A stretch of 64,000 bases of DNA, taken from Rhizobiaceae bacterium. Lineage in GTDB: Bacteria > Pseudomonadota > Alphaproteobacteria > Rhizobiales > Rhizobiaceae. The DNA lies in the NCBI GenBank assembly GCA_019635775.1, contig JAHBYU010000019.1:1-64000 (forward strand). The letters are read 5' to 3'. Below, piece by piece: positions 1 through 64,000 of this stretch (its first letter is position 1; every line of letters begins with the position of its first letter). A program made the position numbers and the translations under genes. Below the pieces are notes generated by a model, which was not told where the DNA came from, did no database searches, and saw nothing but the letters and a program-made list of their open reading frames with translations.

Positions 1-76
1 AGAGCGCCTGCGCTTCGCTATCCGCGAAGGCGGTCGCACCGTCGGCGCCGGCATCGTCGCTTCCATCATCGAGTAA
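1..76 (+). CDS. tuf: Elongation factor Tu, C-terminal end (partial)
   Basis: The window opens inside this gene. The 24 readable codons before TAA encode [17 protein letters not shown] followed by IVASIIE, the invariant C-terminal strand of domain 3 of bacterial EF-Tu, the GTPase that delivers aminoacyl-tRNA to the ribosome. Its position directly ahead of rpsJ matches the usual alphaproteobacterial str-S10 arrangement (rpsL-rpsG-fusA-tuf-rpsJ). Only the last few per cent of the protein is visible, so nothing can be said about the GTPase domain or about a second tuf copy. Confidence 0.95.
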
Positions 77-97
77 GAACAAGAAAACAGATCTGTC

Positions 98-117
98 GCG
101 GGCGGGGTATCGCCCGC
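98..117 (+). promoter_or_regulatory. Hairpin in the tuf-rpsJ spacer
   Basis: A 7-bp perfect stem (GCGGGCG at 98-104 with CGCCCGC at 111-117) and a six-base loop sit between the tuf stop and the rpsJ ribosome-binding site. There is no U-run after it, so it is not a classical terminator. It could weaken read-through or mark an RNA processing site at the str/S10 boundary; that role is inference. Confidence 0.45.
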
Positions 118-143
118 GCCGCGCCAGAACAAGGAACGACCAG

Positions 144-452
144 ATGAACGGGCAAAATATCCGCATCCGACTTAAAGCGTTCGATCATCGCGTGCTCGAT
201 GCATCGACCCGCGAAATCGTCTCGACGGCAAAGCGCACGGGCGCCAATGTCCGCGGACCTATTCCGCTGCCGACCCGTATCGAGAAGTTCACGGTCAACC
301 GCTCGCCGCACATCGACAAGAAGAGCCGCGAGCAGTTCGAGATGCGTACCCACAAGCGCCTGCTGGATATCGTGGACCCCACCCCGCAAACCGTGGACGC
401 GCTGATGAAGCTCGACCTCGCCGCGGGCGTGGACGTCGAGATCAAGCTGTAA
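144..452 (+). CDS. rpsJ: 30S ribosomal protein S10 (NusE)
   Basis: The 102-residue product begins [19 protein letters not shown], the standard S10 N-terminus, and carries the conserved GPIPLPT loop. S10 sits in the head of the 30S subunit and also acts with NusB in transcription antitermination. An AAGGA ribosome-binding site lies 8 bases before the ATG. It is the first gene of the S10 block, 67 bases after tuf and 58 bases before rplC, on the same strand. Length equals the family norm. Confidence 0.98.
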
Positions 453-510
453 AAGGCAAGGACATGAGCCGGAGGGTTTCCGAAGGCTCCTCTGAAGGAA
501 GAACGAAAAA

Positions 511-1224
511 ATGCGTTCAGGTGTAATTGCACAGAAGGTCGGCATGACCCGCGTCTACAACGACGCCGGCGAGCATGTACCGGTCACTGTTCTCCGTGTG
601 GAGAACCTGCAGGTCGTGGCACAGCGCACGCAGGAGAAGAACGGCTATACGGCTGTTCAGCTCGGCGTCGGTCTCGCCAAGGTAAAGAATACGTCGAAGG
701 CCATGCGCGGCCATTTCGCGAAGTCGTCCGTCGAACCGAAGGCGAAGCTTGCAGAGTTCCGGGTCAGCCCCGAAAATCTGATCGAAGTCGGCGCCGAGAT
801 CACGGCTGATCACTTCGTCGTCGGCCAGAAGGTCGACGTTACCGGCACCACGACGGGCAAGGGCTTCCAGGGCGTCATCAAGCGCCACCATTTTGGTGGT
901 GGCCGGGCGACGCACGGTAACTCTGTTTCGCACCGTACGCACGGTTCCACTGGCCAGCGCCAGGACCCCGGTAAGGTGTTCAAGGGCAAGAAGATGGCCG
1001 GTCACATGGGTGCGACCCGCGTCACCACACAGAACGTAGAGGTGGTTTCGACGGACATCGACCGTGGCCTGATCCTCATCCGTGGCGCTGTTCCCGGCAC
1101 CAAGGGTGCGTGGATCCTGGTGCGCGATGCTGCCAAGGTCGAACTGCCGAAGGATGCGCCGAAGCCGGCCGCGATCCGTGCCAAGGCTGATGCCAAGGCC
1201 GAAACCGTCGCCGAGGGAGCATGA
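511..1224 (+). CDS. rplC: 50S ribosomal protein L3
   Basis: L3 is one of the first proteins to bind 23S rRNA and reaches into the peptidyl-transferase area. The protein opens [20 protein letters not shown] and holds the signature [22 protein letters not shown]-type stretch around residue 150, whose glutamine is the PrmB methylation site in E. coli. At 237 residues it is about 28 longer than the E. coli protein; the extra length is an Ala/Lys-rich C-terminal tail common in Rhizobiales. Its stop overlaps the region just before rplD, suggesting translational coupling. Confidence 0.98.
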
Positions 1225-1226
1225 CA

Positions 1227-1847
1227 ATGGATCTCAAGATCACAACCCTCGCCGGCAAGGACGCCGGCAAGTTGAAGCTGAGTGACGAGATTTTCGGGCT
1301 GGACCCGCGCGAGGATATCCTGCAGCGCGTCGTTCGCTGGCAGCTCGCCAAGAAGCAGCAGGGCACCCACAAGGCCAAGGGGCGCGCGGAAATCGCCCGT
1401 ACCGGCGCGAAGATGTACAAGCAGAAGGGTACGGGCCGCGCCCGCCACCATTCGGCTCGTGCTCCGCAGTTCCGCGGCGGCGGCAAGGCCCATGGCCCGG
1501 TGGTTCGCAGCCATGAGCATGACCTTCCCAAGAAGGTTCGTGCGCTCGGCCTGAAGCATGCGCTTTCGGCCAAGGCTAAGGCGGAGAGCATCATCATCAT
1601 CGATGAGCTGACGCTTGCCGAGGCAAAGACGAAGGCGTTGGTGGCGAGCCTTGAAAAGCTTGGCCTGTCCAATGCGCTGGTCATCGGAGGCGCCGAGCTC
1701 GACCAGAACTTCAAGCGGGCTGCGACCAACATCCCGAACATCGACGTGCTGCCGATCCAGGGCATCAACGTCTACGACATTCTGCGCCGCGGCACGCTGG
1801 TCCTTTCGAAGGCCGCCGTCGAGGCTCTCGAGGAGCGCTTTAAATGA
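1227..1847 (+). CDS. rplD: 50S ribosomal protein L4
   Basis: L4 binds 23S rRNA and sends a long loop into the exit tunnel; in gamma-proteobacteria it also represses the S10 operon. I chose the ATG at 1227 ([14 protein letters not shown]), the usual rhizobial N-terminus; an in-frame ATG at 1221 overlaps the rplC stop and would add two residues. The loop with [24 protein letters not shown]-like composition lies near residues 75-97. The product is 206 residues, close to normal. The 3' end overlaps rplW by four bases (ATGA). Confidence 0.97.
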
Positions 1848-2137
1848 CTGACCTTCGCCACTACGACGTGATCGTCAGCCCGGCGATTACCGAAAAGTCG
1901 ACCATGGCTTCAGAGCAGAACCAGGTCGTGTTCAACGTTGCCCGCAAGGCGACCAAGCCCGAGATCAAGGCGGCCGTCGAGGCGCTGTTCAGCGTCAAGG
2001 TGACCGGCGTCAATACTCTCGTCCGCAAGGGCAAGATGAAGCGGTTCCGTGGCACGGTCGGCCGTCAGAGCGATGTCAAGAAGGCGGTGGTAACGCTGGC
2101 CGACGGTCATTCGATCGACGTCGCGACGGGCCTCTGA
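1844..2137 (+). CDS. rplW: 50S ribosomal protein L23
   Basis: L23 lies at the exit of the peptide tunnel and is the docking point for trigger factor and SRP. The 97-residue product has the conserved early segment [13 protein letters not shown] and the later [15 protein letters not shown] loop. It starts on the ATG that overlaps the rplD stop, so translation is probably coupled. Length fits the family (about 95-100). Confidence 0.97.
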
Positions 2138-2159
2138 TTGAAGGGGCGAGGATAAGAAG

Positions 2160-2993
2160 ATGGCTTTGAAAACCTACAACCCCGTAACGCCGAGCACGCG
2201 ACAGCTGGTGCTGGTCGATCGGTCTGCCCTTTACAAGGGTAAGCCTGTAAAGGGCCTGACCGAAGGCTTGACCAAGTCGGGTGGTCGCAACAACTACGGT
2301 CGCATCACTGCCCGCTTCATCGGCGGCGGTCACAAGCGGTCGTACCGCATCATCGACTTCAAGCGTCGCAAGTTCGACGTCGCTGCGACGGTTGAGCGGA
2401 TCGAATACGATCCGAACCGCACGGCTTTCATCGCGCTGGTGAAGTACGACGACGGCGAGTTGAACTATATCGTTGCGCCGCAGCGCCTGGCGCCCGGCGA
2501 CAAGATTATCGCTGGCAATTCTGTTGACGTGAAGCCCGGCAACGCAATGCCGCTTGCTTCGATGCCGGTTGGCACGATCATCCACAATGTGGAGATGAAG
2601 CCGGGCAAGGGTGGGCAGATTGCTCGTTCCGCGGGAGCCTATGCGCAGCTTGTCGGTCGCGATCAGGGCATGGCAATCCTGCGTCTCAACTCCGGTGAGC
2701 AGCGCATCGTATCGGGTCAGTGTCTCGCCACGGTTGGCGCGGTGTCGAACCCGGACCACGGAAACATCAACCTGGGCAAGGCGGGTCGCAAGGTTTGGAT
2801 GGGCAAGCGCCCGCACAACCGCGGCGTGGTCATGAACCCGGTCGATCACCCGCACGGTGGTGGCGAAGGCCGTACTTCGGGTGGCCGTCATCCGGTTACC
2901 CCGTGGGGCAAGCCTACCAAGGGCAAGAAGACCCGGTCGAACAAGTCGACCGACAAGTTCATCGTTCGCTCGCGCCATCAGCGCAAGAGCTAA
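2160..2993 (+). CDS. rplB: 50S ribosomal protein L2
   Basis: L2 is essential for subunit joining and peptidyl-transferase activity. The product has 277 residues, one or two from the usual figure. Visible marks are [20 protein letters not shown] at the start, [13 protein letters not shown] near residue 57 and the [18 protein letters not shown]-type stretch near residue 225, which contains the functionally important histidine. It lies 22 bases after rplW with a GAGG ribosome-binding site. Confidence 0.98.
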
Positions 2994-3009
2994 GAAGAGG
3001 TAGTCTGAA

Positions 3010-3288
3010 GTGACACGTTCAGTCTGGAAAGGCCCGTTCATCGACGGCTATCTGCTCAAGAAGGCGGATAAGGTTCGCGAGGGCGGTCGTTCGGAAGTGA
3101 TCAAGATGTGGAGCCGCCGCTCTACCATCCTGCCGCAGTTCGTCGGGCTCACCTTTGGCGTCTATAACGGCCAGAAGCATGTCCCGGTATCGGTGAACGA
3201 GGATATGGTCGGGCACAAGTTCGGTGAGTTCGCTCCGACCAGGACCTATTACGGTCACGGCGCGGATAAGAAGGCGAAGAGGAAATAA
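3010..3288 (+). CDS. rpsS: 30S ribosomal protein S19
   Basis: S19 forms part of the 30S head with S13 and contacts 16S rRNA near the A-site. The start is GTG (3010), giving [20 protein letters not shown]; the preceding AAGAGG gives good spacing and no closer ATG exists. The product is 92 residues with the conserved HNGQKHVPV-like and [16 protein letters not shown] segments. It lies 16 bases after rplB and 2 bases before rplV. Confidence 0.97.
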
Positions 3289-3290
3289 AG

Positions 3291-3680
3291 ATGGGCAAGG
3301 CCAAAGCTCCGCGCAGGCTTGCTGACAACGAGGCACGTGCTGTGCTGCGCACGATCCGTATCAGCCCGCAGAAGCTCAACCTCGTTGCGCAGCTGATCCG
3401 CGGCAAGAAGGTCGCGGCTGCTCTCAACGATCTGGAATTCTCGCGCAAGCGAATTTCCGGGACGGTGAAGAAGACGCTGGAATCGGCGATAGCCAACGCT
3501 GAAAACAACCATGATCTCGATGTCGACGCGCTGGTTGTTGCCGAGGCGTATGTCGGCAAGTCGATTGTCATGAAGCGTTTCCATGCTCGTGGCCGTGGAC
3601 GCGCCAGCCGTATCGAGAAGCCGTTTTCGCACCTGACGATCGTTGTTCGTGAGGTCGAGGAAAAAGGGGAGGCCGCATAA
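3291..3680 (+). CDS. rplV: 50S ribosomal protein L22
   Basis: L22 lines the exit tunnel with a beta-hairpin that can affect macrolide binding and nascent-chain stalling. The product (129 residues) shows the core [18 protein letters not shown] and the tunnel-hairpin segment [17 protein letters not shown]. It is slightly longer than the E. coli protein (110) at both ends. Its TAA shares one base with the rpsC ATG. Confidence 0.97.
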
Positions 3681-4390
3681 TGGGCCAGAAAATCAATCCG
3701 ATCGGCTTCCGCCTCGGCATTAACCGGACTTGGGACTCCCGCTGGTACGCAAACACCGGCGAGTACTCGAAGCTGTTGCACGAGGACATCAAGATCCGCG
3801 AATATCTTGAAAAGGAACTCAAGCAGGCAGCGATTTCCAAGGTCGTTATCGAGCGTCCGCACAAGAAGTGCCGCGTCACGATCCATGCCGCCCGTCCTGG
3901 CCTGATCATCGGCAAGAAGGGTGCGGACATCGAGAAGCTTCGCAAGAAGCTGACCGAGATGACCAAGTCCGAGACGCACCTCAATATCGTCGAGGTCCGC
4001 AAGCCGGAGATCGACGCAACGCTGATCGCGCAGTCAATTGCGCAGCAGCTGGAGCGTCGTATTGCCTTCCGTCGCGCCATGAAGCGCGCCGTGCAGTCGG
4101 CGATGCGTCTTGGCGCTGAAGGTATCCGCATCAACTGTTCCGGCCGTCTGGGCGGTGCTGAAATCGCCCGTATGGAATGGTACCGCGAGGGTCGCGTGCC
4201 GCTGCATACGCTGCGTGCCGATGTCGATTACGGTACGGCTGAGGCGCAGACCGCTTACGGCATCTGCGGTGTAAAGGTCTGGGTCTTTAAGGGCGAGATT
4301 CTGGAACACGATCCGATGGCTTCCGAGCGTCGCGCGACCGAAGGCGAACAGCAGCCTTCTGCACGTCGTCGCGAACGCGAGAACGCCTGA
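3680..4390 (+). CDS. rpsC: 30S ribosomal protein S3
   Basis: S3 shapes the mRNA entry channel and contributes to mRNA unwinding. The product has 236 residues. A KH domain is visible with its GKKG loop ([17 protein letters not shown], about residues 74-90), followed by the C-terminal S3 domain with the [20 protein letters not shown] signature. A short Arg/Glu-rich tail ([17 protein letters not shown]) is lineage-specific. A GGGGAGG ribosome-binding site lies inside the end of rplV. Confidence 0.98.
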
Positions 4391-4417
4391 GCGGCGAGGG
4401 AATTGGAGTAACGAAAG

Positions 4418-4831
4418 ATGCTGCAGCCAAAGCGCACGAAATTCCGCAAGCAGTTCAAGGGCCGCATCCACGGCACCGCCAAGGGCGGTACCAATCTGGA
4501 TTTCGGTGGCTTCGGACTGAAGGCGCTGGAGCCGAACCGCGTCACCGCGCGTGAGATCGAGGCGGCCCGCCGCGCGATCACCCGCGAGATGAAGCGTGCC
4601 GGTCGTGTCTGGATCCGCGTGTTCCCCGATGTGCCGGTGACGTCGAAGCCGACGGAAGTCCGCATGGGTAAGGGCAAGGGCGGTGTCGACTATTGGGCGT
4701 GCCGTGTGAAGCCGGGACGTATCATGTTCGAGATCGACGGCGTCTCGGAAGAGATTGCCCGTGAGGCGTTGCGCCTCGGCGCGGCCAAGCTTTCGGTCAG
4801 GACGCGCTTCGTACAGCGCATCGCAGAATAG
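4418..4831 (+). CDS. rplP: 50S ribosomal protein L16
   Basis: L16 organises the A-site of the large subunit and joins late in assembly. The 137-residue protein begins [19 protein letters not shown], matches the family length exactly, and has the [20 protein letters not shown] stretch that carries the arginine hydroxylated in E. coli. It is placed 27 bases after rpsC and 14 before rpmC. Confidence 0.98.
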
Positions 4832-4845
4832 GAAGGGACGCCATC

Positions 4846-5046
4846 ATGAAGGCCTCCGAAGTCAGGACCAAGACCGCCGACCAGCTCAATGACGAGTTGG
4901 CCAGCCTCAAGAAGGAGCAGTTCAATCTGCGCTTCCAGAAGGCCACCGGTCAGCTTGAGAAGACCGCACGCGTGAAGCAGGTCCGCAGGGACATAGCGCG
5001 CATCAAGACCATCGCCGCCGAGAAAGCCTCGGCCAAGAAGGCATAA
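4846..5046 (+). CDS. rpmC: 50S ribosomal protein L29
   Basis: L29 is a small two-helix protein next to L23 at the tunnel exit. The product is 66 residues, with the typical [21 protein letters not shown] helix and the RRDIARIKT second helix. The Lys/Ala-rich end is common in this group. Spacing to the neighbours is 14 and 10 bases, as expected inside a single transcript. Confidence 0.97.
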
Positions 5047-5056
5047 GGAAAAGACC

Positions 5057-5296
5057 ATGCCAAAGCGCATTCTGCAGGGCACCGTCGTCAGCGACAAGAA
5101 CGAGAAGACGGTTGTCGTAAAGGTCGAGCGTCGCTTCACCCATCCGGTGATGAAGAAGACCGTGCGCTCGACCAAGAAGTACAAGGCGCATGACGAGAAC
5201 AACGCCTGCAAGGTAGGTGACACCGTGTTCATCCAGGAATCGAAGCCGATCTCCAAGGATAAGCGCTGGGTCGTGGTTACCGAAGCGCAGGCCTGA
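5057..5296 (+). CDS. rpsQ: 30S ribosomal protein S17
   Basis: S17 is a primary 16S rRNA-binding protein with an OB fold. The 79-residue product has [19 protein letters not shown] and the [23 protein letters not shown] signature. Length is normal. It is followed by a 66-base spacer before rplN, longer than most spacers in this half of the operon; I see no terminator in it. Confidence 0.97.
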
Positions 5297-5362
5297 GAAT
5301 AACAATAGGAACTGACGGGGAGGGCGGTTGCCCGGCTCCGGTGAAGAAGAAGGCGGCCTGTC

Positions 5363-5731
5363 ATGATTCAGATGCAAACAAACCTCGACGTCGCGGATAA
5401 CTCCGGTGCCCGTCGTGTCATGTGCATCAAGGTGCTGGGCGGTTCGAAGCGGAAGTATGCTTCGGTCGGCGACATCATTGTCGTCTCGATCAAGGAAGCC
5501 ATTCCGCGCGGCCGCGTTAAGAAGGGCGATGTGATGAAGGCGGTCGTGGTTCGCACGGCCAAGGACATCCGCCGTCCCGACGGCAGTGTGATCCGTTTCG
5601 ACAAGAACGCAGCCGTTCTGGTCGACAACAAGAAAGAGCCAGTCGGCACCCGTATCTTCGGGCCGGTTCCGCGCGAGCTTCGCGCCAAGAACCACATGAA
5701 GATCATCTCGCTGGCACCTGAAGTGCTTTAA
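5363..5731 (+). CDS. rplN: 50S ribosomal protein L14
   Basis: L14 lies on the interface of the large subunit next to L19. The 122-residue product is almost pure consensus: [20 protein letters not shown] at the start, and the [24 protein letters not shown] region in the middle. It opens the part equivalent to the E. coli spc operon, although here it is continuous with the S10 part. An AAGAAGG ribosome-binding site precedes it. Confidence 0.98.
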
Positions 5732-5742
5732 GGAACCGGACC

Positions 5743-6054
5743 ATGCAGAAGATCAGAAAAGGCGACAAGGTCGTCGTCCTGGCCGGCAAGGACAAGGGGC
5801 GCACCGGTGAGGTGCTGTCGGTCCTGCCGAAGGAAGACAAGGCTGTCGTTCGTGGCGTGAACCAGGTTCGCCGTCACCAGAAGCAAAGCCAGTCTCAGGA
5901 AGGCGGCATCATAACCAAGGAAGCGCCGATCCACCTGTCGAACCTCGCCATCGCCGACCCGAAGGACGGCAAGCCGACCCGTGTAGGGTTCCGCGTCGAC
6001 GGCGACAAGAAGGTGCGTATCGCCAAGCGCTCGGGAGAAGTCATCAATGGCTAA
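5743..6054 (+). CDS. rplX: 50S ribosomal protein L24
   Basis: L24 starts assembly of the large subunit by binding the 5' part of 23S rRNA. The 103-residue product carries an N-terminal KOW motif ([21 protein letters not shown], residues about 4-24), followed by the [12 protein letters not shown] loop. The last eight bases overlap the start of rplE, which implies coupled translation. Confidence 0.97.
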
Positions 6055-6628
6055 GGCAGCAGCAAAAGCCCAGGCGACCGCGGCCAACAAGCCGCGCCTG
6101 AAAAAGGTCTATGAAGAGAAGATCCGTCAGGCTCTGAAGGACCAGTTCAACTACGCGAACGAGATGCAGGTGCCGCGTCTCGACAAGATCGTTCTGAACA
6201 TGGGCGTTGGCGAGGCGACAGCGGATTCCAAGAAGCCTTCGGTTGCCGCCGAGGATCTCGCGCTCATCGCCGGCCAGAAGCCGGTCGTGACGCGGGCCCG
6301 CAAGTCGATCGCCGGCTTCAAGGTTCGCGAGAACATGCCGATCGGCACGAAGGTTACCCTGCGCGCCGAGCGTATGTACGAGTTTCTCGACCGCCTGGTC
6401 ACGATCGCGCTGCCGCGTGTACGTGACTTCCGCGGTCTCAACCCGAAGAGCTTCGATGGCCGCGGCAACTATGCCATGGGCATCAAGGAACACATCGTGT
6501 TCCCGGAGATCAACTACGACAAGGTCGATCAGATCTGGGGCATGGATATCATCGTTTGTACGACCGCCAAGACGGACGACGAGGCCAGGGCGCTGCTCAA
6601 GGGCTTCAACTTCCCCTTCCGGCAGTAA
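6047..6628 (+). CDS. rplE: 50S ribosomal protein L5
   Basis: L5 carries 5S rRNA into the large subunit and contacts the P-site tRNA. The product has 193 residues, about 14 more than in E. coli; the extra Ala/Lys-rich N-terminus is usual in alphaproteobacteria. Conserved segments include [15 protein letters not shown], the ITGQKP-like [18 protein letters not shown] stretch, and [18 protein letters not shown]. The start overlaps the rplX end by eight bases. Confidence 0.98.
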
Positions 6629-6653
6629 CGGCAGCGAGAAAAGGAACATCTGA

Positions 6654-6959
6654 ATGGCAAAGACCAGCTCAGTCGAGAAGAACAACCACCGCCGCAAACT
6701 GGTGGCGCGTGACGCTGCCAAGCGCAAGGCGCTTAAGGCGATCATCATGGATCAGTCGAAGCCGCTTGAGGAGCGTTTCCGCGCTCAGCTCAAGCTGTCG
6801 GCGATGCCGCGCAACGGCTCCAAGATCCGTATCCGCAATCGCTGCGAAGTGACCGGCCGTCCGCGTGCGTATTATCGCAAGCTCGGCATGTCGCGCGTCG
6901 CGCTTCGTCAACTCGGTAACTCGGGCGTTATCCCGGGTCTCGTCAAGTCCAGCTGGTAA
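6654..6959 (+). CDS. rpsN: 30S ribosomal protein S14, zinc-free type
   Basis: S14 helps assemble the 30S head. At 101 residues with only one cysteine in the C-terminal half ([18 protein letters not shown]), it is the long, zinc-independent form lacking the CxxC pairs of the short form. The core [19 protein letters not shown] agrees with the family. It lies 25 bases after rplE and 11 before rpsH. Confidence 0.97.
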
Positions 6960-6970
6960 GGAGGACTGAC

Positions 6971-7369
6971 ATGTCTTTGAGTGATCCTCTCGGCGATATG
7001 CTGACCCGCATCCGCAACGCCTATGGCCGCAAGAAGTCGAGCGTCTCGACGCCGGCCTCCAAGCTGCGCGCGCGTGTTCTCGAAGTGATGAAGTCGGAAG
7101 GCTACATCCGCGACTACAGCCAGACCGATTTCGACAACGGCAAGTCCGAGCTCGAGATCGAATTGAAGTATTTCGACGGCTCGCCGGTCATTCGCGAGAT
7201 TGCCCGCGTGTCGAAGCCAGGCCGTCGTGTCTACGTTTCGGCCAAGTCGATTCCGCACGTGGCAAATGGTCTCGGCATCGCCATTCTTTCGACCCCGAAG
7301 GGTGTCATGGCCGACCATGAAGCGCGCGAGCAGAACGTCGGCGGCGAAATCCTCTGCCAGATCTTCTGA
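6971..7369 (+). CDS. rpsH: 30S ribosomal protein S8
   Basis: S8 binds the central domain of 16S rRNA and, in E. coli, represses the spc operon by binding the rplE message. The 132-residue product begins [18 protein letters not shown] and ends with the highly conserved [20 protein letters not shown] stretch. An AAGGAGG ribosome-binding site precedes the ATG. Length is typical. Confidence 0.98.
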
Positions 7370-7403
7370 TCGGCTGAACAGAACAGGAAGCGAGGAGACG
7401 ATA

Positions 7404-7937
7404 ATGTCTCGTATTGGCAAGAAACCCGTACCCGTGCCGGCAGGCGTGACCGCAACGGTCAATGGCCAGACGGTTACCGCCAAGGGCCCGAAGGGCGAAC
7501 TCAAGTTCGTCGTCAACGAAGAGGTTCTGGTCAAGCTGGACAACGGTTCGATCGAAGTCGAGCCGCGCGACCAGTCCAAGGCCGCACGTTCCAAGTGGGG
7601 CATGAGCCGCACGCAGATCGTGAACATCCTGACCGGTGTGAAGGACGGCTTCGAGAAGAAGCTCGAGATCAACGGCGTCGGTTACCGTGCAGCGATGCAG
7701 GGCAAGAACCTGCAGCTCGCCCTGGGCTTCAGCCATGACGTGGTCTACGAGACCCCGCAAGGCATCACGATCAGCGTCGGCAAGCCGACCGAAATCACCG
7801 TGACGGGAATTGACAAGCAGCAGGTCGGGCAGGTAGCGGCTGAGATCCGCAAGTATCGCGGCCCAGAGCCCTACAAGGGCAAGGGCGTGAAGTATGCCGA
7901 CGAGCGCATCGTGCGCAAGGAAGGCAAGAAGAAGTAA
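7404..7937 (+). CDS. rplF: 50S ribosomal protein L6
   Basis: L6 sits near the sarcin-ricin loop at the factor-binding site. The true start is the ATG at 7404 ([19 protein letters not shown]) behind GAGGAG; a longer open frame reaches back into rpsH but is not supported. The product has 177 residues, with the C-terminal signature [21 protein letters not shown]. It is followed by an unusually long 130-base spacer. Confidence 0.98.
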
Positions 7938-7949
7938 GGATCGTTCTGG

Positions 7950-7970
7950 CCCCGGAGCGCTGCTTCGGGG
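7950..7970 (+). promoter_or_regulatory. Hairpin in the rplF-rplR spacer
   Basis: CCCCGGAGC (7950-7958) pairs with GCTTCGGGG (7962-7970), nine pairs including one G-U, around a three-base loop. It starts 13 bases after the rplF stop in a 130-base spacer, much longer than neighbouring spacers. No U-run follows. It may be a processing or partial attenuation element; no function is shown by sequence alone. Confidence 0.45.
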
Positions 7971-8067
7971 TCTGGTGCGAAAGGCAACGCCACGGAGGCA
8001 AAGCCGCGGGAAGACTTTGACTTTCCGCACAGGGCGGCCCCCGGTCAAGGAAGGCAAGGAATACGTC

Positions 8068-8427
8068 ATGGCTTCGAAAGAAAGCACGCAGCGCCGCGCG
8101 CAGCGCATCCGCCGTCAGATCAAGGCCGTCTCGAATGGTCGGTTGCGCCTGTCGGTTTATCGTTCGTCCAAGAACATCCACGCACAGATCATCGATGACG
8201 CCAAGGGCCACACCCTGGTTTCGGCCTCGACGCTCGAGAAGGACCTCAAGGGTTCTTTGAAGACCGGCGCCGACACGGCTGCGGCTGCGGCAGTCGGCAA
8301 GCTTGTCGCTGAACGCGCCGCCAAGGCCGGCGTGAAGGAAGTCGTGTTTGATCGTGGCCCCTATATCTATCATGGCCGCGTCAAGGCGCTCGCCGAAGCC
8401 GCTCGCGAGGGTGGTCTCGACTTCTGA
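8068..8427 (+). CDS. rplR: 50S ribosomal protein L18
   Basis: L18 binds 5S rRNA together with L5. I place the start at the ATG at 8068 ([19 protein letters not shown]), giving 119 residues, the family norm; the frame remains open upstream through the spacer but that part looks non-coding. Conserved marks include [18 protein letters not shown] and the C-terminal [24 protein letters not shown]-type end. Confidence 0.97.
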
Positions 8428-8500
8428 TTTTTTCGCCGCCGATCGCCATTGAGCGTCGGCAATTTCAACCCGTGCTTCCGGAAAAGAACAAGGACAGGAT

Positions 8501-9070
8501 ATGGCACAGGAACGTAGAGAAGGCGGCCGCGACCGTGGCCGGGACCGCGAGGAGCGCGACAGCGAGTTCGTCGACAAGCTGGTCCACATCAATCGTGTCG
8601 CCAAGGTTGTGAAGGGTGGTCGCCGTTTCGGCTTTGCCGCTCTGGTGGTTGTTGGCGACCAGAAGGGTCGCGTTGGCTTCGGCCACGGCAAGGCGCGTGA
8701 AGTGCCGGAGGCGATCCGCAAGGCGACCGAGTCCGCCAAGCGCGATCTGATCTTCGTGCCGCTCCGTTCCGGCCGCACCCTGCATCATGATGTCGAGGGT
8801 CGCCACGGCGCCGGTCGCGTCCTGCTGCGTGCAGCCAAGCCCGGTACGGGCATCATCGCTGGTGGCCCGATGCGTGCCGTTTTCGAAACGCTCGGCATGC
8901 ATGACGTCGTCGCCAAGTCGATGGGTTCCTCGAACCCTTACAACATGGTTCGCGCCACGTTCGATGCGCTGAAGAGCCAGTTGCATCCGAAGGATGTGGC
9001 TGCGCAGCGCGGCATCAAGTACTCGACCCTCCAGGCTCGCCGCGGCAGCGCGGTTGCGGCTGAAGAGTAG
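8501..9070 (+). CDS. rpsE: 30S ribosomal protein S5
   Basis: S5 acts in translational fidelity and mRNA unwinding at the entry channel. The 189-residue product has an Arg/Glu-rich N-terminal lead, then the double-stranded RNA-binding-like S5 domain ([20 protein letters not shown], about residues 24-43) and the C-terminal domain with [15 protein letters not shown]. It is about 20 residues longer than in E. coli, at the N-terminus. An AGGA motif lies before the ATG. Confidence 0.98.
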
Positions 9071-9093
9071 GCCGGAGCCAGAGGATCATCACG

Positions 9094-9291
9094 ATGGCAA
9101 AGAAAGCAACCAAGACCGTGACCGTCGAGCAGATTGGCTCGCCGATCCGTCGGCCGAAGGAGCAGCGGGCTACGCTGGTCGGCCTCGGCCTCAACAAGAT
9201 GCATCGCCGCCGCACGCTAGAGGATACGCCCTCGGTTCGTGGCATGATCGCAGCCGTTTCCCATCTCGTTCGCGTTGTCGAAGAGAAGTAG
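9094..9291 (+). CDS. rpmD: 50S ribosomal protein L30
   Basis: L30 is a small protein of the large subunit. The 65-residue product has the consensus [20 protein letters not shown] and [22 protein letters not shown] Lys/Thr-rich lead of about ten residues extends the usual 58-60. It lies 23 bases from both rpsE and rplO. Confidence 0.97.
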
Positions 9292-9314
9292 GGTAGGGCG
9301 CGAGGAGAAAGACA

Positions 9315-9791
9315 ATGAAACTCAACGAACTGCGTGACAATGAAGGCGCGACGCATTCTCGCAAGCGCCTTGGCCGCGGCATCGGCTCCGGCTCGGGCAA
9401 GACATCCGGTCGCGGCGTAAAGGGCCAGAAGGCCCGTTCCGGCGTCGCCATCAACGGCTTCGAGGGCGGCCAGATGCCGCTTTATCGCCGTCTGCCCAAG
9501 CGTGGCTTCAAGAACCCGAACGCCAAGGACTTCAACACCGTATCGGTGGGCCGCATCCAGGCGGCTATCGATGCCAAGAAGCTTGACGCCAAGGAAGTCG
9601 TCAACGCCGAATCGCTTGTGAAGGCTGGCGTTATCCGGCGCGCCAAGGATGGCGTTCGCCTGCTTGCCGATGGCGAGATCAAGACGAAGATTTCCTTTGA
9701 CATCGCGGGCGCTTCCAAGGCGGCCGTGGAAAAAGTCGAGAAGGCCGGGGGATCGGTCAAGCTTCCCGTCTCGGCGGAAGCGGCCGAGTAA
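9315..9791 (+). CDS. rplO: 50S ribosomal protein L15
   Basis: L15 joins the large subunit late and contacts domain II of 23S rRNA. The 158-residue product carries the Gly-rich N-terminal tail ([22 protein letters not shown], about residues 18-39) and the [18 protein letters not shown] stretch. Its length is slightly above the E. coli protein (144). A strong hairpin follows its stop, before secY. Confidence 0.97.
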
Positions 9792-9803
9792 CGGGCCCTC
9801 TGA

Positions 9804-9835
9804 CAAGCGGCGGCAAAGGGGATTGCCGCCGCTTG
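9804..9835 (+). promoter_or_regulatory. Strong hairpin between rplO and secY
   Basis: CAAGCGGCGGCAA (9804-9816) and TTGCCGCCGCTTG (9823-9835) form a perfect 13-bp stem with a six-base loop, 12 bases after the rplO stop in a 144-base spacer. The downstream sequence is CAACTTCG, with no U-run, so a simple intrinsic terminator is unlikely. A transcript-processing, 3'-end stabilising or partial attenuation element separating ribosomal genes from secY is the most reasonable guess. Confidence 0.55.
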
Positions 9836-9935
9836 CAACTTCGTCGTCCGGAGCCTATCTCGATGGCTCGGCGATGCGGCTGACCGGACACTGGTCCGAC
9901 AGGCGCTGCTTGGCGCGACCCAGCGGAGAAATTGC

Positions 9936-11276
9936 ATGGCATCGGCTGCAGAACAACTTGCATCCAATCTGAATTTCGCAGCCTTCGCCAAGGCAGAAGA
10001 TTTGAAGAAGCGCATCTGGTTCACGCTGGGTGCGCTGCTTGTGTATCGGCTGGGCACTTATATTCCGCTGCCCGGCATCAATCCAAACGCTTTTGCCCAG
10101 GCTTTCCAGCAGCAGTCGGGCGGCGTGCTTGGCATGTTCAACATGTTTGCAGGCGGCGCCGTGGAGCGCATGGCCATTTTTGCGCTGGGCATCATGCCCT
10201 ATATTTCGGCGTCCATCATCATGCAGCTCATGACTTCGGTGATCCCGAGTCTTGAAGCCTTGAAGAAGGAAGGCGAACAGGGCCGCAAGGTCATCAACCA
10301 GTATACACGCTACGGCACTGTCCTTCTCGCCATCGTTCAGGCCTATGGCATCTCCATCGGGCTCGAGAGCGGCAACGGTATCGTCACGGATCCGGGACTG
10401 TTCTTCCGCATTTCCGCCGTCATCACTCTTGTTGGTGGCACGATGTTCCTGATGTGGCTCGGCGAGCAGATCACGGCGCGGGGCATTGGCAACGGTATTT
10501 CGCTGATCATTTTCGCGGGTATTGTCGCAGGTCTGCCTGGCGCCATTTCCGGCACGCTGGAACTTGGCCGCACGGGTGCGCTGTCGACCGGCCTGATCCT
10601 CGGCATCATCATCCTGGCGGTTGTGGTGATCGGCCTGATCGTGTTCTTCGAGCGTGCGCAGCGCCGTCTGCTTATCCAGTATCCGAAGCGCCAGGTCGGC
10701 AACCGCATGTTCCAGGGTGATACGTCCCACCTTCCGCTGAAGCTCAACACCGCCGGCGTGATTCCTCCGATCTTCGCATCTTCGCTGCTGCTGTTGCCGG
10801 CGACACTCGCGGGCTTCTCGGCTACGACCGAGATGCCGGCGTGGGCATCGACCGTTCTGGCCGCCCTCGGGCACGGGCAGCCGCTCTATATGTTCCTGTA
10901 TGCGGCAATGATTGCGTTTTTCGCCTTCTTCTACACGGCGATCGTGTTCAATCCCAAGGACACGGCGGACCAGCTGAAGAAGCACTCAGGCTTCATTCCG
11001 GGCTACCGCCCAGGCGAGCGCACTGCCGAGTACATCGACTACGTCCTGACTCGCATCACGGTCGTCGGAGCGATCTACCTCGTCCTGGTCTGCTTGCTCC
11101 CCGAGTTCCTCATTTCAGCGACTGGCGTACCTTTCTATCTTGGTGGCACTTCGCTTCTGATCGTGGTCAGTGTAACGCTCGATACGGTCGCGCAGGTTCA
11201 GGGACACCTGATTGCGCACCAGTATGAGGGGCTGATCAAGAAGTCGAAGCTGCGCGGAGGGAAGAGGGGACGATGA
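9936..11276 (+). CDS. secY: Preprotein translocase subunit SecY
   Basis: SecY is the channel of the Sec translocon in the inner membrane and works with SecE, SecG and SecA. The 446-residue product has about ten predicted membrane segments; clear marks are [11 protein letters not shown] near residue 45, [14 protein letters not shown], and the cytosolic loop with [12 protein letters not shown] near residue 250. The end, [12 protein letters not shown], is a basic cytosolic tail. The start ATG (9936, [14 protein letters not shown]) follows GGAGA. The stop overlaps the adk start (ATGA), so adk is coupled to it. Confidence 0.98.
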
Positions 11277-11857
11277 GGCTTATACTGCTTGGGCCGCCGG
11301 GAGCGGGCAAGGGGACGCAAGCACAGAGGCTGGTAGAGAAATACGGCATTCCGCAGCTCTCCACCGGGGATATGCTCCGGGCTGCCGTGGCGGCGGGGAG
11401 CCCCGTCGGACTAAAGGCCAAAGCGGTGATGGATGCCGGCGAGCTTGTATCCGACGAGATCGTCAATGCAATCGTGGCCGAGCGAATCGATCAGGCGGAT
11501 TGCGCAACGGGCTTCATCCTCGATGGATACCCGCGCACGTTGGTGCAGGCGGACTCGGTCGAGAAAATGCTCGATGAGCGAGGCATCAAGCTCGATGTCG
11601 TGATTGAGCTTGTTGTCGACGACAAGGCTTTGGTTGGCCGGATCGCCAACCGTGCAGAGGAAACCAGGGCCGCCGGCAAGCCGGTGCGCAAGGACGACGA
11701 TCCGGCCGTGTTCCCGGAGAGGCTTCGCGAGTACTACAAGAAGACTGCGCCTCTGATCGGCTATTACTATGCCAAGGGCTCGCTTAAGCAGGTCGACGGG
11801 ATGGCGGATATTGACGCTGTCACGGCGCAGATCGACGAATTGCTCAAGTCGGCCTGA
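11273..11857 (+). CDS. adk: Adenylate kinase, short-lid type
   Basis: Adenylate kinase converts ATP plus AMP into two ADP in the cytosol. The P-loop [10 protein letters not shown] lies at residues about 7-16, the AMP-binding [11 protein letters not shown] near 30, and [10 protein letters not shown] near 81. At 194 residues it has the short lid (no zinc-finger lid with four cysteines), the usual alphaproteobacterial form. The gene overlaps secY by four bases, a common secY-adk pairing. Confidence 0.97.
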
Positions 11858-11876
11858 AATAGGCAAGAACCGACTG

Positions 11877-11905
11877 TTGACTGGGCTGCGCTGCTGGACT
11901 ATAGC
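11877..11905 (+). promoter_or_regulatory. Predicted sigma70-type promoter of the rpsM-rplQ operon
   Basis: TTGACT at 11877-11882 and TATAGC at 11900-11905 are separated by exactly 17 bases, a near-consensus housekeeping promoter. It lies 20 bases after the adk stop, in a 207-base gap, and would start a transcript about 150 bases before rpsM. This suggests that the alpha part (rpsM, rpsK, rpoA, rplQ) has its own promoter as well as read-through from secY-adk. Confidence 0.6.
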
Positions 11906-12064
11906 GGCGCATCTCCAAATCCGGCGTGAGGCTGCTCGGTCCTTGGGACAGGGTGGCCTTGTTGAATTGGAAGATACCCCGCAAGGGCCGGCCTCCACCG
12001 GACGCGGGTCAAACGATAACCCGCCGGACAGTTAAGGCTGAAGCCGGCCCAGATGGAGATGAAG

Positions 12065-12433
12065 ATGGCCCGTATAGCTGGCGTCAACATACCGACCAAC
12101 AAGCGCGTTGTGATTGCGCTTCAGTACATTCATGGCATCGGCAAGAAGTTCGCGCAGGAGATCGTCGACAAGGTCGGCATTCCCGCTGACCGCCGCGTCA
12201 ACCAGTTGACCGACGCCGAGGTGCTCCAGATCCGCGAGACGATCGACCGCGATTATCAGGTCGAGGGCGATCTGCGTCGTGAGACCTCTATGAACATCAA
12301 GCGCCTGATGGACCTTGGCTGCTATCGCGGCCTGCGTCATCGCCGCAACCTGCCTGTTCGCGGCCAGCGCACGCATACCAACGCTCGCACCCGCAAGGGT
12401 CCTGCGAAGGCCATTGCAGGCAAGAAGAAGTAA
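12065..12433 (+). CDS. rpsM: 30S ribosomal protein S13
   Basis: S13 lies at the top of the 30S head and contacts the P-site tRNA and L5. I chose the ATG at 12065 ([20 protein letters not shown]), the family start; in-frame ATGs at 12053 and 12059 would add MEMK. The 122-residue product ends with [19 protein letters not shown], which reaches the tRNA. It is the first gene after the predicted promoter at 11877-11905. Confidence 0.97.
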
Positions 12434-12538
12434 GAATTCCACGAATCTGGTTGGCGGTCGGCATCGTCCGATTGCCGTCAACCATGGTGTAGCCGCTGGC
12501 ATTACGGCGGCGTTGATATCGAACGAAAGGACTACCAT

Positions 12539-12928
12539 ATGGCCAAGGAAGCCGGACGCGTCCGCCGTCGCGAACGCAAGAACATCTCGTCGGGCACCGC
12601 ACACGTGAACTCGACCTTCAACAACACGATGATCACCATCACCGATGCGCAGGGCAACACGATTGCCTGGTCGTCGGCTGGCGCTCAGGGCTTCAAGGGT
12701 TCGCGGAAGTCGACCCCGTTCGCCGCCCAGATGGCGGCCGAAGACGTTGCCAAGAAGGCTCAGGAGCACGGCATGCGCATGCTGGAAGTTGAGGTTTGCG
12801 GACCGGGTTCGGGCCGTGAGTCTGCGCTTCGTGCGCTTCAGGCCGGCGGCTTCACCATTACTTCGATCCGCGACGTCACGCCGATCCCGCACAACGGTTG
12901 CCGTCCGCGCAAGAAGCGTCGCGTCTAA
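12539..12928 (+). CDS. rpsK: 30S ribosomal protein S11
   Basis: S11 forms the platform near the mRNA exit and binds with S18. The 129-residue product contains [20 protein letters not shown] and ends with the conserved [19 protein letters not shown], rich in basic residues. It lies 105 bases after rpsM. The length equals that in E. coli. Confidence 0.98.
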
Positions 12929-13044
12929 AGTTCTAGAACCGCCGCGCGAGCTCGGGGCCTTCAAGTCAAGGACCGGCGCTCCTCCACGGCTTTCCATGGC
13001 GACCGCCACGATTGGATGGTGGCGGCACAACGGAAGGAAGACCC

Positions 13045-14055
13045 ATGATCCAGAAAAACTGGCAGGAATTGATCAAGCCGAACAAGATCGAGTTCTCCTC
13101 GAAGGGCAAGACGTTGACGACCCTCGTCGCCGAGCCCTTGGAGCGCGGCTTCGGTCTTACGCTCGGCAACGCGCTTCGCCGCGTCCTGCTCTCCTCGCTG
13201 CGCGGCGCTGCCGTGACCGCCGTCCAGATCGACGGCGTTCTGCACGAGTTCTCGTCGATTGCCGGCGTGCGTGAGGACGTTACCGATATCGTCCTCAACA
13301 TCAAGGAAATCGCCATCAAGATGGAAGGCGACGGCCCCAAGCGCATGGTTGTGCGCAAGCAGGGTCCGGGTGCTGTCACCGCCGGTGACATCCAGACGGT
13401 CGGCGACGTTGAAATCCTGAACCCCGACCATGTTATCTGCACCCTCGACGAGGGCGCTGAGATCCGCATGGAGTTCACCGTCGACACCGGCAAGGGCTAT
13501 GTGCCTGCCGACCGCAACCGTGCCGAGGATGCACCGATCGGCCTTATTCCGGTCGACAGCCTCTATTCGCCGGTCAAGAAGGTCTCCTACAAGGTCGAGA
13601 ACACCCGTGAGGGCCAGGTTCTCGACTACGACAAGCTGACGATGACCATCGAGACAAACGGCTCGGTCACCGGCGAGGACGCCGTGGCTTTCGCAGCGCG
13701 TATCCTGCAGGACCAGCTTGGGCTGTTCGTCAACTTCGACGAGCCGACGAAGGAAGTTGCGACCGAGGCAGTTACGGAGCTGGCCTTCAATCCGGCCCTG
13801 CTCAAGAAGGTTGACGAACTGGAGCTTTCGGTTCGCTCGGCCAACTGCCTGAAGAACGACAACATCGTCTACATCGGCGACCTGATCCAGAAGACCGAGG
13901 CGGAGATGCTGCGCACCCCGAACTTCGGCCGCAAGTCGCTGAACGAGATCAAGGAAGTGCTTGCGGCTATGGGCCTGCATCTCGGCATGGAAGTGCCGGA
14001 CTGGCCGCCGGAGAACATCGAAGACCTCGCAAAGCGTTACGAAGACCAGTACTGA
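13045..14055 (+). CDS. rpoA: RNA polymerase alpha subunit
   Basis: Alpha dimerises to start assembly of RNA polymerase and its C-terminal domain contacts UP elements and activators. The start is the ATG at 13045 ([16 protein letters not shown]), giving 336 residues. The N-terminal domain includes [20 protein letters not shown] (about residues 30-49); after a linker near 230-245 comes the C-terminal domain with [20 protein letters not shown], near 260-280. A 7-bp hairpin (13003-13009 with 13019-13025) lies shortly before its GGAAGGAAG ribosome-binding site. Confidence 0.98.
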
Positions 14056-14161
14056 GCCTGAATAGAGCATGGTGCCGAGGGCCGGCTGGTCCGGTCCGAC
14101 GGCCATGCGGAAAACCATCAGAGGCCGTGGCCTCTTGAACAACTGAAGAAGGAAGACAGCC

Positions 14162-14593
14162 ATGCGCCACGGTTTCAAAGGCCGTCGCTTCGCCCGCAGC
14201 GTAAGCCACCGCAAGTCCATGTTCGCCAATCTGGCCGTGTCTCTGATCGAGCACGAGCAGATCGTCACCACCCTGCCCAAGGCGAAGGACCTGCGTCCTA
14301 TCGTCGAGAAGCTGGTGACGCTTGGCAAGCGTGGCGACCTGCATGCCCGCCGCCAGGTCATCGCCCAGATCGGCAACGACGATGTCGTCAAGCGCCTGTT
14401 CGATGTCGTCGCCCCCCGCTATGCGACGCGCAACGGTGGCTATCTGCGCATCATGAAGGCTGGTTTCCGTCAGGGCGACAATGCGCCCATGGCAGTGATC
14501 GAGTTCGTTGATCGCGACACGTCCGCCAAGGGTGCCGGCGACCGCGCGCGTGCCGAGGCTGAGGACACCGAAGGCGAGGCAGTCGCCGCCTGA
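14162..14593 (+). CDS. rplQ: 50S ribosomal protein L17
   Basis: L17 is the last gene of the ribosomal array. The 143-residue product begins [20 protein letters not shown]; the first 120 residues match the family and an acidic Ala/Glu tail ([13 protein letters not shown]) is added, as in other Rhizobiales. It is separated from rpoA by 106 bases with a GGAAG ribosome-binding site, and is followed by an intrinsic terminator. Confidence 0.97.
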
Positions 14594-14614
14594 GTTCATG
14601 CGCGTTTTTACTTA

Positions 14615-14644
14615 CAAAAAAGGGGCCGTGCGGCCCCTTTTTTT
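14615..14644. terminator. Bidirectional intrinsic terminator after rplQ
   Basis: AAAAAAGGGGCCG and CGGCCCCTTTTTT flank a two-base loop, giving a GC-rich stem with A/U tails on both sides. It lies 21 bases after the rplQ stop and about 20 bases after the stop of the minus-strand YdcH-like gene, so it can end transcripts from both directions. Confidence 0.9.
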
Positions 14645-14664
14645 GTCCATCGCGCAAGCAGTAA

Positions 14665-14904
14665 TCAAACCCGATTGAGCGCCGCCGCGATCCTGTCCTT
14701 GAGGGAGAGGCGGGCTTTGCGCATCTCGACCTCAGTCTTTTCATCAACCGGCTCGATTCTCGTTTCTGCACGGTGGATGCGATCGTTGATTTCGTCGTAG
14801 TCGACCAGCAACCGGGCAAACTCCGGTTGTTTGGCTTTCAGGGCATGAATAGCTTCCAGCTGGCCCGGAAAATCTTCTCCCAGAGTGTGTGGCGTATTGG
14901 GCAT
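14665..14904 (-). CDS. YdcH/DUF465 family small protein
   Basis: This 79-residue protein, starting at the ATG at 14904 behind a GGAG ribosome-binding site, reads MPNTPHTLGEDFPGQLEAIH and is highly charged and helical. The stretch KAKQPEFARLLVDYDEINDR and the later EVEMRKARLSLKDRI are typical of the DUF465 (YdcH) family, which is of unknown function and predicted to form a two-helix coiled coil. It stands alone between rplQ and the next hydrolase. Function is not known. Confidence 0.85.
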   Translation of the reverse strand: MPNTPHTLGEDFPGQLEAIHALKAKQPEFARLLVDYDEINDRIHRAETRIEPVDEKTEVEMRKARLSLKDRIAAALNRV

Positions 14905-15052
14905 GCTGCTCTCCTGTTCTCTTTTGATGGAACTTAGTTCCATCCCGGCTCGGAGCATTGATATGGGTCAATCTGCGACCGCCTGGAGCATTGGGAACTC
15001 AGCTGTTCTTTATTTCCAGAAGAGCTACGGTAAGTTCGTCGTGTGAAGACCG

Positions 15053-15868
15053 ATGAGAGGCGTTATGGATATCAGGGTACTTGATCGGCAGGGTACCAAG
15101 CTAGCCGTCCTCGATACGGGCGGGGACGGCGAGGCGATAGTCTTGGTGCATGGTTGGTGTTGTGACCGGAGCTTTTTCCACCCACAGGTCGAGTATTTTT
15201 CAAACGCAGGGTATCGAATCTTGGCCGTCGATCTCAGGGGTCACGGCGAAAGCGATGCACCGCCTGGTTCGTATGGGATGCAGGTTTTTGCAGACGACGT
15301 CGCCTGGTCCGCAAGGGAAATCGGCGTCAAGGATCCGGTGATCGTCGGGCACAGCATGGGAGGTGTCGTCGCGTTTGATGTTGCCGCGCGTTATCCCGAC
15401 CTTATTTCCGGTGTAGTCATGATCGATTCATCGGTCGTCAGATCGATAGCTGCGCTCCGTGCAATCGACGGGTTGTGCGACGCCTTGGCAGGGCCGGATC
15501 GCGTAAGGATCGCGCGCGAGTACGTTCACAATGCGCTCTTTATTGCAACGGATGACCCGGCCCGCCGGGACAGCATTCTGAATCGGATGGCTGCGACACC
15601 GGCCCATGTAATGCTGGGTGCGATGATTGGTCTGCGCGATTATGACCCCAGCTATGCCAGCGGGCTGATAAACGCCCCATGCGTCTTCATCTCGGCAGAT
15701 CAACCGATCCCGCGAACCGATATTGGAGCACTACAAGCTCTGGTACCGCAATTGATGACAGGGCGGACAGTGGGGTCCGGACATTTCTGTCAGCTGGAAG
15801 TCCCTCAACAGGTGAACGCGATGATCGACCGTTTTTTGACGGTTAGATCAGCATCTGCCCGAACCTAA
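15053..15868 (+). CDS. Alpha/beta-fold hydrolase
   Basis: The fold is recognisable from the HG oxyanion motif (LVHGWCCDRSFF, about residue 33), the nucleophile elbow GHSMGG with Ser101, and a late His near 244 (GSGHFCQLEVP). The acid is probably in the SADQPIP stretch. The length of 271 residues fits a small esterase or hydrolase; the substrate cannot be told from sequence. An in-frame ATG at 15065 (MDIRV) preceded by AGAGG is an alternative start. It is a single gene, convergent with the next hydrolase. Confidence 0.85.
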   Translation: MRGVMDIRVLDRQGTKLAVLDTGGDGEAIVLVHGWCCDRSFFHPQVEYFSNAGYRILAVDLRGHGESDAPPGSYGMQVFADDVAWSAREIGVKDPVIVGHSMGGVVAFDVAARYPDLISGVVMIDSSVVRSIAALRAIDGLCDALAGPDRVRIAREYVHNALFIATDDPARRDSILNRMAATPAHVMLGAMIGLRDYDPSYASGLINAPCVFISADQPIPRTDIGALQALVPQLMTGRTVGSGHFCQLEVPQQVNAMIDRFLTVRSASART

Positions 15869-15928
15869 TTTTGCCTCCGAGTTGGGCGATGGCGGATCAA
15901 GTGCTAAGTGCGTTGGGAGCTTCTGCAA

Positions 15929-16579
15929 CTATCGAGATCGTATCTGAGCCTGCAGTTCGACAAGCCCGTCACTCCAGCCACGCACTGTCTCCGCCATGGT
16001 CTTCAAATGATCGGCTGCCGAAAACCCCGAGACGCTTTTGCGCGGCTTAAGGTCATGATCGCCATCCTCCAGCCAGAGAATTTCGATATTTGTTGAAAGG
16101 CGATACCTTTCCACATCGGCCCGTGTGCCGAACTCGTCGCGCGTACCCTGCACGATGAGTGTCGGAGTTTCGAGATGCTCCAGATGCCCAGTTCTAAGTT
16201 GTTCCGGTTTGGCAGGTGGATGAAACGGGTAGCCAAGACAGAGCAGACCGCAGATTTTCCCTGAGCGATAGGCTTCGTCGGCGATCAGACTCGCGACACG
16301 CCCGCCCATGGATTTGCCGCCGATGATTAGCGATCCTTTTGGTCGAAGAGCGTCGATCGCCGAGTAGAACTCAGGACACAACGTGTCCGCACGTGGCGGT
16401 GGCTTGCGACTGCCTGAGCGCCTCGCGGCCATGTAGGCGAACTCAAAGCGCACGACACGCAAACCAGCCGCTGCCATGGCCTTTGTGGATGCCGTCATCG
16501 ACGGCGAATCCATGGGTGCCCCTGCGCCGTGGGCGAGCAGGAGGGTCACCGAGGCACCTTCCGGTCCGTCAAAAATCAT
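15929..16579 (-). CDS. KANL3/Tex30-type alpha/beta hydrolase
   Basis: The product (216 residues from the ATG at 16579) begins MIFDGPEGASVTLLLAHGAG and has the nucleophile elbow GGKSMGG (Ser90), with a probable Asp148 (GTRDEFG) and His175 (EDGDHDLKP). This pattern, with AHGAGAPMDSP near the start, marks the KANL3/Tex30 group of dienelactone-hydrolase-like proteins, whose substrates are unknown. The frame is open to an ATG at 16663, which would add 28 poorly conserved-looking residues. No partner genes are adjacent. Confidence 0.8.
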   Translation of the reverse strand: MIFDGPEGASVTLLLAHGAGAPMDSPSMTASTKAMAAAGLRVVRFEFAYMAARRSGSRKPPPRADTLCPEFYSAIDALRPKGSLIIGGKSMGGRVASLIADEAYRSGKICGLLCLGYPFHPPAKPEQLRTGHLEHLETPTLIVQGTRDEFGTRADVERYRLSTNIEILWLEDGDHDLKPRKSVSGFSAADHLKTMAETVRGWSDGLVELQAQIRSR

Positions 16580-16667
16580 CTGATCCGAGCTCGTTTCACT
16601 TCGCCGACTATAACCGGTCCGCGGGCGCGACAAAGCCGAATCGAAGATCTGTACGTCAGGCACCAGC

Positions 16668-17075
16668 TCAGTCGGAAACAGGAATCCAGGCGGTCAGGGC
16701 CGCAGGCGTTACACGATCCGCGGTCCAGACAAGCCCGGCTTTCGCAAGATGATAGCCTTCCGTAGTCTTTCGCCAAACGGAATTGCCTTTGTTCCGCGCG
16801 ATCTCGAAGAGCGTGAATCCGTCGGCGTCCTGAAGCGAGGCGAGGGCCGTGGCCGGCGCAGTTCGCCCGATTCCGTCAGGATCAGAAACGGTGCGGCATC
16901 TGCCGGTCACGAGTGGATAGTCAACGCCGGGAGCGCGGAGGACGCGAGCCTTGACGGCGCTTTCGCACTCCTCGACGGATGCCCACTTGGCCGGTGTCTC
17001 AGACACGAATTCGCACAGTTTTGCGTCGCAATCGCAACCGACAATTGTCATCGCAACAAGCGCTGTCTTGAGCAT
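16668..17075 (-). CDS. Hypothetical protein, putative lipoprotein
   Basis: Starting at the ATG at 17075 behind GGAG, the 135-residue product opens MLKTALVAMTIVGCDCDAKL. The short hydrophobic lead followed by IVGC looks like a lipobox with Cys14 as the lipidation site. More cysteines follow (CDCDAKLCEF, EECESAV), with another in TGRCRTV, so disulfides are possible. I do not recognise a family. It lies in the same direction as the Cys-repeat protein gene 86 bases upstream, and the two might share a transcript. Confidence 0.55.
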   Translation of the reverse strand: MLKTALVAMTIVGCDCDAKLCEFVSETPAKWASVEECESAVKARVLRAPGVDYPLVTGRCRTVSDPDGIGRTAPATALASLQDADGFTLFEIARNKGNSVWRKTTEGYHLAKAGLVWTADRVTPAALTAWIPVSD

Positions 17076-17161
17076 GGCGTCGTTCTCCGGACCTTGGACG
17101 CGAAGCTCGCTTGAGATCGAGGCGTTACTTGGTCCGGATTCTGGAAAGAAAGAGGCGCTTC

Positions 17162-17479
17162 TTATTCCGGCGGCGGCGCCAGCTCGCAGTCTTGCCCCTC
17201 GCAATCCTCTAGCGGACCAGACCCAGAGGGCATGCAATTCTCGCCCTCGCATGCCTCGACAGGATTCTCCTGGGCCGGCATGCAATTCTCGCCCTGGCAG
17301 GTGATGGCCGGATGTGGCTCGCAGTCACCATCGTCGCAGGTCGGCTGGCTGGGATCGACATAGACTGGCGGCACGCAGCCTGCCTGCCCGGCACAACCCT
17401 GTTGCCCATCTTCGGCAAGTGCTTGATAGGGCAGGCTGGCCAAGGCCATACAGAGAAGGATTGTGCGCACAAATTGCAT
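17162..17479 (-). CDS. Secreted Cys-repeat protein, function unknown
   Basis: From the ATG at 17479 behind GGGAGA, the 105-residue product has a clear signal peptide (MQFVRTILLCMALASLPYQA, cut probably after ALA). The mature part is acidic, Pro-rich and built of C-X4-C units: CDDGDCEP, CQGENCMP, CEGENCMP and CEGQDCEL, preceded by a C-X5-C unit. The last three units start exactly 16 residues apart. I do not know this family. Disulfide formation or metal binding outside the cytoplasm is possible, but no partner gene points to either. Confidence 0.65.
   Translation of the reverse strand: MQFVRTILLCMALASLPYQALAEDGQQGCAGQAGCVPPVYVDPSQPTCDDGDCEPHPAITCQGENCMPAQENPVEACEGENCMPSGSGPLEDCEGQDCELAPPPE
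17229..17295 (-). repeat. Direct 19-base repeat inside the Cys-repeat gene
   Basis: An identical 19-base sequence occurs at 17229-17247 and 17277-17295, offset by 48 bases (16 codons). It encodes the two GENCMP units. The DNA identity is longer than the protein motif needs, which points to recent duplication of the coding unit. Confidence 0.7.
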
Positions 17480-17677
17480 TCGTATCTCCCAGCCGGTTGC
17501 CTGATCAGTGACGTAACACGGTGTCACTCCCGAAATCCCGAGGCAAGGGTACCGCGCATTTTGCCATATTGCCGCCCGCTTCTCGACATATTCGCTTAAC
17601 AAGCTGCTAATGGTTCCGATGCATATTGAGGGGCAGGGACTGTTAGCGGCGGACTTGGCAAGTCGTAGGGGACGATC

Positions 17678-18865
17678 TTGAGAATATATATTCCGGCGCG
17701 CGCGCGTCTCCGTCGCGCTACCAGTGTTTTGCTTTGTGCCACCGCTGCAGGCTTTCTAGCTGCCTGCACTTCCACGCAGCCGAATGCGACCGAGAGCGTC
17801 AAGAAGCGCTCGAAAGAGTATTTTTCTGAAACGGAATACGGGGTGAAGGCGAGCCCCCGCGTTTCAATGAAAAAGGCCAATCTGCCGCGCGGCGGCGGGC
17901 GGGACCAGATAGGCAAACCCTATAAGGTGCGCGGCAAAGTCTATTACCCGAAAGAAGAGAAGAACTATAAGAAGACGGGATTGGCCTCCTGGTATGGCGA
18001 TGCCTTTCATGGGCGTCTGACTGCCAATGGCGAGATTTACGACATGACGCATTTGACGGCGGCGCATCCCACCATGCCGCTGCCGAGCTATGCGCGTGTG
18101 ACAAACATGGAAAATGGAAGCTCGGTTATCGTTCGCGTAAACGATCGCGGGCCGTATTCGCACAACCGTTTGATCGATCTGTCGAAACGCGCGGCCGAGA
18201 TGCTGGATTATACGCATTCGGGCACCGCCAAGGTGAAGGTCGAGTATGTCGGTCGTGCGCCGCTCGACGGTCATGACGATGAATACCTGATGGCGTCCTA
18301 TCGTCCTGGCAACCGTGCTCCAGACCCGTCTGATGGACTGCCCACGGGCGTGATGATCGCTATGAATGGGCCAACCCCGTCCACGGATGTTGGTCAGCCT
18401 GGAAGGCAACTCGACATGATGGCGACTGGCACCAGCAGCGTCACCTTGCCGGCAGTCGGACCCATTGCGCCGGAGAGGCCGGCTTTTGACGGGGGGGGCG
18501 AGGTGCAACTCGCGATGGCGTCCCTCTCATATGCCGATGAGAAGGCAGGCAAGGCCGGCGGCGCTCTTTCGGCTTTTGGGGTACTGACTTCCGACACCAT
18601 CGCCAGTTCGTGGAAGCGAATGAATGATGATCTGGTTCCGGCTGGAGAAGCGTATGTGGCGGCTGCATCCTTCACCGATGCCGAAGCAGCGGACAGCTTG
18701 GCCAGAGCACTATCTGCCTACGGGCGGCCGGACATCGAGAAGACCGAGATTGACGGAATCATGTGGTATAGTGTCAACCTGCGGTCGAACGGACAGCCGA
18801 TTGACTCCCTTCTTCAGGCGGCGTGGTCGCACGGCGCGCCCGATGCCATCGTCATCCGTGACTGA
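17678..18865 (+). CDS. rlpA: RlpA-like septal lipoprotein / lytic transglycosylase
   Basis: RlpA-type proteins cut peptidoglycan strands lacking stem peptides, often at the septum. The 395-residue product starts with TTG (17678, after AGGGGA) and has a signal with lipobox FLAAC. The double-psi barrel core is clear: TGLASWYGDAFHGRLTANGE (about residues 97-116), then TAAHPTMPLPSYARV and VRVNDRGPYSHNRLIDLS with the catalytic Asp. The last 85 residues resemble a divergent SPOR domain that binds denuded glycan. It heads the dacC-tmk-holB run. Confidence 0.88.
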   Translation: MRIYIPARARLRRATSVLLCATAAGFLAACTSTQPNATESVKKRSKEYFSETEYGVKASPRVSMKKANLPRGGGRDQIGKPYKVRGKVYYPKEEKNYKKTGLASWYGDAFHGRLTANGEIYDMTHLTAAHPTMPLPSYARVTNMENGSSVIVRVNDRGPYSHNRLIDLSKRAAEMLDYTHSGTAKVKVEYVGRAPLDGHDDEYLMASYRPGNRAPDPSDGLPTGVMIAMNGPTPSTDVGQPGRQLDMMATGTSSVTLPAVGPIAPERPAFDGGGEVQLAMASLSYADEKAGKAGGALSAFGVLTSDTIASSWKRMNDDLVPAGEAYVAAASFTDAEAADSLARALSAYGRPDIEKTEIDGIMWYSVNLRSNGQPIDSLLQAAWSHGAPDAIVIRD

Positions 18866-18977
18866 TCGTACCAAACCTGAACACAAAGACGCGATTTTCC
18901 CGCATTACGGTTGATCGCTTGAGGTGCTGGCTGATAGCCTTCTCGCCTCAGCCGCAACCCTGCAGGATTTCGCGCCA

Positions 18978-20147
18978 ATGGCAACTCGGGCATTCACTTT
19001 CGTCATCGGGCTGATGATGGTGTTCGCGTCCAGCGCCGGCGACCGTGCACTGGCCCAGTCCCAGTTGTTCGAAACGCGCGCCAAACAGGCCGTGATGATC
19101 GATGCGGAAACCGGCACGATTCTCTATTCCAAGGATGGAGACAAGCTCATTCCGCCGGCATCGCTTGCCAAGCTGATGACGGTGGAGGTCATCTTTCATG
19201 CGCTCAAGGTCGGCCGTCTGACGATGGATGACAAGTTTGCAGTGAGCAAGAACGCATGGACGAAGGGCGGAGCTAAGTCCGGCGGTTCGACCATGTTCGC
19301 CAAGGTGAATTCCGAGATCCGCGTGGAAGATCTGATCAAGGGCGTGATCGTGCAATCGGCAAACGACGCCTGCATCACGCTGGCGGAAGGTCTGGCGGGA
19401 ACAGAAGAAAATTTTGCGGCTCTGATGACCGAACGCGCTCGGCAAATCGGACTCACCAAATCGGTGTTCAAGAACTCCAACGGACTGCCGGCTGAGGGGC
19501 AACTCGTCACGATGAACGAATTGGCTCGGCTGGGGCAGCACATCTGGCGCGAGTACCCGGATTATTATCGGTTCTACAGCATTCGTGAATTCACCTGGAA
19601 CAAGATCACCCAACCGAATCGCAATCCGTTGCTGGGCATGGATATCGGCGCTGACGGGATGAAGACCGGGTACACCGATGCATCAGGCTACGCGATCGTT
19701 GGCTCGGTCGAGCGGGACGGGCATCGTGTTTTCGCTGCCATGAGCGGAATGCAGAGCGAACAGGAGCGTGCGGAAGAATCGCGCAAGCTTCTTGAGTGGG
19801 GCTTGCGGGCCTTCGAAAAGACCGCACTCTTCGACGCGGACGAAATCATCGGCGAGGCACAGGTTTTCGGCGGGGCAAAGTCCGGCGTGGCGGTGAAGGC
19901 AAAAGGCCCGATCAGCATCTTCCTCCCGTTGACAAATACGGATCGGCTGGTGGCGCGCATCGTCTACAGGGGCCCGTTGGCCGCGCCCGTACGCGAAGGA
20001 ACGCAGGTGGGGATGCTAAAGGTCTGGATTGGCGACAATCTCAGTCAGGAAACTCCGCTCTACGCCGCCGAGACGGTCGAGCTTGGAACGCTCCAACAGC
20101 GTGCTCTGGATGCAGTTGGCGAATTGATGGTTGGCTGGCTGCGCTGA
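18978..20147 (+). CDS. dacC: D-alanyl-D-alanine carboxypeptidase
   Basis: This penicillin-binding protein trims the terminal D-Ala from peptidoglycan stem peptides in the periplasm. From the ATG at 18978 it has 389 residues with a signal peptide ending ALA-Q near residue 27. The three catalytic motifs are present: SLAK at 62-65, SAN at 127-129 and KTG at 229-231. A C-terminal beta domain follows from about residue 285. A GTG at 18924 would put 18 extra residues before the signal and is less likely. The DacA/C/F subgroup cannot be settled. Confidence 0.92.
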   Translation: MATRAFTFVIGLMMVFASSAGDRALAQSQLFETRAKQAVMIDAETGTILYSKDGDKLIPPASLAKLMTVEVIFHALKVGRLTMDDKFAVSKNAWTKGGAKSGGSTMFAKVNSEIRVEDLIKGVIVQSANDACITLAEGLAGTEENFAALMTERARQIGLTKSVFKNSNGLPAEGQLVTMNELARLGQHIWREYPDYYRFYSIREFTWNKITQPNRNPLLGMDIGADGMKTGYTDASGYAIVGSVERDGHRVFAAMSGMQSEQERAEESRKLLEWGLRAFEKTALFDADEIIGEAQVFGGAKSGVAVKAKGPISIFLPLTNTDRLVARIVYRGPLAAPVREGTQVGMLKVWIGDNLSQETPLYAAETVELGTLQQRALDAVGELMVGWLR

Positions 20148-20258
20148 GAGGCGATCACCATGTCGTCTCCTGCAGAATCGATTTCATCCGGACTGGCATT
20201 GCTCTAAATACCGTCAGGTCGCGGTCGGCTCGCGGACCCGGAAATGGAATGACGGATT

Positions 20259-20921
20259 TTGAAGCGCGGTTTTTTCATAACATTCGAGGGCGGGGAGGGA
20301 GCCGGCAAGTCGACCCAGATCGACCGGCTCGCGTATAAGCTTCGCGACAATCGTTATGCGGTCACTGTGACGAGAGAGCCGGGAGGTTCAGCGGGCGCGG
20401 AGGCAATCCGTCATGTGATCCTTTCTGGCGCGGCCGAGCCATTCGGACCGACCATGGAGGCGTTGCTGTTTGCAGCCGCAAGGTCCGATCACATCGAGCA
20501 GTTGATCCGACCCGCGCTCAAGCGCGGCAAGGTCGTGCTGTGCGATCGCTTTGTCGATTCCTGGCGCGTCTACCAGGACGACGTCGATCCCGCCTTGATG
20601 CTCGAGATTGAGCGGGTGTCGCTTAACGGCGTCATGCCGGACCTGACGCTGATTTTCGATCTGGATCCGGAGGAGGGGCTTCGGCGCGCAGCTGCCCGTC
20701 GGGGAAAAGATGCTGCTGACCGTTTTGAAAGGGAGACTCTTGCCATTCACAGACGCCGCCGCAAAGCCTTTCTCGATATAGCATTGAAGGAGCCCAGGCG
20801 TTGTGTGGTGATCGATGCGTCGCTGGCTCCTGAGGTTGTCGAGGAAGCGGTGACGCACGCGGTCTTCGCTGCGCTTCCGGAAAGGGGGCTGGCTGGACGG
20901 CATGCGGAGCAGGGGGCTTGA
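20259..20921 (+). CDS. tmk: Thymidylate kinase
   Basis: Thymidylate kinase phosphorylates dTMP to dTDP. The 220-residue product begins [20 protein letters not shown]; the P-loop GGEGAGKST is at residues 11-19, the DR(F) motif CDRFVDSW near 92, and a lid region with Arg-rich [14 protein letters not shown] near 147. The start is TTG at 20259. Its TGA lies just before and partly within a possible start of the next gene, so tmk and holB are translated as a pair. Confidence 0.95.
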
Positions 20922-20923
20922 GC

Positions 20924-21976
20924 ATGTTCGAACGCATGGCGCCGGAGCAGCATGACACATTGGATGGCGTACCGGAGCCGGCAGAGAACCCTTATTTTTT
21001 CGGGCATGATGATCCGGCGAGTATGCTGGTTTCCAGCTACCGTGCAGGCAAATTGCCACATGCCCTTCTCTTTGCCGGCCCGGTGGGCGTTGGCAAGGCG
21101 ACCCTTGCTTTCCATTTCGCATATCATCTGCTGCAGCATCCGGACGGGAGCACTGCGCCGGAGAAGCTGGCGATACCGGATGTCTCGTCCAGCCTGTTTC
21201 GGCAGATCGCCATCGGCTCGCATCCGGCGATCCTTCATCTGACGCGTCCTGCAAACGAAAAATCGCAGAGCTTCAAGACCGTCGTGACCGTCGACGAGAT
21301 TCGGCGGGTGAACCGCTTCCTCTCCATGACATCGCACAACGGTGGCTACCGGATAGTGATCGTCGATCCTGCCGACGACATGAATACGAACGCTGCCAAT
21401 GCACTGTTGAAAAGCCTGGAAGAGCCGCCGGCGCGCACGGTCTTCATCCTGATCACGCATTCTCCCGGGCGCTTGTTGCCAACCATCCGCTCGCGTTGCC
21501 AAGTGATCCGTTTCACACCGCTTGGCAGCCAGGCCCTGTTCTCGGCCTTGTCGCAATTCGAAATCCCTCAGCCGGTTGACGAGGCGTCGCGACAGGCCTT
21601 GGCCGAGCGCTCCGGCGGTAGCGTGCGTATGGCGATCCTGCTCACCCAGTATGGCGGGCTGGAGATTGCTGAAGCGATGGACGCTATCGTCCGTTCTCGA
21701 AGCCTGGACGTCGCCGGGGCACATCGCGTTGCCGAAGCCGTGAGCGCGCGCGACGGTCCGATCCGTTTCGAGATGTTCAATCGGCGGGTGCTTGATCTTT
21801 TTGCTGACGCCGCCGCTGAAGCTGCCTTACGGGGCGACACGCAGTTGGCTAACCGGTTGTCGCAGGGGTGGGCCGACTCGCGTGTTGCGATCGAAGAGGC
21901 GCAGACGTATAACCTCGACCGCAAACAGCACGCGTTGAACATGATCGTCAGGCTGCAAGACTCGTTCCGAATGTGA
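20924..21976 (+). CDS. holB: DNA polymerase III subunit delta prime
   Basis: Delta prime is part of the clamp loader. The 350-residue product from the ATG at 20924 has the P-loop-like GPVGVGKATL near residue 52, the sensor region IVDPADDMNTNAANALLKSLEEPP and the SRC motif (TIRSRCQVIRF). The four-cysteine zinc module found in some homologues is not seen between the Walker motifs, typical for alphaproteobacteria. A TTG at 20918 overlapping the tmk stop is an alternative start. AGGGGG serves as ribosome-binding site. Confidence 0.93.
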   Translation: MFERMAPEQHDTLDGVPEPAENPYFFGHDDPASMLVSSYRAGKLPHALLFAGPVGVGKATLAFHFAYHLLQHPDGSTAPEKLAIPDVSSSLFRQIAIGSHPAILHLTRPANEKSQSFKTVVTVDEIRRVNRFLSMTSHNGGYRIVIVDPADDMNTNAANALLKSLEEPPARTVFILITHSPGRLLPTIRSRCQVIRFTPLGSQALFSALSQFEIPQPVDEASRQALAERSGGSVRMAILLTQYGGLEIAEAMDAIVRSRSLDVAGAHRVAEAVSARDGPIRFEMFNRRVLDLFADAAAEAALRGDTQLANRLSQGWADSRVAIEEAQTYNLDRKQHALNMIVRLQDSFRM

Positions 21977-22061
21977 TAGCGCGCCTTGAGCCGGGTGGTT
22001 TTGCCCATCCCGATGCGCTATCTCCGCGAAATCTTGTCTCTGCTTTTGAACGGCGTCTTTC

Positions 22062-23609
22062 ATGTCACGCGAAAAATTCTACATCACCACTCCGATCTTC
22101 TATCCCAATGGCAAGCCCCATATCGGCCACGCCTACACGGTTATCGCCAGTGATGCGCTGGCCAGGTTCCAGCGCCATGACGGCAAGGATGTCTTCTTCC
22201 TGTCGGGAACCGACGAGCACGGATTGAAGATGCAGCAGACCGCCGACAAGGAAGGGATCGCGCCGAAGGAACTCGCTGATCGCAATTCAGCGATTTTCCG
22301 CGACATGGAAGCAGCTCTGGGCGCTTCCAACGACGATTTCATCCGCACCACCGAGGAACGCCACTACAAGTCCTGTCAGGCGATCTGGGAGCGCATGGCG
22401 GCCAACGGAGACATCTACCTCGATCGATACAGCGGCTGGTATTCGGTGCGGCAGGAGGCTTATTTCGACGAGAAGGAAACGACGGTCGGCGATGACGGAA
22501 TTCGTCGCGAGCCCTTGGGATCTCCTGTCGAATGGAACGAGGAAGAGAGTTACTTCTTCAGGCTTTCGGCCTATCAGGACAAGCTCCTCACACTCTACGA
22601 AAGCAATCCGGACTTTATCGGCCCTGCCGAGCGCCGCAACGAGGTGATGAGCTTCGTCAAATCGGGCCTGCAGGACCTTTCTGTCTCTCGCACCACATTC
22701 AACTGGGGCGTACCTGTTCCCGGCGATCCCAAGCACGTGATGTATGTCTGGGTCGACGCGCTGACCAACTACATCACAGCCGCGGGATACCCGGATACAA
22801 GCGCCGAAAAGTGGAGCTACTGGCCTGCCACGCATATTATTGGCAAGGACATCGTGCGCTTCCATGCCGTCTACTGGCCGGCGTTTCTGATGTCGGCGGG
22901 CATTCAATTGCCCAAGCGCGTGTACGCGCACGGCTTTCTGTTCAACCGCGGCGAGAAGATGTCCAAGTCGGTAGGCAACGTGGTCGACCCGTTTGCTCTT
23001 GTCGACCATTACGGCCTTGACCAGGTTCGGTACTTCTTTCTGCGCGAGGTGCCCTTCGGCCAGGACGGCAGCTACAGCCACGAGGCAATCGTCAACCGAA
23101 CGAACGCCGACCTCGCAAATGACCTTGGAAATCTGGCGCAGCGTTCGCTCTCCATGATCGCGAAGAACTGCGGCGGGCTGGTCCCAATCAGGGGCGTACT
23201 GGCCGACGCTGACACGGCAATCCTGCGGCAGGCGACTGACGCGCTGGCGACGGCGCGCAAGGCGATGGGCGAGCAGGCCATTCATCAGGCGCTTGCTGCG
23301 ATCTTCGCCGTCGTGGCGGAAGCAAACCGCTACTTCGCAGGCCAGGAACCCTGGGCGCTGAAAAAAAGCGATCCTGCGCGGATGGAAACGGTCCTCTGGA
23401 CCACGGCCGAGGTGTTGCGTAGGGTTGGAATCCTGTGCCAGCCGTACATTCCCACATCGGCAGCCAAACTCCTGGATCTGCTGGCTGTCGGCGCGGCAGA
23501 ACGCAGCTTTGCGCATCTCGACGACGGCTACGGGCTCGTTTCCGGCTCCGCGCTACCTGCACCGTTGCCGGTATTCCCGCGCTATGTCGAGCAGGCCGAG
23601 GAAGGTTGA
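22062..23609 (+). CDS. metG: Methionyl-tRNA synthetase
   Basis: MetRS charges tRNA-Met. The 515-residue product has the HIGH motif (KPHIGHAYT, residues 20-23) and KMSKS ([10 protein letters not shown], near residue 300), plus the anticodon-binding helical domain. The usual zinc-knuckle cysteines and the C-terminal tRNA-binding extension are absent, so it is the short form common in alphaproteobacteria. The TGA overlaps the tatD ATG by one base. Confidence 0.97.
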
Positions 23610-24412
23610 TGACGGCCACGCTCATCGACAGCCACTGCCATCTCGACTTTCCCGATTTCGCGCAGGAACGTGCAGCGGTAGTCGAGCGTGCAGTTGCAGC
23701 GGGTGTGAGCCACATGGTCACGATCTGCACAAGAGTCAGGCGCTTTGGGGAGGTGCTGTCGATCGCTGAGGAGTTCGATAACGTCTTTTGTTCCGTCGGC
23801 ACCCATCCGCACAATGCTGCCGAAGAACTCGACGTGAGCGCCGACGATCTCGTTCGTCTGTCGGCGCACCCGAAGGTCGTTGCCATCGGCGAGGCTGGTC
23901 TTGACTATCACTACGACAAGTCGCCACGCGCAGCACAGATGGACGGCTTCCGCACACATATCGACGCTGCCCGACGCACCGGTCTTCCTCTCGTCATCCA
24001 CGCCCGTGCCGCCGATGACGACATCGCGATGGTTCTGGAGGAGGAAAGCGGGAAGGGCGCCTTCCCGTTCGTCCTGCACTGCTTTTCTTCCGGCAAGGAG
24101 CTAGCGCGTGTCGGGGTCAGGCTCGGGGGCTATGTGTCCTTTTCGGGCATTCTGACGTTCAAGAACTCGTCAGACATCCGCTCGATCGCAGCAGACGTTC
24201 CTGCCGACAGGCTGCTGGTTGAAACGGATGCGCCATACCTTGCGCCGGTGCCCTTGCGTGGCAAGCGCAACGAGCCATCCTACGTGGTCAATACGGCAAA
24301 TGTTCTGGCTGAGGTAATTGGCGTAACTGTTTATGAAATAAAAGAAATTACAACGGGAAACTTTTTGCGCCTGTTTGCGAAGGCATCTCGTTCCATAGAA
24401 CTGGGCGTTTGA
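23609..24412 (+). CDS. tatD: TatD family metal-dependent hydrolase
   Basis: TatD-type enzymes are metal-dependent DNases/hydrolases of the TIM-barrel amidohydrolase class. From the ATG at 23609 the protein has 267 residues, with the HxH motif (IDSHCHLDFP, H9 and H11), GLDYHYDKSP near residue 93, PLVIHARAADDD near 128 and LVETDAPYLAPVP near 204. The genes metG-tatD-MBL are head to tail with overlaps, a frequent arrangement in Rhizobiales. An in-frame extension upstream lies inside metG and is not used. Confidence 0.93.
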   Translation: MTATLIDSHCHLDFPDFAQERAAVVERAVAAGVSHMVTICTRVRRFGEVLSIAEEFDNVFCSVGTHPHNAAEELDVSADDLVRLSAHPKVVAIGEAGLDYHYDKSPRAAQMDGFRTHIDAARRTGLPLVIHARAADDDIAMVLEEESGKGAFPFVLHCFSSGKELARVGVRLGGYVSFSGILTFKNSSDIRSIAADVPADRLLVETDAPYLAPVPLRGKRNEPSYVVNTANVLAEVIGVTVYEIKEITTGNFLRLFAKASRSIELGV

Positions 24413-24414
24413 TC

Positions 24415-25227
24415 ATGCCGGGCGACGTCCTGCGCCTAACCGTACTTGGCTGTGGCTCGTCGCCGGGTGTTCCGCGCATCATAGGCGACTGGGGCCAGTG
24501 CGATCCGGCCAATCCCAGGAACCGAAGAACCAGGGCGGCCGCCATGCTGGAGCGGATTGCGCCGGACGGTCGTACCACTCGCGTAGTCGTGGATACGGGA
24601 CCGGACTTCCGCGCGCAGATGCTGGCCGCAGGCGTGGATCGGATTGACGCGGTTGCCTACACGCACCCGCACGCGGACCACATACATGGCATCGATGATC
24701 TTCGCGGCTACTGGCTTCAACAGCGCGACCTGATCGATGTCTATGCCGATGCGCCCACGCTGACGCGGCTCAGGCAGGCCTTTGGCTATTGTTTCGAGAC
24801 GCCTCCCGGCGGAAGCTATCCACCCATTGTCCGTGCACGGTTCATTGACGCACCGGCGCCGTTCACGGTGGAAGGAGAGGGCGGTCCCCTCACCCTTGAG
24901 CCCTTGCCGCAGGTGCATGGCGACATCGTCTCGCTAGGCTTTCGCGTCGGCCGAATGGCATATTGCCCGGATGTAAGCGATTTCCCTGCGGCCACCGTCG
25001 ACCGGTTGGTGGGGCTCGATCTGCTTGTCATCGACGCTCTGCAGTACACCACGCATCCGAGTCATTTTTCGCTGGGCGAAGCGCTGGACTGGATCGGCCG
25101 TGTAAAACCCGGTCGTGCCATTCTCACGCATATGCATACGCCTCTGGACTATTCGACCGTTGCCGCCGAGACACCGGATCACGTGGAGCCGGCCTATGAC
25201 GGCATGGCAATCGAGATCCCGATCTGA
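24415..25227 (+). CDS. MBL-fold metallo-hydrolase (PhnP-like)
   Basis: The 270-residue product from the ATG at 24415 has the metallo-beta-lactamase motif THPHADHIHG (H84, H86, D88, H89), a further His in PQVHGDIVSLGF, and DALQYTTHPSHFS with HTHMHTPLDY near the end. Together these place it in the group around PhnP and related phosphodiesterases. The role here is not shown, since no phn genes are near. A TTG at 24409, overlapping the tatD stop, is an alternative start. It is the last gene of the run that starts at rlpA. Confidence 0.88.
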   Translation: MPGDVLRLTVLGCGSSPGVPRIIGDWGQCDPANPRNRRTRAAAMLERIAPDGRTTRVVVDTGPDFRAQMLAAGVDRIDAVAYTHPHADHIHGIDDLRGYWLQQRDLIDVYADAPTLTRLRQAFGYCFETPPGGSYPPIVRARFIDAPAPFTVEGEGGPLTLEPLPQVHGDIVSLGFRVGRMAYCPDVSDFPAATVDRLVGLDLLVIDALQYTTHPSHFSLGEALDWIGRVKPGRAILTHMHTPLDYSTVAAETPDHVEPAYDGMAIEIPI

Positions 25228-25421
25228 TGCGCCATTCGGTGCTCGTTGCGTCTTTCAGTTCTTGGTTCCCATGCCACACAAGAAAGTTCCATAATATATC
25301 TTATGCGACCATTGCGTGTGTCTGGTTGACCTCCCGATGGTACACTCTACTTGACGCCAAGCGGCAGCGCTTGTAGGCCCCTAGCGCCTCCCGCGGCCGA
25401 CTTTTCGAGGCTAAGGACTTC

Positions 25422-26099
25422 ATGGAAATCTTTTCTGCTGCCGGATTTGCGGCACTCTTGCAGGTCATTGCAATCGACCTCGTGTTGGCCGGTGACAATG
25501 CCATTGTCATCGGGTTGGCTGCAGCCGGGCTTCCGGCCGATCAGCGAAAGAAAGCGATCATTGTCGGTATCGCCGTCGCGACGGTGATGCGGATCGGCTT
25601 CGCCTTGATCACCCAGCAGCTGTTGCAGGTCGGACCGATCCTGCTTATCGGCGGTGGCGCACTCTTGCTTTACGTCTGTTGGAAGATGTGGCGGGAGTTG
25701 CGCGGGTCGCATCATGAGGCTCACGTTGCCGAAGACGCGCTGGATTACTCCGAGGCTGGCAATTCGGTCCCGGTTGCGAAGGCGCCCAGAAAGACATTTG
25801 CACAGGCCGCGTGGCAGATCGTAATCGCCGATGTCTCCATGTCGCTGGACAACGTTCTTGCCGTTGCCGGTGCGGCAATGGATCATCCGACCGTCCTGAT
25901 CATTGGCCTCGCGCTGTCGATTGCCTTGATGGGCTTTGCGGCCAGCTTCATCGCCCGATTGCTGCACAAGCATCGCTGGATCGCCTACATCGGTCTTTTG
26001 GTGATCCTCTACGTGGCTATCGAGATGACGCTGAAGGGAATGCACGGCCAATGGCCCGAGCATTTTGCGTTCCTCGATTTCTGGTTTGGCGGCAAATAG
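25422..26099 (+). CDS. TerC family integral membrane protein
   Basis: The 225-residue protein has about seven hydrophobic segments and the two internally repeated acidic motifs typical of TerC/YjbE proteins: IAIDLVLAGDNAIVIG near residue 18 and IADVSMSLDNVLAVAG near 137. Family members are linked to tellurite resistance, metal export (manganese) and membrane-surface complexes. A His-rich linker (GSHHEAHVAED) joins the halves. It is followed by the small-peptide locus, but the 181-base gap argues that this may only be chance. Confidence 0.85.
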   Translation: MEIFSAAGFAALLQVIAIDLVLAGDNAIVIGLAAAGLPADQRKKAIIVGIAVATVMRIGFALITQQLLQVGPILLIGGGALLLYVCWKMWRELRGSHHEAHVAEDALDYSEAGNSVPVAKAPRKTFAQAAWQIVIADVSMSLDNVLAVAGAAMDHPTVLIIGLALSIALMGFAASFIARLLHKHRWIAYIGLLVILYVAIEMTLKGMHGQWPEHFAFLDFWFGGK

Positions 26100-26280
26100 T
26101 CGCGTGGCGCTATCCAAGCTAGGAATATTTGCGGTCGCCCCATCGTTCACCACAGAAGAAAGCTTAGCCCGCACGGTGTTTGGTCCCAACGCGTGCACGC
26201 GGGACTTTACCTATTCCATTGCATCCTGTTTCAAGCTACTTTTTCTTCGGGCTTGGGGCCTCAAGCAAATGAGAGGTAAG

Positions 26281-26409
26281 ATGAAAAAGCCTTACGACGT
26301 CCCCACGCTTGTGAAGAGATCCGTTCTTCCCGTGGTCACCGCGGGATCGATTGGCTCGGGTCCGCCTTCCCCGCCAAGTGCGCCTCCATCTCCGCAGGCT
26401 CCCGGCTAA
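26281..26409 (+). CDS. Putative RiPP precursor peptide A
   Basis: A 42-residue peptide starts at the ATG at 26281 with AGAGG just before it. The first part reads MKKPYDVPTLVKRSVLPVVT; its Y-x-x-P-x-L motif (Tyr5, Pro8, Leu10) and Thr20 resemble the leaders of lasso-family precursors. The rest, from about residue 22, is Gly/Pro/Ser-rich (GSGPPSPPSAPPSPQAPG). It contains no Cys and no acidic residue after Asp6, which excludes a normal lasso ring and lanthionines. The following genes encode a sulfotransferase and a DUF6065 protein. That it is modified is inference. Confidence 0.65.
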   Translation: MKKPYDVPTLVKRSVLPVVTAGSIGSGPPSPPSAPPSPQAPG

Positions 26410-26651
26410 GCTTCGTTTCGATCGCGTTGCCTGAATGTCCTGAAACGGAAAGGCGGGCGTATGTCCGGTTCCGTTGTCTTGGGTGCACCACTCGCGGTGG
26501 GCCTGACGGAGTCTGTCTCGCCGGATTCGTGAATATCCGGGCGCAGGATAACGCGAAGACCCTAGGAAATTCTGAGACTTAAGCGCTTCCAATGTCTCTA
26601 TTTTCAGGCTAGTTTTCTTATTGGGCTTGGGCGCGAGAAATGAGAGGTAAG

Positions 26652-26768
26652 ATGAAAAAGACTTATGAGACGCCCACGCTGGTTAAGCGGTCTGTTCTGC
26701 CGGCGATCACATCACAATCGATTGGGTCAGCTCCCCCCTCGCCGCCGTCTCCCCCGTCGGTTCCCTGA
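26652..26768 (+). CDS. Putative RiPP precursor peptide B
   Basis: This is the 38-residue paralogue of peptide A. It begins MKKTYETPTLVKRSVLPAIT, with the same Tyr5-Pro8-Leu10 motif and Thr20, then SQSIGSAPPSPPSPPSVP. Leader identity is high; the tail keeps PPSPPS but differs in length and end. Again there is no Cys, and no Asp/Glu after residue 6. The ribosome-binding site is identical to that of peptide A. It ends 136 bases before the sulfotransferase gene, same strand. Confidence 0.65.
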   Translation: MKKTYETPTLVKRSVLPAITSQSIGSAPPSPPSPPSVP

Positions 26769-26904
26769 GTTTCATATAGTCAATATTGTCTCGATTGTCG
26801 CCTTCACAGATGCGGGTGGGCGGCAATCGGGCTAGCTATCTTAACCTGCTTGTAGATCGTCGCATTGGCCGCATTGCCAGCGTGTCGAGTTTTTTGGAAA
26901 ATGA

Positions 26905-27678
26905 ATGGGTCTCAAAACCTGGCTGGGATTGAAGCAGCGGCGCGCCACTACGCCGCCAAAGTCACGGATTTTCTTCCTTCACATGCCAAAGACGGGAGGC
27001 GTATCGCTCTCCTCAGCGCTGGCTGAGGCCTATCCTTACTGGGCGGTGTTGCCGGACCCTTGCATGTGTGCCCGCAACGATGGGCACTACCCTCCTCTCG
27101 ACGTCGTCATCGACGCTATGAAGTTCAGACCCGAACGCATACACTACATTTGGGGCCATTTTCACATGAGTTGCGCGGGTCTGTTAGGCCCGGACGCAAA
27201 GACGGTTGTGGCCCTCCGTGACCCCGTCGAACGCATGATATCGTACTACCGTTACTGGTATCAGCGGCAGAACCTTACGCTGCAGTCATTTGAAGAAAAG
27301 TTCCGTGCAAACGGTTTCAAGCTCAGCTACGACAACGAGATGTGCCGCAGGCTTGCCGGAACGTTCGACTACTCATCTTCCCAAGATGCCGATCAGCGCC
27401 TCCATGCCATGTTTCGATCGCCGATTTCCGACCCTGTCAAATTGCTCGACGAAGCACGACGCGCACTCGATAAATGCGATTTCGTCGGCACAATGGACAC
27501 GCTTCCAAAGCTGGTGAGTCGCCTTTCTATGGAACTGGAGCGCAAGATCAAACTGCGGCATCACAACAAGTCGACCGCCCCGGACGAAATCGCAGCCATG
27601 GTCAGGGAACATGTCGAACGCGAGAACAAGCTCGATATAGCACTCTACGAGCACGCGAGGGCCATCGCAGCAGGATAG
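26905..27678 (+). CDS. Sulfotransferase family protein
   Basis: The 257-residue cytosolic protein has the 5'-phosphosulfate loop FLHMPKTGGVSLSSAL (about residues 24-39) and the 3'-phosphate-binding segment VALRDPVERMISYYRYW (102-118), as in the heparan-sulfate 2-O-sulfotransferase-like (sulfotransferase 2) group. It should move sulfate from PAPS to a hydroxyl or amine. It follows the two small peptide genes and lies 17 bases before the DUF6065 gene, so these two are likely co-transcribed. The substrate is unknown; a peptide or a surface sugar are both possible. Confidence 0.82.
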   Translation: MGLKTWLGLKQRRATTPPKSRIFFLHMPKTGGVSLSSALAEAYPYWAVLPDPCMCARNDGHYPPLDVVIDAMKFRPERIHYIWGHFHMSCAGLLGPDAKTVVALRDPVERMISYYRYWYQRQNLTLQSFEEKFRANGFKLSYDNEMCRRLAGTFDYSSSQDADQRLHAMFRSPISDPVKLLDEARRALDKCDFVGTMDTLPKLVSRLSMELERKIKLRHHNKSTAPDEIAAMVREHVERENKLDIALYEHARAIAAG

Positions 27679-27695
27679 TTTGCCGGAGCAGCGTG

Positions 27696-28433
27696 ATGAA
27701 ATTGATCTGCTATGTCCAAGGCGATGACACGGGCTTCGAGATCAGGCCTGCTCCGCAGCGTCGAGACTGGATGGACGCGGCTCATCAGCGAGCGCCCTAC
27801 CGTTGCCTGCCGCTGGTGGTGGCAAACGGACATGGCTGGGAAATCCTGTCACCCGTCGGTTTCACGGCGATCTGGAACGGCAGTCAGGCCACTGAAGGCA
27901 TCGTCGTCATGGAGGACATCGGCACCAAACCGCCGGCCCACAGCCATTTTGGCGAAGGGATACTGACCTTCAGGCTACCGTTCGTATTCCGGACGAACCC
28001 GGACACGGACCTTATTGTACAGGGACCTATCAACCGGCCGAAGGACGCCATCGCGCCGCTGACAGGGGTCGTGGAGAGTGATTGGGGTCCGTTCAGTTTC
28101 ACGATGAACTGGAAGTTCACACGCGCGAAGACCGCGATACGTTTCGCCAAGGGTGAGCCTTTCTGCCACATCTTTCCCGTAAGGCGGGGAGCGCTTGAAA
28201 GCATCCAGCCAGAGATGATTTCGATATCGGTTGATACAGAACTGAAGACTGCTTATGAAGAATGGGAAGTCGCGCGGGCGAAATTCAACGCCGATCTGAA
28301 GGTCGAGGGTTCCGAAGCCCGGATGGCTAAGTGGCAGAAGCACTACCAGCGCGGGGTGGACCCGCGCGGCAACACCGCGCCGGGATCGCACCGGACCAAA
28401 TCGAATCTCAAGCCTTTCAAGCGGATCGACTGA
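27696..28433 (+). CDS. DUF6065 family protein
   Basis: The 245-residue product starts at the ATG at 27696 behind GGAG. It matches what I recall of the DUF6065 family: RDWMDAAHQRAPYRCLPL near residue 22, GWEILSPVGFTAIWNG near 49, then SHFGEGILTFRLPFVFRTNP, GPINRPKDAIAPLTGVVESDW and FTMNWKFTR, and a C-terminal GSEARMAKWQKHYQRG. The fold and activity are not known to me. No signal peptide or membrane segment is seen. The tight link to the sulfotransferase suggests that they work on the same product. Confidence 0.75.
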   Translation: MKLICYVQGDDTGFEIRPAPQRRDWMDAAHQRAPYRCLPLVVANGHGWEILSPVGFTAIWNGSQATEGIVVMEDIGTKPPAHSHFGEGILTFRLPFVFRTNPDTDLIVQGPINRPKDAIAPLTGVVESDWGPFSFTMNWKFTRAKTAIRFAKGEPFCHIFPVRRGALESIQPEMISISVDTELKTAYEEWEVARAKFNADLKVEGSEARMAKWQKHYQRGVDPRGNTAPGSHRTKSNLKPFKRID

Positions 28434-28567
28434 CCTGCAGCAGGTACGGAAGTGCACTCAGACAACGTAGTAGTGGCCCCTCGCCGCTCTTCGACCTTAT
28501 TGTCGGTGCTTACAAACCCCAAGAACTGTGATACTGCGCCGCCTTCCCGACCTACCGGATTTATCGA

Positions 28568-29881
28568 ATGGCAGCTCCACGCGTCAGTTTTGTCAGTCTC
28601 GGCTGTCCGAAAGCACTTGTCGATTCCGAACGCATCCTCACGCGGTTGCGTGCGGAAGGATACGAGATCGCGCGAAAGCACGACGGGGCCGATCTCGTGG
28701 TCGTCAATACATGCGGGTTCCTGGATTCCGCGCGCGATGAATCTCTTGGCGCGATTGGCACCGCGCTGAAGGAAAACGGCAAGGTTATCGTGACCGGCTG
28801 CATGGGCGCGACACCTGAGCTTATTCGCGAGAAACATCCCAACGTCCTGGCGATCACCGGCCCTCAGGCATATGAGAGCGTCATGGCGGCCGTACACGAG
28901 GCCGCGCCGCCGGTGCATGATCCTTATGTCGACCTGCTGCCGCCGCAGGGGGTCAAGCTAACGCCGCGCCACTACGCGTATCTGAAGATCTCTGAAGGCT
29001 GCAACAATCGATGCACCTTCTGCATCATTCCGGCGTTACGTGGCGATCTCGTCTCCAGGCCGGCAGCCGATGTTCTGCGTGAGGCCGAAAAGCTGGCCAA
29101 GGCAGGAGTAAAGGAATTGCTGGTGATCTCACAGGACACCAGCGCCTACGGGGTCGACGTCAAATATCAGACAAGCCTGTTTAACGACCGCGAGGTCAAG
29201 GCGAAGTTCCTCGACCTTTGCCAGGAACTCGGGAACCTCGGCATATGGGTCCGGCTGCACTATGTGTACCCCTACCCTCATGTGGCGGACGTCATTCCGC
29301 TCATGGCAGAGGGCAAGATACTTCCCTATCTGGACATTCCATTCCAGCATGCCGCGCCGCAGGTGCTCAAGAACATGCGGCGGCCCGCGCATGGCGAAAA
29401 GACGCTGGATCGCATCCGTTCATGGCGCGAGATTTGTCCCGATCTCGCGATACGCTCCACCTTCATCGTGGGCTTTCCAGGCGAAACGGATGAAGAGTTC
29501 GAAATGCTGCTCGACTGGCTGGACGAAGCCAAGATCGAGCGCGCGGGATGTTTCAAGTACGAGCCTGTCGACGGCGCACGATCGAATGAAATGGGCCTCG
29601 AGCAGGTTCCGCAAGAGATTAAGGAAGCGCGCTGGCATCGGTTCATGCAACGCCAGCAGAAGATATCGGCTGCCCTTCATCAGAAAAAGGTCGGCAAGCG
29701 CCTTTCCGTCATCATCGATGAGGCGCATGGCAATTCGGCCAGGGGACGCACGAAATACGATGCCCCGGAAATCGACGGCTCGGTGCACGTCCAGTCACGC
29801 CGGCCTTTGCGGTCAGGCGATATCGTGACCGTGAAGATCGATCGCGCTGACGCCTACGATCTCTACGGTAGTGCTGTCTGA
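28568..29881 (+). CDS. rimO: Ribosomal protein S12 methylthiotransferase RimO
   Basis: RimO adds a methylthio group to an aspartate of ribosomal protein S12, using two 4Fe-4S clusters. The 437-residue product has the N-terminal MTTase cysteines Cys13, Cys49 and Cys78 ([25 protein letters not shown]), the radical SAM motif CNNRCTFC (145, 149, 152), and a C-terminal TRAM domain (residues about 370-437). The LGCPKxLVDSE signature separates RimO from MiaB. It stands alone, ended by a shared terminator. Confidence 0.95.
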
Positions 29882-29909
29882 TGCCCTGACACCATCGGCA
29901 TATATGGAA

Positions 29910-29929
29910 AAGGGCGCCGAAGCGCCCTT
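29910..29929. terminator. Bidirectional terminator between rimO and the BMP operon
   Basis: AAGGGCGC and GCGCCCTT enclose a CGAA tetraloop. The hairpin lies between the rimO stop (29881) and the convergent stop of the binding-protein gene (29952). It has short A/T flanks, so it is a moderate terminator in both directions. Confidence 0.75.
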
Positions 29930-29951
29930 CCCTTCAGACTGACCGAATGGC

Positions 29952-31028
29952 TTACTGCGGCAGCTTGTCGTCGACGCCCGCAACGTAGAAGTTGAGGCCG
30001 AGCAGAACGCCGTCTTCGGCAACTTCGCCGGCCTTGAGCCATTCCGAACCATCCTGCTTGTTGATGGGGCCGGTGAACGGGTTGAGCTCGCCCGAGGTGA
30101 TCTTGGCCTGCGCGGCTTCGGCCGCAGCCTTCACGTCGTCGGGCATGTTGGTGTAGGGCGCCATGACAACGTGTCCGTCCTTCATGCCACCCCAGATGTC
30201 GATCTGTTCCCAGTTTCCGTCGGCAACGGCCTTGATCCGCTTGGTGTAATACGGACCCCAGTCGTCGACGATCGAGGTGAGCTGTGTCTCCGGGCCGAAC
30301 TTGATCATGTCCGATGCCTGGCCGAACGCCTTGATGCCGCGCTCATGCGCGACCTGCATCGGGGCGGTCGAATCGGTGTGCTGGGTAATGATGTCCACGC
30401 CTTGGTCGATCAGCGCCTTGGCAGCATCGGCTTCCTTGCCGGGATCGAACCATGTATTCGCCCAGACGACCTTCACCTTGAAGTCCGGGTTGACCGATTG
30501 TGCCCCAAGCACGAACGAATTGATGCCCATCACGACCTCGGGGATGGGGAAGGAGGCGATGTAGCCTGCGACGCCGGCCTTCGACATCTTTGCCGCAATG
30601 ATACCCTGCACGTAGCGGCCTTCGTGGAACTTCGAATTGTAGGTCGAGATGTTCGGGGATTCACGCTTGTAGCCCGTGGCGTGCTCGAACTTCACGTCAG
30701 GAAACTTCTTGGCGACGGCGTTGGTGGCATCCATGTAGCCGAAGGACGTCGTGAAGATGATGTTGCAGCCTGACCGGGCGAAGCGCTCGATCGCGCGTTC
30801 GGCATCGGCGCCTTCCGGCACGCTTTCGAGATAAGCAAGCTCAACCTGCTCCTCTCCGCCAAGGTTCTTCTGGGCTTCGAGGGCACCTTGATGGTGCTGG
30901 TACGACCATCCAAAATCGCCGATCGGGCCAACGTAAATAAAGCACGCCTTGACCTTCGCTTCGGCGGCCATCGTGCCGAATGCGAGCGCTGCAGCAGTTG
31001 CCGCCAGTGTCAAAAATCTCGTTTTCAT
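29952..31028 (-). CDS. BMP family ABC transporter substrate-binding protein
   Basis: This periplasmic protein catches the ligand for the importer encoded just upstream. It has a signal peptide (MKTRFLTLAATAAALAFGTM, cut near AEA), and the PnrA/Bmp-type features VGPIGDFGWSYQHHQGAL near residue 33, TTSFGYMDATNAVAKKFPDVKFEHATG and KMSKAGVAGYIASFPIPEV. BMP-family proteins bind nucleosides or related purines; autoinducer-2 and others are also possible. It is the last of four co-directional genes, 48 bases after the permease. Confidence 0.92.
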   Translation of the reverse strand: MKTRFLTLAATAAALAFGTMAAEAKVKACFIYVGPIGDFGWSYQHHQGALEAQKNLGGEEQVELAYLESVPEGADAERAIERFARSGCNIIFTTSFGYMDATNAVAKKFPDVKFEHATGYKRESPNISTYNSKFHEGRYVQGIIAAKMSKAGVAGYIASFPIPEVVMGINSFVLGAQSVNPDFKVKVVWANTWFDPGKEADAAKALIDQGVDIITQHTDSTAPMQVAHERGIKAFGQASDMIKFGPETQLTSIVDDWGPYYTKRIKAVADGNWEQIDIWGGMKDGHVVMAPYTNMPDDVKAAAEAAQAKITSGELNPFTGPINKQDGSEWLKAGEVAEDGVLLGLNFYVAGVDDKLPQ

Positions 31029-31076
31029 TCTGAGTACCTCTTGTCGGTTTACCAGGGGTCTGTTCCCGTCTCTTTT

Positions 31077-31991
31077 TTAGCGATCTGGCACGAACGGCCG
31101 CCCCAGTGATGCCGGTGTGTTTATCATCGTCAGTCGCCTGTTGCGCGAGATTAGAACAAGCACCACGATGGTTGCCAGATAGGGGAGCGCGGAAAGCAGT
31201 TGTGAGGGGATGCCTATCCCCAAAGCTTGTGCATGCAGCTGTCCGATGGAGACCGCGCCGAACAGATAGGCCCCGGCCAGGACGCGCAGCGGCCGCCAGG
31301 ATGCAAAGACCACCAGTGCAAGCGCGATCCAGCCTCGTCCCGCGCTCATGTTCTCGATCCACTGGGTGGTGTAGACCAACGACAGGAACGCTCCTGCGAG
31401 CCCCGCGCAGGCTCCGCCGAACATGACGGCCAGGTAGCGTATCCCGATCACGTTGATCCCGAGCGCATGCGCCGAACCGTGGTTATCTCCAACCGAGCGG
31501 AGGGTAAGCCCGGCGCGGGTGCGAAACAGGAACCACGCAACGCCGACGGTGAGCAGGATCGACACGTAGAACAGCGGATCTTGGCCAAAAAACAGCCTGC
31601 CAACGAAAGGAATATCCGTCAGTCCGGGGATGTAGATCGCCGACAGCTTGATGCCCGGCTGTCCTACGAAAGCCTCGCCGATCATTCCCGAAAGCCCAAG
31701 GCCGAGCAAGGTGAGGGCAAGACCTGTTGCCACCTGGTTCGTGACGAGCGTCAGCGTCAGGAACCCGAACAGCAACGAAAAGAGCGCGCCTACGATGACG
31801 GCGGCGAAGACGCCTAACCAGGGCGAGCCGGTTGTCAGGGCAACGGCAAATCCTGTTACGGCGCCCATAACCATCATGCCTTCGACGCCCAGGTTGAGCA
31901 CACCTGAGCGCTCGACAACCAGTTCGCCGATTGCAGCGATGAGCAAAGGCGTTGCGGCCGTGGCGATCGTTATGAGTATCTGCTCAAGCAC
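31077..31991 (-). CDS. ABC transporter permease (BMP-type importer), second
   Basis: The 304-residue membrane protein belongs to the branched-chain/ribose-type permease group, with about nine hydrophobic segments and ERSGVLNLGVEGMMVMGAV near residue 28. The start is GTG at 31991, which overlaps the first permease's stop by eight bases; an open frame further upstream lies inside the other permease. It forms the channel with the first permease in the importer whose binding protein follows. Confidence 0.9.
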   Translation of the reverse strand: MLEQILITIATAATPLLIAAIGELVVERSGVLNLGVEGMMVMGAVTGFAVALTTGSPWLGVFAAVIVGALFSLLFGFLTLTLVTNQVATGLALTLLGLGLSGMIGEAFVGQPGIKLSAIYIPGLTDIPFVGRLFFGQDPLFYVSILLTVGVAWFLFRTRAGLTLRSVGDNHGSAHALGINVIGIRYLAVMFGGACAGLAGAFLSLVYTTQWIENMSAGRGWIALALVVFASWRPLRVLAGAYLFGAVSIGQLHAQALGIGIPSQLLSALPYLATIVVLVLISRNRRLTMINTPASLGRPFVPDR

Positions 31992-33117
31992 CCTGGGTCG
32001 CCTCCCCGGCCTTCGTTTCGGCAGCTTTCGCGGCAGGCGCGCCTGCGATCCGAACCCTGTAGTGGATGAGTGTGTCGCAGGCGAGCACGAAGAAGAGCAA
32101 CATGCCCTGAAATGCCCGCACCGCCTTGTCGGAGACGCCGATCGCAATCTGTGCGGATTCGCCTCCCAGATAGGTCAAGGCCAGGATGATGCCGGCAGCC
32201 ACGATGCCAAGCGGGTTCAAGCGTCCAAGGAAGGCAACGATGATTGCGGTAAAGCCATAGCCGATCGAAATCTTCTCGTTGAGGTGCTCGATCGGTCCGG
32301 CGACCTCGCTGATTCCGGCCAGGCCTGCAAGTGCGCCGGAAAGCAGGAACGCGAAGAAAACCACCTTGCCGGATGAAAAGCCGGCAAAGCGCCCTGCCCT
32401 TGGGCTTTGCCCCAGAACCTTTACTTCAAATCCCTTTAGGGTCTTGGACAGCATGAACCAAACGACGACGGCTGCTACGAGCGCGAAGACAAAACCCCAA
32501 TGCGCGCGGCCGGATTCAGGCCATACCTGTGGGAGGATGGCCCATTCGCTGAAGCGAATGGTGCCCGGGAAACTCATGCCTTCAGGATTGCGCCAGATCC
32601 CACGGACAAGCCAGTCGTTGAAGAGCTGCGCGACATAGACCAGCATCAGGCTGGTCAGGATTTCATTCGTGTTGAACTTCACCTTGAAGAAGGCTGGTAT
32701 TGCTGCATACGCGGCACCGCCGAGCATCCCGAGCAGCAGCATCAGCGGCAGCACGATCCATGAGTGCCAGCCGGGAAAGACGACCGGGATGAATGAGCCC
32801 ACCACGGCTCCGATTATGAACTGGCCCTCAGCTCCGATATTCCAGTTGTTTGAAAGGTAGCAGACCGAAAGACCGACAGCGATAAGGATCAGCGGCGCGG
32901 CCTTGATCGCAAGTTCGTGAAGCTGCCAGCGGTTTCCGGGGTCCCAGATCCCAGTCAGCGGATCGATGAAATAGTAGTACAGCGCATCGACCGGGTTCTT
33001 GCCCAGCAGCGAGAACATTATGGCGCCTGCAACAAGGGTGAGGCCAAGCGCGATAAACGGTGACAGAGCCGAAAACAGGGCCGAATGCTGGGGACGACGG
33101 ACGAGTTCGATCCGCAT
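31984..33117 (-). CDS. ABC transporter permease (BMP-type importer), first
   Basis: A 377-residue permease with about ten hydrophobic stretches and the NWNIGAEGQFIIGAVVGSF segment near residue 91, which marks the same permease group as the second one. A Lys/Ala-rich cytosolic tail (APAAKAAETKAGEATQGA) is present. The ATG at 33117 shares one base with the ATPase stop (TGATG), which implies coupled translation. Confidence 0.9.
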   Translation of the reverse strand: MRIELVRRPQHSALFSALSPFIALGLTLVAGAIMFSLLGKNPVDALYYYFIDPLTGIWDPGNRWQLHELAIKAAPLILIAVGLSVCYLSNNWNIGAEGQFIIGAVVGSFIPVVFPGWHSWIVLPLMLLLGMLGGAAYAAIPAFFKVKFNTNEILTSLMLVYVAQLFNDWLVRGIWRNPEGMSFPGTIRFSEWAILPQVWPESGRAHWGFVFALVAAVVVWFMLSKTLKGFEVKVLGQSPRAGRFAGFSSGKVVFFAFLLSGALAGLAGISEVAGPIEHLNEKISIGYGFTAIIVAFLGRLNPLGIVAAGIILALTYLGGESAQIAIGVSDKAVRAFQGMLLFFVLACDTLIHYRVRIAGAPAAKAAETKAGEATQGA

Positions 33118-34682
33118 CACGCCGTCTCCAGGCCATGATCGACATGGCCAGGTTCGGCACCGCCCATGAGAAGGCCGATCTTTTCGAGCGTGGCCTCTGT
33201 ACGTGAAAGCGGCTGCGATAGAGCCCCATTGTGCATGACGGCGATGGCGTCCGAGATTTCAAACAGCTCATCAAGGTCCTGGCTGATGACCAGCACGGCG
33301 GAACCTGAGCGGGCAAGCTCGATCAGCGACTGCCTGATCTTGGCCGCCGCGCCTGCGTCCACTCCCCAGGTCGGCTGGTTGACGACCATGACAGTTGGCT
33401 GGCGATCCAGCTCCCGGCCGATGATGAACTTCTGAAGATTGCCGCCGGAAAGCGCCGCGGCTTCCGGATCGCGTGCGCTTTTCCTGACGTCCATGTCCTT
33501 GATAATGCGCTGCGTGGCGGCGTCGATCGTGCTTTCCTTTACGAAACCGGCGGGCCCCAGAAATGCTTTACTATCCGTGGCATAGCGGGAAAGGAGCAGG
33601 TTTTCGGAGAGCTTCATGCGGGGGGCCGCGCCGTGCCCCAGTCTTTCCTCGGGCACGAAAGCAGCGCCCAAAAGGCGCCGGCCGGTGATGGAGAGACGCC
33701 CGGCGTCCTTGCCGCGAATACGGATCGTTCCGGCATCCGGTTGCGTCGCCTCGCCAGATATTGCCTCGAAGAACTCCCCTTGGCCGTTTCCTGCCACGCC
33801 AGCAATCCCGATGACCTCACCGGCTCTCACGTTCAGCGATATGTTTCTGAGCGGCACGGAAAAAGGCGTTGCCGGCTTTCTGTTGAGATTCCTGATCTCA
33901 AGCAGCGCTTCTGCCCGTTCGACGCCTTCGACGGGCGCGCGCACCACTGCGTGCACTTCCGACCCCACCATCATGCGGGCAAGAGACGCTGCCGTCTCCT
34001 GCCTTGGGTCACAATGCGCGACGACCTTGCCGTGGCGCATGACAGTCGCCGCATCGCACATGCGTTTCACTTCCTCGAGGCGATGCGAAATGTAGAGGAT
34101 CGACTTTCCTTCGACCCGAAGTCTTTCCAGCGTCTCGAAAAGCTTGTCCGCCTCCTGCGGCGTCAGAACCGACGTCGGTTCATCGAGGATGACCAGTTCC
34201 GGTGTCTGTAGCAGGCAACGGATTATCTCGATGCGCTGCCGCTCACCGACCGAAAGGTCGCCCACCACCGAATAGGGATCTAGCGGCAACCCGTAGCTGT
34301 AGGAAAGTGCCTGCGCCTTGGCGGCGATTGTGGAGATAGGGGTCTGGTCGGCCAGCGAGAGCGCTATGTTTTCGGCTGCGGAGAGAGCCTCGAACAGCGA
34401 AAAGTGCTGGAACACCATGCCGATGCCCAGCTTCTTGGCGACGCTCGGACTGCTAATCGTGACCGGTTTGCCGTTCCAGCGGATTTCGCCGGAGTGAGGT
34501 TCCAGCGAGCCGAAAAGCATTTTCACCAGAGTCGATTTTCCGGCTCCGTTCTCTCCCAGCAGAGCATGAATTTCGCCCTTGCGGATGGTCAGGTCGACTC
34601 CGTCGCAGGCTTTGAGCGTCCCAAATATCTTTGTAAGGCCGCGAACCTCGAGCAGGTTCCCGCCTGTGGTGTCAACGCTCAC
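33117..34682 (-). CDS. ABC transporter ATP-binding protein, two-domain (sugar/nucleoside type)
   Basis: The 521-residue ATPase drives the importer. I take the GTG at 34682 behind GGGAGA as start; 24 codons of open frame upstream look non-coding. Domain 1 has Walker A GENGAGKST (43-51), signature LSVGERQRIE and Walker B LVILDEP. Domain 2 (from about residue 250) has the altered Walker A GVAGNGQGEFFEA and LSGGNLQKFIIGREL, so only one nucleotide site is likely to be fully active, as in RbsA-like proteins. It is first in the operon. Confidence 0.93.
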   Translation of the reverse strand: MSVDTTGGNLLEVRGLTKIFGTLKACDGVDLTIRKGEIHALLGENGAGKSTLVKMLFGSLEPHSGEIRWNGKPVTISSPSVAKKLGIGMVFQHFSLFEALSAAENIALSLADQTPISTIAAKAQALSYSYGLPLDPYSVVGDLSVGERQRIEIIRCLLQTPELVILDEPTSVLTPQEADKLFETLERLRVEGKSILYISHRLEEVKRMCDAATVMRHGKVVAHCDPRQETAASLARMMVGSEVHAVVRAPVEGVERAEALLEIRNLNRKPATPFSVPLRNISLNVRAGEVIGIAGVAGNGQGEFFEAISGEATQPDAGTIRIRGKDAGRLSITGRRLLGAAFVPEERLGHGAAPRMKLSENLLLSRYATDSKAFLGPAGFVKESTIDAATQRIIKDMDVRKSARDPEAAALSGGNLQKFIIGRELDRQPTVMVVNQPTWGVDAGAAAKIRQSLIELARSGSAVLVISQDLDELFEISDAIAVMHNGALSQPLSRTEATLEKIGLLMGGAEPGHVDHGLETA

Positions 34683-34815
34683 AATGTCTCCCGGTCTGTT
34701 TGCCAGACAAATTCTTTTGTTCCCGTGAACATCGTAGTCCCGCCTATGCCGCAACGCAAACTAGGATCACGCTTGAAAGATTTTCAAGATTTTTGCCAGG
34801 AATTCCCCGGATTGT

Positions 34816-35793
34816 TCATGGAATCAAAATGGTCGTGCCGGTCGTCTTGCGGTTTTCGAGATCTGCGTGAGCCTGCGTCACGTCCTCCAGTGCATAGCGC
34901 TGGTTTATCCTGACCGAGACATTGCCTGACAGGACAACGTCGAACAGCGCGGCCGCTCCGCGTTCGAGGTCTTCGCGCTTTGCGGTGTAGGCGAAAAGAG
35001 TAGGCCGTGTGGCGAACAGCGAGCCCTTCTGCGCCAGGATCGAAAGATTGAAGGGCGGAATGGGTCCTGACGACTGGCCGAAACAGACGAACATTCCAAG
35101 TGGGCGAAGGCAGTCCAGTGACTTGGGGAACGTATCCTTGCCGACTGAGTCGTAAACCACGTCGCAGAGGCTGCCCTGCGTGATCCAGGCGACCTCCCCG
35201 GCAAAGTCCGTCTCCCGGTAGTTGATCACGTGGTCGTAGCCATGCTGCTTGGCAAGTTCCACTTTGTCGGCGGAGCCGACCGTACCGATGGCTCGCGCGC
35301 CGAGATGTTTGGCCCACTGGCCAAGGATAAGCCCGACGCCGCCGGCAGCCGCGTGGCACAGCAGCGTATCCCCCGGTTTCACCCTGTATGTCCGCCGTAT
35401 CAGGAATTCGGCCGTCATTCCCTTCAGCATCATGGCCGCAGCCAGATCATCGGGGATGCCGTCGGGAATCTTAATCAGCTTTTCAGCTGCCACCACGCGC
35501 TGCTGGGCATACGCACCCGTGGCCGTGAAATAGACAATCCTGTCGCCCGGTTTCAGCCAGTCGACACCTTCTCCAAGCTCCGTCACCATACCGGCAGCTT
35601 CGGCCCCGGGGATCAGAGGCAGGCCGTTCGGCGCGGCATAGAGGCCTGTGCGGTAGTAGGTATCGAGGAAGTTGAGACCGATCGCCGTGTGCTTCACCAG
35701 CACTTCGCCGGGTCCGGGCCTGCCGGGATCGTGGTCTTGGTAGGAAAGAACGTCAGGTCCGCCGTGTGCGTGGATAAAGACTGCCTTCGACAT
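34816..35793 (-). CDS. Quinone oxidoreductase (zinc-free medium-chain reductase)
   Basis: The 325-residue product begins MSKAVFIHAHGGPDVLSYQD and has the NADPH-binding HAAAGGVGLILGQWAKHLGA stretch (about residues 144-163), and GLNFLDTYYRTGLY near residue 40, the pattern of E. coli QorA-type NADPH:quinone reductases. The catalytic zinc ligands of alcohol dehydrogenases are not present. It lies two bases after the pcs stop, on the same strand, so the two genes are probably co-transcribed. Confidence 0.92.
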   Translation of the reverse strand: MSKAVFIHAHGGPDVLSYQDHDPGRPGPGEVLVKHTAIGLNFLDTYYRTGLYAAPNGLPLIPGAEAAGMVTELGEGVDWLKPGDRIVYFTATGAYAQQRVVAAEKLIKIPDGIPDDLAAAMMLKGMTAEFLIRRTYRVKPGDTLLCHAAAGGVGLILGQWAKHLGARAIGTVGSADKVELAKQHGYDHVINYRETDFAGEVAWITQGSLCDVVYDSVGKDTFPKSLDCLRPLGMFVCFGQSSGPIPPFNLSILAQKGSLFATRPTLFAYTAKREDLERGAAALFDVVLSGNVSVRINQRYALEDVTQAHADLENRKTTGTTILIP

Positions 35794-35795
35794 GA

Positions 35796-36572
35796 TCAGG
35801 CCTTTCCCGACTCTGGCTTTGCGCCAAGGTTCGGGAACAACTGCATGATGCCTCCGATGCAGAACAGATAGATGCTCGTTACCCCGATGCCGATCTTGGT
35901 GAAGGCGCTGACGTTTTCGGCCAAAACGCCGATCTGGGTGTAGAACTGCGCCAGATAGGATTCGGCAAGAGCCAGCATTCCAAATGCGCACCATGCCAAG
36001 GTCATGCCGAGATTGAGCGGCCGAAGCCGCTTGACCCTTACCGGATGGAGGAAGTGCACGGGGGCAAAGGTCAGTATCCCTGCGATCAGAACCACCGCGA
36101 AGGACACCCATTCGCCAGGCTCGATGACGAACAGCGTGAAGACGATCATGTTCCAGACGACCGGGAAGCCCTTGAAGAAGTTCTCGGTCGTCTTCATGCC
36201 GGTATCGGCGTAATAGACCGCGCTCGACACGACGATGATAGCGGCGGACAGGAATGATAGCCCCTCGCCCATCAGCCCGAACTGATAAAGCGCAAATGCG
36301 GGGATCAGCACATAGGTTACGTAGTCGATGATGTTGTCGAGCAATTCACCCGACCACGTCGGCAAGACCTCCTTGACGTCCAGCTTCCGTGCGATCGGCC
36401 CGTCGATGCCGTCGACGAACAGTGCCAGACCCAACCACCAGAACATTGCTGTCCAGCGCTCTTCGCTCGCCGCCACGAGCGAGAGGAATGCCAGGAACGA
36501 CCCCGACGCAGTCAGCAGGTGCACCGAGAAGGCACGTGCCTGAGGCCACGTCACTTTTCTTCTTGGTTTCAA
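35796..36572 (-). CDS. pcs: Phosphatidylcholine synthase
   Basis: Pcs joins choline directly to CDP-diacylglycerol to make phosphatidylcholine, a pathway typical of rhizobia and Brucella. The 258-residue membrane protein has RAFSVHLLTASGSFLAFLSL early and the CDP-alcohol transferase motif DGIDGPIARK with downstream GELLDNIIDY; the gap between the two parts is longer than in most family members, as known for Pcs. I chose TTG at 36572 (MKPRRKVTWPQ) behind AGGGGGA; a GTG at 36554 is also possible. About eight membrane segments are visible. Confidence 0.92.
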   Translation of the reverse strand: MKPRRKVTWPQARAFSVHLLTASGSFLAFLSLVAASEERWTAMFWWLGLALFVDGIDGPIARKLDVKEVLPTWSGELLDNIIDYVTYVLIPAFALYQFGLMGEGLSFLSAAIIVVSSAVYYADTGMKTTENFFKGFPVVWNMIVFTLFVIEPGEWVSFAVVLIAGILTFAPVHFLHPVRVKRLRPLNLGMTLAWCAFGMLALAESYLAQFYTQIGVLAENVSAFTKIGIGVTSIYLFCIGGIMQLFPNLGAKPESGKA

Positions 36573-36757
36573 TGGCCGGCAATCCCCCTGTTCGGCGTCG
36601 ACCAGCAGGTCGGCGAGATGGTTTGAGACAGTACTAGCAGCCCGGCGAGCGGCACAAGCCATGTCGCGACGCAATCCACCCCAACCACATCCAAAAGCTT
36701 GCCTAAGTGGCCTCACGTCGCATTGATCACAAGCCTTGGTCTCCCTATAGCTCATGC

Positions 36758-37972
36758 ATGCACAGCATGAAGGATCGCAGTCGGGTCATTGTCGTCGGCA
36801 CCGGGCCGGCCGGCCTTATTGCAGCTCTTGCTCTGGCCAAGGCCGATATTCCGGTCCTACTTGTGGGTCCTCAACCGCCCGCGTCAGACAGGCGGACCAC
36901 CGCGCTCATGACGCCGGCGCTTGACTTTATCGACGGAATTGGGGTGCTCCAAAGGCTCGAGAAAGTTGCCGCACCGCTAAAGGTCATGCGGATTGTTGAC
37001 GCAACAAGGCGGCTTGTCCGCAGCCCTGTCGTGACATTTCGCGCTGCCGAAATAGGTGCCGATCATTTCGGGCTCAACATTCCGAACAGCGATCTGAGCG
37101 CTGCCCTCCAGTCCGCAATCGACGCAGCTCCCTCAATCGAATGGCGTCGTACGCTTGTCGACAAATGGGATATTCGAACCGAGGGCGTTAAAGCCTTTCT
37201 CGCTGACGGTGAGCAGGTGGACGGATTACTGGCCGTCGCCGCCGATGGACGGCTGTCGCCGACGCGCGAGGCGGCCGGGATCAAGACCGTGACACATTCC
37301 TACCCGCAGTCTGCCCTGGTCTTCAATTTTTCGCACAGCCGGCCGCATGGCTTCGTTTCGACAGAGTTCCATACAGAAACGGGCCCCTTCACCCAGGTGC
37401 CCCTGCCCGGTGATCGGTCGAGCCTCGTTTGGGTTGTGAAGCCCGAGACGGCTCAAGAGCTTTCCCGATATGACGACGCCGAATTGGCGCGCTCGGTCGA
37501 GGACAAGATGCAGTCGATGCTGGGGCGCGTCGTCGTCGAGCCGGGCCGGCAGATTTATCCGCTGAGTGCCACCTTGCCGCTTCGCTTCGCACAAAACCGG
37601 GTCGTGCTGGTCGGAGAGGCCGCGCATGTGTTCCCCCCGATCGGCGCGCAGGGCTTAAACCTTGGAATCAGGGACGTTCGAGATCTGGCTGATATTGTTT
37701 CTAAAAACGGCATATATCCGGAACACGAGTCAGTCTTGCAGGACTATGATCGCAGGCGCAGGCCCGATGTGATGGCGCGTGCTTCGGCCGTCAATCTTCT
37801 CAACCTGTCCCTGCTATCCGACCTGCTTCCGGCACAGGTCGCGCGAAGCGCGGCTTTGGGCTTCGTCGGCGGTTTTGCTGCTCTGCGCGCTCTTTTCATG
37901 CGTGAGGGACTACAGCCCGGAAGCGGTCTAGCGACCCTGGCGTCCGACTTACGGGAACAGATCCGCCGGTAG
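36758..37972 (+). CDS. UbiH/UbiF/VisC family FAD-dependent hydroxylase
   Basis: The product (404 residues) has the FAD-binding VIVVGTGPAGLIAALALAKA near the start and the second FAD motif GEAAHVFPPIGAQGLNLGIRD near residue 290, hallmarks of ubiquinone-ring monooxygenases. It may act in ubiquinone biosynthesis, but which ring position it uses cannot be told. Starts at 36758 (MHSMKD) and 36767 (MKDRSR) are both possible; neither has a strong ribosome-binding site. Its 3' end overlaps the convergent transporter gene by 24 bases. Confidence 0.88.
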   Translation: MHSMKDRSRVIVVGTGPAGLIAALALAKADIPVLLVGPQPPASDRRTTALMTPALDFIDGIGVLQRLEKVAAPLKVMRIVDATRRLVRSPVVTFRAAEIGADHFGLNIPNSDLSAALQSAIDAAPSIEWRRTLVDKWDIRTEGVKAFLADGEQVDGLLAVAADGRLSPTREAAGIKTVTHSYPQSALVFNFSHSRPHGFVSTEFHTETGPFTQVPLPGDRSSLVWVVKPETAQELSRYDDAELARSVEDKMQSMLGRVVVEPGRQIYPLSATLPLRFAQNRVVLVGEAAHVFPPIGAQGLNLGIRDVRDLADIVSKNGIYPEHESVLQDYDRRRRPDVMARASAVNLLNLSLLSDLLPAQVARSAALGFVGGFAALRALFMREGLQPGSGLATLASDLREQIRR

Positions 37973-38911
37973 CATGCCGCCCTTGATGAGGTAGAGCAGC
38001 CCGGTAACGGTCACGACGGAAAAGCAGGTGGTGAGCAGGACGCTCGCCGAGGCTCGCTCCACCCAGACATGATATTGCTGCGCCAGGACGAACACGTTGG
38101 TGGCGGTAGGCAGCGCCGCCAGGAGCACCGCCGAAAAGAGCCATACGTCCGAAAACCCTCCGATCCAGCTCAAAACGACATAGCAGACTATGGGGTGCAG
38201 GATCAGTTTGAGGAAAGCGATTGGCCCCATTTCGCGCGGCACCCGTTTCAGCGGCCTGAGCGCCAGGGTCACGCCCATGGCGAAAAGCGCGCATGGCGCG
38301 GCCGCTGCGGACAGATACACAAGCAGGCGCTCGAGCGGCAGCGGAGGGCTTATCCGGAAATATGCGGCAAGCACCCCAACTGCAGTGGCGATGATGAACG
38401 GATGAAGCGCAATCTTGCGCATGACACCGAGTGCCAACTGGAGCGGTGGCTGCTTCTCGCTGCCAGACAGCGCCATCATCAGGGGCACAATTGCGAAATG
38501 CAGGATGTTCTCGAAGCAGAAAATCAGCGCGACCGGTACGGCAGCTTCCGGACCAAATACCAGCAATGCCAGACCGGGTCCCATGTAGCCTATGTTGCCG
38601 TAGGCCGCAGCCAGACTCTTGATCGTCGTCTCAGCGATGTTACTGCGTTCGATCGCCCAGGATCCCAGGAACATCAGCACGAAAATGAAATAGGTCGACA
38701 GGACCGAACCCAGAATGAACGTCCATTCGGTCAGCTTGTCGAAGGGCGTCTTGGCCAGCAGCTGGAAGAACAGCGAGGGCAAGGCCACATATACGATGAA
38801 AGTGTTCATCCAACCCAGCGCCCCCACAGGCTGACGGGTGATGCGCGCAACGAAGAAACCGAGGAAGATCAAACCGAAGAACGGAAGAACCAGACCGAGG
38901 ACGTTTGACAT
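37949..38911 (-). CDS. AEC (auxin efflux carrier) family transporter
   Basis: The 320-residue protein has about ten hydrophobic segments in two halves, and the family stretches NTFIVYVALPSLFFQLLAKTP near residue 36 and AAAYGNIGYMGPGLALLVFG near 105. AEC-family carriers (MdcF-like) move small organic acids or similar molecules across the inner membrane; the substrate is unknown here. It is transcribed alone, toward the flavin hydroxylase, with a 24-base overlap of the two 3' ends. Confidence 0.9.
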   Translation of the reverse strand: MSNVLGLVLPFFGLIFLGFFVARITRQPVGALGWMNTFIVYVALPSLFFQLLAKTPFDKLTEWTFILGSVLSTYFIFVLMFLGSWAIERSNIAETTIKSLAAAYGNIGYMGPGLALLVFGPEAAVPVALIFCFENILHFAIVPLMMALSGSEKQPPLQLALGVMRKIALHPFIIATAVGVLAAYFRISPPLPLERLLVYLSAAAAPCALFAMGVTLALRPLKRVPREMGPIAFLKLILHPIVCYVVLSWIGGFSDVWLFSAVLLAALPTATNVFVLAQQYHVWVERASASVLLTTCFSVVTVTGLLYLIKGGMLPADLFP

Positions 38912-38961
38912 CTATGCTGTATTCCTATGCCGCCGTGGCGAAGACGGCGTGACGTCCGGGA

Positions 38962-38991
38962 TTGAATTGTATGTTGCACTGCGCCAAATAT
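38962..38991 (+). promoter_or_regulatory. hspQ: Possible RpoH- or sigma70-type promoter of hspQ
   Basis: TTGAAT (38962-38967) and AAATAT (38986-38991) are 18 bases apart. Read in the RpoH style, TTGAA then CCAAAT with 17 bases between resembles the alphaproteobacterial heat-shock promoter (CTTGAA-N17-CCATNT) with two mismatches. Since hspQ is a heat-shock gene in E. coli, this fits, but the match is partial. Confidence 0.35.
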
Positions 38992-39008
38992 GACGCAAGG
39001 CATGAACC

Positions 39009-39341
39009 ATGAATGATATGAAAACAGCGAAATTTGCGATTGGTCAGGTGGTGCGCCACCGGCTTTTCCCCTTTCGGGGCGTGATCTTCGATGTCGATCC
39101 GGAGTTCAACAACACCGAGGAATGGTACCAGTCCATTCCCGAAGGTGCTCGACCGCGCAAGGATCAGCCCTTTTACCATCTGCTGGCTGAGAACTCGGAG
39201 ACGGAATACATCGCCTATGTTTCCGAGCAGAATCTGCTTGAAGATGTCTCTGGAGAGCCGGTTCGCCATCCGCAACTGGCCGAGTTGTTCAGCGACAACC
39301 CCGAGGGCGGATATTCGCCGAGGACACTCGCCCGGCATTGA
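39009..39341 (+). CDS. hspQ: Heat shock protein HspQ
   Basis: HspQ (YccV) is a small hemimethylated-DNA-binding-like protein that speeds Lon-dependent proteolysis in enterobacteria. The 110-residue product has KFAIGQVVRHRLFPFRGVIFDVDPEF and the PRKDQPFYHLLAENSETEYIAYVSEQNL stretch typical of the family. It is a single gene with a possible heat-shock promoter upstream and a strong bidirectional terminator 31 bases downstream. Confidence 0.92.
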   Translation: MNDMKTAKFAIGQVVRHRLFPFRGVIFDVDPEFNNTEEWYQSIPEGARPRKDQPFYHLLAENSETEYIAYVSEQNLLEDVSGEPVRHPQLAELFSDNPEGGYSPRTLARH

Positions 39342-39371
39342 ACCAAACTACCGGCGGCCACGACTGCCAAT

Positions 39372-39404
39372 AAAAAAGCGAGGCACGCAGGCCTCGCTTT
39401 TTTT
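39372..39404. terminator. Bidirectional terminator between hspQ and the IalB-like gene
   Basis: AAAAAAGCGAGGC at 39372-39384 pairs with GCCTCGCTTTTTT starting at 39391 around a six-base loop. The A and T tracts on the two sides make it effective in both directions. It separates hspQ (+) from the convergent IalB-like gene (-). Confidence 0.92.
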
Positions 39405-39423
39405 ATTCAGGTTACGTCCGCTA

Positions 39424-40056
39424 CTAGTTCGCAGCCTTCGCCTTGTCCTGCTCTTCCTTGAGCTTTTTTGCGAAGTCCTCGTTGTTCTTCGCGACGAACT
39501 CCTGGAGCTTTTTCTGGCGATCCTCGATATCGGACTGCTGCAAAGGCGCTCCGTCGAACGCGGCGGTGAAACCGCTCAGCGAAACCTTCACCGGATTGGC
39601 CTGGTTCTGAGAATTGACCGAGGTGAGCGTCAACTCGGTGCCCTTCTTGAAGGACGCGACCAATTGGTCGGAAAGCTGTGCTTCGGCGATGCAGCGATCC
39701 GGGAAGCACAGGACGTATTCCAGTTTCTGGGCCTTTCCGCCATCGACCTGCAGCCCGATTCCGGGGGGTACGAGCCGGCCGGTCGGCACGGTGACCTGAA
39801 ACACCTTGCGGTTCACCTTGCCCTTGAGCTCAAGCATGCTGATTCCCGTGATGACCTGTCCGGTATTGGCGGTCAGGATGTTCTGCACGTTGCAGATGTC
39901 GACGTCTTCCTGCTTCGCGCAGGCCTTGAACCAGCCCTTCGGGATCTGTGGAGGCTGTTCCTGGGCGGAGGCCGGGGTCAGAGCGGCGGCAAGCACGCCA
40001 ACAATACCGGCGGCCATCACCGAGACACGGGAAGCGTCGGTTTTCAGGCTTGTCAT
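39424..40056 (-). CDS. Invasion-associated locus B (IalB) family protein
   Basis: The 210-residue exported protein has a signal peptide of about 31 residues (ending TPASA). The mature domain with ACAKQEDVDICNVQN, VTVPTGRLVPPGIGLQVDGG and YVLCFPDRCIAEAQL is the IalB fold; its cysteines probably form disulfides. The last 45 residues are a highly charged helix (DRQKKLQEFVAKNNEDFAKK) likely to form a coiled coil. IalB helps Bartonella enter erythrocytes, but homologues are common in free-living Rhizobiales, where the role is unclear. Confidence 0.88.
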   Translation of the reverse strand: MTSLKTDASRVSVMAAGIVGVLAAALTPASAQEQPPQIPKGWFKACAKQEDVDICNVQNILTANTGQVITGISMLELKGKVNRKVFQVTVPTGRLVPPGIGLQVDGGKAQKLEYVLCFPDRCIAEAQLSDQLVASFKKGTELTLTSVNSQNQANPVKVSLSGFTAAFDGAPLQQSDIEDRQKKLQEFVAKNNEDFAKKLKEEQDKAKAAN

Positions 40057-40293
40057 CTCGTTCGATTCCTCTCAACTGATCGGAGCGGCCTCGGCCGTTC
40101 GTTCACGCTACCTGTTGTCTAATTGAGGCAACAGGATGACTGCGCCCGCGTCTACACCGCTGCGGGTCCGGAATCCAGCTTTCGATGCATCCCCACGGCA
40201 GATTTCGTGGCCTGCAGGTCTTGGGGCATGCCATGTGAGTGCCATGTTAATCTCGGACATCGAATCAAGGCAGTCGTTAGTGGGAGAGGCTTC

Positions 40294-42096
40294 ATGCGAA
40301 GCAAGGGTCTGGTTTTGTATCTGATGCTGGTGGCGTTGGCCGCCGGCAATCCGGTATACGCCGCGCCACAACATGCAATTGCCATGCATGGCGAAGCGGC
40401 CCTGCCTGCAGATTTCGCAAACATGCCCTATGCCAATCCCGATGCCCCCAAGGGCGGGACGATCAACTACGCGTGGCCCGGCACGTTCGACAGCGTCAAT
40501 CCGTTCATCGTGCAGGGAAGCGGGGCTCGCGGCAGCCTTGATCTGGTCTTCGGCAACAATGTCTTCGAGACCTTGATGATGCGGTCGGCCGACGAACCGT
40601 TTTCGCTCTATCCGTTGCTGGCGGAGTCCATCGAAACCGATGACGAGCGCAGTTTCGTCGAGTTCACACTGGACGAGCGGGCCCGCTTCTCCGACGGAGA
40701 ACCCGTCAAGGCCGAGGATGTCATCTTCACCTTTGAACTTCTCGCCGAGAAGGGCCTTCCTCGCTACGGCGTTACAGCCGCCAAGGTCGCGAAGGTAGAG
40801 AAGGTCGGAGCGCGCGGCGTTCGCTTCACTTTCAAGAATCCTGATCGGGAACTGCCTCTTATCCTGGGCCTGTTTCCTGTGTTGCCAAAGCACGCAATCG
40901 ACGCGGACACTTTCGAAAAATCCACACTGAACCCGATGATCGGAAGCGGTCCGTATCGACTTGAAACGGTCAAGGCCGGTGACGCGCTCACCTTCCGGCG
41001 CAACCCGGACTACTGGGCAAAGGAAATTCCCTCCAAACGTGGTTTTGACAACTATGACACGATCGTCTTGACCTATTTTCGTGACGAGAATGCCATGTTC
41101 GAGGCGTTCAAGAAGGGCCTAATCGATGTTTTCATGGAGGAAAACAGCGGCCGGTGGTCGAGCCAGTACGACTTTCCTGCGGTTTTGCGCGGCGATATCA
41201 TCAAGGAGAGCATCAGGACCAGGCTGCCGTCCGGCATGTTCGGCATCGTGCTGAACACAAGGCAGCCTGTGTTCAATGACCCGCGCTTACGAGCCGCGCT
41301 GATGGATCTCTTTGATTTCGAATGGGCAAACCGAACACTCTTTTCGGGCGTCTACACCCGCACGCGAAGCTTCTTCGACAACTCTGATCTTTCCACGGCT
41401 GATAAAGCCGCCAGCGACCGGGAGCGAGAGATGCTCTCCGCGTTTCCGGACGCGGTGACGCCCGAAATCATGGAGCATGGCTGGAAGCCACCCGTTTCGA
41501 ACGGAACCGGCCTCGACCGCAACTTCATGCGCGCCGGCTTCGAAAAGCTCAAGGCAGCCGGTTACGTGCTGAAGAATGGCCGGCTGACCACCCCTGACGG
41601 TGCGCCCGTGGCGTTCGAGATCATGTTGAAAAGCAACGAGAATCAACAAGTGGCCGTCGCATACCAGCAGACCCTGGCCAAGCTCGGTATCGCCGTATCG
41701 ATACGCTCCGTCGACGCCGCCCAGTTCCTCCAGCGGCAGATCAACTATGATTTCGATGCCATGTTCTTCAACTACACAGCTTCCCTGTCGCCGGGTATCG
41801 AGCAGTTGAGCCGCTGGGGTTCAACCGCGCGGGACAAGCCCGGTACGTTCAACTATGCTGGCGTTGCGAGTCCGGCCGTCGACGCAATGATCGATGCGCT
41901 GATCAACGCGCGAACCCGGGATGAATTTACCGATGCGGTACGTGCCTACGACCGCGTGCTGCTTAGTGGCGCCTACATCGTTCCCATGTATTTCAAGCCG
42001 GAACAGTGGATCGCGCACTGGAAGCGGATAGATCGCCCGCAAACCGTACCCTTGCAGGGCGCGCAGTTGCCGACCTGGTGGCATGCGGCGCAATAG
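40294..42096 (+). CDS. Extracellular solute-binding protein, family 5 (YejA-like)
   Basis: The 600-residue periplasmic protein has a signal peptide (MRSKGLVLYLMLVALAAGNP, cut after VYA) and the family stretches YANPDAPKGGTINYAWPGTF near residue 48 and GRWSSQYDFPAV. It looks like the oligopeptide-binding subunit YejA (microcin C/peptide import). No permease or ATPase gene is adjacent, which is unusual: it must use a transporter encoded elsewhere. The ATG at 40294 follows GGGAGAGG; earlier in-frame codons look non-coding. Confidence 0.9.
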   Translation: MRSKGLVLYLMLVALAAGNPVYAAPQHAIAMHGEAALPADFANMPYANPDAPKGGTINYAWPGTFDSVNPFIVQGSGARGSLDLVFGNNVFETLMMRSADEPFSLYPLLAESIETDDERSFVEFTLDERARFSDGEPVKAEDVIFTFELLAEKGLPRYGVTAAKVAKVEKVGARGVRFTFKNPDRELPLILGLFPVLPKHAIDADTFEKSTLNPMIGSGPYRLETVKAGDALTFRRNPDYWAKEIPSKRGFDNYDTIVLTYFRDENAMFEAFKKGLIDVFMEENSGRWSSQYDFPAVLRGDIIKESIRTRLPSGMFGIVLNTRQPVFNDPRLRAALMDLFDFEWANRTLFSGVYTRTRSFFDNSDLSTADKAASDREREMLSAFPDAVTPEIMEHGWKPPVSNGTGLDRNFMRAGFEKLKAAGYVLKNGRLTTPDGAPVAFEIMLKSNENQQVAVAYQQTLAKLGIAVSIRSVDAAQFLQRQINYDFDAMFFNYTASLSPGIEQLSRWGSTARDKPGTFNYAGVASPAVDAMIDALINARTRDEFTDAVRAYDRVLLSGAYIVPMYFKPEQWIAHWKRIDRPQTVPLQGAQLPTWWHAAQ

Positions 42097-42104
42097 GAGA
42101 GTGC

Positions 42105-42776
42105 ATGACGGAAGCAAAAATGCTCCGGATCGATGTCGTCTCGGACGTTGTATGTCCTTGGTGTTATCTGGGCCAGAAACGCCTTGATGAAGCGATTGCC
42201 GCCTCTGGTGTAGCCGTCAGCGTTGCATGGCGCCCATACCAGCTTGACCCCACCATCCCTGCCGAGGGGTTGGACCGCAAGGCGTATATGGAGGCCAAGT
42301 TTGGCGATAAGGAAAGGCTTCAGCAGGCACATTTGCGGCTGACGGAAATGGGAGCCGCTGTTGGCATCGATTTTGACTTCGATGCGATTGCCGTTTCGCC
42401 CAACACATTGGACGCACACCGCACGATCCGCTGGGCCGGCGGACAGGGCGAGGATGTCCAGAACGAACTTGTAAGGCAACTTTTCCGTTTTTATTTCGAG
42501 TTGGGCAGGAACGTCGGCGATCGAACCGTGCTTGCGGATGCGGCTGAACAGGTCGGAATGGACAGGGCTGTTGTCGAGACCCTTCTGTCGGGTGACGCCG
42601 ACCGGGAAGCCGTTCTGGACGAGGCTTCAACCGCCTCGCGAATGGGCGTTACCGGCGTGCCATGCTTTCTCTTTGAAGGGAAATATGCGGTGATGGGTGC
42701 GCAAGAAACATCCGTCCTGGTTGACGCGATTCGCCAAATTGCTGGGGCGAAGAAGCTCGGTGAACCGAACGGTTAG
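42105..42776 (+). CDS. DsbA family oxidoreductase (FrnE-like)
   Basis: The 223-residue cytosolic protein has the thioredoxin-fold redox motif CPWC (Cys17, Cys20) in IDVVSDVVCPWCYLGQKRLD, and the cis-Pro region VTGVPCFLFEGKYAVMGAQ near residue 185. It belongs to the FrnE/2-hydroxychromene-2-carboxylate isomerase-like branch of the DsbA superfamily and lacks a signal peptide. It starts eight bases after the binding-protein gene, behind AGGAGA, so the two are probably co-transcribed. Confidence 0.9.
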   Translation: MTEAKMLRIDVVSDVVCPWCYLGQKRLDEAIAASGVAVSVAWRPYQLDPTIPAEGLDRKAYMEAKFGDKERLQQAHLRLTEMGAAVGIDFDFDAIAVSPNTLDAHRTIRWAGGQGEDVQNELVRQLFRFYFELGRNVGDRTVLADAAEQVGMDRAVVETLLSGDADREAVLDEASTASRMGVTGVPCFLFEGKYAVMGAQETSVLVDAIRQIAGAKKLGEPNG

Positions 42777-43361
42777 CAGGGCATTACGCCCTTAGAATCA
42801 ATATTTTGCTGTAGTAAAGCTGCCCTGAGAACGCCGCAAACAAGACGTCAGCCTTATTGAGCCGAAGGCTTGCCGGCGTCAGAAATCAGGGTTGCCTAAA
42901 ACTTCGCCAAATCATAAAAGCGGAAACAGATCGGCATATTGTCCGGACCCCTCCGCTACTCCCAAAGGTTATTCCAATGGCGGATCAAGGAGGCTCCAAT
43001 CGCAACCTGCGATGGTGGCAGGGCTGATCTCAGAGGATTTCGTCAGGGCACCCCGGTGGCGCGGACCCCTGTCGCAAGGAATACGGCCGGAAGACGAAGG
43101 ATCCGTGCCGGCTCTTCGAGAGCAAACAAGCTGGTCCGGCTACGCCGGGCTTAGGTTCAAAGGGTTCCGCAAGGGAAACGATGGGTTCCAGTGCTGCCAC
43201 GGAAAGGTCCGCAGGATCCCGCGCCGGTTTGGCCGCGGGCGGCACCGCCTTGGCTGAACGTCAGCCCCTTTCGGACGCAAATTCCGGTAACGCATCAGGC
43301 GCGCGGCGGAGGGTTTTTCCCCTGACGCTGCGGTCGGTACGGGCCGGAGGGAAAACATATA
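42777..43361 (+). promoter_or_regulatory. Gene-free stretch and probable long leader of rne
   Basis: No convincing gene lies in these 585 bases. At 42844-42880 a nested hairpin is possible (AGCCTT with AAGGCT inside GACG with CGTC), which might end the upstream transcript but has no U-run. The rest is GC-rich. In E. coli and some rhizobia, RNase E controls its own message through a long 5' leader; a similar leader here is likely but inferred. An open frame of about 120 codons (42892-43257) has no family resemblance and is judged non-coding. Confidence 0.5.
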
Positions 43362-46280
43362 ATGCCCAACAAGATGCTTATAGATGCCTCCCACCCGGAG
43401 GAAACGCGGGTTGTCGTCGTTCGCGGTAACCGCATTGAAGAATTTGATTTCGAATCACAGGACAAGAAGCAACTCAAAGGAAACATCTATCTCGCCCGGG
43501 TAACCCGGGTAGAGCCTTCCTTGCAGGCCGCTTTTGTCGAATATGGCGGGAACCGTCACGGTTTCCTCGCCTTCAGTGAAATTCACCCGGACTATTACCA
43601 GATACCCGTTGCGGACCGGCAGGCGCTGCTTCGTGCCGAAGCAGAAGAGGCCGAAGAAGAAGACGAGGACGGTGAAGAGCGCAATCGCGGAACCCGCCGT
43701 CGCAGGCGCGGCGGCAGAAGCCGCGACAGGGGCGACGAAGGCGCCAAGGCGGTCTCCGCCGCATCTGATGAAGGCGAGTACGATAAAGCTGCTCCCGATG
43801 ACGTCGGGGATGGTGAAATCGTCGAGACCTTGACTGCGGAAGAAGCGGATGCGGGCGACGCGCTCTCAGCCGCCGATCAGGTAGCGTCTGCGGCGGACGA
43901 AGGGCCGGCTGTCGCTGAGGTGAATGCCGACGAATCTGATGAGACTCCATCGGAAGGCGATCCCAAGTCGATTGCCGCCGAGGTCGAGCTCGACGAAATC
44001 TCGGAAAAACTGCCCGAGCATCCGACGGTAGACGACAATGACCACGGCTCAACGGTCGAGGAAAATCACGCTGGTCATGATGACAGCGAGCATGAGGTGG
44101 AATCCGTTGGCGCCGAGGACGCGCTGGAGGAAGTGCGCAACCGCCGCAAGCCGCCGCGTCGTCACTACAAGATCCAGGAGGTCATCAAGCGCCGCCAGAT
44201 CCTTCTTGTCCAGGTCGTCAAGGAAGAGCGCGGCAACAAGGGCGCGGCGCTGACTACCTATCTGTCACTTGCCGGCAGGTATTCGGTTCTGATGCCGAAT
44301 ACCGCGCGCGGCGGCGGCATATCGCGCAAGATCACCAATGCGCAGGACCGCAAGCGCCTCAAGGAAGTCGTGTCCGATCTCGAAGTGCCGCAGGGCATGG
44401 GTGTGATCCTACGTACCGCCGGCGAAAGCCGCACCAAGGCGGAAATCAAGCGCGACTATGAATATCTGATGCGACTGTGGGACAATGTCCGTGAACTGAC
44501 GCTGAAGTCCACCGCCCCTGCCCTCGTCTACGAGGAGGGCTCGCTCATCAAGCGGTCGGTCCGAGACCTCTACAACAAGGATATCGACGAAATCCTCGTC
44601 TCTGGCGAGGATGGCTACCGCGAAGCGAAAGACTTCATGCGGATGCTGATGCCCAGCCACGCCAAGGTCGTGCAGCCCTATCGCGAAACGACGCCGCTGT
44701 TCGCCCGCTTCGGCGTGGAGGCGCAGCTCGACAGAATGCTGCAGCCGCAGGTCACGCTCAAGAGCGGCGGCTACCTGATCATCAACCAGACCGAGGCGCT
44801 TGTCTCGATCGACGTGAATTCGGGACGCTCGACCAAGGAGCATTCCATCGAAGAGACCGCGCTCCACACGAACCTTGAAGCGGCTGAGGAAGTCGCTCGC
44901 CAGCTTCGTCTGCGCGACCTTGCAGGCCTGATCGTCATCGACTTCATCGACATGGAGGAGAACCGCAACAATCGTGCGGTCGAGAAGCGCCTCAAGGATC
45001 ACCTCAAGAACGATCGTGCGCGGATCCAGCTTGGCCGGATCTCGCATTTCGGCCTGATGGAGATGAGCCGCCAGCGGATCCGGGCGAGTGTTCTGGAATC
45101 GACCATGAAGCCGTGCCCGCACTGCGGTGGCACCGGTCATGTGCGTTCGGATTCATCGGTTGCCTTGATGGTGGTCCGTGCGATCGAGGAATTCCTGCTC
45201 AAGGACTCGCGCAACCACATAATCGTCAAGACCCCCGCATCGACGGCGCTCTATGTGTTGAACCACAAGCGCAGCACTCTGACGGAGCTTGAGACCCGTT
45301 TCGGGCTGACGATCACCGTAGAGGTCGACGAGACCGTGGGCAGCCAGCACTACGCTATCATGCGCGGCGCGGTCGCCGAGAAGCCAATTGGCTTCAAGGA
45401 GCAGCAATTCCTGCCGGCGCCTGTCGTTGAAGAGGAAGAAGACATCGTCCTTGAGGTGGAGGACGAGGAAGAAGTGGTTCAGCCGCAGCAGAACCATCAG
45501 CAGCGGCACGCCGAGAATGGCGAGGAAGGCGGGCGCAAGCGTCGCCGCCGTCGGCGTCGTCGCGGGGGTCGTGACCGCGACCACGATCAGAACGGCGTCG
45601 CGCAGGGTGCCGACCAGGATTCCGCTGCTTCCGACGATGTTGAAGCTTCATCGTCCGCAACCGACGGCGACAGCGACGTCGACGCCACTGTAGCTGAAGA
45701 TGAGGATGCAGCTGTCCAGGCCGTTACGTCCGAGGCCGGCGCTGCGGATGCAGAGGAAGGTCAGGCCAAAAAACGCAGGCGCGGCAAGCGTGGCGGCAAG
45801 CGTAACCGGCGCGATGGTGAAGGTGAGGAAAGCGCATCCGAGGGCGCCGAACTGTCCGGTACGGGCGACGAAGCGGAACAGGGCGAGCAGTCCGAAGCAG
45901 TCAGCGCAGATACGGTGGAAGAGCCCATCGCCGAGCCGATTGCTGCCGAGCCAGAGGCCCCGGTGAAGAAGCCGCGCAGGACCCGTGCCAAGAAAACAGT
46001 GGCGGAAAAAGCGGTGGAAGCCTCGCAACCTGAGGCCGTAAAGGAAGAAGCGACGGCAATCGTTGCCGAGGCGAGCGAGGAGCCTATGGCGATGCCCGCC
46101 GAGGCAAAGGCGGTTGCCTTGGAGCCTGAAGGCGATGCCGTAGGCGCTTCACAGCGAAAGCCAGCAGCCAGCGAGCCTTCCGAGCCGATCGTGTCATCCT
46201 CGGTTCCCGAGGGAACTGCCGAGGGCGCGGGCGAACAGCCCAAGCGTGGCGGCTGGTGGCAGCGCCGCAGCTTCTTCTGA
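43362..46280 (+). CDS. rne: Ribonuclease E
   Basis: RNase E starts mRNA decay and matures rRNA, and scaffolds the degradosome. The 972-residue product begins MPNKMLIDASHPEETRVVVV. The S1 domain is split by a long acidic and Arg-rich insert (about residues 90-245), as in other alphaproteobacteria. The catalytic part has SIDVNSGRSTKEHS and IVIDFIDMEENRN with the metal-binding Asp residues, and the Zn-link CPHCGGTGH. From about residue 700 the tail is disordered with RRRRRRR-type and KKRRRGKRGGKR tracts, and ends GGWWQRRSFF. Confidence 0.97.
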   Translation: MPNKMLIDASHPEETRVVVVRGNRIEEFDFESQDKKQLKGNIYLARVTRVEPSLQAAFVEYGGNRHGFLAFSEIHPDYYQIPVADRQALLRAEAEEAEEEDEDGEERNRGTRRRRRGGRSRDRGDEGAKAVSAASDEGEYDKAAPDDVGDGEIVETLTAEEADAGDALSAADQVASAADEGPAVAEVNADESDETPSEGDPKSIAAEVELDEISEKLPEHPTVDDNDHGSTVEENHAGHDDSEHEVESVGAEDALEEVRNRRKPPRRHYKIQEVIKRRQILLVQVVKEERGNKGAALTTYLSLAGRYSVLMPNTARGGGISRKITNAQDRKRLKEVVSDLEVPQGMGVILRTAGESRTKAEIKRDYEYLMRLWDNVRELTLKSTAPALVYEEGSLIKRSVRDLYNKDIDEILVSGEDGYREAKDFMRMLMPSHAKVVQPYRETTPLFARFGVEAQLDRMLQPQVTLKSGGYLIINQTEALVSIDVNSGRSTKEHSIEETALHTNLEAAEEVARQLRLRDLAGLIVIDFIDMEENRNNRAVEKRLKDHLKNDRARIQLGRISHFGLMEMSRQRIRASVLESTMKPCPHCGGTGHVRSDSSVALMVVRAIEEFLLKDSRNHIIVKTPASTALYVLNHKRSTLTELETRFGLTITVEVDETVGSQHYAIMRGAVAEKPIGFKEQQFLPAPVVEEEEDIVLEVEDEEEVVQPQQNHQQRHAENGEEGGRKRRRRRRRRGGRDRDHDQNGVAQGADQDSAASDDVEASSSATDGDSDVDATVAEDEDAAVQAVTSEAGAADAEEGQAKKRRRGKRGGKRNRRDGEGEESASEGAELSGTGDEAEQGEQSEAVSADTVEEPIAEPIAAEPEAPVKKPRRTRAKKTVAEKAVEASQPEAVKEEATAIVAEASEEPMAMPAEAKAVALEPEGDAVGASQRKPAASEPSEPIVSSSVPEGTAEGAGEQPKRGGWWQRRSFF

Positions 46281-46299
46281 CACAGCTTCTATGGCATTG

Positions 46300-46333
46300 A
46301 AAAAAGCGCGGTGTTTTGACACCGCGCTTTTTT
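46300..46333 (+). terminator. Strong terminator after rne
   Basis: AAAAAAGCGCGGTG at 46300-46313 pairs perfectly with CACCGCGCTTTTTT at 46320-46333 around a six-base loop. It ends the rne transcript; the A-run on the other side lets it also stop the convergent minus-strand gene that ends at 46364. Confidence 0.93.
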
Positions 46334-46363
46334 ATGTTCCCGCTAGCCGTGAGCGAGCACCAC

Positions 46364-46768
46364 CTATGTCGCGTTCCCGGCCATCTCCCGCAAGACTTTC
46401 ATTGCGTCATCCGCGTGCTCAGCCGGGATGAATAGATGGTCATGGAAGTAGCCGGCGACAGGGTTCACCCCCATGCCGGCGGCCGCCAGTCGTGTCGCGA
46501 TGGCCGCGATGAAGCCCACAGCTTCCAGCGAGGAATGGACGTTCAGCGTGATCATTCTGCTCCTGAAGGCGAAGGCAAGGTTAGCAGCCTCGGCCTCCTG
46601 CTGCGCAAGGATCAGGGTGGTTCCTTCACGTTCCTGGAAGATCATGACCGGATCGACGCCCGCGGGCATTGGTGTACCCGGCGCCAGCGTCACGAATACG
46701 AAGACGCCCTGCCGCAGTTCAGGCGACATGGTGGCGAGTAGCCTTTCGATGTCGGTTTCGCCTTGCAC
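46364..46768 (-). CDS. ACT domain-containing protein
   Basis: The 134-residue product from the GTG at 46768 has DIERLLATMSPELRQGVFVF, an ACT_7-like N-terminal part, and a second ACT-like half with MITLNVHSSLEAVGFIAAIA near residue 83. Such proteins are thought to bind small ligands such as amino acids; the ligand is not known. The GTG lies three bases after the mfd stop in the same direction, so it probably follows mfd on one transcript. Its ribosome-binding site is weak; later ATG starts would remove conserved residues. Confidence 0.8.
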   Translation of the reverse strand: MQGETDIERLLATMSPELRQGVFVFVTLAPGTPMPAGVDPVMIFQEREGTTLILAQQEAEAANLAFAFRSRMITLNVHSSLEAVGFIAAIATRLAAAGMGVNPVAGYFHDHLFIPAEHADDAMKVLREMAGNAT

Positions 46769-46770
46769 AG

Positions 46771-49700
46771 TCAGGCCGCCGCCTTCCCTGCCATCCGCGC
46801 CAGTTGCGTCATCACCACGGCAGATCCGGCGAGCCTCTTGTCGGCGTTCGGCCAGTCGCGGATGAAGACGATGCTGTGGTCGGGCCTGATTTTCGCCAGG
46901 GAACCCTGTTCCCCGATGTAGCGGACCAGCCCGGCAGGATCTGGGAACTTCTTGTCGCGGAAGTGAATGACGACGCCCTTCGGTCCGGCATCCAGTTTCT
47001 CGACATTGGCCTGACGGCACAGCGCCTTTATGAACACGATCTTCAGCAGATGCTGCACTTCGTCCGGCAACGGCCCGAAACGGTCGATGAGTTCGGCCCC
47101 GAATGCATCTATTTCCTCCGGCGTCTCGAGATCGCCAAGGCGTCGGTACAGCGCCAGCCGCAATTGCAGGTCCGGCACATAGCCCTCCGGGATCATCACC
47201 GCGGTGCCGACCGTGATCTGCGGCGACCAGCCGCTATCCGTCGCTTCGCCGGTGTCGCGGATTTCGGCAACCGCTTCCTCCAGCATCTGCTGGTACAGTT
47301 CGAAACCGACTTCCTTGATGTGTCCGGACTGCTCCTCGCCCAGCAGGTTGCCCGCACCGCGAATGTCCAGGTCGTGGCTTGCCAACTGGAAGCCCGCGCC
47401 AAGCGTATCCAGTGACTGCAGCACTTTCAGGCGACGGTCTGCCGTGTCCGTCAGCTTTCGGTTGGCAGGCAGGGTGAACAGGGCATAGGCCCGAAGTTTC
47501 GAGCGACCGACGCGCCCGCGCAACTGGTAGAGCTGCGCAAGGCCGAACATGTCGGCCCGGTGCACGATAAGCGTGTTGGCTGTTGGAATATCGAGCCCGG
47601 ACTCAACGATCGTGGTCGACAGCAACACATCATACTGACCGTCATAGAAGGCGTTCATGATGTCGTCGAGTTCGCCCGGAGGCATCTGGCCGTGCGCGGT
47701 TGCGAATTTGAGCTCGGGCACGCTCTGGCGCAGGAAATCACCGATTTCCTGCAGGTCGGATATGCGCGGAACGACGTAGAAGCTCTGTCCGCCCCGGTAT
47801 CGTTCGCGCAGCAGGGTTTCGCGGATGACGAGCGGGTCGAATGGGGAGATAAATGTGCGCACCGCCATGCGGTCCACCGGCGGCGTGGCGATCAGCGAAA
47901 GCTCGCGTACACCCGTCAGCGCGAGTTGCAGCGTTCTTGGAATGGGCGTGGCAGAAAGCGTCAGCACATGCACGTCGCTCTTGAGGTCCTTGAGGCGTTC
48001 CTTGTGCTTGACGCCGAAATGCTGCTCCTCGTCCACGATCAGAAGTCCGAGATTTCTGAAGGAAATAGCGTTGCCGAGCAGCGCATGCGTACCGACGACG
48101 ATATCGACCGTACCGTCGGCAAGCCCCTTCTTGGTTTCGGCAAGGTCCTTCGATCCGACAAGGCGTGAGGCCTGGCGCACCGTTATCGGCAGCCCTGAAA
48201 ATCGCTGTGAAAACGTTCTGAAATGCTGGCGCGCCAAAAGGGTGGTCGGCACCACGACCGCAACCTGGACGCCCTCCATCGCGGCCACAAACGCGGCGCG
48301 CAAGGCTACCTCTGTCTTGCCAAAGCCGACGTCGCCGCAGACCAGGCGATCCATCGGCCGGCCCGCGCCCAGATCGTCCAGCACGGCATCGATCGCGTTC
48401 TGCTGGTCATCCGTCTCCTCATAGGGGAAACGGGCCGAGAACTCCCCGTAGAGGCCGTCCGGTGGATGAAATGCCTTTGCGGCCCGCATCTTGCGCTCCG
48501 CAGCGATCCGGATCAGTTGCCCGGCCATTTCGAGCAGGCGCTTCTTGAGTTTTGCCTTGCGCGATTGCCACGCCCCGCCGCCCAGCCTGTCGAGCTGCGC
48601 TTCGGTGGCATCGGAGCCGTAGCGCGATAGCAGCTCGATGTTCTCGACCGGCAGATAGAGCCTTCCGTCGCTGGCGTAGTGGATTTCCAGGCAGTCGTGC
48701 GGAGCGCCGGCAGCGTCGATTGCTTTCAGCCCGACAAAACGCCCTATGCCGTGGTCCGCGTGGACCACGATGTCGCCGGCCGACAGCGAAGAAGCCTCGG
48801 CTATGAAGTCCGATGCCCGCTTGTGCTTGCGCGATCGGCGAACCAGGCGGTCGCCGAGGATGTCCTGTTCGGCGACCACCACCAGTCGGGCGGTTTCGAA
48901 CCCGGATTCCAGCGGAAGAACCGCTGCTCCGGCCTGTCCCGCTTCGAGTTTCTCAACGTCGGCCAGCGTCGCGACGGGCTTGATGTTGCCAAGCTTGTGC
49001 TCGGCCAGGATTTGCGTCAGGCGATCCAGTGAACCTTCCGTCCAGCCGGCGATGACGACGCGGCGCTTTGCAACCCTCAGCGCGGCGATATGCTCGACCG
49101 CCGCCTCGAACACATTGGCGTTAGGGTCGGCGCGCTCTTCTGCGAAGCTTCGACCGGACCGTGCCCCGGCATGTCGCACAGCGCGCGGTCCCTCGTCAGG
49201 AGTATCGAAAGGCGTCAATTCGCCCGTCAAGTGGTTGGTCAAGGCGGCCGCGAGATCTTCGGGCGTCAGATAGAGCAGGTTCGGAGGCGTCGGCTTGTAG
49301 GGCACGGCATCCTTCAGCGCTGCGCCTGCCTGTTGACGGCGTGCATCGTAGTAATCGAGGATCAGCTTGTTGCGCTCATCGACCGCCTCTTTGGCGAGGT
49401 GATCCAGGATCACCGGTGCATCGGGCAGATAGTCGAAAAGCGTATCCAGCCGCTCGTAGTAGAAGGGCAGCCAATGCTCCATCCCGGCAAAGCGCCGCCC
49501 TTCGCTGATTGATGCGTACAGCGCGTCGTCGCGCGAGGGTGCGCCGAAGGCCTCGATATAGTTGCGCCTGAAGCGGCTGATGGTTTCGGCCGACAGGGTC
49601 ACTTCGGTCATGGACTGCAACGACACTTCGTTTCGCGAGCCGGTCGTCCTCTGTGTCGCGATGTCGAAGGCGCGTATCGTTTCAAGCGTATCGCCGAAGA

Positions 49701-50271
49701 AGTCCAGCCGCAGAGCTTCCTCCGCGCCGGGCGCATAAAGATCGAGAATGCCGCCGCGAACAGCAAATTCGCCGACATCGCGAACGGTCGGCACCCGCTC
49801 GAAACCTGATTTTTCCAACCTTGAGATCAGGTCGTTCATATTGACCTGGTTGCCGGGTTTCGCGCGGAACCCCTGCGCCTCGATTATTTCGGCCGGTGGC
49901 ACGCGCTGCAGCAATGCGTTGACGGTCGTCAAGACGATTGCGCGGTGTGGTTTTCTTCGGAGCGCTGCCATAGCGGAAAGCGCATCGAGACGCCGGGCTG
50001 CCGCATCCGCTCCGGGCGATACGCGGTCGTAGGGTAGGCAATCCCAGGCGGGGAACTCAAGCACCGGCAGGTCTGGAGCGACGAATGCGAGCGCTTCCAT
50101 GATGGCCGGCAGGCGCTGGCCGTCTCGCGCGACGAACAGAAGCGGTCGATCCGGGGCTGTCTCGGCCGCAGCGGAAGCCAGCGCGAACGCTTCGAATCCG
50201 TCGGCAACGCCGTCGACGACAAATTGCCCGGTGCGGTTCCCGGGCAGGCCGATTTTCTCGAGAAGGCTCAT
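46771..50271 (-). CDS. mfd: Transcription-repair coupling factor
   Basis: Mfd removes RNA polymerase stalled at DNA damage and recruits UvrA. The 1166-residue product has a UvrB-like N-terminal region, the CarD-like RNA-polymerase-interaction domain (DIVVHADHGIGRFVGLKAID, about residue 500), and the helicase with GDVGFGKTEVALRAAFVAAM (near 660), DEEQHFGVKHKERLK and a C-terminal UvrA-masking domain. Length is normal for the family. It lies 11 bases after sdhE, in the same direction. Confidence 0.97.
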   Translation of the reverse strand: MSLLEKIGLPGNRTGQFVVDGVADGFEAFALASAAAETAPDRPLLFVARDGQRLPAIMEALAFVAPDLPVLEFPAWDCLPYDRVSPGADAAARRLDALSAMAALRRKPHRAIVLTTVNALLQRVPPAEIIEAQGFRAKPGNQVNMNDLISRLEKSGFERVPTVRDVGEFAVRGGILDLYAPGAEEALRLDFFGDTLETIRAFDIATQRTTGSRNEVSLQSMTEVTLSAETISRFRRNYIEAFGAPSRDDALYASISEGRRFAGMEHWLPFYYERLDTLFDYLPDAPVILDHLAKEAVDERNKLILDYYDARRQQAGAALKDAVPYKPTPPNLLYLTPEDLAAALTNHLTGELTPFDTPDEGPRAVRHAGARSGRSFAEERADPNANVFEAAVEHIAALRVAKRRVVIAGWTEGSLDRLTQILAEHKLGNIKPVATLADVEKLEAGQAGAAVLPLESGFETARLVVVAEQDILGDRLVRRSRKHKRASDFIAEASSLSAGDIVVHADHGIGRFVGLKAIDAAGAPHDCLEIHYASDGRLYLPVENIELLSRYGSDATEAQLDRLGGGAWQSRKAKLKKRLLEMAGQLIRIAAERKMRAAKAFHPPDGLYGEFSARFPYEETDDQQNAIDAVLDDLGAGRPMDRLVCGDVGFGKTEVALRAAFVAAMEGVQVAVVVPTTLLARQHFRTFSQRFSGLPITVRQASRLVGSKDLAETKKGLADGTVDIVVGTHALLGNAISFRNLGLLIVDEEQHFGVKHKERLKDLKSDVHVLTLSATPIPRTLQLALTGVRELSLIATPPVDRMAVRTFISPFDPLVIRETLLRERYRGGQSFYVVPRISDLQEIGDFLRQSVPELKFATAHGQMPPGELDDIMNAFYDGQYDVLLSTTIVESGLDIPTANTLIVHRADMFGLAQLYQLRGRVGRSKLRAYALFTLPANRKLTDTADRRLKVLQSLDTLGAGFQLASHDLDIRGAGNLLGEEQSGHIKEVGFELYQQMLEEAVAEIRDTGEATDSGWSPQITVGTAVMIPEGYVPDLQLRLALYRRLGDLETPEEIDAFGAELIDRFGPLPDEVQHLLKIVFIKALCRQANVEKLDAGPKGVVIHFRDKKFPDPAGLVRYIGEQGSLAKIRPDHSIVFIRDWPNADKRLAGSAVVMTQLARMAGKAAA

Positions 50272-50282
50272 AAAATCAATCT

Positions 50283-50564
50283 TCAGGCGGCCGTTATGGC
50301 GCGTATCTTGGTGAGGATCGGCGTATCGAATGCGAGGGGGATTTGGCTCGTGCCGGTGACCCAGTTGAGCAGATCGGCATCCTGCACCTCAAGCAACCGC
50401 TCATATTGGTCGAGTTCGTCGTCGTTCAAGGATTCGATCGCCTCATTTGCGAATCTGCCAAGGATAAGGTCCATTTCCTTTATGCCGCGATGCCAGGAGC
50501 GAAAGAGCAACCTGCGTCGTCTTTGATCCAGTCCTTCGCTCGATCGGGCGGTGTCGCTCATCAT
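50283..50564 (-). CDS. sdhE: Succinate dehydrogenase assembly factor SdhE
   Basis: SdhE assists FAD attachment to the flavoprotein of succinate dehydrogenase. The 93-residue product starts at the ATG at 50564 (or 50561) behind AAGGGA and has the family motif RGIKEMDLILGRFAN near residue 26, followed by the YERLLEVQDADLLNWVTG helix. It is divergent from recG and upstream of mfd, a common Rhizobiales arrangement. Confidence 0.93.
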   Translation of the reverse strand: MMSDTARSSEGLDQRRRRLLFRSWHRGIKEMDLILGRFANEAIESLNDDELDQYERLLEVQDADLLNWVTGTSQIPLAFDTPILTKIRAITAA

Positions 50565-50648
50565 GCAATCCCTTTGCGACGCGCATATAGCGTGGACAGC
50601 CGAGCTTGTCAGCTTTGCGGACGGGTCATTCCTGCCTAAGTTGACAAT

Positions 50649-52757
50649 ATGCGCCCTTCCATCCTCGATCCGCTTTTTGCGCCGATCACGGCCCTCGACG
50701 GCGTCGGGCCCAAGGTTGGTGGGCTTATCGAGAAGGTGGTGCCCGCCGATCTTGGCGACCGCCCTGCCCGCGTTGGCGATCTGCTGTTCACGCTGCCCCA
50801 TTCGGTCGTCGACAGGCGAAACAGGCCCGCCATTGTCGAGGCTGCGCAAGGCGCGGTCGTCACGCTTGAGTTGCGAGTTGACCGCCATCAGCCACCGCCA
50901 CGCGGCAACCGTTCTGTCCCCTATCGTGTCTTTGCCCACGACGATACCGGCGAGATCGCGCTGACCTTCTTCCATGCCCATGCTGCGTATCTGGAAAAGC
51001 AGTTGCCGGTTGGCGAGCATGTCGTGGTTTCGGGGCGGATGGAATGGTTCAACGGGCGCCCGTCGATGGTGCATCCCGATCACATCGCCCCGCTTTCGGG
51101 TGCTGATAGCCTGCCGCTGGTCGAGCCGGTCTATCCGCTCACTGCCGGTCTCTCGGGAAAAGTGTTGCGCCGCGCCATCACACAGGCTCTGTCGCGCGTT
51201 CCCTCACTGCCCGACTGGCTGGATCCGGCGATTGTCCGGAAGCAGAATTTTCCGTCCTTTGCCGACGCTTTGCAGCGACTCCATGAGCCCCCGGACCCGC
51301 TGGCCGTTTCTCCAGAAGGCTCGGCATGGCGCAGGCTGGCTTACGACGAATTTCTCGCCGGACAGCTATCGCTTGCCCTCACGCGCGCCAACGTGCGACG
51401 GCTCTCCGGCCGGCCGCTGAAGGGCGACGGCAAGATCGAGGACGCAATCCACGAGGCCCTTCCCTATTCGCTGACGGGTTCGCAGGAGTTTGCGCTGGCG
51501 GAGATCAACGCGGATCTGGCCGAGCCCGAGCGCATGCTTCGGCTTTTGCAGGGTGATGTCGGGTCTGGCAAGACGGTGGTGGCCCTGCTTGCCATGGCTC
51601 GCGCCGTCGAGGCCGGTGGGCAGGCTGCCCTTATGGCGCCGACGGAAATATTGGCGCGCCAGCATTTTGCGACGATTGCTCCCCTTGCCGAACGGGTTGG
51701 GCTCAGGATCGCCATCCTCACCGGACGCGAAAAGGGTCGAGAGCGCACTCAAACGCTTGCAGGTCTTGAGGACGGATCGGTCGACATCGTGGTCGGCACT
51801 CATGCGCTTTTCCAGGACCAGGTGAAATTTCGGGATCTGGTGCTCGTCGTCGTCGACGAGCAGCATCGTTTTGGTGTGCACCAGAGGTTGGCGATTACCG
51901 CCAAGGGCAACGCGCCCGACATGCTCGTCATGACGGCAACGCCCATCCCGCGCACGCTCGTGCTGACGGCCTTTGGCGACATGGACGTTTCGCGCCTTAC
52001 CGAGAAGCCTGCCGGTAGGCGACCGATCAAGACTGTTACCCTGCCGCTTGATCGCATTGACGATCTCGTTTCGCGTATCACGGACCAGATCGCGGAAGGC
52101 CAAAAGGTCTATTGGATTTGCCCGCTTGTGGAGGATTCCGACGAGATCAAAGTGACGTCGGCGGAGGAACGCTTTGCCACGCTGAAGCACGAATTCGGGG
52201 CGTCGGTCGGTCTTGTGCATGGCCGTATGAAGGGAACCGAGAAAGACGAGGCCATGCGCGCCTTCAAGGAAGGCGAGACGAAGGTCCTCGTCGCGACGAC
52301 GGTCATCGAGGTCGGCGTCGACGTCCCCGATGCAACGATCATGGTCATTGAGCATGCCGAACGCTTCGGTCTGGCCCAGCTTCATCAGTTGCGGGGACGG
52401 GTCGGACGCGGCGACAAGCCGTCCTCCTGCGTGCTGCTGTACAAGGATCCTCTTGGCGAGACCGCAAAAAGGCGTCTTTCGGTCATGCGCGAGACGGAAG
52501 ACGGTTTTCTGATTTCAGAGGAAGACCTGAAGCTTCGTGGGGAAGGAGAGCTTCTCGGCACGCGCCAGTCAGGAACCCCGGGCTTCCAGATCGCAAGGAT
52601 CGAATTCCACGCCGACCTCCTCGATCTCGCTCGCGACGATGCGCGTCTTATCCTGGCGCGCGATCCGGATTTACAGGGCGAACGCGGACAGGCGCTGCGT
52701 GTCCTGCTCTATCTCTTCGGCCGCGACGAAGCCGTCCGGCTGCTGCGGGCGGGATAG
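50649..52757 (+). CDS. recG: ATP-dependent DNA helicase RecG
   Basis: RecG remodels stalled replication forks and branched DNA. The 702-residue product has an N-terminal wedge/OB domain (GVGPKVGGLIEKVV start, about residues 15-28), Walker A GDVGSGKTVVALLAM near residue 303, DEQHRFGVHQRLAI, and the C-terminal helicase with GRVGRGDKPSSCVLL. Its stop faces the DUF502 gene on the other strand across five bases. It is divergent from sdhE with an 84-base spacer. Confidence 0.97.
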   Translation: MRPSILDPLFAPITALDGVGPKVGGLIEKVVPADLGDRPARVGDLLFTLPHSVVDRRNRPAIVEAAQGAVVTLELRVDRHQPPPRGNRSVPYRVFAHDDTGEIALTFFHAHAAYLEKQLPVGEHVVVSGRMEWFNGRPSMVHPDHIAPLSGADSLPLVEPVYPLTAGLSGKVLRRAITQALSRVPSLPDWLDPAIVRKQNFPSFADALQRLHEPPDPLAVSPEGSAWRRLAYDEFLAGQLSLALTRANVRRLSGRPLKGDGKIEDAIHEALPYSLTGSQEFALAEINADLAEPERMLRLLQGDVGSGKTVVALLAMARAVEAGGQAALMAPTEILARQHFATIAPLAERVGLRIAILTGREKGRERTQTLAGLEDGSVDIVVGTHALFQDQVKFRDLVLVVVDEQHRFGVHQRLAITAKGNAPDMLVMTATPIPRTLVLTAFGDMDVSRLTEKPAGRRPIKTVTLPLDRIDDLVSRITDQIAEGQKVYWICPLVEDSDEIKVTSAEERFATLKHEFGASVGLVHGRMKGTEKDEAMRAFKEGETKVLVATTVIEVGVDVPDATIMVIEHAERFGLAQLHQLRGRVGRGDKPSSCVLLYKDPLGETAKRRLSVMRETEDGFLISEEDLKLRGEGELLGTRQSGTPGFQIARIEFHADLLDLARDDARLILARDPDLQGERGQALRVLLYLFGRDEAVRLLRAG

Positions 52758-52762
52758 TTCGG

Positions 52763-53494
52763 CTATTTGAACTTAAGGTTCGACACCTTTTCGATGCCGG
52801 GATTCGAGAGCCCGACCTCCATCGTCTTGCCGTCCCGGGTCAACACCTTGCGCTTGTATTCGGGCGCAACGAGGCCGGCAGATACGATGAGTTTGGCGGC
52901 GTCCTCGATCGTCATGTCCAGCATCACGATCTCAGACCTATGGACATACATCAGGAAACCGGTTGTCGGGTTGGGTGTGCAGGGCATGAAGACCGCGACA
53001 AGCGGATCGCCTTCCTTGTCCAGCCTTGCATTGATCTCGGTCTGCTTTTCGTTGGCCACGAAGACCAGCGACCAGACACCTTTCCTCGGATATTCCACGA
53101 GCCCTACCTGCCTGAACATCTCGTTCTTGTTGGAGAGGACCGTCTCGAAGATTTGCTTGAGCGCCTTGTAGACGCCACGCACCAGCGGCATGCGTCCGAG
53201 CAGGTGTTCTCCGAACCCGACAATGGAGCGCCCCACTATGTTCGCCGCGAGGAAGCCGATCATGGTGATGGCGAACACGGCTACGAGAAGCCCGAAGCCC
53301 GGCACCGCGAAAGGCAGGTAGGTGTCCGGGCTGTAAGCGGTCGGGATGTAGGGCTTTACCCAGGAATCGATCCAGCCGATGAAGGACCAGGCTATGTAGA
53401 TCGTGATCGCGAGCGGCGCGGCGACGATCAGCCCGGTCAGGAAATAGTTCCTGAGCCGGGTCATGCCGGAGATGACACTCGGAGAATCGGACAT
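52763..53494 (-). CDS. DUF502 family membrane protein
   Basis: The 243-residue inner-membrane protein has two hydrophobic segments (YFLTGLIVAAPLAITIYIAW near residue 17 and FGLLVAVFAITMIGFLAANI near 73), followed by a soluble domain with RMPLVRGVYKALKQIFETV and PCTPNPTTGFLMYV, which defines DUF502. Function is unknown. It is convergent with recG and co-directional with glmS, but 73 bases from it. Confidence 0.9.
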   Translation of the reverse strand: MSDSPSVISGMTRLRNYFLTGLIVAAPLAITIYIAWSFIGWIDSWVKPYIPTAYSPDTYLPFAVPGFGLLVAVFAITMIGFLAANIVGRSIVGFGEHLLGRMPLVRGVYKALKQIFETVLSNKNEMFRQVGLVEYPRKGVWSLVFVANEKQTEINARLDKEGDPLVAVFMPCTPNPTTGFLMYVHRSEIVMLDMTIEDAAKLIVSAGLVAPEYKRKVLTRDGKTMEVGLSNPGIEKVSNLKFK

Positions 53495-53567
53495 GGAAAG
53501 ACACCGCTGCTGCTGCGCTGCACGATAGTGGAGCAGCGATGGCTTTTAAATGGCGAAGTTGCGCCGG

Positions 53568-55391
53568 CTATTCGACGGTGACCGATTTCGCCAGGTTGCG
53601 CGGCTGGTCCACGTCCGTTCCCATGAACACCGCAGTCCAGTAGGCGAGCATCTGGATGGGCAGCGCGTAGACGATCGGTGCGATGAACTCAGGCACGTCG
53701 GGCAGCACGATGGTCTCCATCGTGTTCACCGTCGCATGGGCAGCACCCTTCTGGTCGGTGATCAGAATGATCTTTCCGCCGCGCGCGGCCACCTCCTGCA
53801 TGTTGGAGACGGTCTTCTCGAATATGCGGTCATAAGGCGCGATCACGATCACCGGCATATGTTCGTCGATCAACGCGATCGGTCCATGCTTTAGTTCGCC
53901 TGCCGCGTAACCTTCTGCATGTATGTAACTGATTTCCTTGAGTTTCAGTGCGCCTTCCATTGCCAGCGGGTAGTTCGTGTCGCGGCCGAGGTACAGGACA
54001 TGCTTGTAGTGCGAAAGCTCGCGCGACACCTGCTCGATCTGGTTTTCAAGCTTCAGCACCTGCGTCGCGATGCGCGGCACTTCGGACAGGCTGCGCACCA
54101 TCGACTTCTCTTGTTCCTGCGAAATCGTCCCGCGTGCGCCGGCGGCCTTCAAGGCCAGCGAAGCAAGCACGGAAAGCTGGCAGGTAAATGCCTTGGTGGA
54201 GGCCACGCCGATTTCCGGGCCGGCCAGCGTCGGAAGCACGACATCGGACTCCCGCGCGATGGTTGACTCGCGCACGTTCACGATTGCGCCGATCGGCACG
54301 CCGGCCTTGCCGCAGTAACGCAGAGATGCCAGCGTGTCCGCGGTTTCGCCTGACTGAGAGACGAAGAAGGCAGCGCTGTTCTTGGAAATCGGCATCTCGC
54401 GGTAGCGGAATTCGGACGCTATATCGATGTCGACAGGCAGGCGCGCGTAACGTTCGAACCAGTACTTGCCGATGAGGCCCGCCAGATAGGCGGTGCCGCA
54501 GGCGGAAAGCGAGATGCGGTCGATCTTGGCGAAGTCGAAAGGCAGTTCCAGCGCCTTTGCCGAGCCCTTGGTGAAATCCACGTAGTGGGCCAGCGTATGG
54601 CCGATCACCTCGGGCTGCTCGTGGATTTCCTTCTGCATGAAGTGGCGATAGTTGCCCTTGTCGACCAGAAAGCTCGTGCCGATGGATTGCTGGCGCTTCC
54701 GGTCGACCTTCTGCCCGTCCATATCGAATATCAGGATCTCGTTGCGGCGGATCACCGCCCAGTCGCCATCCTCCAGATAGGTGATGGAGTTGGTGAAGGG
54801 TGCAAGTGCGATGGCGTCGGAGCCGAGGAACATCTCGCCATCGCCGTGTCCCACTGCAAGGGGCGGTCCGTTGCGCGCGCCGACGATCAGGTCCTCGTCG
54901 CCCTTGAACATGATTGCCAGTGCGAATGCGCCCTGCAGTCGCTTCAGCGCATTGTAGGCGGCCTCAACCGGCTTCTTGCCGGCGGCAAGCTCGCGGGCGA
55001 CCAGGTGAGCCACCACTTCCGTGTCGGTCTGGGAGGCAAATTCGTAGCCGTCGCGCTGCAATTCGTCGCGCAGTTCCGCGAAATTCTCGATGATGCCGTT
55101 ATGGACGATCGCCACGCCGTTTGAAAAATGGGGGTGCGCGTTGGTTTCGTTAGGCACCCCATGCGTCGCCCAGCGGGTGTGGCCGATGCCGATCGTGCCG
55201 TCCAGCGGCTGATCCTTGAGGCGGCGCTCGAGATTCACCAGCTTGCCTTCGGCGCGGCGACGGGCGAGTTCGCCCCGCTCGATCGTCGCGACGCCGGCCG
55301 AGTCATAGCCGCGGTATTCCAGCCGCTTCAGCGCATCCACGATCAGTGGCGCGACTGGCGAGTGGCCGACTATTCCAACAATACCGCACAT
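53568..55391 (-). CDS. glmS: Glutamine-fructose-6-phosphate aminotransferase
   Basis: GlmS makes glucosamine-6-phosphate, the first step towards UDP-GlcNAc for peptidoglycan and LPS. The 607-residue product begins MCGIVGIVGHSPVAP, with catalytic Cys2 of the class II glutaminase, HTRWATHG near residue 73 and two SIS domains (SLSACGTAYLAGLIGKYWFE near 302, and LYLGRDTNYPLAMEGALKLK near 460), ending in KSVTVE. It is next to glmU, the later enzyme of the same pathway. No glmS ribozyme is expected or seen in this lineage. Confidence 0.97.
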   Translation of the reverse strand: MCGIVGIVGHSPVAPLIVDALKRLEYRGYDSAGVATIERGELARRRAEGKLVNLERRLKDQPLDGTIGIGHTRWATHGVPNETNAHPHFSNGVAIVHNGIIENFAELRDELQRDGYEFASQTDTEVVAHLVARELAAGKKPVEAAYNALKRLQGAFALAIMFKGDEDLIVGARNGPPLAVGHGDGEMFLGSDAIALAPFTNSITYLEDGDWAVIRRNEILIFDMDGQKVDRKRQQSIGTSFLVDKGNYRHFMQKEIHEQPEVIGHTLAHYVDFTKGSAKALELPFDFAKIDRISLSACGTAYLAGLIGKYWFERYARLPVDIDIASEFRYREMPISKNSAAFFVSQSGETADTLASLRYCGKAGVPIGAIVNVRESTIARESDVVLPTLAGPEIGVASTKAFTCQLSVLASLALKAAGARGTISQEQEKSMVRSLSEVPRIATQVLKLENQIEQVSRELSHYKHVLYLGRDTNYPLAMEGALKLKEISYIHAEGYAAGELKHGPIALIDEHMPVIVIAPYDRIFEKTVSNMQEVAARGGKIILITDQKGAAHATVNTMETIVLPDVPEFIAPIVYALPIQMLAYWTAVFMGTDVDQPRNLAKSVTVE

Positions 55392-55604
55392 GCTGCCTGC
55401 CCCGATTCCGCCTTTGGTTGCACCGGAACCTATTTACGGAGAGGCCGGACGTGGCGGAATTCAATTTGCGTTTCGTTCCGTATCAGCTACCGCTTCGCAC
55501 ATGTCTGTTGAAACAACGTTAGTCGGAACGATCAAAATCCGGCTTGCGGCGTTCGTTTGATAGCGGCCGAAGCGTTTCGAGCCCGACGACGCCTATGCCG
55601 CCTG

Positions 55605-56972
55605 TCACTCCTTCTCTGCTTTCCTTGCGGCAGCTGCGGCGGCAAAGCGCTCGCGCAATTCCCTGCCCTTGCCGGGGATTGCTTTTTGTCGCGCGCGGCC
55701 AAAGGCCAGCGCGTCGCCATCCACATTTTCGGTAATCACGCTTCCCGAAGCGACGTATGCGCCATCGCCAAGGATGATCGGGGCGACAAGCGAGGAGTTG
55801 GAGCCGATGAAGGCCCCGGCCCCGATGTCGGTGAAATGCTTGCCGTAGCCGTCATAGTTGCAGGTAATTGTGCCTGCGCCGATATTTGCACCGGCCCCGA
55901 CGCGCGCATCGCCGATGTAGGTCAGGTGGTTGACCTTCGCGCCCTTCTCAATGACAGCCTTCTTGACCTCGCAGAAATTGCCCACCTTGGACTTTTCCTG
56001 AAGTTCCGCGCCGGGTCTCAGCCGGGCAAAGGGTCCGACCTGCGAGCCAGTGGCCACCGAAGCGCCCTCGAGGTGGCTGAAGGCGTGTATCGTAGCGCCT
56101 TCGGCAACCCTGACTCCGGGCCCGAACCATACGTTCGGCTCCACCAGCGTATCGGCCCCAATCTCTGTGTCGTGCGAGAAATGGACGGTTTCCGGCGCGA
56201 TAAGGGTCACGCCAGACAGCATCATCTGGCGGCGACGGCGGCGCTGCCAGATAGCTTCCGCCTCGGCCAGTTCGGAGCGATTGTTGATGCCCAGAACGCT
56301 TTCGGCGCTGGCTTCCGTAGCCACAACCTCCAGGCCTTCCGATGTTGCAATCTCGACGATGTCGGTCAGGTAGTACTCGCCCTTTGCGTTGCTGTTTCCT
56401 ACCCGCTCCAGCAAGGACATCGCGTGCTTGCCGGCAATTGCCATCAGGCCGCCGTTGCAGAAGCCGATCTTCCTTTCTGCCTCGGAAGCATCCTTGTCCT
56501 CGCGAATGGCGACAAGCTTTCCATCCCTTTCGATCAGTCGCCCGTAGCCTGCCGGATCCGCCGGCCGAAAGCCGACGACCACGACGGCTGCCCCTTCGGC
56601 GAGTTTCGCCCGCGCTGCCAGCAAGGGCTCGGCTTCAATGAGTGGCGTGTCGCCGAACATGACGAGTATGTCGTCGTAACCCTGCTCGATGGCCTCTCTC
56701 GCAGCGAGCACGGCGTGCGCCGTCCCAAGCCGTTGTTCCTGCGTGAAAATCTCAGGCGAGGGCTTGAAGCGGCCGGCCGCCTTTCGCACTTCGTCGGCTC
56801 CATGTCCGATCACAAGCGCGACTTCGGTGCCTCCAGCGCCACGCGCCGCATTCATCACATGCGCCACCATCGGCAGTCCCGCTATCTCGTGCAGGACCTT
56901 TGGCTTGGCACTTTTCATGCGCGTTCCCTCGCCGGCAGCGAGGATGATCGACAGGCAGCTTCTTTCAGTCAT
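55605..56972 (-). CDS. glmU: Bifunctional UDP-N-acetylglucosamine pyrophosphorylase / acetyltransferase
   Basis: GlmU acetylates glucosamine-1-phosphate and then joins UMP to give UDP-GlcNAc. From the ATG at 56972 ([20 protein letters not shown]) behind AAGG it has 455 residues: a uridyltransferase domain with LAAGEGTRM (10-18), then a left-handed beta-helix of hexapeptide repeats from about residue 250 with the acetyltransferase segment [18 protein letters not shown]. It lies 213 bases upstream of glmS, same strand. No terminator is evident between them. Confidence 0.97.
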
Positions 56973-57070
56973 GGTTCTACCTTGCGGCATGAGTCGAGAG
57001 GATAAGCTCTATAGCCCACCTGCCCTGTTGTACGCCAATGCAGCAAGGTGCGTGGTCGTCGGAAGACGGT

Positions 57071-57817
57071 TCACCCCAGCGTTGCCAGTCCCGGGAAGGT
57101 TTCGAGCAGCCAGTAGGCGGTGGTCTGGATTCCACCCGTCAGGAAGAGCACGCCCGCGATCACCAGCAGGCCGCCGATTACCTTTTCCACACGCCCGAGG
57201 TGCACCCGGAATCGTTGCAGAAACCGCATGAAGGCGCCCGAGAAAAAAGCGGCGATGATGAAGGGAATGCCAAGTCCCAGCGAATAGGCGAAAAGGAGGG
57301 CAGCGCCTTCAATCACGGTCTCGCGCCCCCCGGCAAGGGTCAGTATCGGTCCCAGGACAGGCCCGATGCAGGGGGTCCAGCCGAAGGCAAAGGCCAGTCC
57401 CATCAGATATGCGCCGATTGCGCTGGCGGGCTTTGCCTGGGACTGGAACCGTGCCTCGCGCGACAGGAAAGGAATGCGGATCACGCCGAGGAAGTTGAGG
57501 CCCATCAGGATGATGAGTATGCCGGCCATGATGGACAGCGGTTCCTGCCATACTCTCAGCAGCCTGCCGATCGTCGAGGCCCCTGCTCCAAGTGCCACGA
57601 ATACGGTTGAGAATCCGAGGACGAAGGCGATTGAAGCGACAAGCAATGCCGAACGGGCACCGGTCTTTGCTCCGGCAGCGGGGTCCGCCCTGAAATCGTC
57701 GACCGAGACGCCAGCCATGTAGCAGAGATAGGGCGGCACGAGCGGCAGCACACATGGCGAGACGAAAGACAGCGCTCCCGCCGCAAGCGCCGTTGCATAG
57801 CCGATATCCAGCGCCAT
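57071..57817 (-). CDS. ccdA: Cytochrome c biogenesis protein CcdA
   Basis: CcdA moves electrons across the membrane to reduce haem-handling thiols in cytochrome c maturation. The 248-residue protein has six to seven membrane segments and the two conserved cysteine regions, SFVSPCVLPLVPPYLCYMAG (residues about 17-36) and FGWTPCIGPVLGPIL (near 145). It lies 98 bases after glmU in the opposite reading order, i.e. upstream of it on the same strand, and no thioredoxin partner is adjacent. Confidence 0.93.
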   Translation of the reverse strand: MALDIGYATALAAGALSFVSPCVLPLVPPYLCYMAGVSVDDFRADPAAGAKTGARSALLVASIAFVLGFSTVFVALGAGASTIGRLLRVWQEPLSIMAGILIILMGLNFLGVIRIPFLSREARFQSQAKPASAIGAYLMGLAFAFGWTPCIGPVLGPILTLAGGRETVIEGAALLFAYSLGLGIPFIIAAFFSGAFMRFLQRFRVHLGRVEKVIGGLLVIAGVLFLTGGIQTTAYWLLETFPGLATLG

Positions 57818-57950
57818 CTGCCGCCGCTCCGTTGTTCGCGGCTGGATATAGACGCCCGACCGGGCTCGCTCCAGTCACGACTGCGTGGCATGAAGTCGCT
57901 TGCCGGGTGCCGTGCAATCTGCGTCAAGTGTAGAATTTTCGTGCGCTCGG

Positions 57951-58277
57951 CTAAAGCACCGTCACGGCGACCAGCCAGACAATTGCCCCAAACCTTGCAG
58001 ATGACGCCTTTGCCGGCGTCGCCAGTTCGGCAGTTCTCCAAACTGCGGCGAACAGGAACAGATTGTATGGCATCGGTGCGTGAAAGACGGCAAGGGCGAC
58101 AGGCAGTCCTGCCTTGAAGCCGAGTGCCATCAGGCCAGCAAACGCAGCCACAAGGTTGAGGACCGAACCGACGATCGCCATGTCCCGCCAGAACAGCAGG
58201 TCGAGCGAGACCTGTCGTTGCCAGCGGCGAACGAAGAAGGCGAACGGCCCTGTCGTGTCCGTAACCGACTTTTGCAT
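57951..58277 (-). CDS. Hypothetical small membrane protein
   Basis: The 108-residue product starts at the ATG at 58277 (MQKSVTDTTGPFAFFVRRWQ). It has three likely membrane segments: MAIVGSVLNLVAAFAGLMAL, the stretch around LPVALAVFHAPMPYNLFLFA, and FGAIVWLVAVTVL at the end. I do not recognise a named family, and the ribosome-binding site is weak. A long open frame upstream (to 59267) is antisense to mazG and not used. It lies between ccdA and mazG; function is unknown. Confidence 0.6.
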   Translation of the reverse strand: MQKSVTDTTGPFAFFVRRWQRQVSLDLLFWRDMAIVGSVLNLVAAFAGLMALGFKAGLPVALAVFHAPMPYNLFLFAAVWRTAELATPAKASSARFGAIVWLVAVTVL

Positions 58278-58415
58278 CAGCCGTGGTTTGCTCTCGCCTT
58301 CGATCCTTATTGCATAGGAGTGCCATGTCCGCGCGACAAGCGGACAACGGCTTAAGTGTGGAAAATCTTTAGTCTGGACGTTTCGCGACTCTTTGCCCGC
58401 GGCTAGGGTCGGCCG

Positions 58416-59240
58416 ATGAAGCCTTCCCGAGATATCTCCCGCCTCCTGGAAATCATGGCCGCACTGCGTGATCTGCAGACTGGCTGTCCCTGGGATATCG
58501 AACAGGACTTCCAGACGATTGCCCCCTACACGATCGAGGAAGCCTACGAGGTTGCCGACGCAATCGCCCGGAAGGATACCGACGATCTGCGGGAAGAACT
58601 GGGGGATCTGCTCCTTCAGGTCGTCTACCACGCGCAGATGGCTCAGGAGCTTAATGAATTTTCCTTTGGCGACGTGGTTCAGGCCATCACCGAAAAGATG
58701 ATCCGGCGTCATCCTCATGTGTTTGGCGATGCCGAGGCCCGAAGCGCCGGCATGGCCAAGGGCATGTGGGAAAAGATCAAGGCCGAGGAAAAGGCTCTGA
58801 AGCGGAAGGCACGGTTGGCGCGCGGGCTCGACCCGGAAGATCACGGAAAAGGCTTTCTGGATGGCGTACCGCTCGCATTTCCGGCTCTGACCCGCGCTTT
58901 GAAGCTGCAGGAGAAGGCAGCCCGCGTGGGATTTGATTGGTCGGAGGCTGAGCCGATCCTGGACAAGATCGAGGAGGAGATCGGTGAGTTGCGTGAGGCT
59001 ATGGCCCGTAACGATAAAACTGCCACGCAGGACGAATTGGGCGACCTGCTGTTCGCGCTCGCCAATCTGGGCAGGCACCTCAAAATCGACCCGGAAGTGG
59101 CGCTTTCGGGAACGAACGACAAGTTCCGCCGTCGGTTTCACTATATCGAACGATCGCTGAAAGCCGCAGGTCGCGACCTCGAAGGTTCGACGCTGGAGGA
59201 AATGGAAGCGCTCTGGCAGCAGGCAAAGAACGCTGGGTGA
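58416..59240 (+). CDS. mazG: Nucleoside triphosphate pyrophosphohydrolase
   Basis: MazG hydrolyses (d)NTPs to monophosphates and pyrophosphate, cleaning damaged nucleotides. The 274-residue product has two MazG domains: the first with CPWDIEQDFQTIAPYTIEEAYE (about residues 24-45) and EELGDLLLQVVYHA, the second with GFDWSEAEPILDKIEEEIGE and DELGDLLFALANLGR. Both EExxD/ExxD metal motifs are visible. The length is normal for bacterial MazG. It is convergent with the GlxA-like regulator. Confidence 0.95.
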   Translation: MKPSRDISRLLEIMAALRDLQTGCPWDIEQDFQTIAPYTIEEAYEVADAIARKDTDDLREELGDLLLQVVYHAQMAQELNEFSFGDVVQAITEKMIRRHPHVFGDAEARSAGMAKGMWEKIKAEEKALKRKARLARGLDPEDHGKGFLDGVPLAFPALTRALKLQEKAARVGFDWSEAEPILDKIEEEIGELREAMARNDKTATQDELGDLLFALANLGRHLKIDPEVALSGTNDKFRRRFHYIERSLKAAGRDLEGSTLEEMEALWQQAKNAG

Positions 59241-59293
59241 CGTGATCGGCGCACGTTCGATGGTCAATCTGAACCGTGCATCGGCGCAAAGGA

Positions 59294-60334
59294 CTATATG
59301 ATTGCTTCAGGCATCGTATCGGTGGCTGCTTGTGCAATAGGCCGGAAAAGACGACGGTATTGTCCCGGGGTTAGCCCCGTGCAGCGTTTGAACAGCCGGC
59401 GGAAGAAAGCCGGGTTCTCATAACCGACATGCTGGGCGATGTCGTCGGCCGAATCCGCAGCGGATTCCAGCAGTCGCTTTGCTTCCTCGATCCGTAGGTT
59501 CTGCACATATTCTATCAGGGAGCAGCCGGTCGCGGCGCGGAAGCGCCGTTTGAGGCTGCGCTCCGGCAGGCCACAAACCGAAACCACGGCAGATACCGCA
59601 TTGGGTGTTCGAAGGTTGCGTGAAAGCCAGCTCTCGGCCTGCCGGACCACGGCATCGGCGTGCGGCTGCCTTCGCACCAGACTGGCATAGGGAAGTTGCC
59701 CCTCGGCGTGCCATTTCAAGAGATAGACTTTGGCGATCTGCAAGGCATCGCCCGGGCTGCAATGACGTGAAATGATATGAATTGCCAGATCGTGCCACGA
59801 CGTGGCGCCGCCGGCAGTGACGATCCGCCCGGTAGGATCGGCGAACACCAGGCTGGAAGCGATATTTAGCCGGACATCGGGGAAGCTTCTGCGAAACAGG
59901 TCGCCGTATCCCCAGTGAGACGTGGCCTCACGCCCGTTCAGCAGGCCGGTCGATGCCAGCAGGATCGAGCCTGAGCAGGCGGAGTAGATGGTGCTTCCGG
60001 ACCGGAAGCGTTGCCGTATCCAATCCTTTAGATCGGCATATCGTGTGCTGAGGTCATCTGTTGGCGCAAGCCACAGTTCCGGCAGGATAACGATATCCGC
60101 GTCGGACGCTCCCACCTCGCCAATGGAAAGTTCCGGATTGACCGGAATGCCGTTGCCGCACGTGAACGGTTTGCGCGACAGCGAGACGATCCTCGGTCGG
60201 ATAGGCCTCTGGGCGGCTTCGTTTCCAACCATCTCCTGCCAAAGCGTTCCCGTCGCGGCAAGCACATCCACCATCCCGTAAAGTGCCGAACCGGCACTTT
60301 CCGGGATCGCAACGATAAGGGCTTCAATAGGCAT
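59294..60334 (-). CDS. GlxA family transcriptional regulator (DJ-1/PfpI-AraC)
   Basis: The 346-residue product has an N-terminal class I amidotransferase-like domain (MPIEALIVAIPESAGSALYG start; AcSGS motif in SACSGSILLASTGL near residue 120) and a C-terminal AraC helix-turn-helix pair with GLPERSLKRRFRAATGCSLIEYVQNLRIEEA and GYENPAFFRRLFKRCTGLTPGQYR. Such regulators often control amino-acid or quaternary-amine catabolism genes; the target is not visible here. Alternative start ATGs lie at 60352 and 60397. It faces mazG tail to tail. Confidence 0.87.
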   Translation of the reverse strand: MPIEALIVAIPESAGSALYGMVDVLAATGTLWQEMVGNEAAQRPIRPRIVSLSRKPFTCGNGIPVNPELSIGEVGASDADIVILPELWLAPTDDLSTRYADLKDWIRQRFRSGSTIYSACSGSILLASTGLLNGREATSHWGYGDLFRRSFPDVRLNIASSLVFADPTGRIVTAGGATSWHDLAIHIISRHCSPGDALQIAKVYLLKWHAEGQLPYASLVRRQPHADAVVRQAESWLSRNLRTPNAVSAVVSVCGLPERSLKRRFRAATGCSLIEYVQNLRIEEAKRLLESAADSADDIAQHVGYENPAFFRRLFKRCTGLTPGQYRRLFRPIAQAATDTMPEAII

Positions 60335-60642
60335 GGCGTCCAACACCTGCATCAAAGCGATCTGACATTGTGGCACAAAAGGACCGTTTCTGTCCAAACC
60401 CGGTCTGATGTCCTTCCGCGACCCGTCCTACTTTATGCTCGGAAACGCCGCCTGCCGCCCGGTTCCGGTCTTGATCGAGCGGATCGCCGCTTGAGTCCGA
60501 GTGCTAATAGCGTGAGAACCTGCCTGCTGCGTCGCAGCAGGCAGGTTTCGGCCGAAAATGGTTCTAAGGTAACGTGGCTGACGTGCCGATATCCGCGCGA
60601 TCGTTGGACCTTGTATCGGAGCCGGCAACCTTCCGCTTCGGT
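60335..60642. other. Intergenic stretch between hflX and the GlxA-like gene
   Basis: These 308 bases hold no recognisable gene. The main feature is the palindrome at 60517-60547. An open frame over the left part (to 60628) is not family-like. The GlxA-like gene's promoter is expected in the left half, but no convincing -35/-10 pair was found. Confidence 0.5.
60517..60547. repeat. Perfect 15-bp inverted repeat downstream of hflX
   Basis: AACCTGCCTGCTGCG at 60517-60531 and its exact reverse complement at 60533-60547 flank a single T. The RNA would form a very stable hairpin. It lies 96 bases after the hflX stop on the minus strand and upstream of the GlxA-like gene. No U-run follows on either strand, so it is not a standard terminator. 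It could be a transcript-end stabiliser or a regulator-binding palindrome. Confidence 0.7.
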
Positions 60643-62043
60643 CTAGTGTCCCGGGCGCCCCTTCAGGCGGTTTGCAATTTCTTCCCGGGCTGCTTCGGTC
60701 GCCCTGATCGACAGCGAGATGCTGCCGTCTTCGTTGTCTTCTCGCGATACGACTTCGCCGTTCCTGTACAGCCAGTCGACAAGGGACAACTGATCTGGAC
60801 GCAGCGTGACATCAACCTGCTGAAGCTCACCTGACACGCGCTGCTCGATCAGTGCGGTAAGTGTGCCGATCCCCTCGCCCGTGATGGCTGAGATCGCAAT
60901 CTGGGGCTCGGATCGTTGCGAATTGCTCTCCGCAAGGAGACGCTCGCGATTGCCTTCGTCAAGAAGGTCGATCTTGTTCCAGACCTCGATGACCCGCCTG
61001 CTGTCGCTGGCATCGACGCCCAGGTCACCCAAAATGCGTTCCACATCCTCGGCCTGCGCGGCGGTATCGGGATCGGCGATATCGCGCAGGTGGATGATCA
61101 GGTCCGCCTCGACCACTTCTTCAAGCGTTGCGCGGAACGCGGCGACCAGATGGGTTGGCAGGTCCGAGATGAACCCGACGGTGTCGGAAAGTATGATCGG
61201 CGTGCCGTGCGGCAGTTTCACTCGCCGCAGGGTGGGGTCCAGCGTTGCGAACAGCATGTCCTCGGCAAGGACGTCGGCGCCCGTCAAGCGGTTGAAAAGC
61301 GTCGACTTTCCGGCATTGGTGTATCCGACTATGGCGACCACCGGGAAAGGAACCTTCTTGCGCTTGCTGCGATGCAGGTCGCGCGTACGTCGGACCGTTT
61401 CCAGTTCGCGCTTTAGCTTGATGATCTTGTCCTGGAGTGCGCGGCGGTCGGCCTCGATCTGTGTTTCGCCGGGGCCGCCGAGGAAGCCGCCGCCACCTCT
61501 TTGCCGCTCAAGGTGGGTCCAGCTCCTGACCAGACGTCCGCGCTGGTATTCCAGATGCGCGAGTTCGACCTGCAGCGCGCCTTCCTTGGTCCTGGCGCGT
61601 TCGCCGAAGATTTCCAGGATCAGGGCGGTGCGGTCCAGCACCTTGGCGTTGAGTTCCTTCTCGAGGTTTCGCTGCTGGACAGGCGTCAGCGGATGGTCGA
61701 CCACCACGACCTCGACCTTCTCCTCCGCGACGACTTTCGCAAGCTCCTCGACCTTGCCGGATCCGAAAAGCGTTGCCGGGCGCGGGTCGTTCACGGCAAC
61801 GACGACGCTGTATACAATCTGCAGATCGATCGCCCCCGCCAGCCCCAGCGCCTCTTCCTGACGGGCCTCAGCGGTACGTGTCAGTCTCGGTCGGCCTTGC
61901 CCGGCCTCATCGTTGGGTCGCAATGCCTTCGGCAATACAGGGACAACGACAGCACACCGCGTGGCCTTCCCAACGTGGTCGACGCCGGAATTCCCGCCAG
62001 TTACGCCACCAGTCCCCTGGCCTGCGCGCTTTTGTTTAGCCAA
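60643..62043 (-). CDS. hflX: GTPase HflX
   Basis: HflX is a GTPase that splits stalled or heat-damaged ribosomes. The 466-residue product has the HflX-specific N-terminal region with GSGKVEELAKVVAEE near residue 95 and the glycine-rich RQRGGGGFLGGPGETQIE near 180, then the G domain: GYTNAGKSTLFN (near 242), DTVGFI, NKID. The start is TTG at 62043, directly after the hfq TGA and with AGGG before it, suggesting translational coupling. The order dat-hfq-hflX is common in Rhizobiales. Confidence 0.94.
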   Translation of the reverse strand: MAKQKRAGQGTGGVTGGNSGVDHVGKATRCAVVVPVLPKALRPNDEAGQGRPRLTRTAEARQEEALGLAGAIDLQIVYSVVVAVNDPRPATLFGSGKVEELAKVVAEEKVEVVVVDHPLTPVQQRNLEKELNAKVLDRTALILEIFGERARTKEGALQVELAHLEYQRGRLVRSWTHLERQRGGGGFLGGPGETQIEADRRALQDKIIKLKRELETVRRTRDLHRSKRKKVPFPVVAIVGYTNAGKSTLFNRLTGADVLAEDMLFATLDPTLRRVKLPHGTPIILSDTVGFISDLPTHLVAAFRATLEEVVEADLIIHLRDIADPDTAAQAEDVERILGDLGVDASDSRRVIEVWNKIDLLDEGNRERLLAESNSQRSEPQIAISAITGEGIGTLTALIEQRVSGELQQVDVTLRPDQLSLVDWLYRNGEVVSREDNEDGSISLSIRATEAAREEIANRLKGRPGH

Positions 62044-62292
62044 TCAGTTGCCCTGACCGGGATCCTCGCCATCGAACATCTGAACCGGTTGGCTCGGCAT
62101 AATGGTCGAAATGGCATGTTTGTAAACCAGCTGCGAGTGGCCGTCGCGCCGCAGCAACACGCAGAAATTGTCAAATGAAGTTACGACGCCGGTCAATTTG
62201 ACGCCGTTGATAAGAAAAATCGTGAGAGGATTTTTGGTCTTTCTGACCGAGTTCAGGAAGAGATCCTGCAGATTCTGCGAGCGTTCCGCCAT
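62044..62292 (-). CDS. hfq: RNA chaperone Hfq
   Basis: Hfq is a hexameric Sm-like protein that pairs small RNAs with target mRNAs. The start is the ATG at 62292 ([18 protein letters not shown]), giving 82 residues; upstream in-frame codons look non-coding. Sm1 has [20 protein letters not shown] and Sm2 the YKHAIST motif near residue 57. The C-terminal tail is short. It sits directly upstream of hflX with no gap. Confidence 0.97.
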
Positions 62293-62430
62293 TGTTCTTA
62301 TCTTTCGCCTACCCCGGTTTGTCCCTGTCCGTAATGCGCCAAATTTGACAGCGCGTGTCAAGCACACAACCTGTCATTGCTGCAGCGAGGCAGCCTGTCT
62401 AAGTAAATTGTACGTTGCGCCCTGCGGTTA

Positions 62431-63291
62431 TCAGGCTGACCGTTTTTCCGCAACGTCAAAAAACGCCTGGCGCAATGAAAGTACCACCGAGCCCGGATGT
62501 CCATTGGCGATGGGGGAGGCGTCGATGGCGACGACCGGCATTGCAATCGTCGTTGCCGAGCTGATGAACGCCTCGCGCGCGGCCTTCGCCTCGGATACCG
62601 AGAACGGACGCTCTTCGATCTTCAGCCCTAGCTTGCGCGCCACCTCGAAGAGCGTCGTGCGGGTAATTCCGCGAAGGATGCCGTGATCGGCTGGGCGTGT
62701 CACCAGAACGCCCTCCTTGGTGACGATCCAGGCGTTGGATGAACCGCCTTCCTTGACGTTGCCGTCGGTGTCGACGAACCATGCCTCCTGCGCCCCAGCC
62801 GCCTTGGCAGCTTCCTTGGCGAGGACGTTGGGCAGCAGGCCGACCGTCTTGATGTCGACGCGATCCCATCGGTTTTCGGGCACGGTGATGACCTTGATCC
62901 CCGCCTCAGCCTTGTTGGCATTGACAGCAGGATCGATTTTGCGGGCTGTTACCACCAGCGAGGAACGCGTTGCCGTCGGAAACAGAAAATCGCGTGGCGC
63001 AACGCCTCGCGTAACCTGCAGGTAGACCAAGCCGTTTCGGACCCGATTGCGGCTCACGACCTCGCCAATCACGACTTCCAGGGCGCGGCGCGAAATAGGC
63101 CAGGCCATGCGCAATTCGGAAAGCGACCTGTCGAGCCTGTCCAGATGCCCGGTCATATCCACGACGAAACCGCGCGCAACCTCGCAGACTTCATAAACGC
63201 CGTCGGCAAACTGGTATCCGCGGTCCTCGATATGCACCATTGCATCGGAATGCGGCTCGTATCGTCCGTTCACGTAGGAAATGCGCGGCAT
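62431..63291 (-). CDS. dat: D-amino acid aminotransferase (class IV PLP)
   Basis: This enzyme exchanges amino groups between D-amino acids and 2-oxo acids, likely giving D-Ala or D-Glu for the cell wall or degrading them. The 286-residue product has the class IV PLP pattern: HIEDRGYQFADGVYEV near residue 20, the catalytic lysine in VDIKTVGLLPNVLAK (Lys148), EGGSSNAWIV near 185 and the LRGITRTTL segment. A branched-chain aminotransferase is the main alternative, but the sequence looks closer to D-AAT. It lies between ntrX and hfq on the same strand. Confidence 0.85.
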   Translation of the reverse strand: MPRISYVNGRYEPHSDAMVHIEDRGYQFADGVYEVCEVARGFVVDMTGHLDRLDRSLSELRMAWPISRRALEVVIGEVVSRNRVRNGLVYLQVTRGVAPRDFLFPTATRSSLVVTARKIDPAVNANKAEAGIKVITVPENRWDRVDIKTVGLLPNVLAKEAAKAAGAQEAWFVDTDGNVKEGGSSNAWIVTKEGVLVTRPADHGILRGITRTTLFEVARKLGLKIEERPFSVSEAKAAREAFISSATTIAMPVVAIDASPIANGHPGSVVLSLRQAFFDVAEKRSA

Positions 63292-63364
63292 GAAAATGGC
63301 CCCGAGGGAAAGTCTGTTGGTTAAATGATTCCCGAACGACTGTAATCAAAGTCTATGGCTGCCC

Positions 63365-64000
63365 TCAGACGCCGAGCGATTTGAGTTTGCGATGCAGGGC
63401 CGAACGCTCCATGCCGATGAATTCGGCCGTCCGCGAGATGTTGCCGCCGAAGCGATTGATCTGAGCGATCAGATATTCCTTCTCGAACATTTCCCGGGCT
63501 TCGCGTAGCGGCAATGCCATGATGTGCTGGTCGGACTGGCTTGGAGCGCGTGGCATGACGTCGCCGATTTCGGCAGGGAGCAGGTCGGCGGTGATTGGCG
63601 CTTCCGCGTCATCTCCCCTGACCAGGATCATCAGGCGTTCGATGTTGTTGCGGAGCTGGCGCACGTTGCCCGGCCAGTTGTGCGCCTGAAGCACGGCAAG
63701 CGCGTCGTCTCCGATCCGTCGCGGCTTTATGCCTGCCTGCCGCGCCACCTGCTTCATGAAGTGGTCGACGAGATACGGGATGTCCTCTCGTCGCTCGGCG
63801 AGCCCGGGAACGACGATCGGAACGACGGAAAGCCGATGATACAGGTCTTCCCTGAAGCGTCCTTCGGCGATCATCGCCTCCAGGTTCTGGGCGGTGGATG
63901 AAATGATGCGAACATCGACCTTGACGCGCTTGGTACCCCCTACCCGCTCGAACTGCTGGTCAACCAGAACACGCAGGATCTTGCTCTGCGTTTCGCGCGG
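63365..64000 (-). CDS. ntrX: Nitrogen regulation response regulator NtrX, C-terminal part (partial)
   Basis: NtrX is the sigma54-dependent response regulator partner of the sensor NtrY. The 211 visible residues begin at PRETQSKILRVLVDQQFERV inside the AAA+ domain and include DVRIISSTAQNLEAMIAEGRFRED and the HNWPGNVRQLRNNIERL helicase-like stretch. The C-terminal Fis-type helix-turn-helix (NISRTAEFIGMERSALHRKLKSLGV) is complete. The N-terminal receiver domain and GAFTGA loop lie beyond the window edge. The choice of NtrX over NtrC rests on the dat-hfq-hflX context and the C-terminal wording. Confidence 0.85.
   Translation of the reverse strand, partial: PRETQSKILRVLVDQQFERVGGTKRVKVDVRIISSTAQNLEAMIAEGRFREDLYHRLSVVPIVVPGLAERREDIPYLVDHFMKQVARQAGIKPRRIGDDALAVLQAHNWPGNVRQLRNNIERLMILVRGDDAEAPITADLLPAEIGDVMPRAPSQSDQHIMALPLREAREMFEKEYLIAQINRFGGNISRTAEFIGMERSALHRKLKSLGV

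Follow-up and report, generated by a model that had tools for sequence, protein, structure and literature searches.

Two short tandem genes of a Rhizobiaceae bacterium, P1 and P2, rather probably encode linear RiPP precursors with a lasso-type leader that are matured in trans, with the DUF6065 protein encoded beside them serving the proline-rich core and a neighbouring sulfotransferase adding sulfate. The window, by which we mean the whole stretch of 64,000 nucleotides that was analysed, carries all four genes on one strand. This arrangement, two tandem leader-bearing peptide genes with a sulfotransferase and a DUF6065 gene, had been proposed in an initial annotation and was confirmed using the open reading frames, a leader profile, PF19541 and a sulfotransferase profile. 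The features are as follows.

26201..26280, + strand: stretch 5′ of P1, with a partial duplicate upstream of P2 (judged by eye); ends AATGAGAGGTAAG before the ATG
26281..26409, + strand: putative precursor peptide P1, 42 aa; leader, residues 1-21 (Y5, P8, L10, T20); predicted core GSIGSGPPSPPSAPPSPQAPG
26572..26651, + strand: stretch 5′ of P2, a partial copy of the P1 upstream stretch (judged by eye)
26652..26768, + strand: putative precursor peptide P2, 38 aa; leader, residues 1-21; predicted core QSIGSAPPSPPSPPSVP
26905..27678, + strand: PAPS-type sulfotransferase (carbohydrate O-sulfotransferase-like), with PKTGG.S and LRDP..R..S loops and a profile match
27696..28433, + strand: DUF6065 protein (PF19541, E 6e-97), with a dUTPase-like predicted fold

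Both peptide ORFs are open from an ATG start, each is preceded by an identical Shine-Dalgarno-like AGAGGTAAG, and the two products have Tyr5, Pro8, Leu10 and Thr20 in common. Of the first 22 codon pairs, 7 are identical, and the others divide into 8 synonymous and 7 nonsynonymous ones; differences number 6, 3 and 11 at the three codon positions, a pattern that resembles a translated, constrained gene. A leader profile, made by hand and modelled on P1 and P2 themselves, scored 21.8 for each peptide, while a reversed-sequence control of 1,084,231 bases gave 18 chance matches with a top score of 13.6. Assuming a cut after residue 21, the conserved residues fall at Y-17, P-14, L-12 and T-2; the YxxPxL spacing is reported for lasso precursors in the available portion of PMC10368454. 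Searches of NCBIfam matched P2 to lasso_cyano (E 0.008, 16.1 bits, cut-off 33) and gave no match for P1; among 28 leader peptides, 15 matched lasso_cyano and 2 lasso_leader_L3 at E<=1. Judged from their sequences, P1 and P2 resemble RiPP precursors that carry a lasso-type leader; the leader geometry supports the initial annotation in this respect.

P1 and P2 lie on contig C11 of the host assembly. On a different contig, C1, 10 further peptides with the same leader are found beside genes for PqqD (an RRE), a Transglut_core3/B2 peptidase (C1:187795), an HprK-like protein (a weak match: E 0.0011, 18.9 bits, cut-off 33.3) and NTP_transf_5. The host therefore has both the RRE (B1) and the B2 peptidase that go with lasso leaders, on C1 and not in the window. 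These four genes are candidates for the distant machinery on which the locus had been suggested to rely, and P1 and P2 probably borrow their leader-cutting machinery from this other region of the genome. Across 397 genomes of the order, B2 was over its cut-off in 11 of the 13 genomes with a leader match at E<=0.01 versus 16 of the 384 others (p=1.1e-12, kinship ignored); at a looser leader threshold (E<=0.1) it was present in 14 of 31 genomes, the added matches being mostly partial. The 21 genomes of the host family comprised 6 with leader and B2, none with leader only, 1 with B2 only and 14 with neither. B2 was also present in 7 of the 7 genomes having a peptide-DUF6065 pair.

The C1 module resembles two known systems. 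Phosphorylated lasso peptides (bsf, PMC10368454; paeninodin and pseudomycoidin, PMC9266682), as presented in the accessible parts of those papers, share its leader spacing, PqqD-type B1, B2, HprK-type kinase and nucleotidyltransferase; here, in contrast, the module is without a cyclase gene and the cores are without an Asp/Glu acceptor. Linear polyphosphorylated peptides (LPP) are described by Popov et al. 2026 (PMC13381572), in the available text, as restricted to Bacillota, with an SpI-like peptidase, an MsbA-like exporter in the cluster and the leader consensus YxxPxVLxHQxIxFETxxS. The YxxP leader, discrete RRE, HprK-like kinase and NTP transferase, without a macrolactam cyclase, reported there for LPP also make up the C1 module (with the weak HprK match noted above) and its relatives. 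The systems described here differ from LPP, as far as that text goes, in belonging to Alphaproteobacteria, in having a Transglut_core3 (B2) peptidase and DUF6065, and in having orphan precursors besides arrays of as many as 10; the leaders of four close loci (Y..PT.[VT]KR..LP.[VI]T) do not follow its leader consensus. No report of cyclase-less RRE/HprK systems in Alphaproteobacteria was found among the papers listed from the open-licence literature. Our data suggest that this class has kin of the phosphorylated lasso peptides that do without a cyclase, with precursors that are scattered over the genome and would escape cluster-based genome mining.

A leader peptide was found within 1.5 kb of DUF6065 for 7 of 108 DUF6065 genes, in all 7 on the same strand; these 108 genes are distinct after merging, while in other counts some loci are the same place twice. 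On the DUF6065 tree (106 of the 108 rows, two with shared labels being left out), peptide-DUF6065 adjacency calls for 4 changes, 3 of them forced by well-supported branches, and hence occupies at least 3 separate places. At two loci, L115 and L222, DUF6065 lies inside a PqqD-B2-HprK-NTP module, adjoining the module peptides; at L115 it is fused to PqqD (35.2 bits, cut-off 23.4), has three peptides of its own and is adjoined by an ABC_membrane + ABC_tran protein. A natural fusion of DUF6065 to a domain of the RiPP recognition type gives a family of unknown function a testable role, in which a dUTPase-like fold would be tied to peptide maturation. Meanwhile, 62 of 74 distinct leader peptides have no DUF6065 within 2.5 kb, in loci that are no random draw. 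Homologous peptides mostly away from the enzymes, which the initial annotation had set against a link, are thus the general case, yet DUF6065 recurs beside such peptides. At the genome level there was no association of DUF6065 with the leader (2 of 26, p=0.21), and B2 was absent from 21 of the 26 genomes with strong DUF6065, being present in 5 versus 1.8 expected (p=0.024; kinship ignored in both tests). Tails near DUF6065 had more Pro than those away from it (0.28 versus 0.155, p=0.004) and less charge (0.02 versus 0.11, p=0.003), with no difference in Ser content (p=0.64), in a comparison of 12 with 62 peptides that comprised 7 uncorrected tests, ignored kinship and dropped rows scoring <15, including the L035 peptide. 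Ser occupies tail position +5 in 36 of 74 tails, those of P1 and P2 included.

The predicted DUF6065 model was compared with the PDB using two programs, and dUTPases occupied all of the best 50 rows listed by each, consistent with a dUTPase-like fold. The fold names no chemistry. Although the predicted fold matches the dUTPase superfamily (PF00692), sequence profiles barely do so (canonical DUF6065 reached E 0.46, which controls did as well or better, and pooling three families gave 0.041), and PRSG and the C-terminal GFGSTG, found in six compared dUTPases, are missing from the aligned DUF6065 sequences. These sequences have many invariant aromatic residues and, among polar ones, invariant C37, H84, N113 and E127; across 31 sequences the only invariant His were 84 (HFG) and 232, with no invariant HxD/E pair. 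An invariant HxD/E...H facial triad is a feature of 2-oxoglutarate/Fe oxygenases. Fusions to 2OG enzymes and neighbours resembling collagen had suggested that DUF6065 is a 2OG prolyl hydroxylase; we rejected this reading since the predicted fold is dUTPase-like and the metal triad is missing. No paper on DUF6065, PF19541 or phrog_7084 was found in the open-licence literature.

The 5′ and 3′ PAPS-binding loop motifs are the mark of PAPS sulfotransferases, and the loops PKT(G/A)G.S and LRDP..R..S are present in all four members of the sulfotransferase profile. The window protein alone fell under the Pfam gathering score (17.8 versus 22 bits, PF03567). Against the PDB, the four-member profile matched, in its C-terminal part, a chain of a heparan sulfate 6-O-sulfotransferase (E 6.7e-8), and the other 8 distinct PDB sequences listed up to E 1 were all sulfotransferases (best E 0.024). 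This match and both PAPS loops liken the protein to carbohydrate O-sulfotransferases of the heparan sulfate 6-O type; it is unlike them in that its gene adjoins peptide precursors, and its substrate here is one that we infer. A predicted structure (2 alignment rows, pLDDT 37.7) was set aside. Of 381 genomes from the order, 2 had a match at E<=1e-15, one of them being the host. The trio of sulfotransferase, peptide and DUF6065 was found in the window and at one other locus, L035 (among L001-L113), with identities of 65-71%; no sulfotransferase was found at L034, of the same genus, or at any of 17 module loci. Of the two enzymes that had been tied to the peptides, DUF6065 is favoured by the two RRE/B2 modules and the PqqD fusion, while the link suggested for the sulfotransferase by the window and L035 is weak.

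In the maturation route that we favour, the YxxPxL leader of P1 and P2 would be bound by the PqqD-type RRE from C1, and the C1 B2 peptidase would cut after residue 21. The HprK-like protein from C1 may add a phosphate to the Ser at position 5 of the core, which NTP_transf_5 may elaborate further. Of the two enzymes encoded in the window, DUF6065 would act on, or hold, the tail rich in proline, while the sulfotransferase would sulfate a hydroxyl, either on Ser or on a sugar that Ser carries. The use of C1 enzymes by P1 and P2, every chemical step and the step order are what we infer.

If this were a genuine lasso locus whose cyclase is encoded far away, the leader motif with Thr at -2 would be accounted for, and the host does have Asn_synthase matches elsewhere, at C34:93393 and weakly at C1:5055 only. 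Lasso cores, however, have Asp/Glu at core position 7-9. The bsf core, for example, has Asp8 in the accessible part of PMC10368454. Asp and Glu were sought in the P1 and P2 cores and neither was found, so there is no ring acceptor, and there was no Asn_synthase match in the window contig or within the C1 module; relatives G108 and G399 keep a separate B2 beside Asn_synthase. With such cores and no cyclase nearby, we rejected a lasso locus as extremely unlikely. It is very unlikely, too, that the short ORFs are small unmodified peptides sharing an N-terminus by chance: no product is known, but the codon-level leader constraint, the leader geometry, the genome-level link to B2 and the tandem peptides beside RRE/B2 all speak against it.

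Two further readings concern the neighbouring enzymes. P1 and P2 could be matured by the C1 enzymes while the sulfotransferase and the DUF6065 protein have no part in this and act on other substrates (cell-surface sugars, repeat proteins). Most counted leader peptides do lie away from DUF6065, 101 of the 108 DUF6065 genes are without such peptides, and in two relatives (L198 and L210) the same gene block has peptides without DUF6065 and without the sulfotransferase. We nevertheless consider this unlikely, given the trio kept in L035, the constant-strand adjacency in its separate tree places and the DUF6065-PqqD fusion. A possibility with somewhat more to it, which overlaps our favoured route, is that DUF6065 does not act as an enzyme on the peptide and is instead a binding or adaptor domain, keeping low-complexity chains in place for its partner enzymes. 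Fusions in different lineages to 2OG-type enzymes (Cupin_8, 2OG-FeII_Oxy_3), SapC and PqqD would suit such a role, as would the invariant aromatics and the missing HxD/E pair; long extra domains are, however, confined to few of the 108 genes (C-terminal extensions >60 aa in 9 rows, some the same place twice), and the invariant polar residues suggest a site.

More tentatively, and short of calling it probable, we propose that DUF6065 forms, with relatives that include phrog_7084, a superfamily of dUTPase fold maturing low-complexity chains (proline-rich RiPP cores, collagen-like Gly-X-Y, (NSSS)n and 17-20-residue repeats). In Alphaproteobacteria it would have been recruited to a class of RiPPs of phosphopeptide type that depends on B2 and has no cyclase, in one case via an RRE-type PqqD fusion. 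Its nucleotide-phosphate fold could even act on kinase-made phosphoserine. DUF6065 relatives repeatedly adjoin proline-rich peptides or repeat ORFs, the latter including (NSSS)n and collagen-like ones, and collagen-like matches lay within 433 bp of DUF6065 in 9 of 9 cases (234 sequences; 5 distinct stretches in 4 genomes). PF01391 matched at E<=0.001 in 160 of 397 genomes, far above the 26 with strong DUF6065; collagen was therefore rejected as a specific DUF6065 partner, and the link is at most a tendency.

The two leader-bearing peptides, sulfotransferase and DUF6065 protein that the initial annotation placed on one strand of the window were all found, on the + strand:

26281-26409, +, short peptide gene P1
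26652-26768, +, short peptide gene P2
26905-27678, +, sulfotransferase gene (below Pfam cut-offs alone)
27696-28433, +, DUF6065 gene (PF19541, E 6e-97)

P1 and P2 appear to be duplicates of each other, since their immediate upstream sequence, including the ribosome-binding site, is common to both and their codon differences fall most heavily on third positions (6/3/11 by position; 8 synonymous changes in 22 codons). A hand-made leader profile scored 21.8 for each, while the same loci read in reverse (1.08 Mb) gave 18 chance matches with a top score of 13.6. With cleavage assumed after residue 21, leader residues Tyr5, Pro8, Leu10 and Thr20 lie at Y -17, P -14, L -12 and T -2, and this spacing agrees with that of the YxxPxL motif in lasso precursors (PMC10368454), as the initial annotation had proposed. 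The predicted cores, GSIGSGPPSPPSAPPSPQAPG and QSIGSAPPSPPSPPSVP, contain neither Asp nor Glu; a lasso ring therefore cannot form, and P1 and P2 were excluded as lasso peptides.

A leader HMM was built from P1, P2 and the peptides of L034 (a locus from the host's genus) and L035 (one other locus with peptide, sulfotransferase and DUF6065). Besides P1 and P2, it gave six matches in the host genome (E 0.002 to 0.2), clustered on another contig, C1, in the locus that holds the following array:

G000:C1:189224-191102 (L191:9224-11102), tandem array of ten MKKxYxKPTLxKREKLSxVTA-type leader peptides, lying outside the window

Neighbouring proteins in L191 include PqqD (PF05402, 1.5e-11), the Transglut_core3 leader peptidase B2 (PF13471, 1.8e-13), an HprK-like protein (weak, 0.0011) and NTP_transf_5 (PF14907, 2.8e-19), along with AMP-binding, GNAT and PP-binding proteins. 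Enzyme genes elsewhere in the genome had been offered as an option initially, and these first four are candidates for such a set. On C1, Asn_synthase is matched just once, weakly and some 180 kb from this locus, and the main host match is on contig C34; judged by gene content, L191 is a putative cyclase-less RiPP-type locus. All seven L191-type proteins recur in L228 (genome G046) at 54-76% identity. When 17 loci around B2, of which 15 had been retrieved specifically, were compared by BLAST, PqqD, B2, HprK-like protein and NTP_transf_5 occurred together in 15. In L221 (G003, host's genus) NTP_transf_5 was not found within 19.9 kb of sequence, and L219 corresponds to G399's lasso-type locus. 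Genomes G108 and G399 each carry a second B2 adjoining an Asn_synthase, separate from the module. The C1 module most resembles LPP, a linear, phosphorylated RiPP family from 2026 which, according to PMC13381572, is restricted to Bacillota and uses an SpI-like peptidase; the present system differs in phylum, B2 peptidase, leader consensus, the presence of arrays plus orphan precursors, and DUF6065.

Leader and B2 were surveyed in a single set of 397 genomes from the order. The leader was matched at E<=0.01 in 13 genomes and B2 exceeded its cut-off in 27; B2 was present in 11 of the 13 (Fisher p = 1.1e-12, kinship ignored), and both leader matches in the two genomes without it (G084, G368) are partial. 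A looser threshold (E<=0.1) gave 31 genomes, 14 with B2, most added matches covering only part of the leader. Within the host's family (21 genomes), six had both, one B2 only, 14 neither and none the leader only. Orphan peptides are common, and G396, G373 and G385 carry arrays among unrelated genes (by eye) with the module elsewhere in the genome. Leader peptides in L198 (G108) and L210 (G212) share their surrounding gene block with P1 and P2 (RlpA-PBP-TMK-HolB-MetG-TatD and TerC-RimO-BMP as read by eye, in differing block order); DUF6065 is not in either locus, and neither genome has a match to the window sulfotransferase. Because of this distribution of peptides, B2 and module, P1 and P2 seem to belong to a precursor family whose members are dispersed over the genome and matured in trans. 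We consider it likely that they are substrates of the C1 pair, in which PqqD would recognise the leader and B2 would cut after residue 21.

The DUF6065 set comprised 108 distinct canonical genes, from loci selected mainly because they resemble the window gene. A leader peptide (score at least 14) lay within 1.5 kb of seven: those of the window, L117 (= L034, L004), L035, L127, L116, L222 and L115. Peptide and DUF6065 share a strand in all seven, the peptide being upstream in six and downstream in L222, and all seven genomes have B2. On a DUF6065 tree (106 rows), peptide adjacency required four changes, three forced by well-supported branches; none of 500 shuffles gave as few. L115 (G080) has three peptides, DUF6065 and an ABC exporter on one strand, with PqqD-B2-HprK-NTP_transf_5 divergent from them, and L222 (Aquibium genome G401) has the same module adjoined by a second DUF6065 with five peptides after it. 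The G080 DUF6065 ends in a PqqD domain (35.2 bits against a cut-off of 23.4); this fusion, the only one seen, is the strongest single pointer to DUF6065 working on leader-bearing peptides.

Tails of 12 DUF6065-adjacent peptides were compared with 62 others by permutation (uncorrected p values), leaving out scores <15 (e.g. the L035 peptide and one of the five in L222) and lengths >75 aa. The adjacent tails had more Pro (p 0.004) and Ile/Leu/Val (p 0.010), fewer charged residues (p 0.003) and less Gly (p 0.010); Cys (p 0.048) and aromatic residues (p 0.051) were borderline, and Ser content did not differ (p 0.64).

Divergent DUF6065 relatives, which we grouped into families B and C, matched the canonical profile with hhalign probabilities of 99.6 and 97.4. 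Family C best matches phrog_7084 (1.5e-46), and 46 of 50 phage records with a match are Halorubrum or Haloarcula viruses. Strikingly repetitive ORFs adjoin 5/9 family B genes, and (NSSS)n-type ORFs adjoin 7/8 family C genes (L137, L141, L142, L144, L146, L148, L152), preceded by an apparent signal peptide (by eye) in L141, L144, L146 and L152; the exception, L139, shows no repeat out to 1.5 kb. Collagen-like proteins flank canonical DUF6065 in L126 and L027 (by pattern). Individual neighbours were:

L135:6785-7303 and L140:6934-7527, PRVRPVSKIEIAGGMNP-type 51-base repeats, 9-10 copies, adjoining family B genes
L145:3436-4086, RMGSGELPPRVAKHVKATQV-type 60-base repeats, adjoining a family B gene
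L133:10239-10433 and L138:4249-4431, LGDG..P-type repeats, adjoining family B genes
L118:10448-11887, collagen triple-helix repeat protein (Pfam), just upstream of DUF6065, same strand
L125:7674-9164, collagen triple-helix repeat protein (Pfam), just upstream of a tandem DUF6065 pair, same strand

Tandem repeats whose period is a multiple of 3 lay within 1.5 kb of DUF6065 in 12/47 canonical, 3/9 B, 7/8 C and 1/3 D loci, and at 3-4.5 kb in 1, 0, 2 and 0 (near-only 22 vs far-only 2, sign test about 4e-5, the loci being related and the far zone missing or incomplete on both sides in 7/67). DUF6065 is fused to Cupin_8 (L085), 2OG-FeII_Oxy_3 (L130) and SapC (L110), a 2OG-FeII_Oxy_3 ORF lies directly upstream in L037, and on the tree a collagen-linked clade forms the sister group of the peptide-linked G080 gene. 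Taken together, the repeat, collagen, fusion and tree-position findings suggest that DUF6065 proteins serve low-complexity chains. For P1 and P2, DUF6065 probably acts on, or holds, the proline-rich tail; if proven, it would represent a maturation protein of a new kind.

Apart from the seven DUF6065 genes above, the remaining 101 lack such a peptide, and in the non-redundant loci inspected the neighbours of DUF6065 are mostly unrelated genes (by eye). DUF6065 (E<=1e-70) occurs in 26 genomes, five with B2 (1.8 expected, p=0.024) and two with the leader (p=0.21). Among loci L001-L113, just two, the window and L035, have the sulfotransferase beside DUF6065; this enzyme is absent from all 17 module loci, was matched at E<=1e-15 in 2/381 genomes, one being the host, and is missing from L034, where the peptide adjoins DUF6065. 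The evidence counts against a fixed peptide-sulfotransferase-DUF6065 trio.

A profile of four sulfotransferases (the window protein, L035, an own-genome paralogue and a G367 homologue), with PAPS loops conserved in all four, matched heparan sulfate 6-O-sulfotransferase in the PDB over its C-terminal part (E 6.7e-8); the eight other distinct PDB sequences listed at E <=1 were all sulfotransferases (E 0.024 or weaker). The HprK-like protein and NTP_transf_5 suggest that Ser, found at tail position +5 in 36/74 tails, is phosphorylated and perhaps glycosylated, for which pseudomycoidin is a precedent (PMC9266682). For a carbohydrate-type sulfotransferase, a sugar on that Ser would fit as well as Ser itself as target; the chances that the enzyme modifies P1 and P2 at all are about even.

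By eye, the host paralogue (G000:C3, L002/L114) adjoins a cupin-like gene, another of similar appearance precedes the trio in L035 (L035:1558-1962), and L133:10895-11590 is a sulfotransferase-like ORF (YKTGSTS loop) close to a repeat peptide and a divergent DUF6065 gene. In L039 (3210-5777; Pfam, L039 only) and other Rhizobium/Mesorhizobium-type loci, a group of 10, DUF6065 has an autotransporter gene upstream on its own strand. On Sinorhizobium meliloti megaplasmids, DUF6065 was matched in two pieces in many rows among the matches listed, which suggests a decayed gene. Two 322-aa proteins without a Pfam match (L120:8105-9073, L124:9260-10228), related-looking by eye (MIV.LTT start), adjoin DUF6065 in two lineages.
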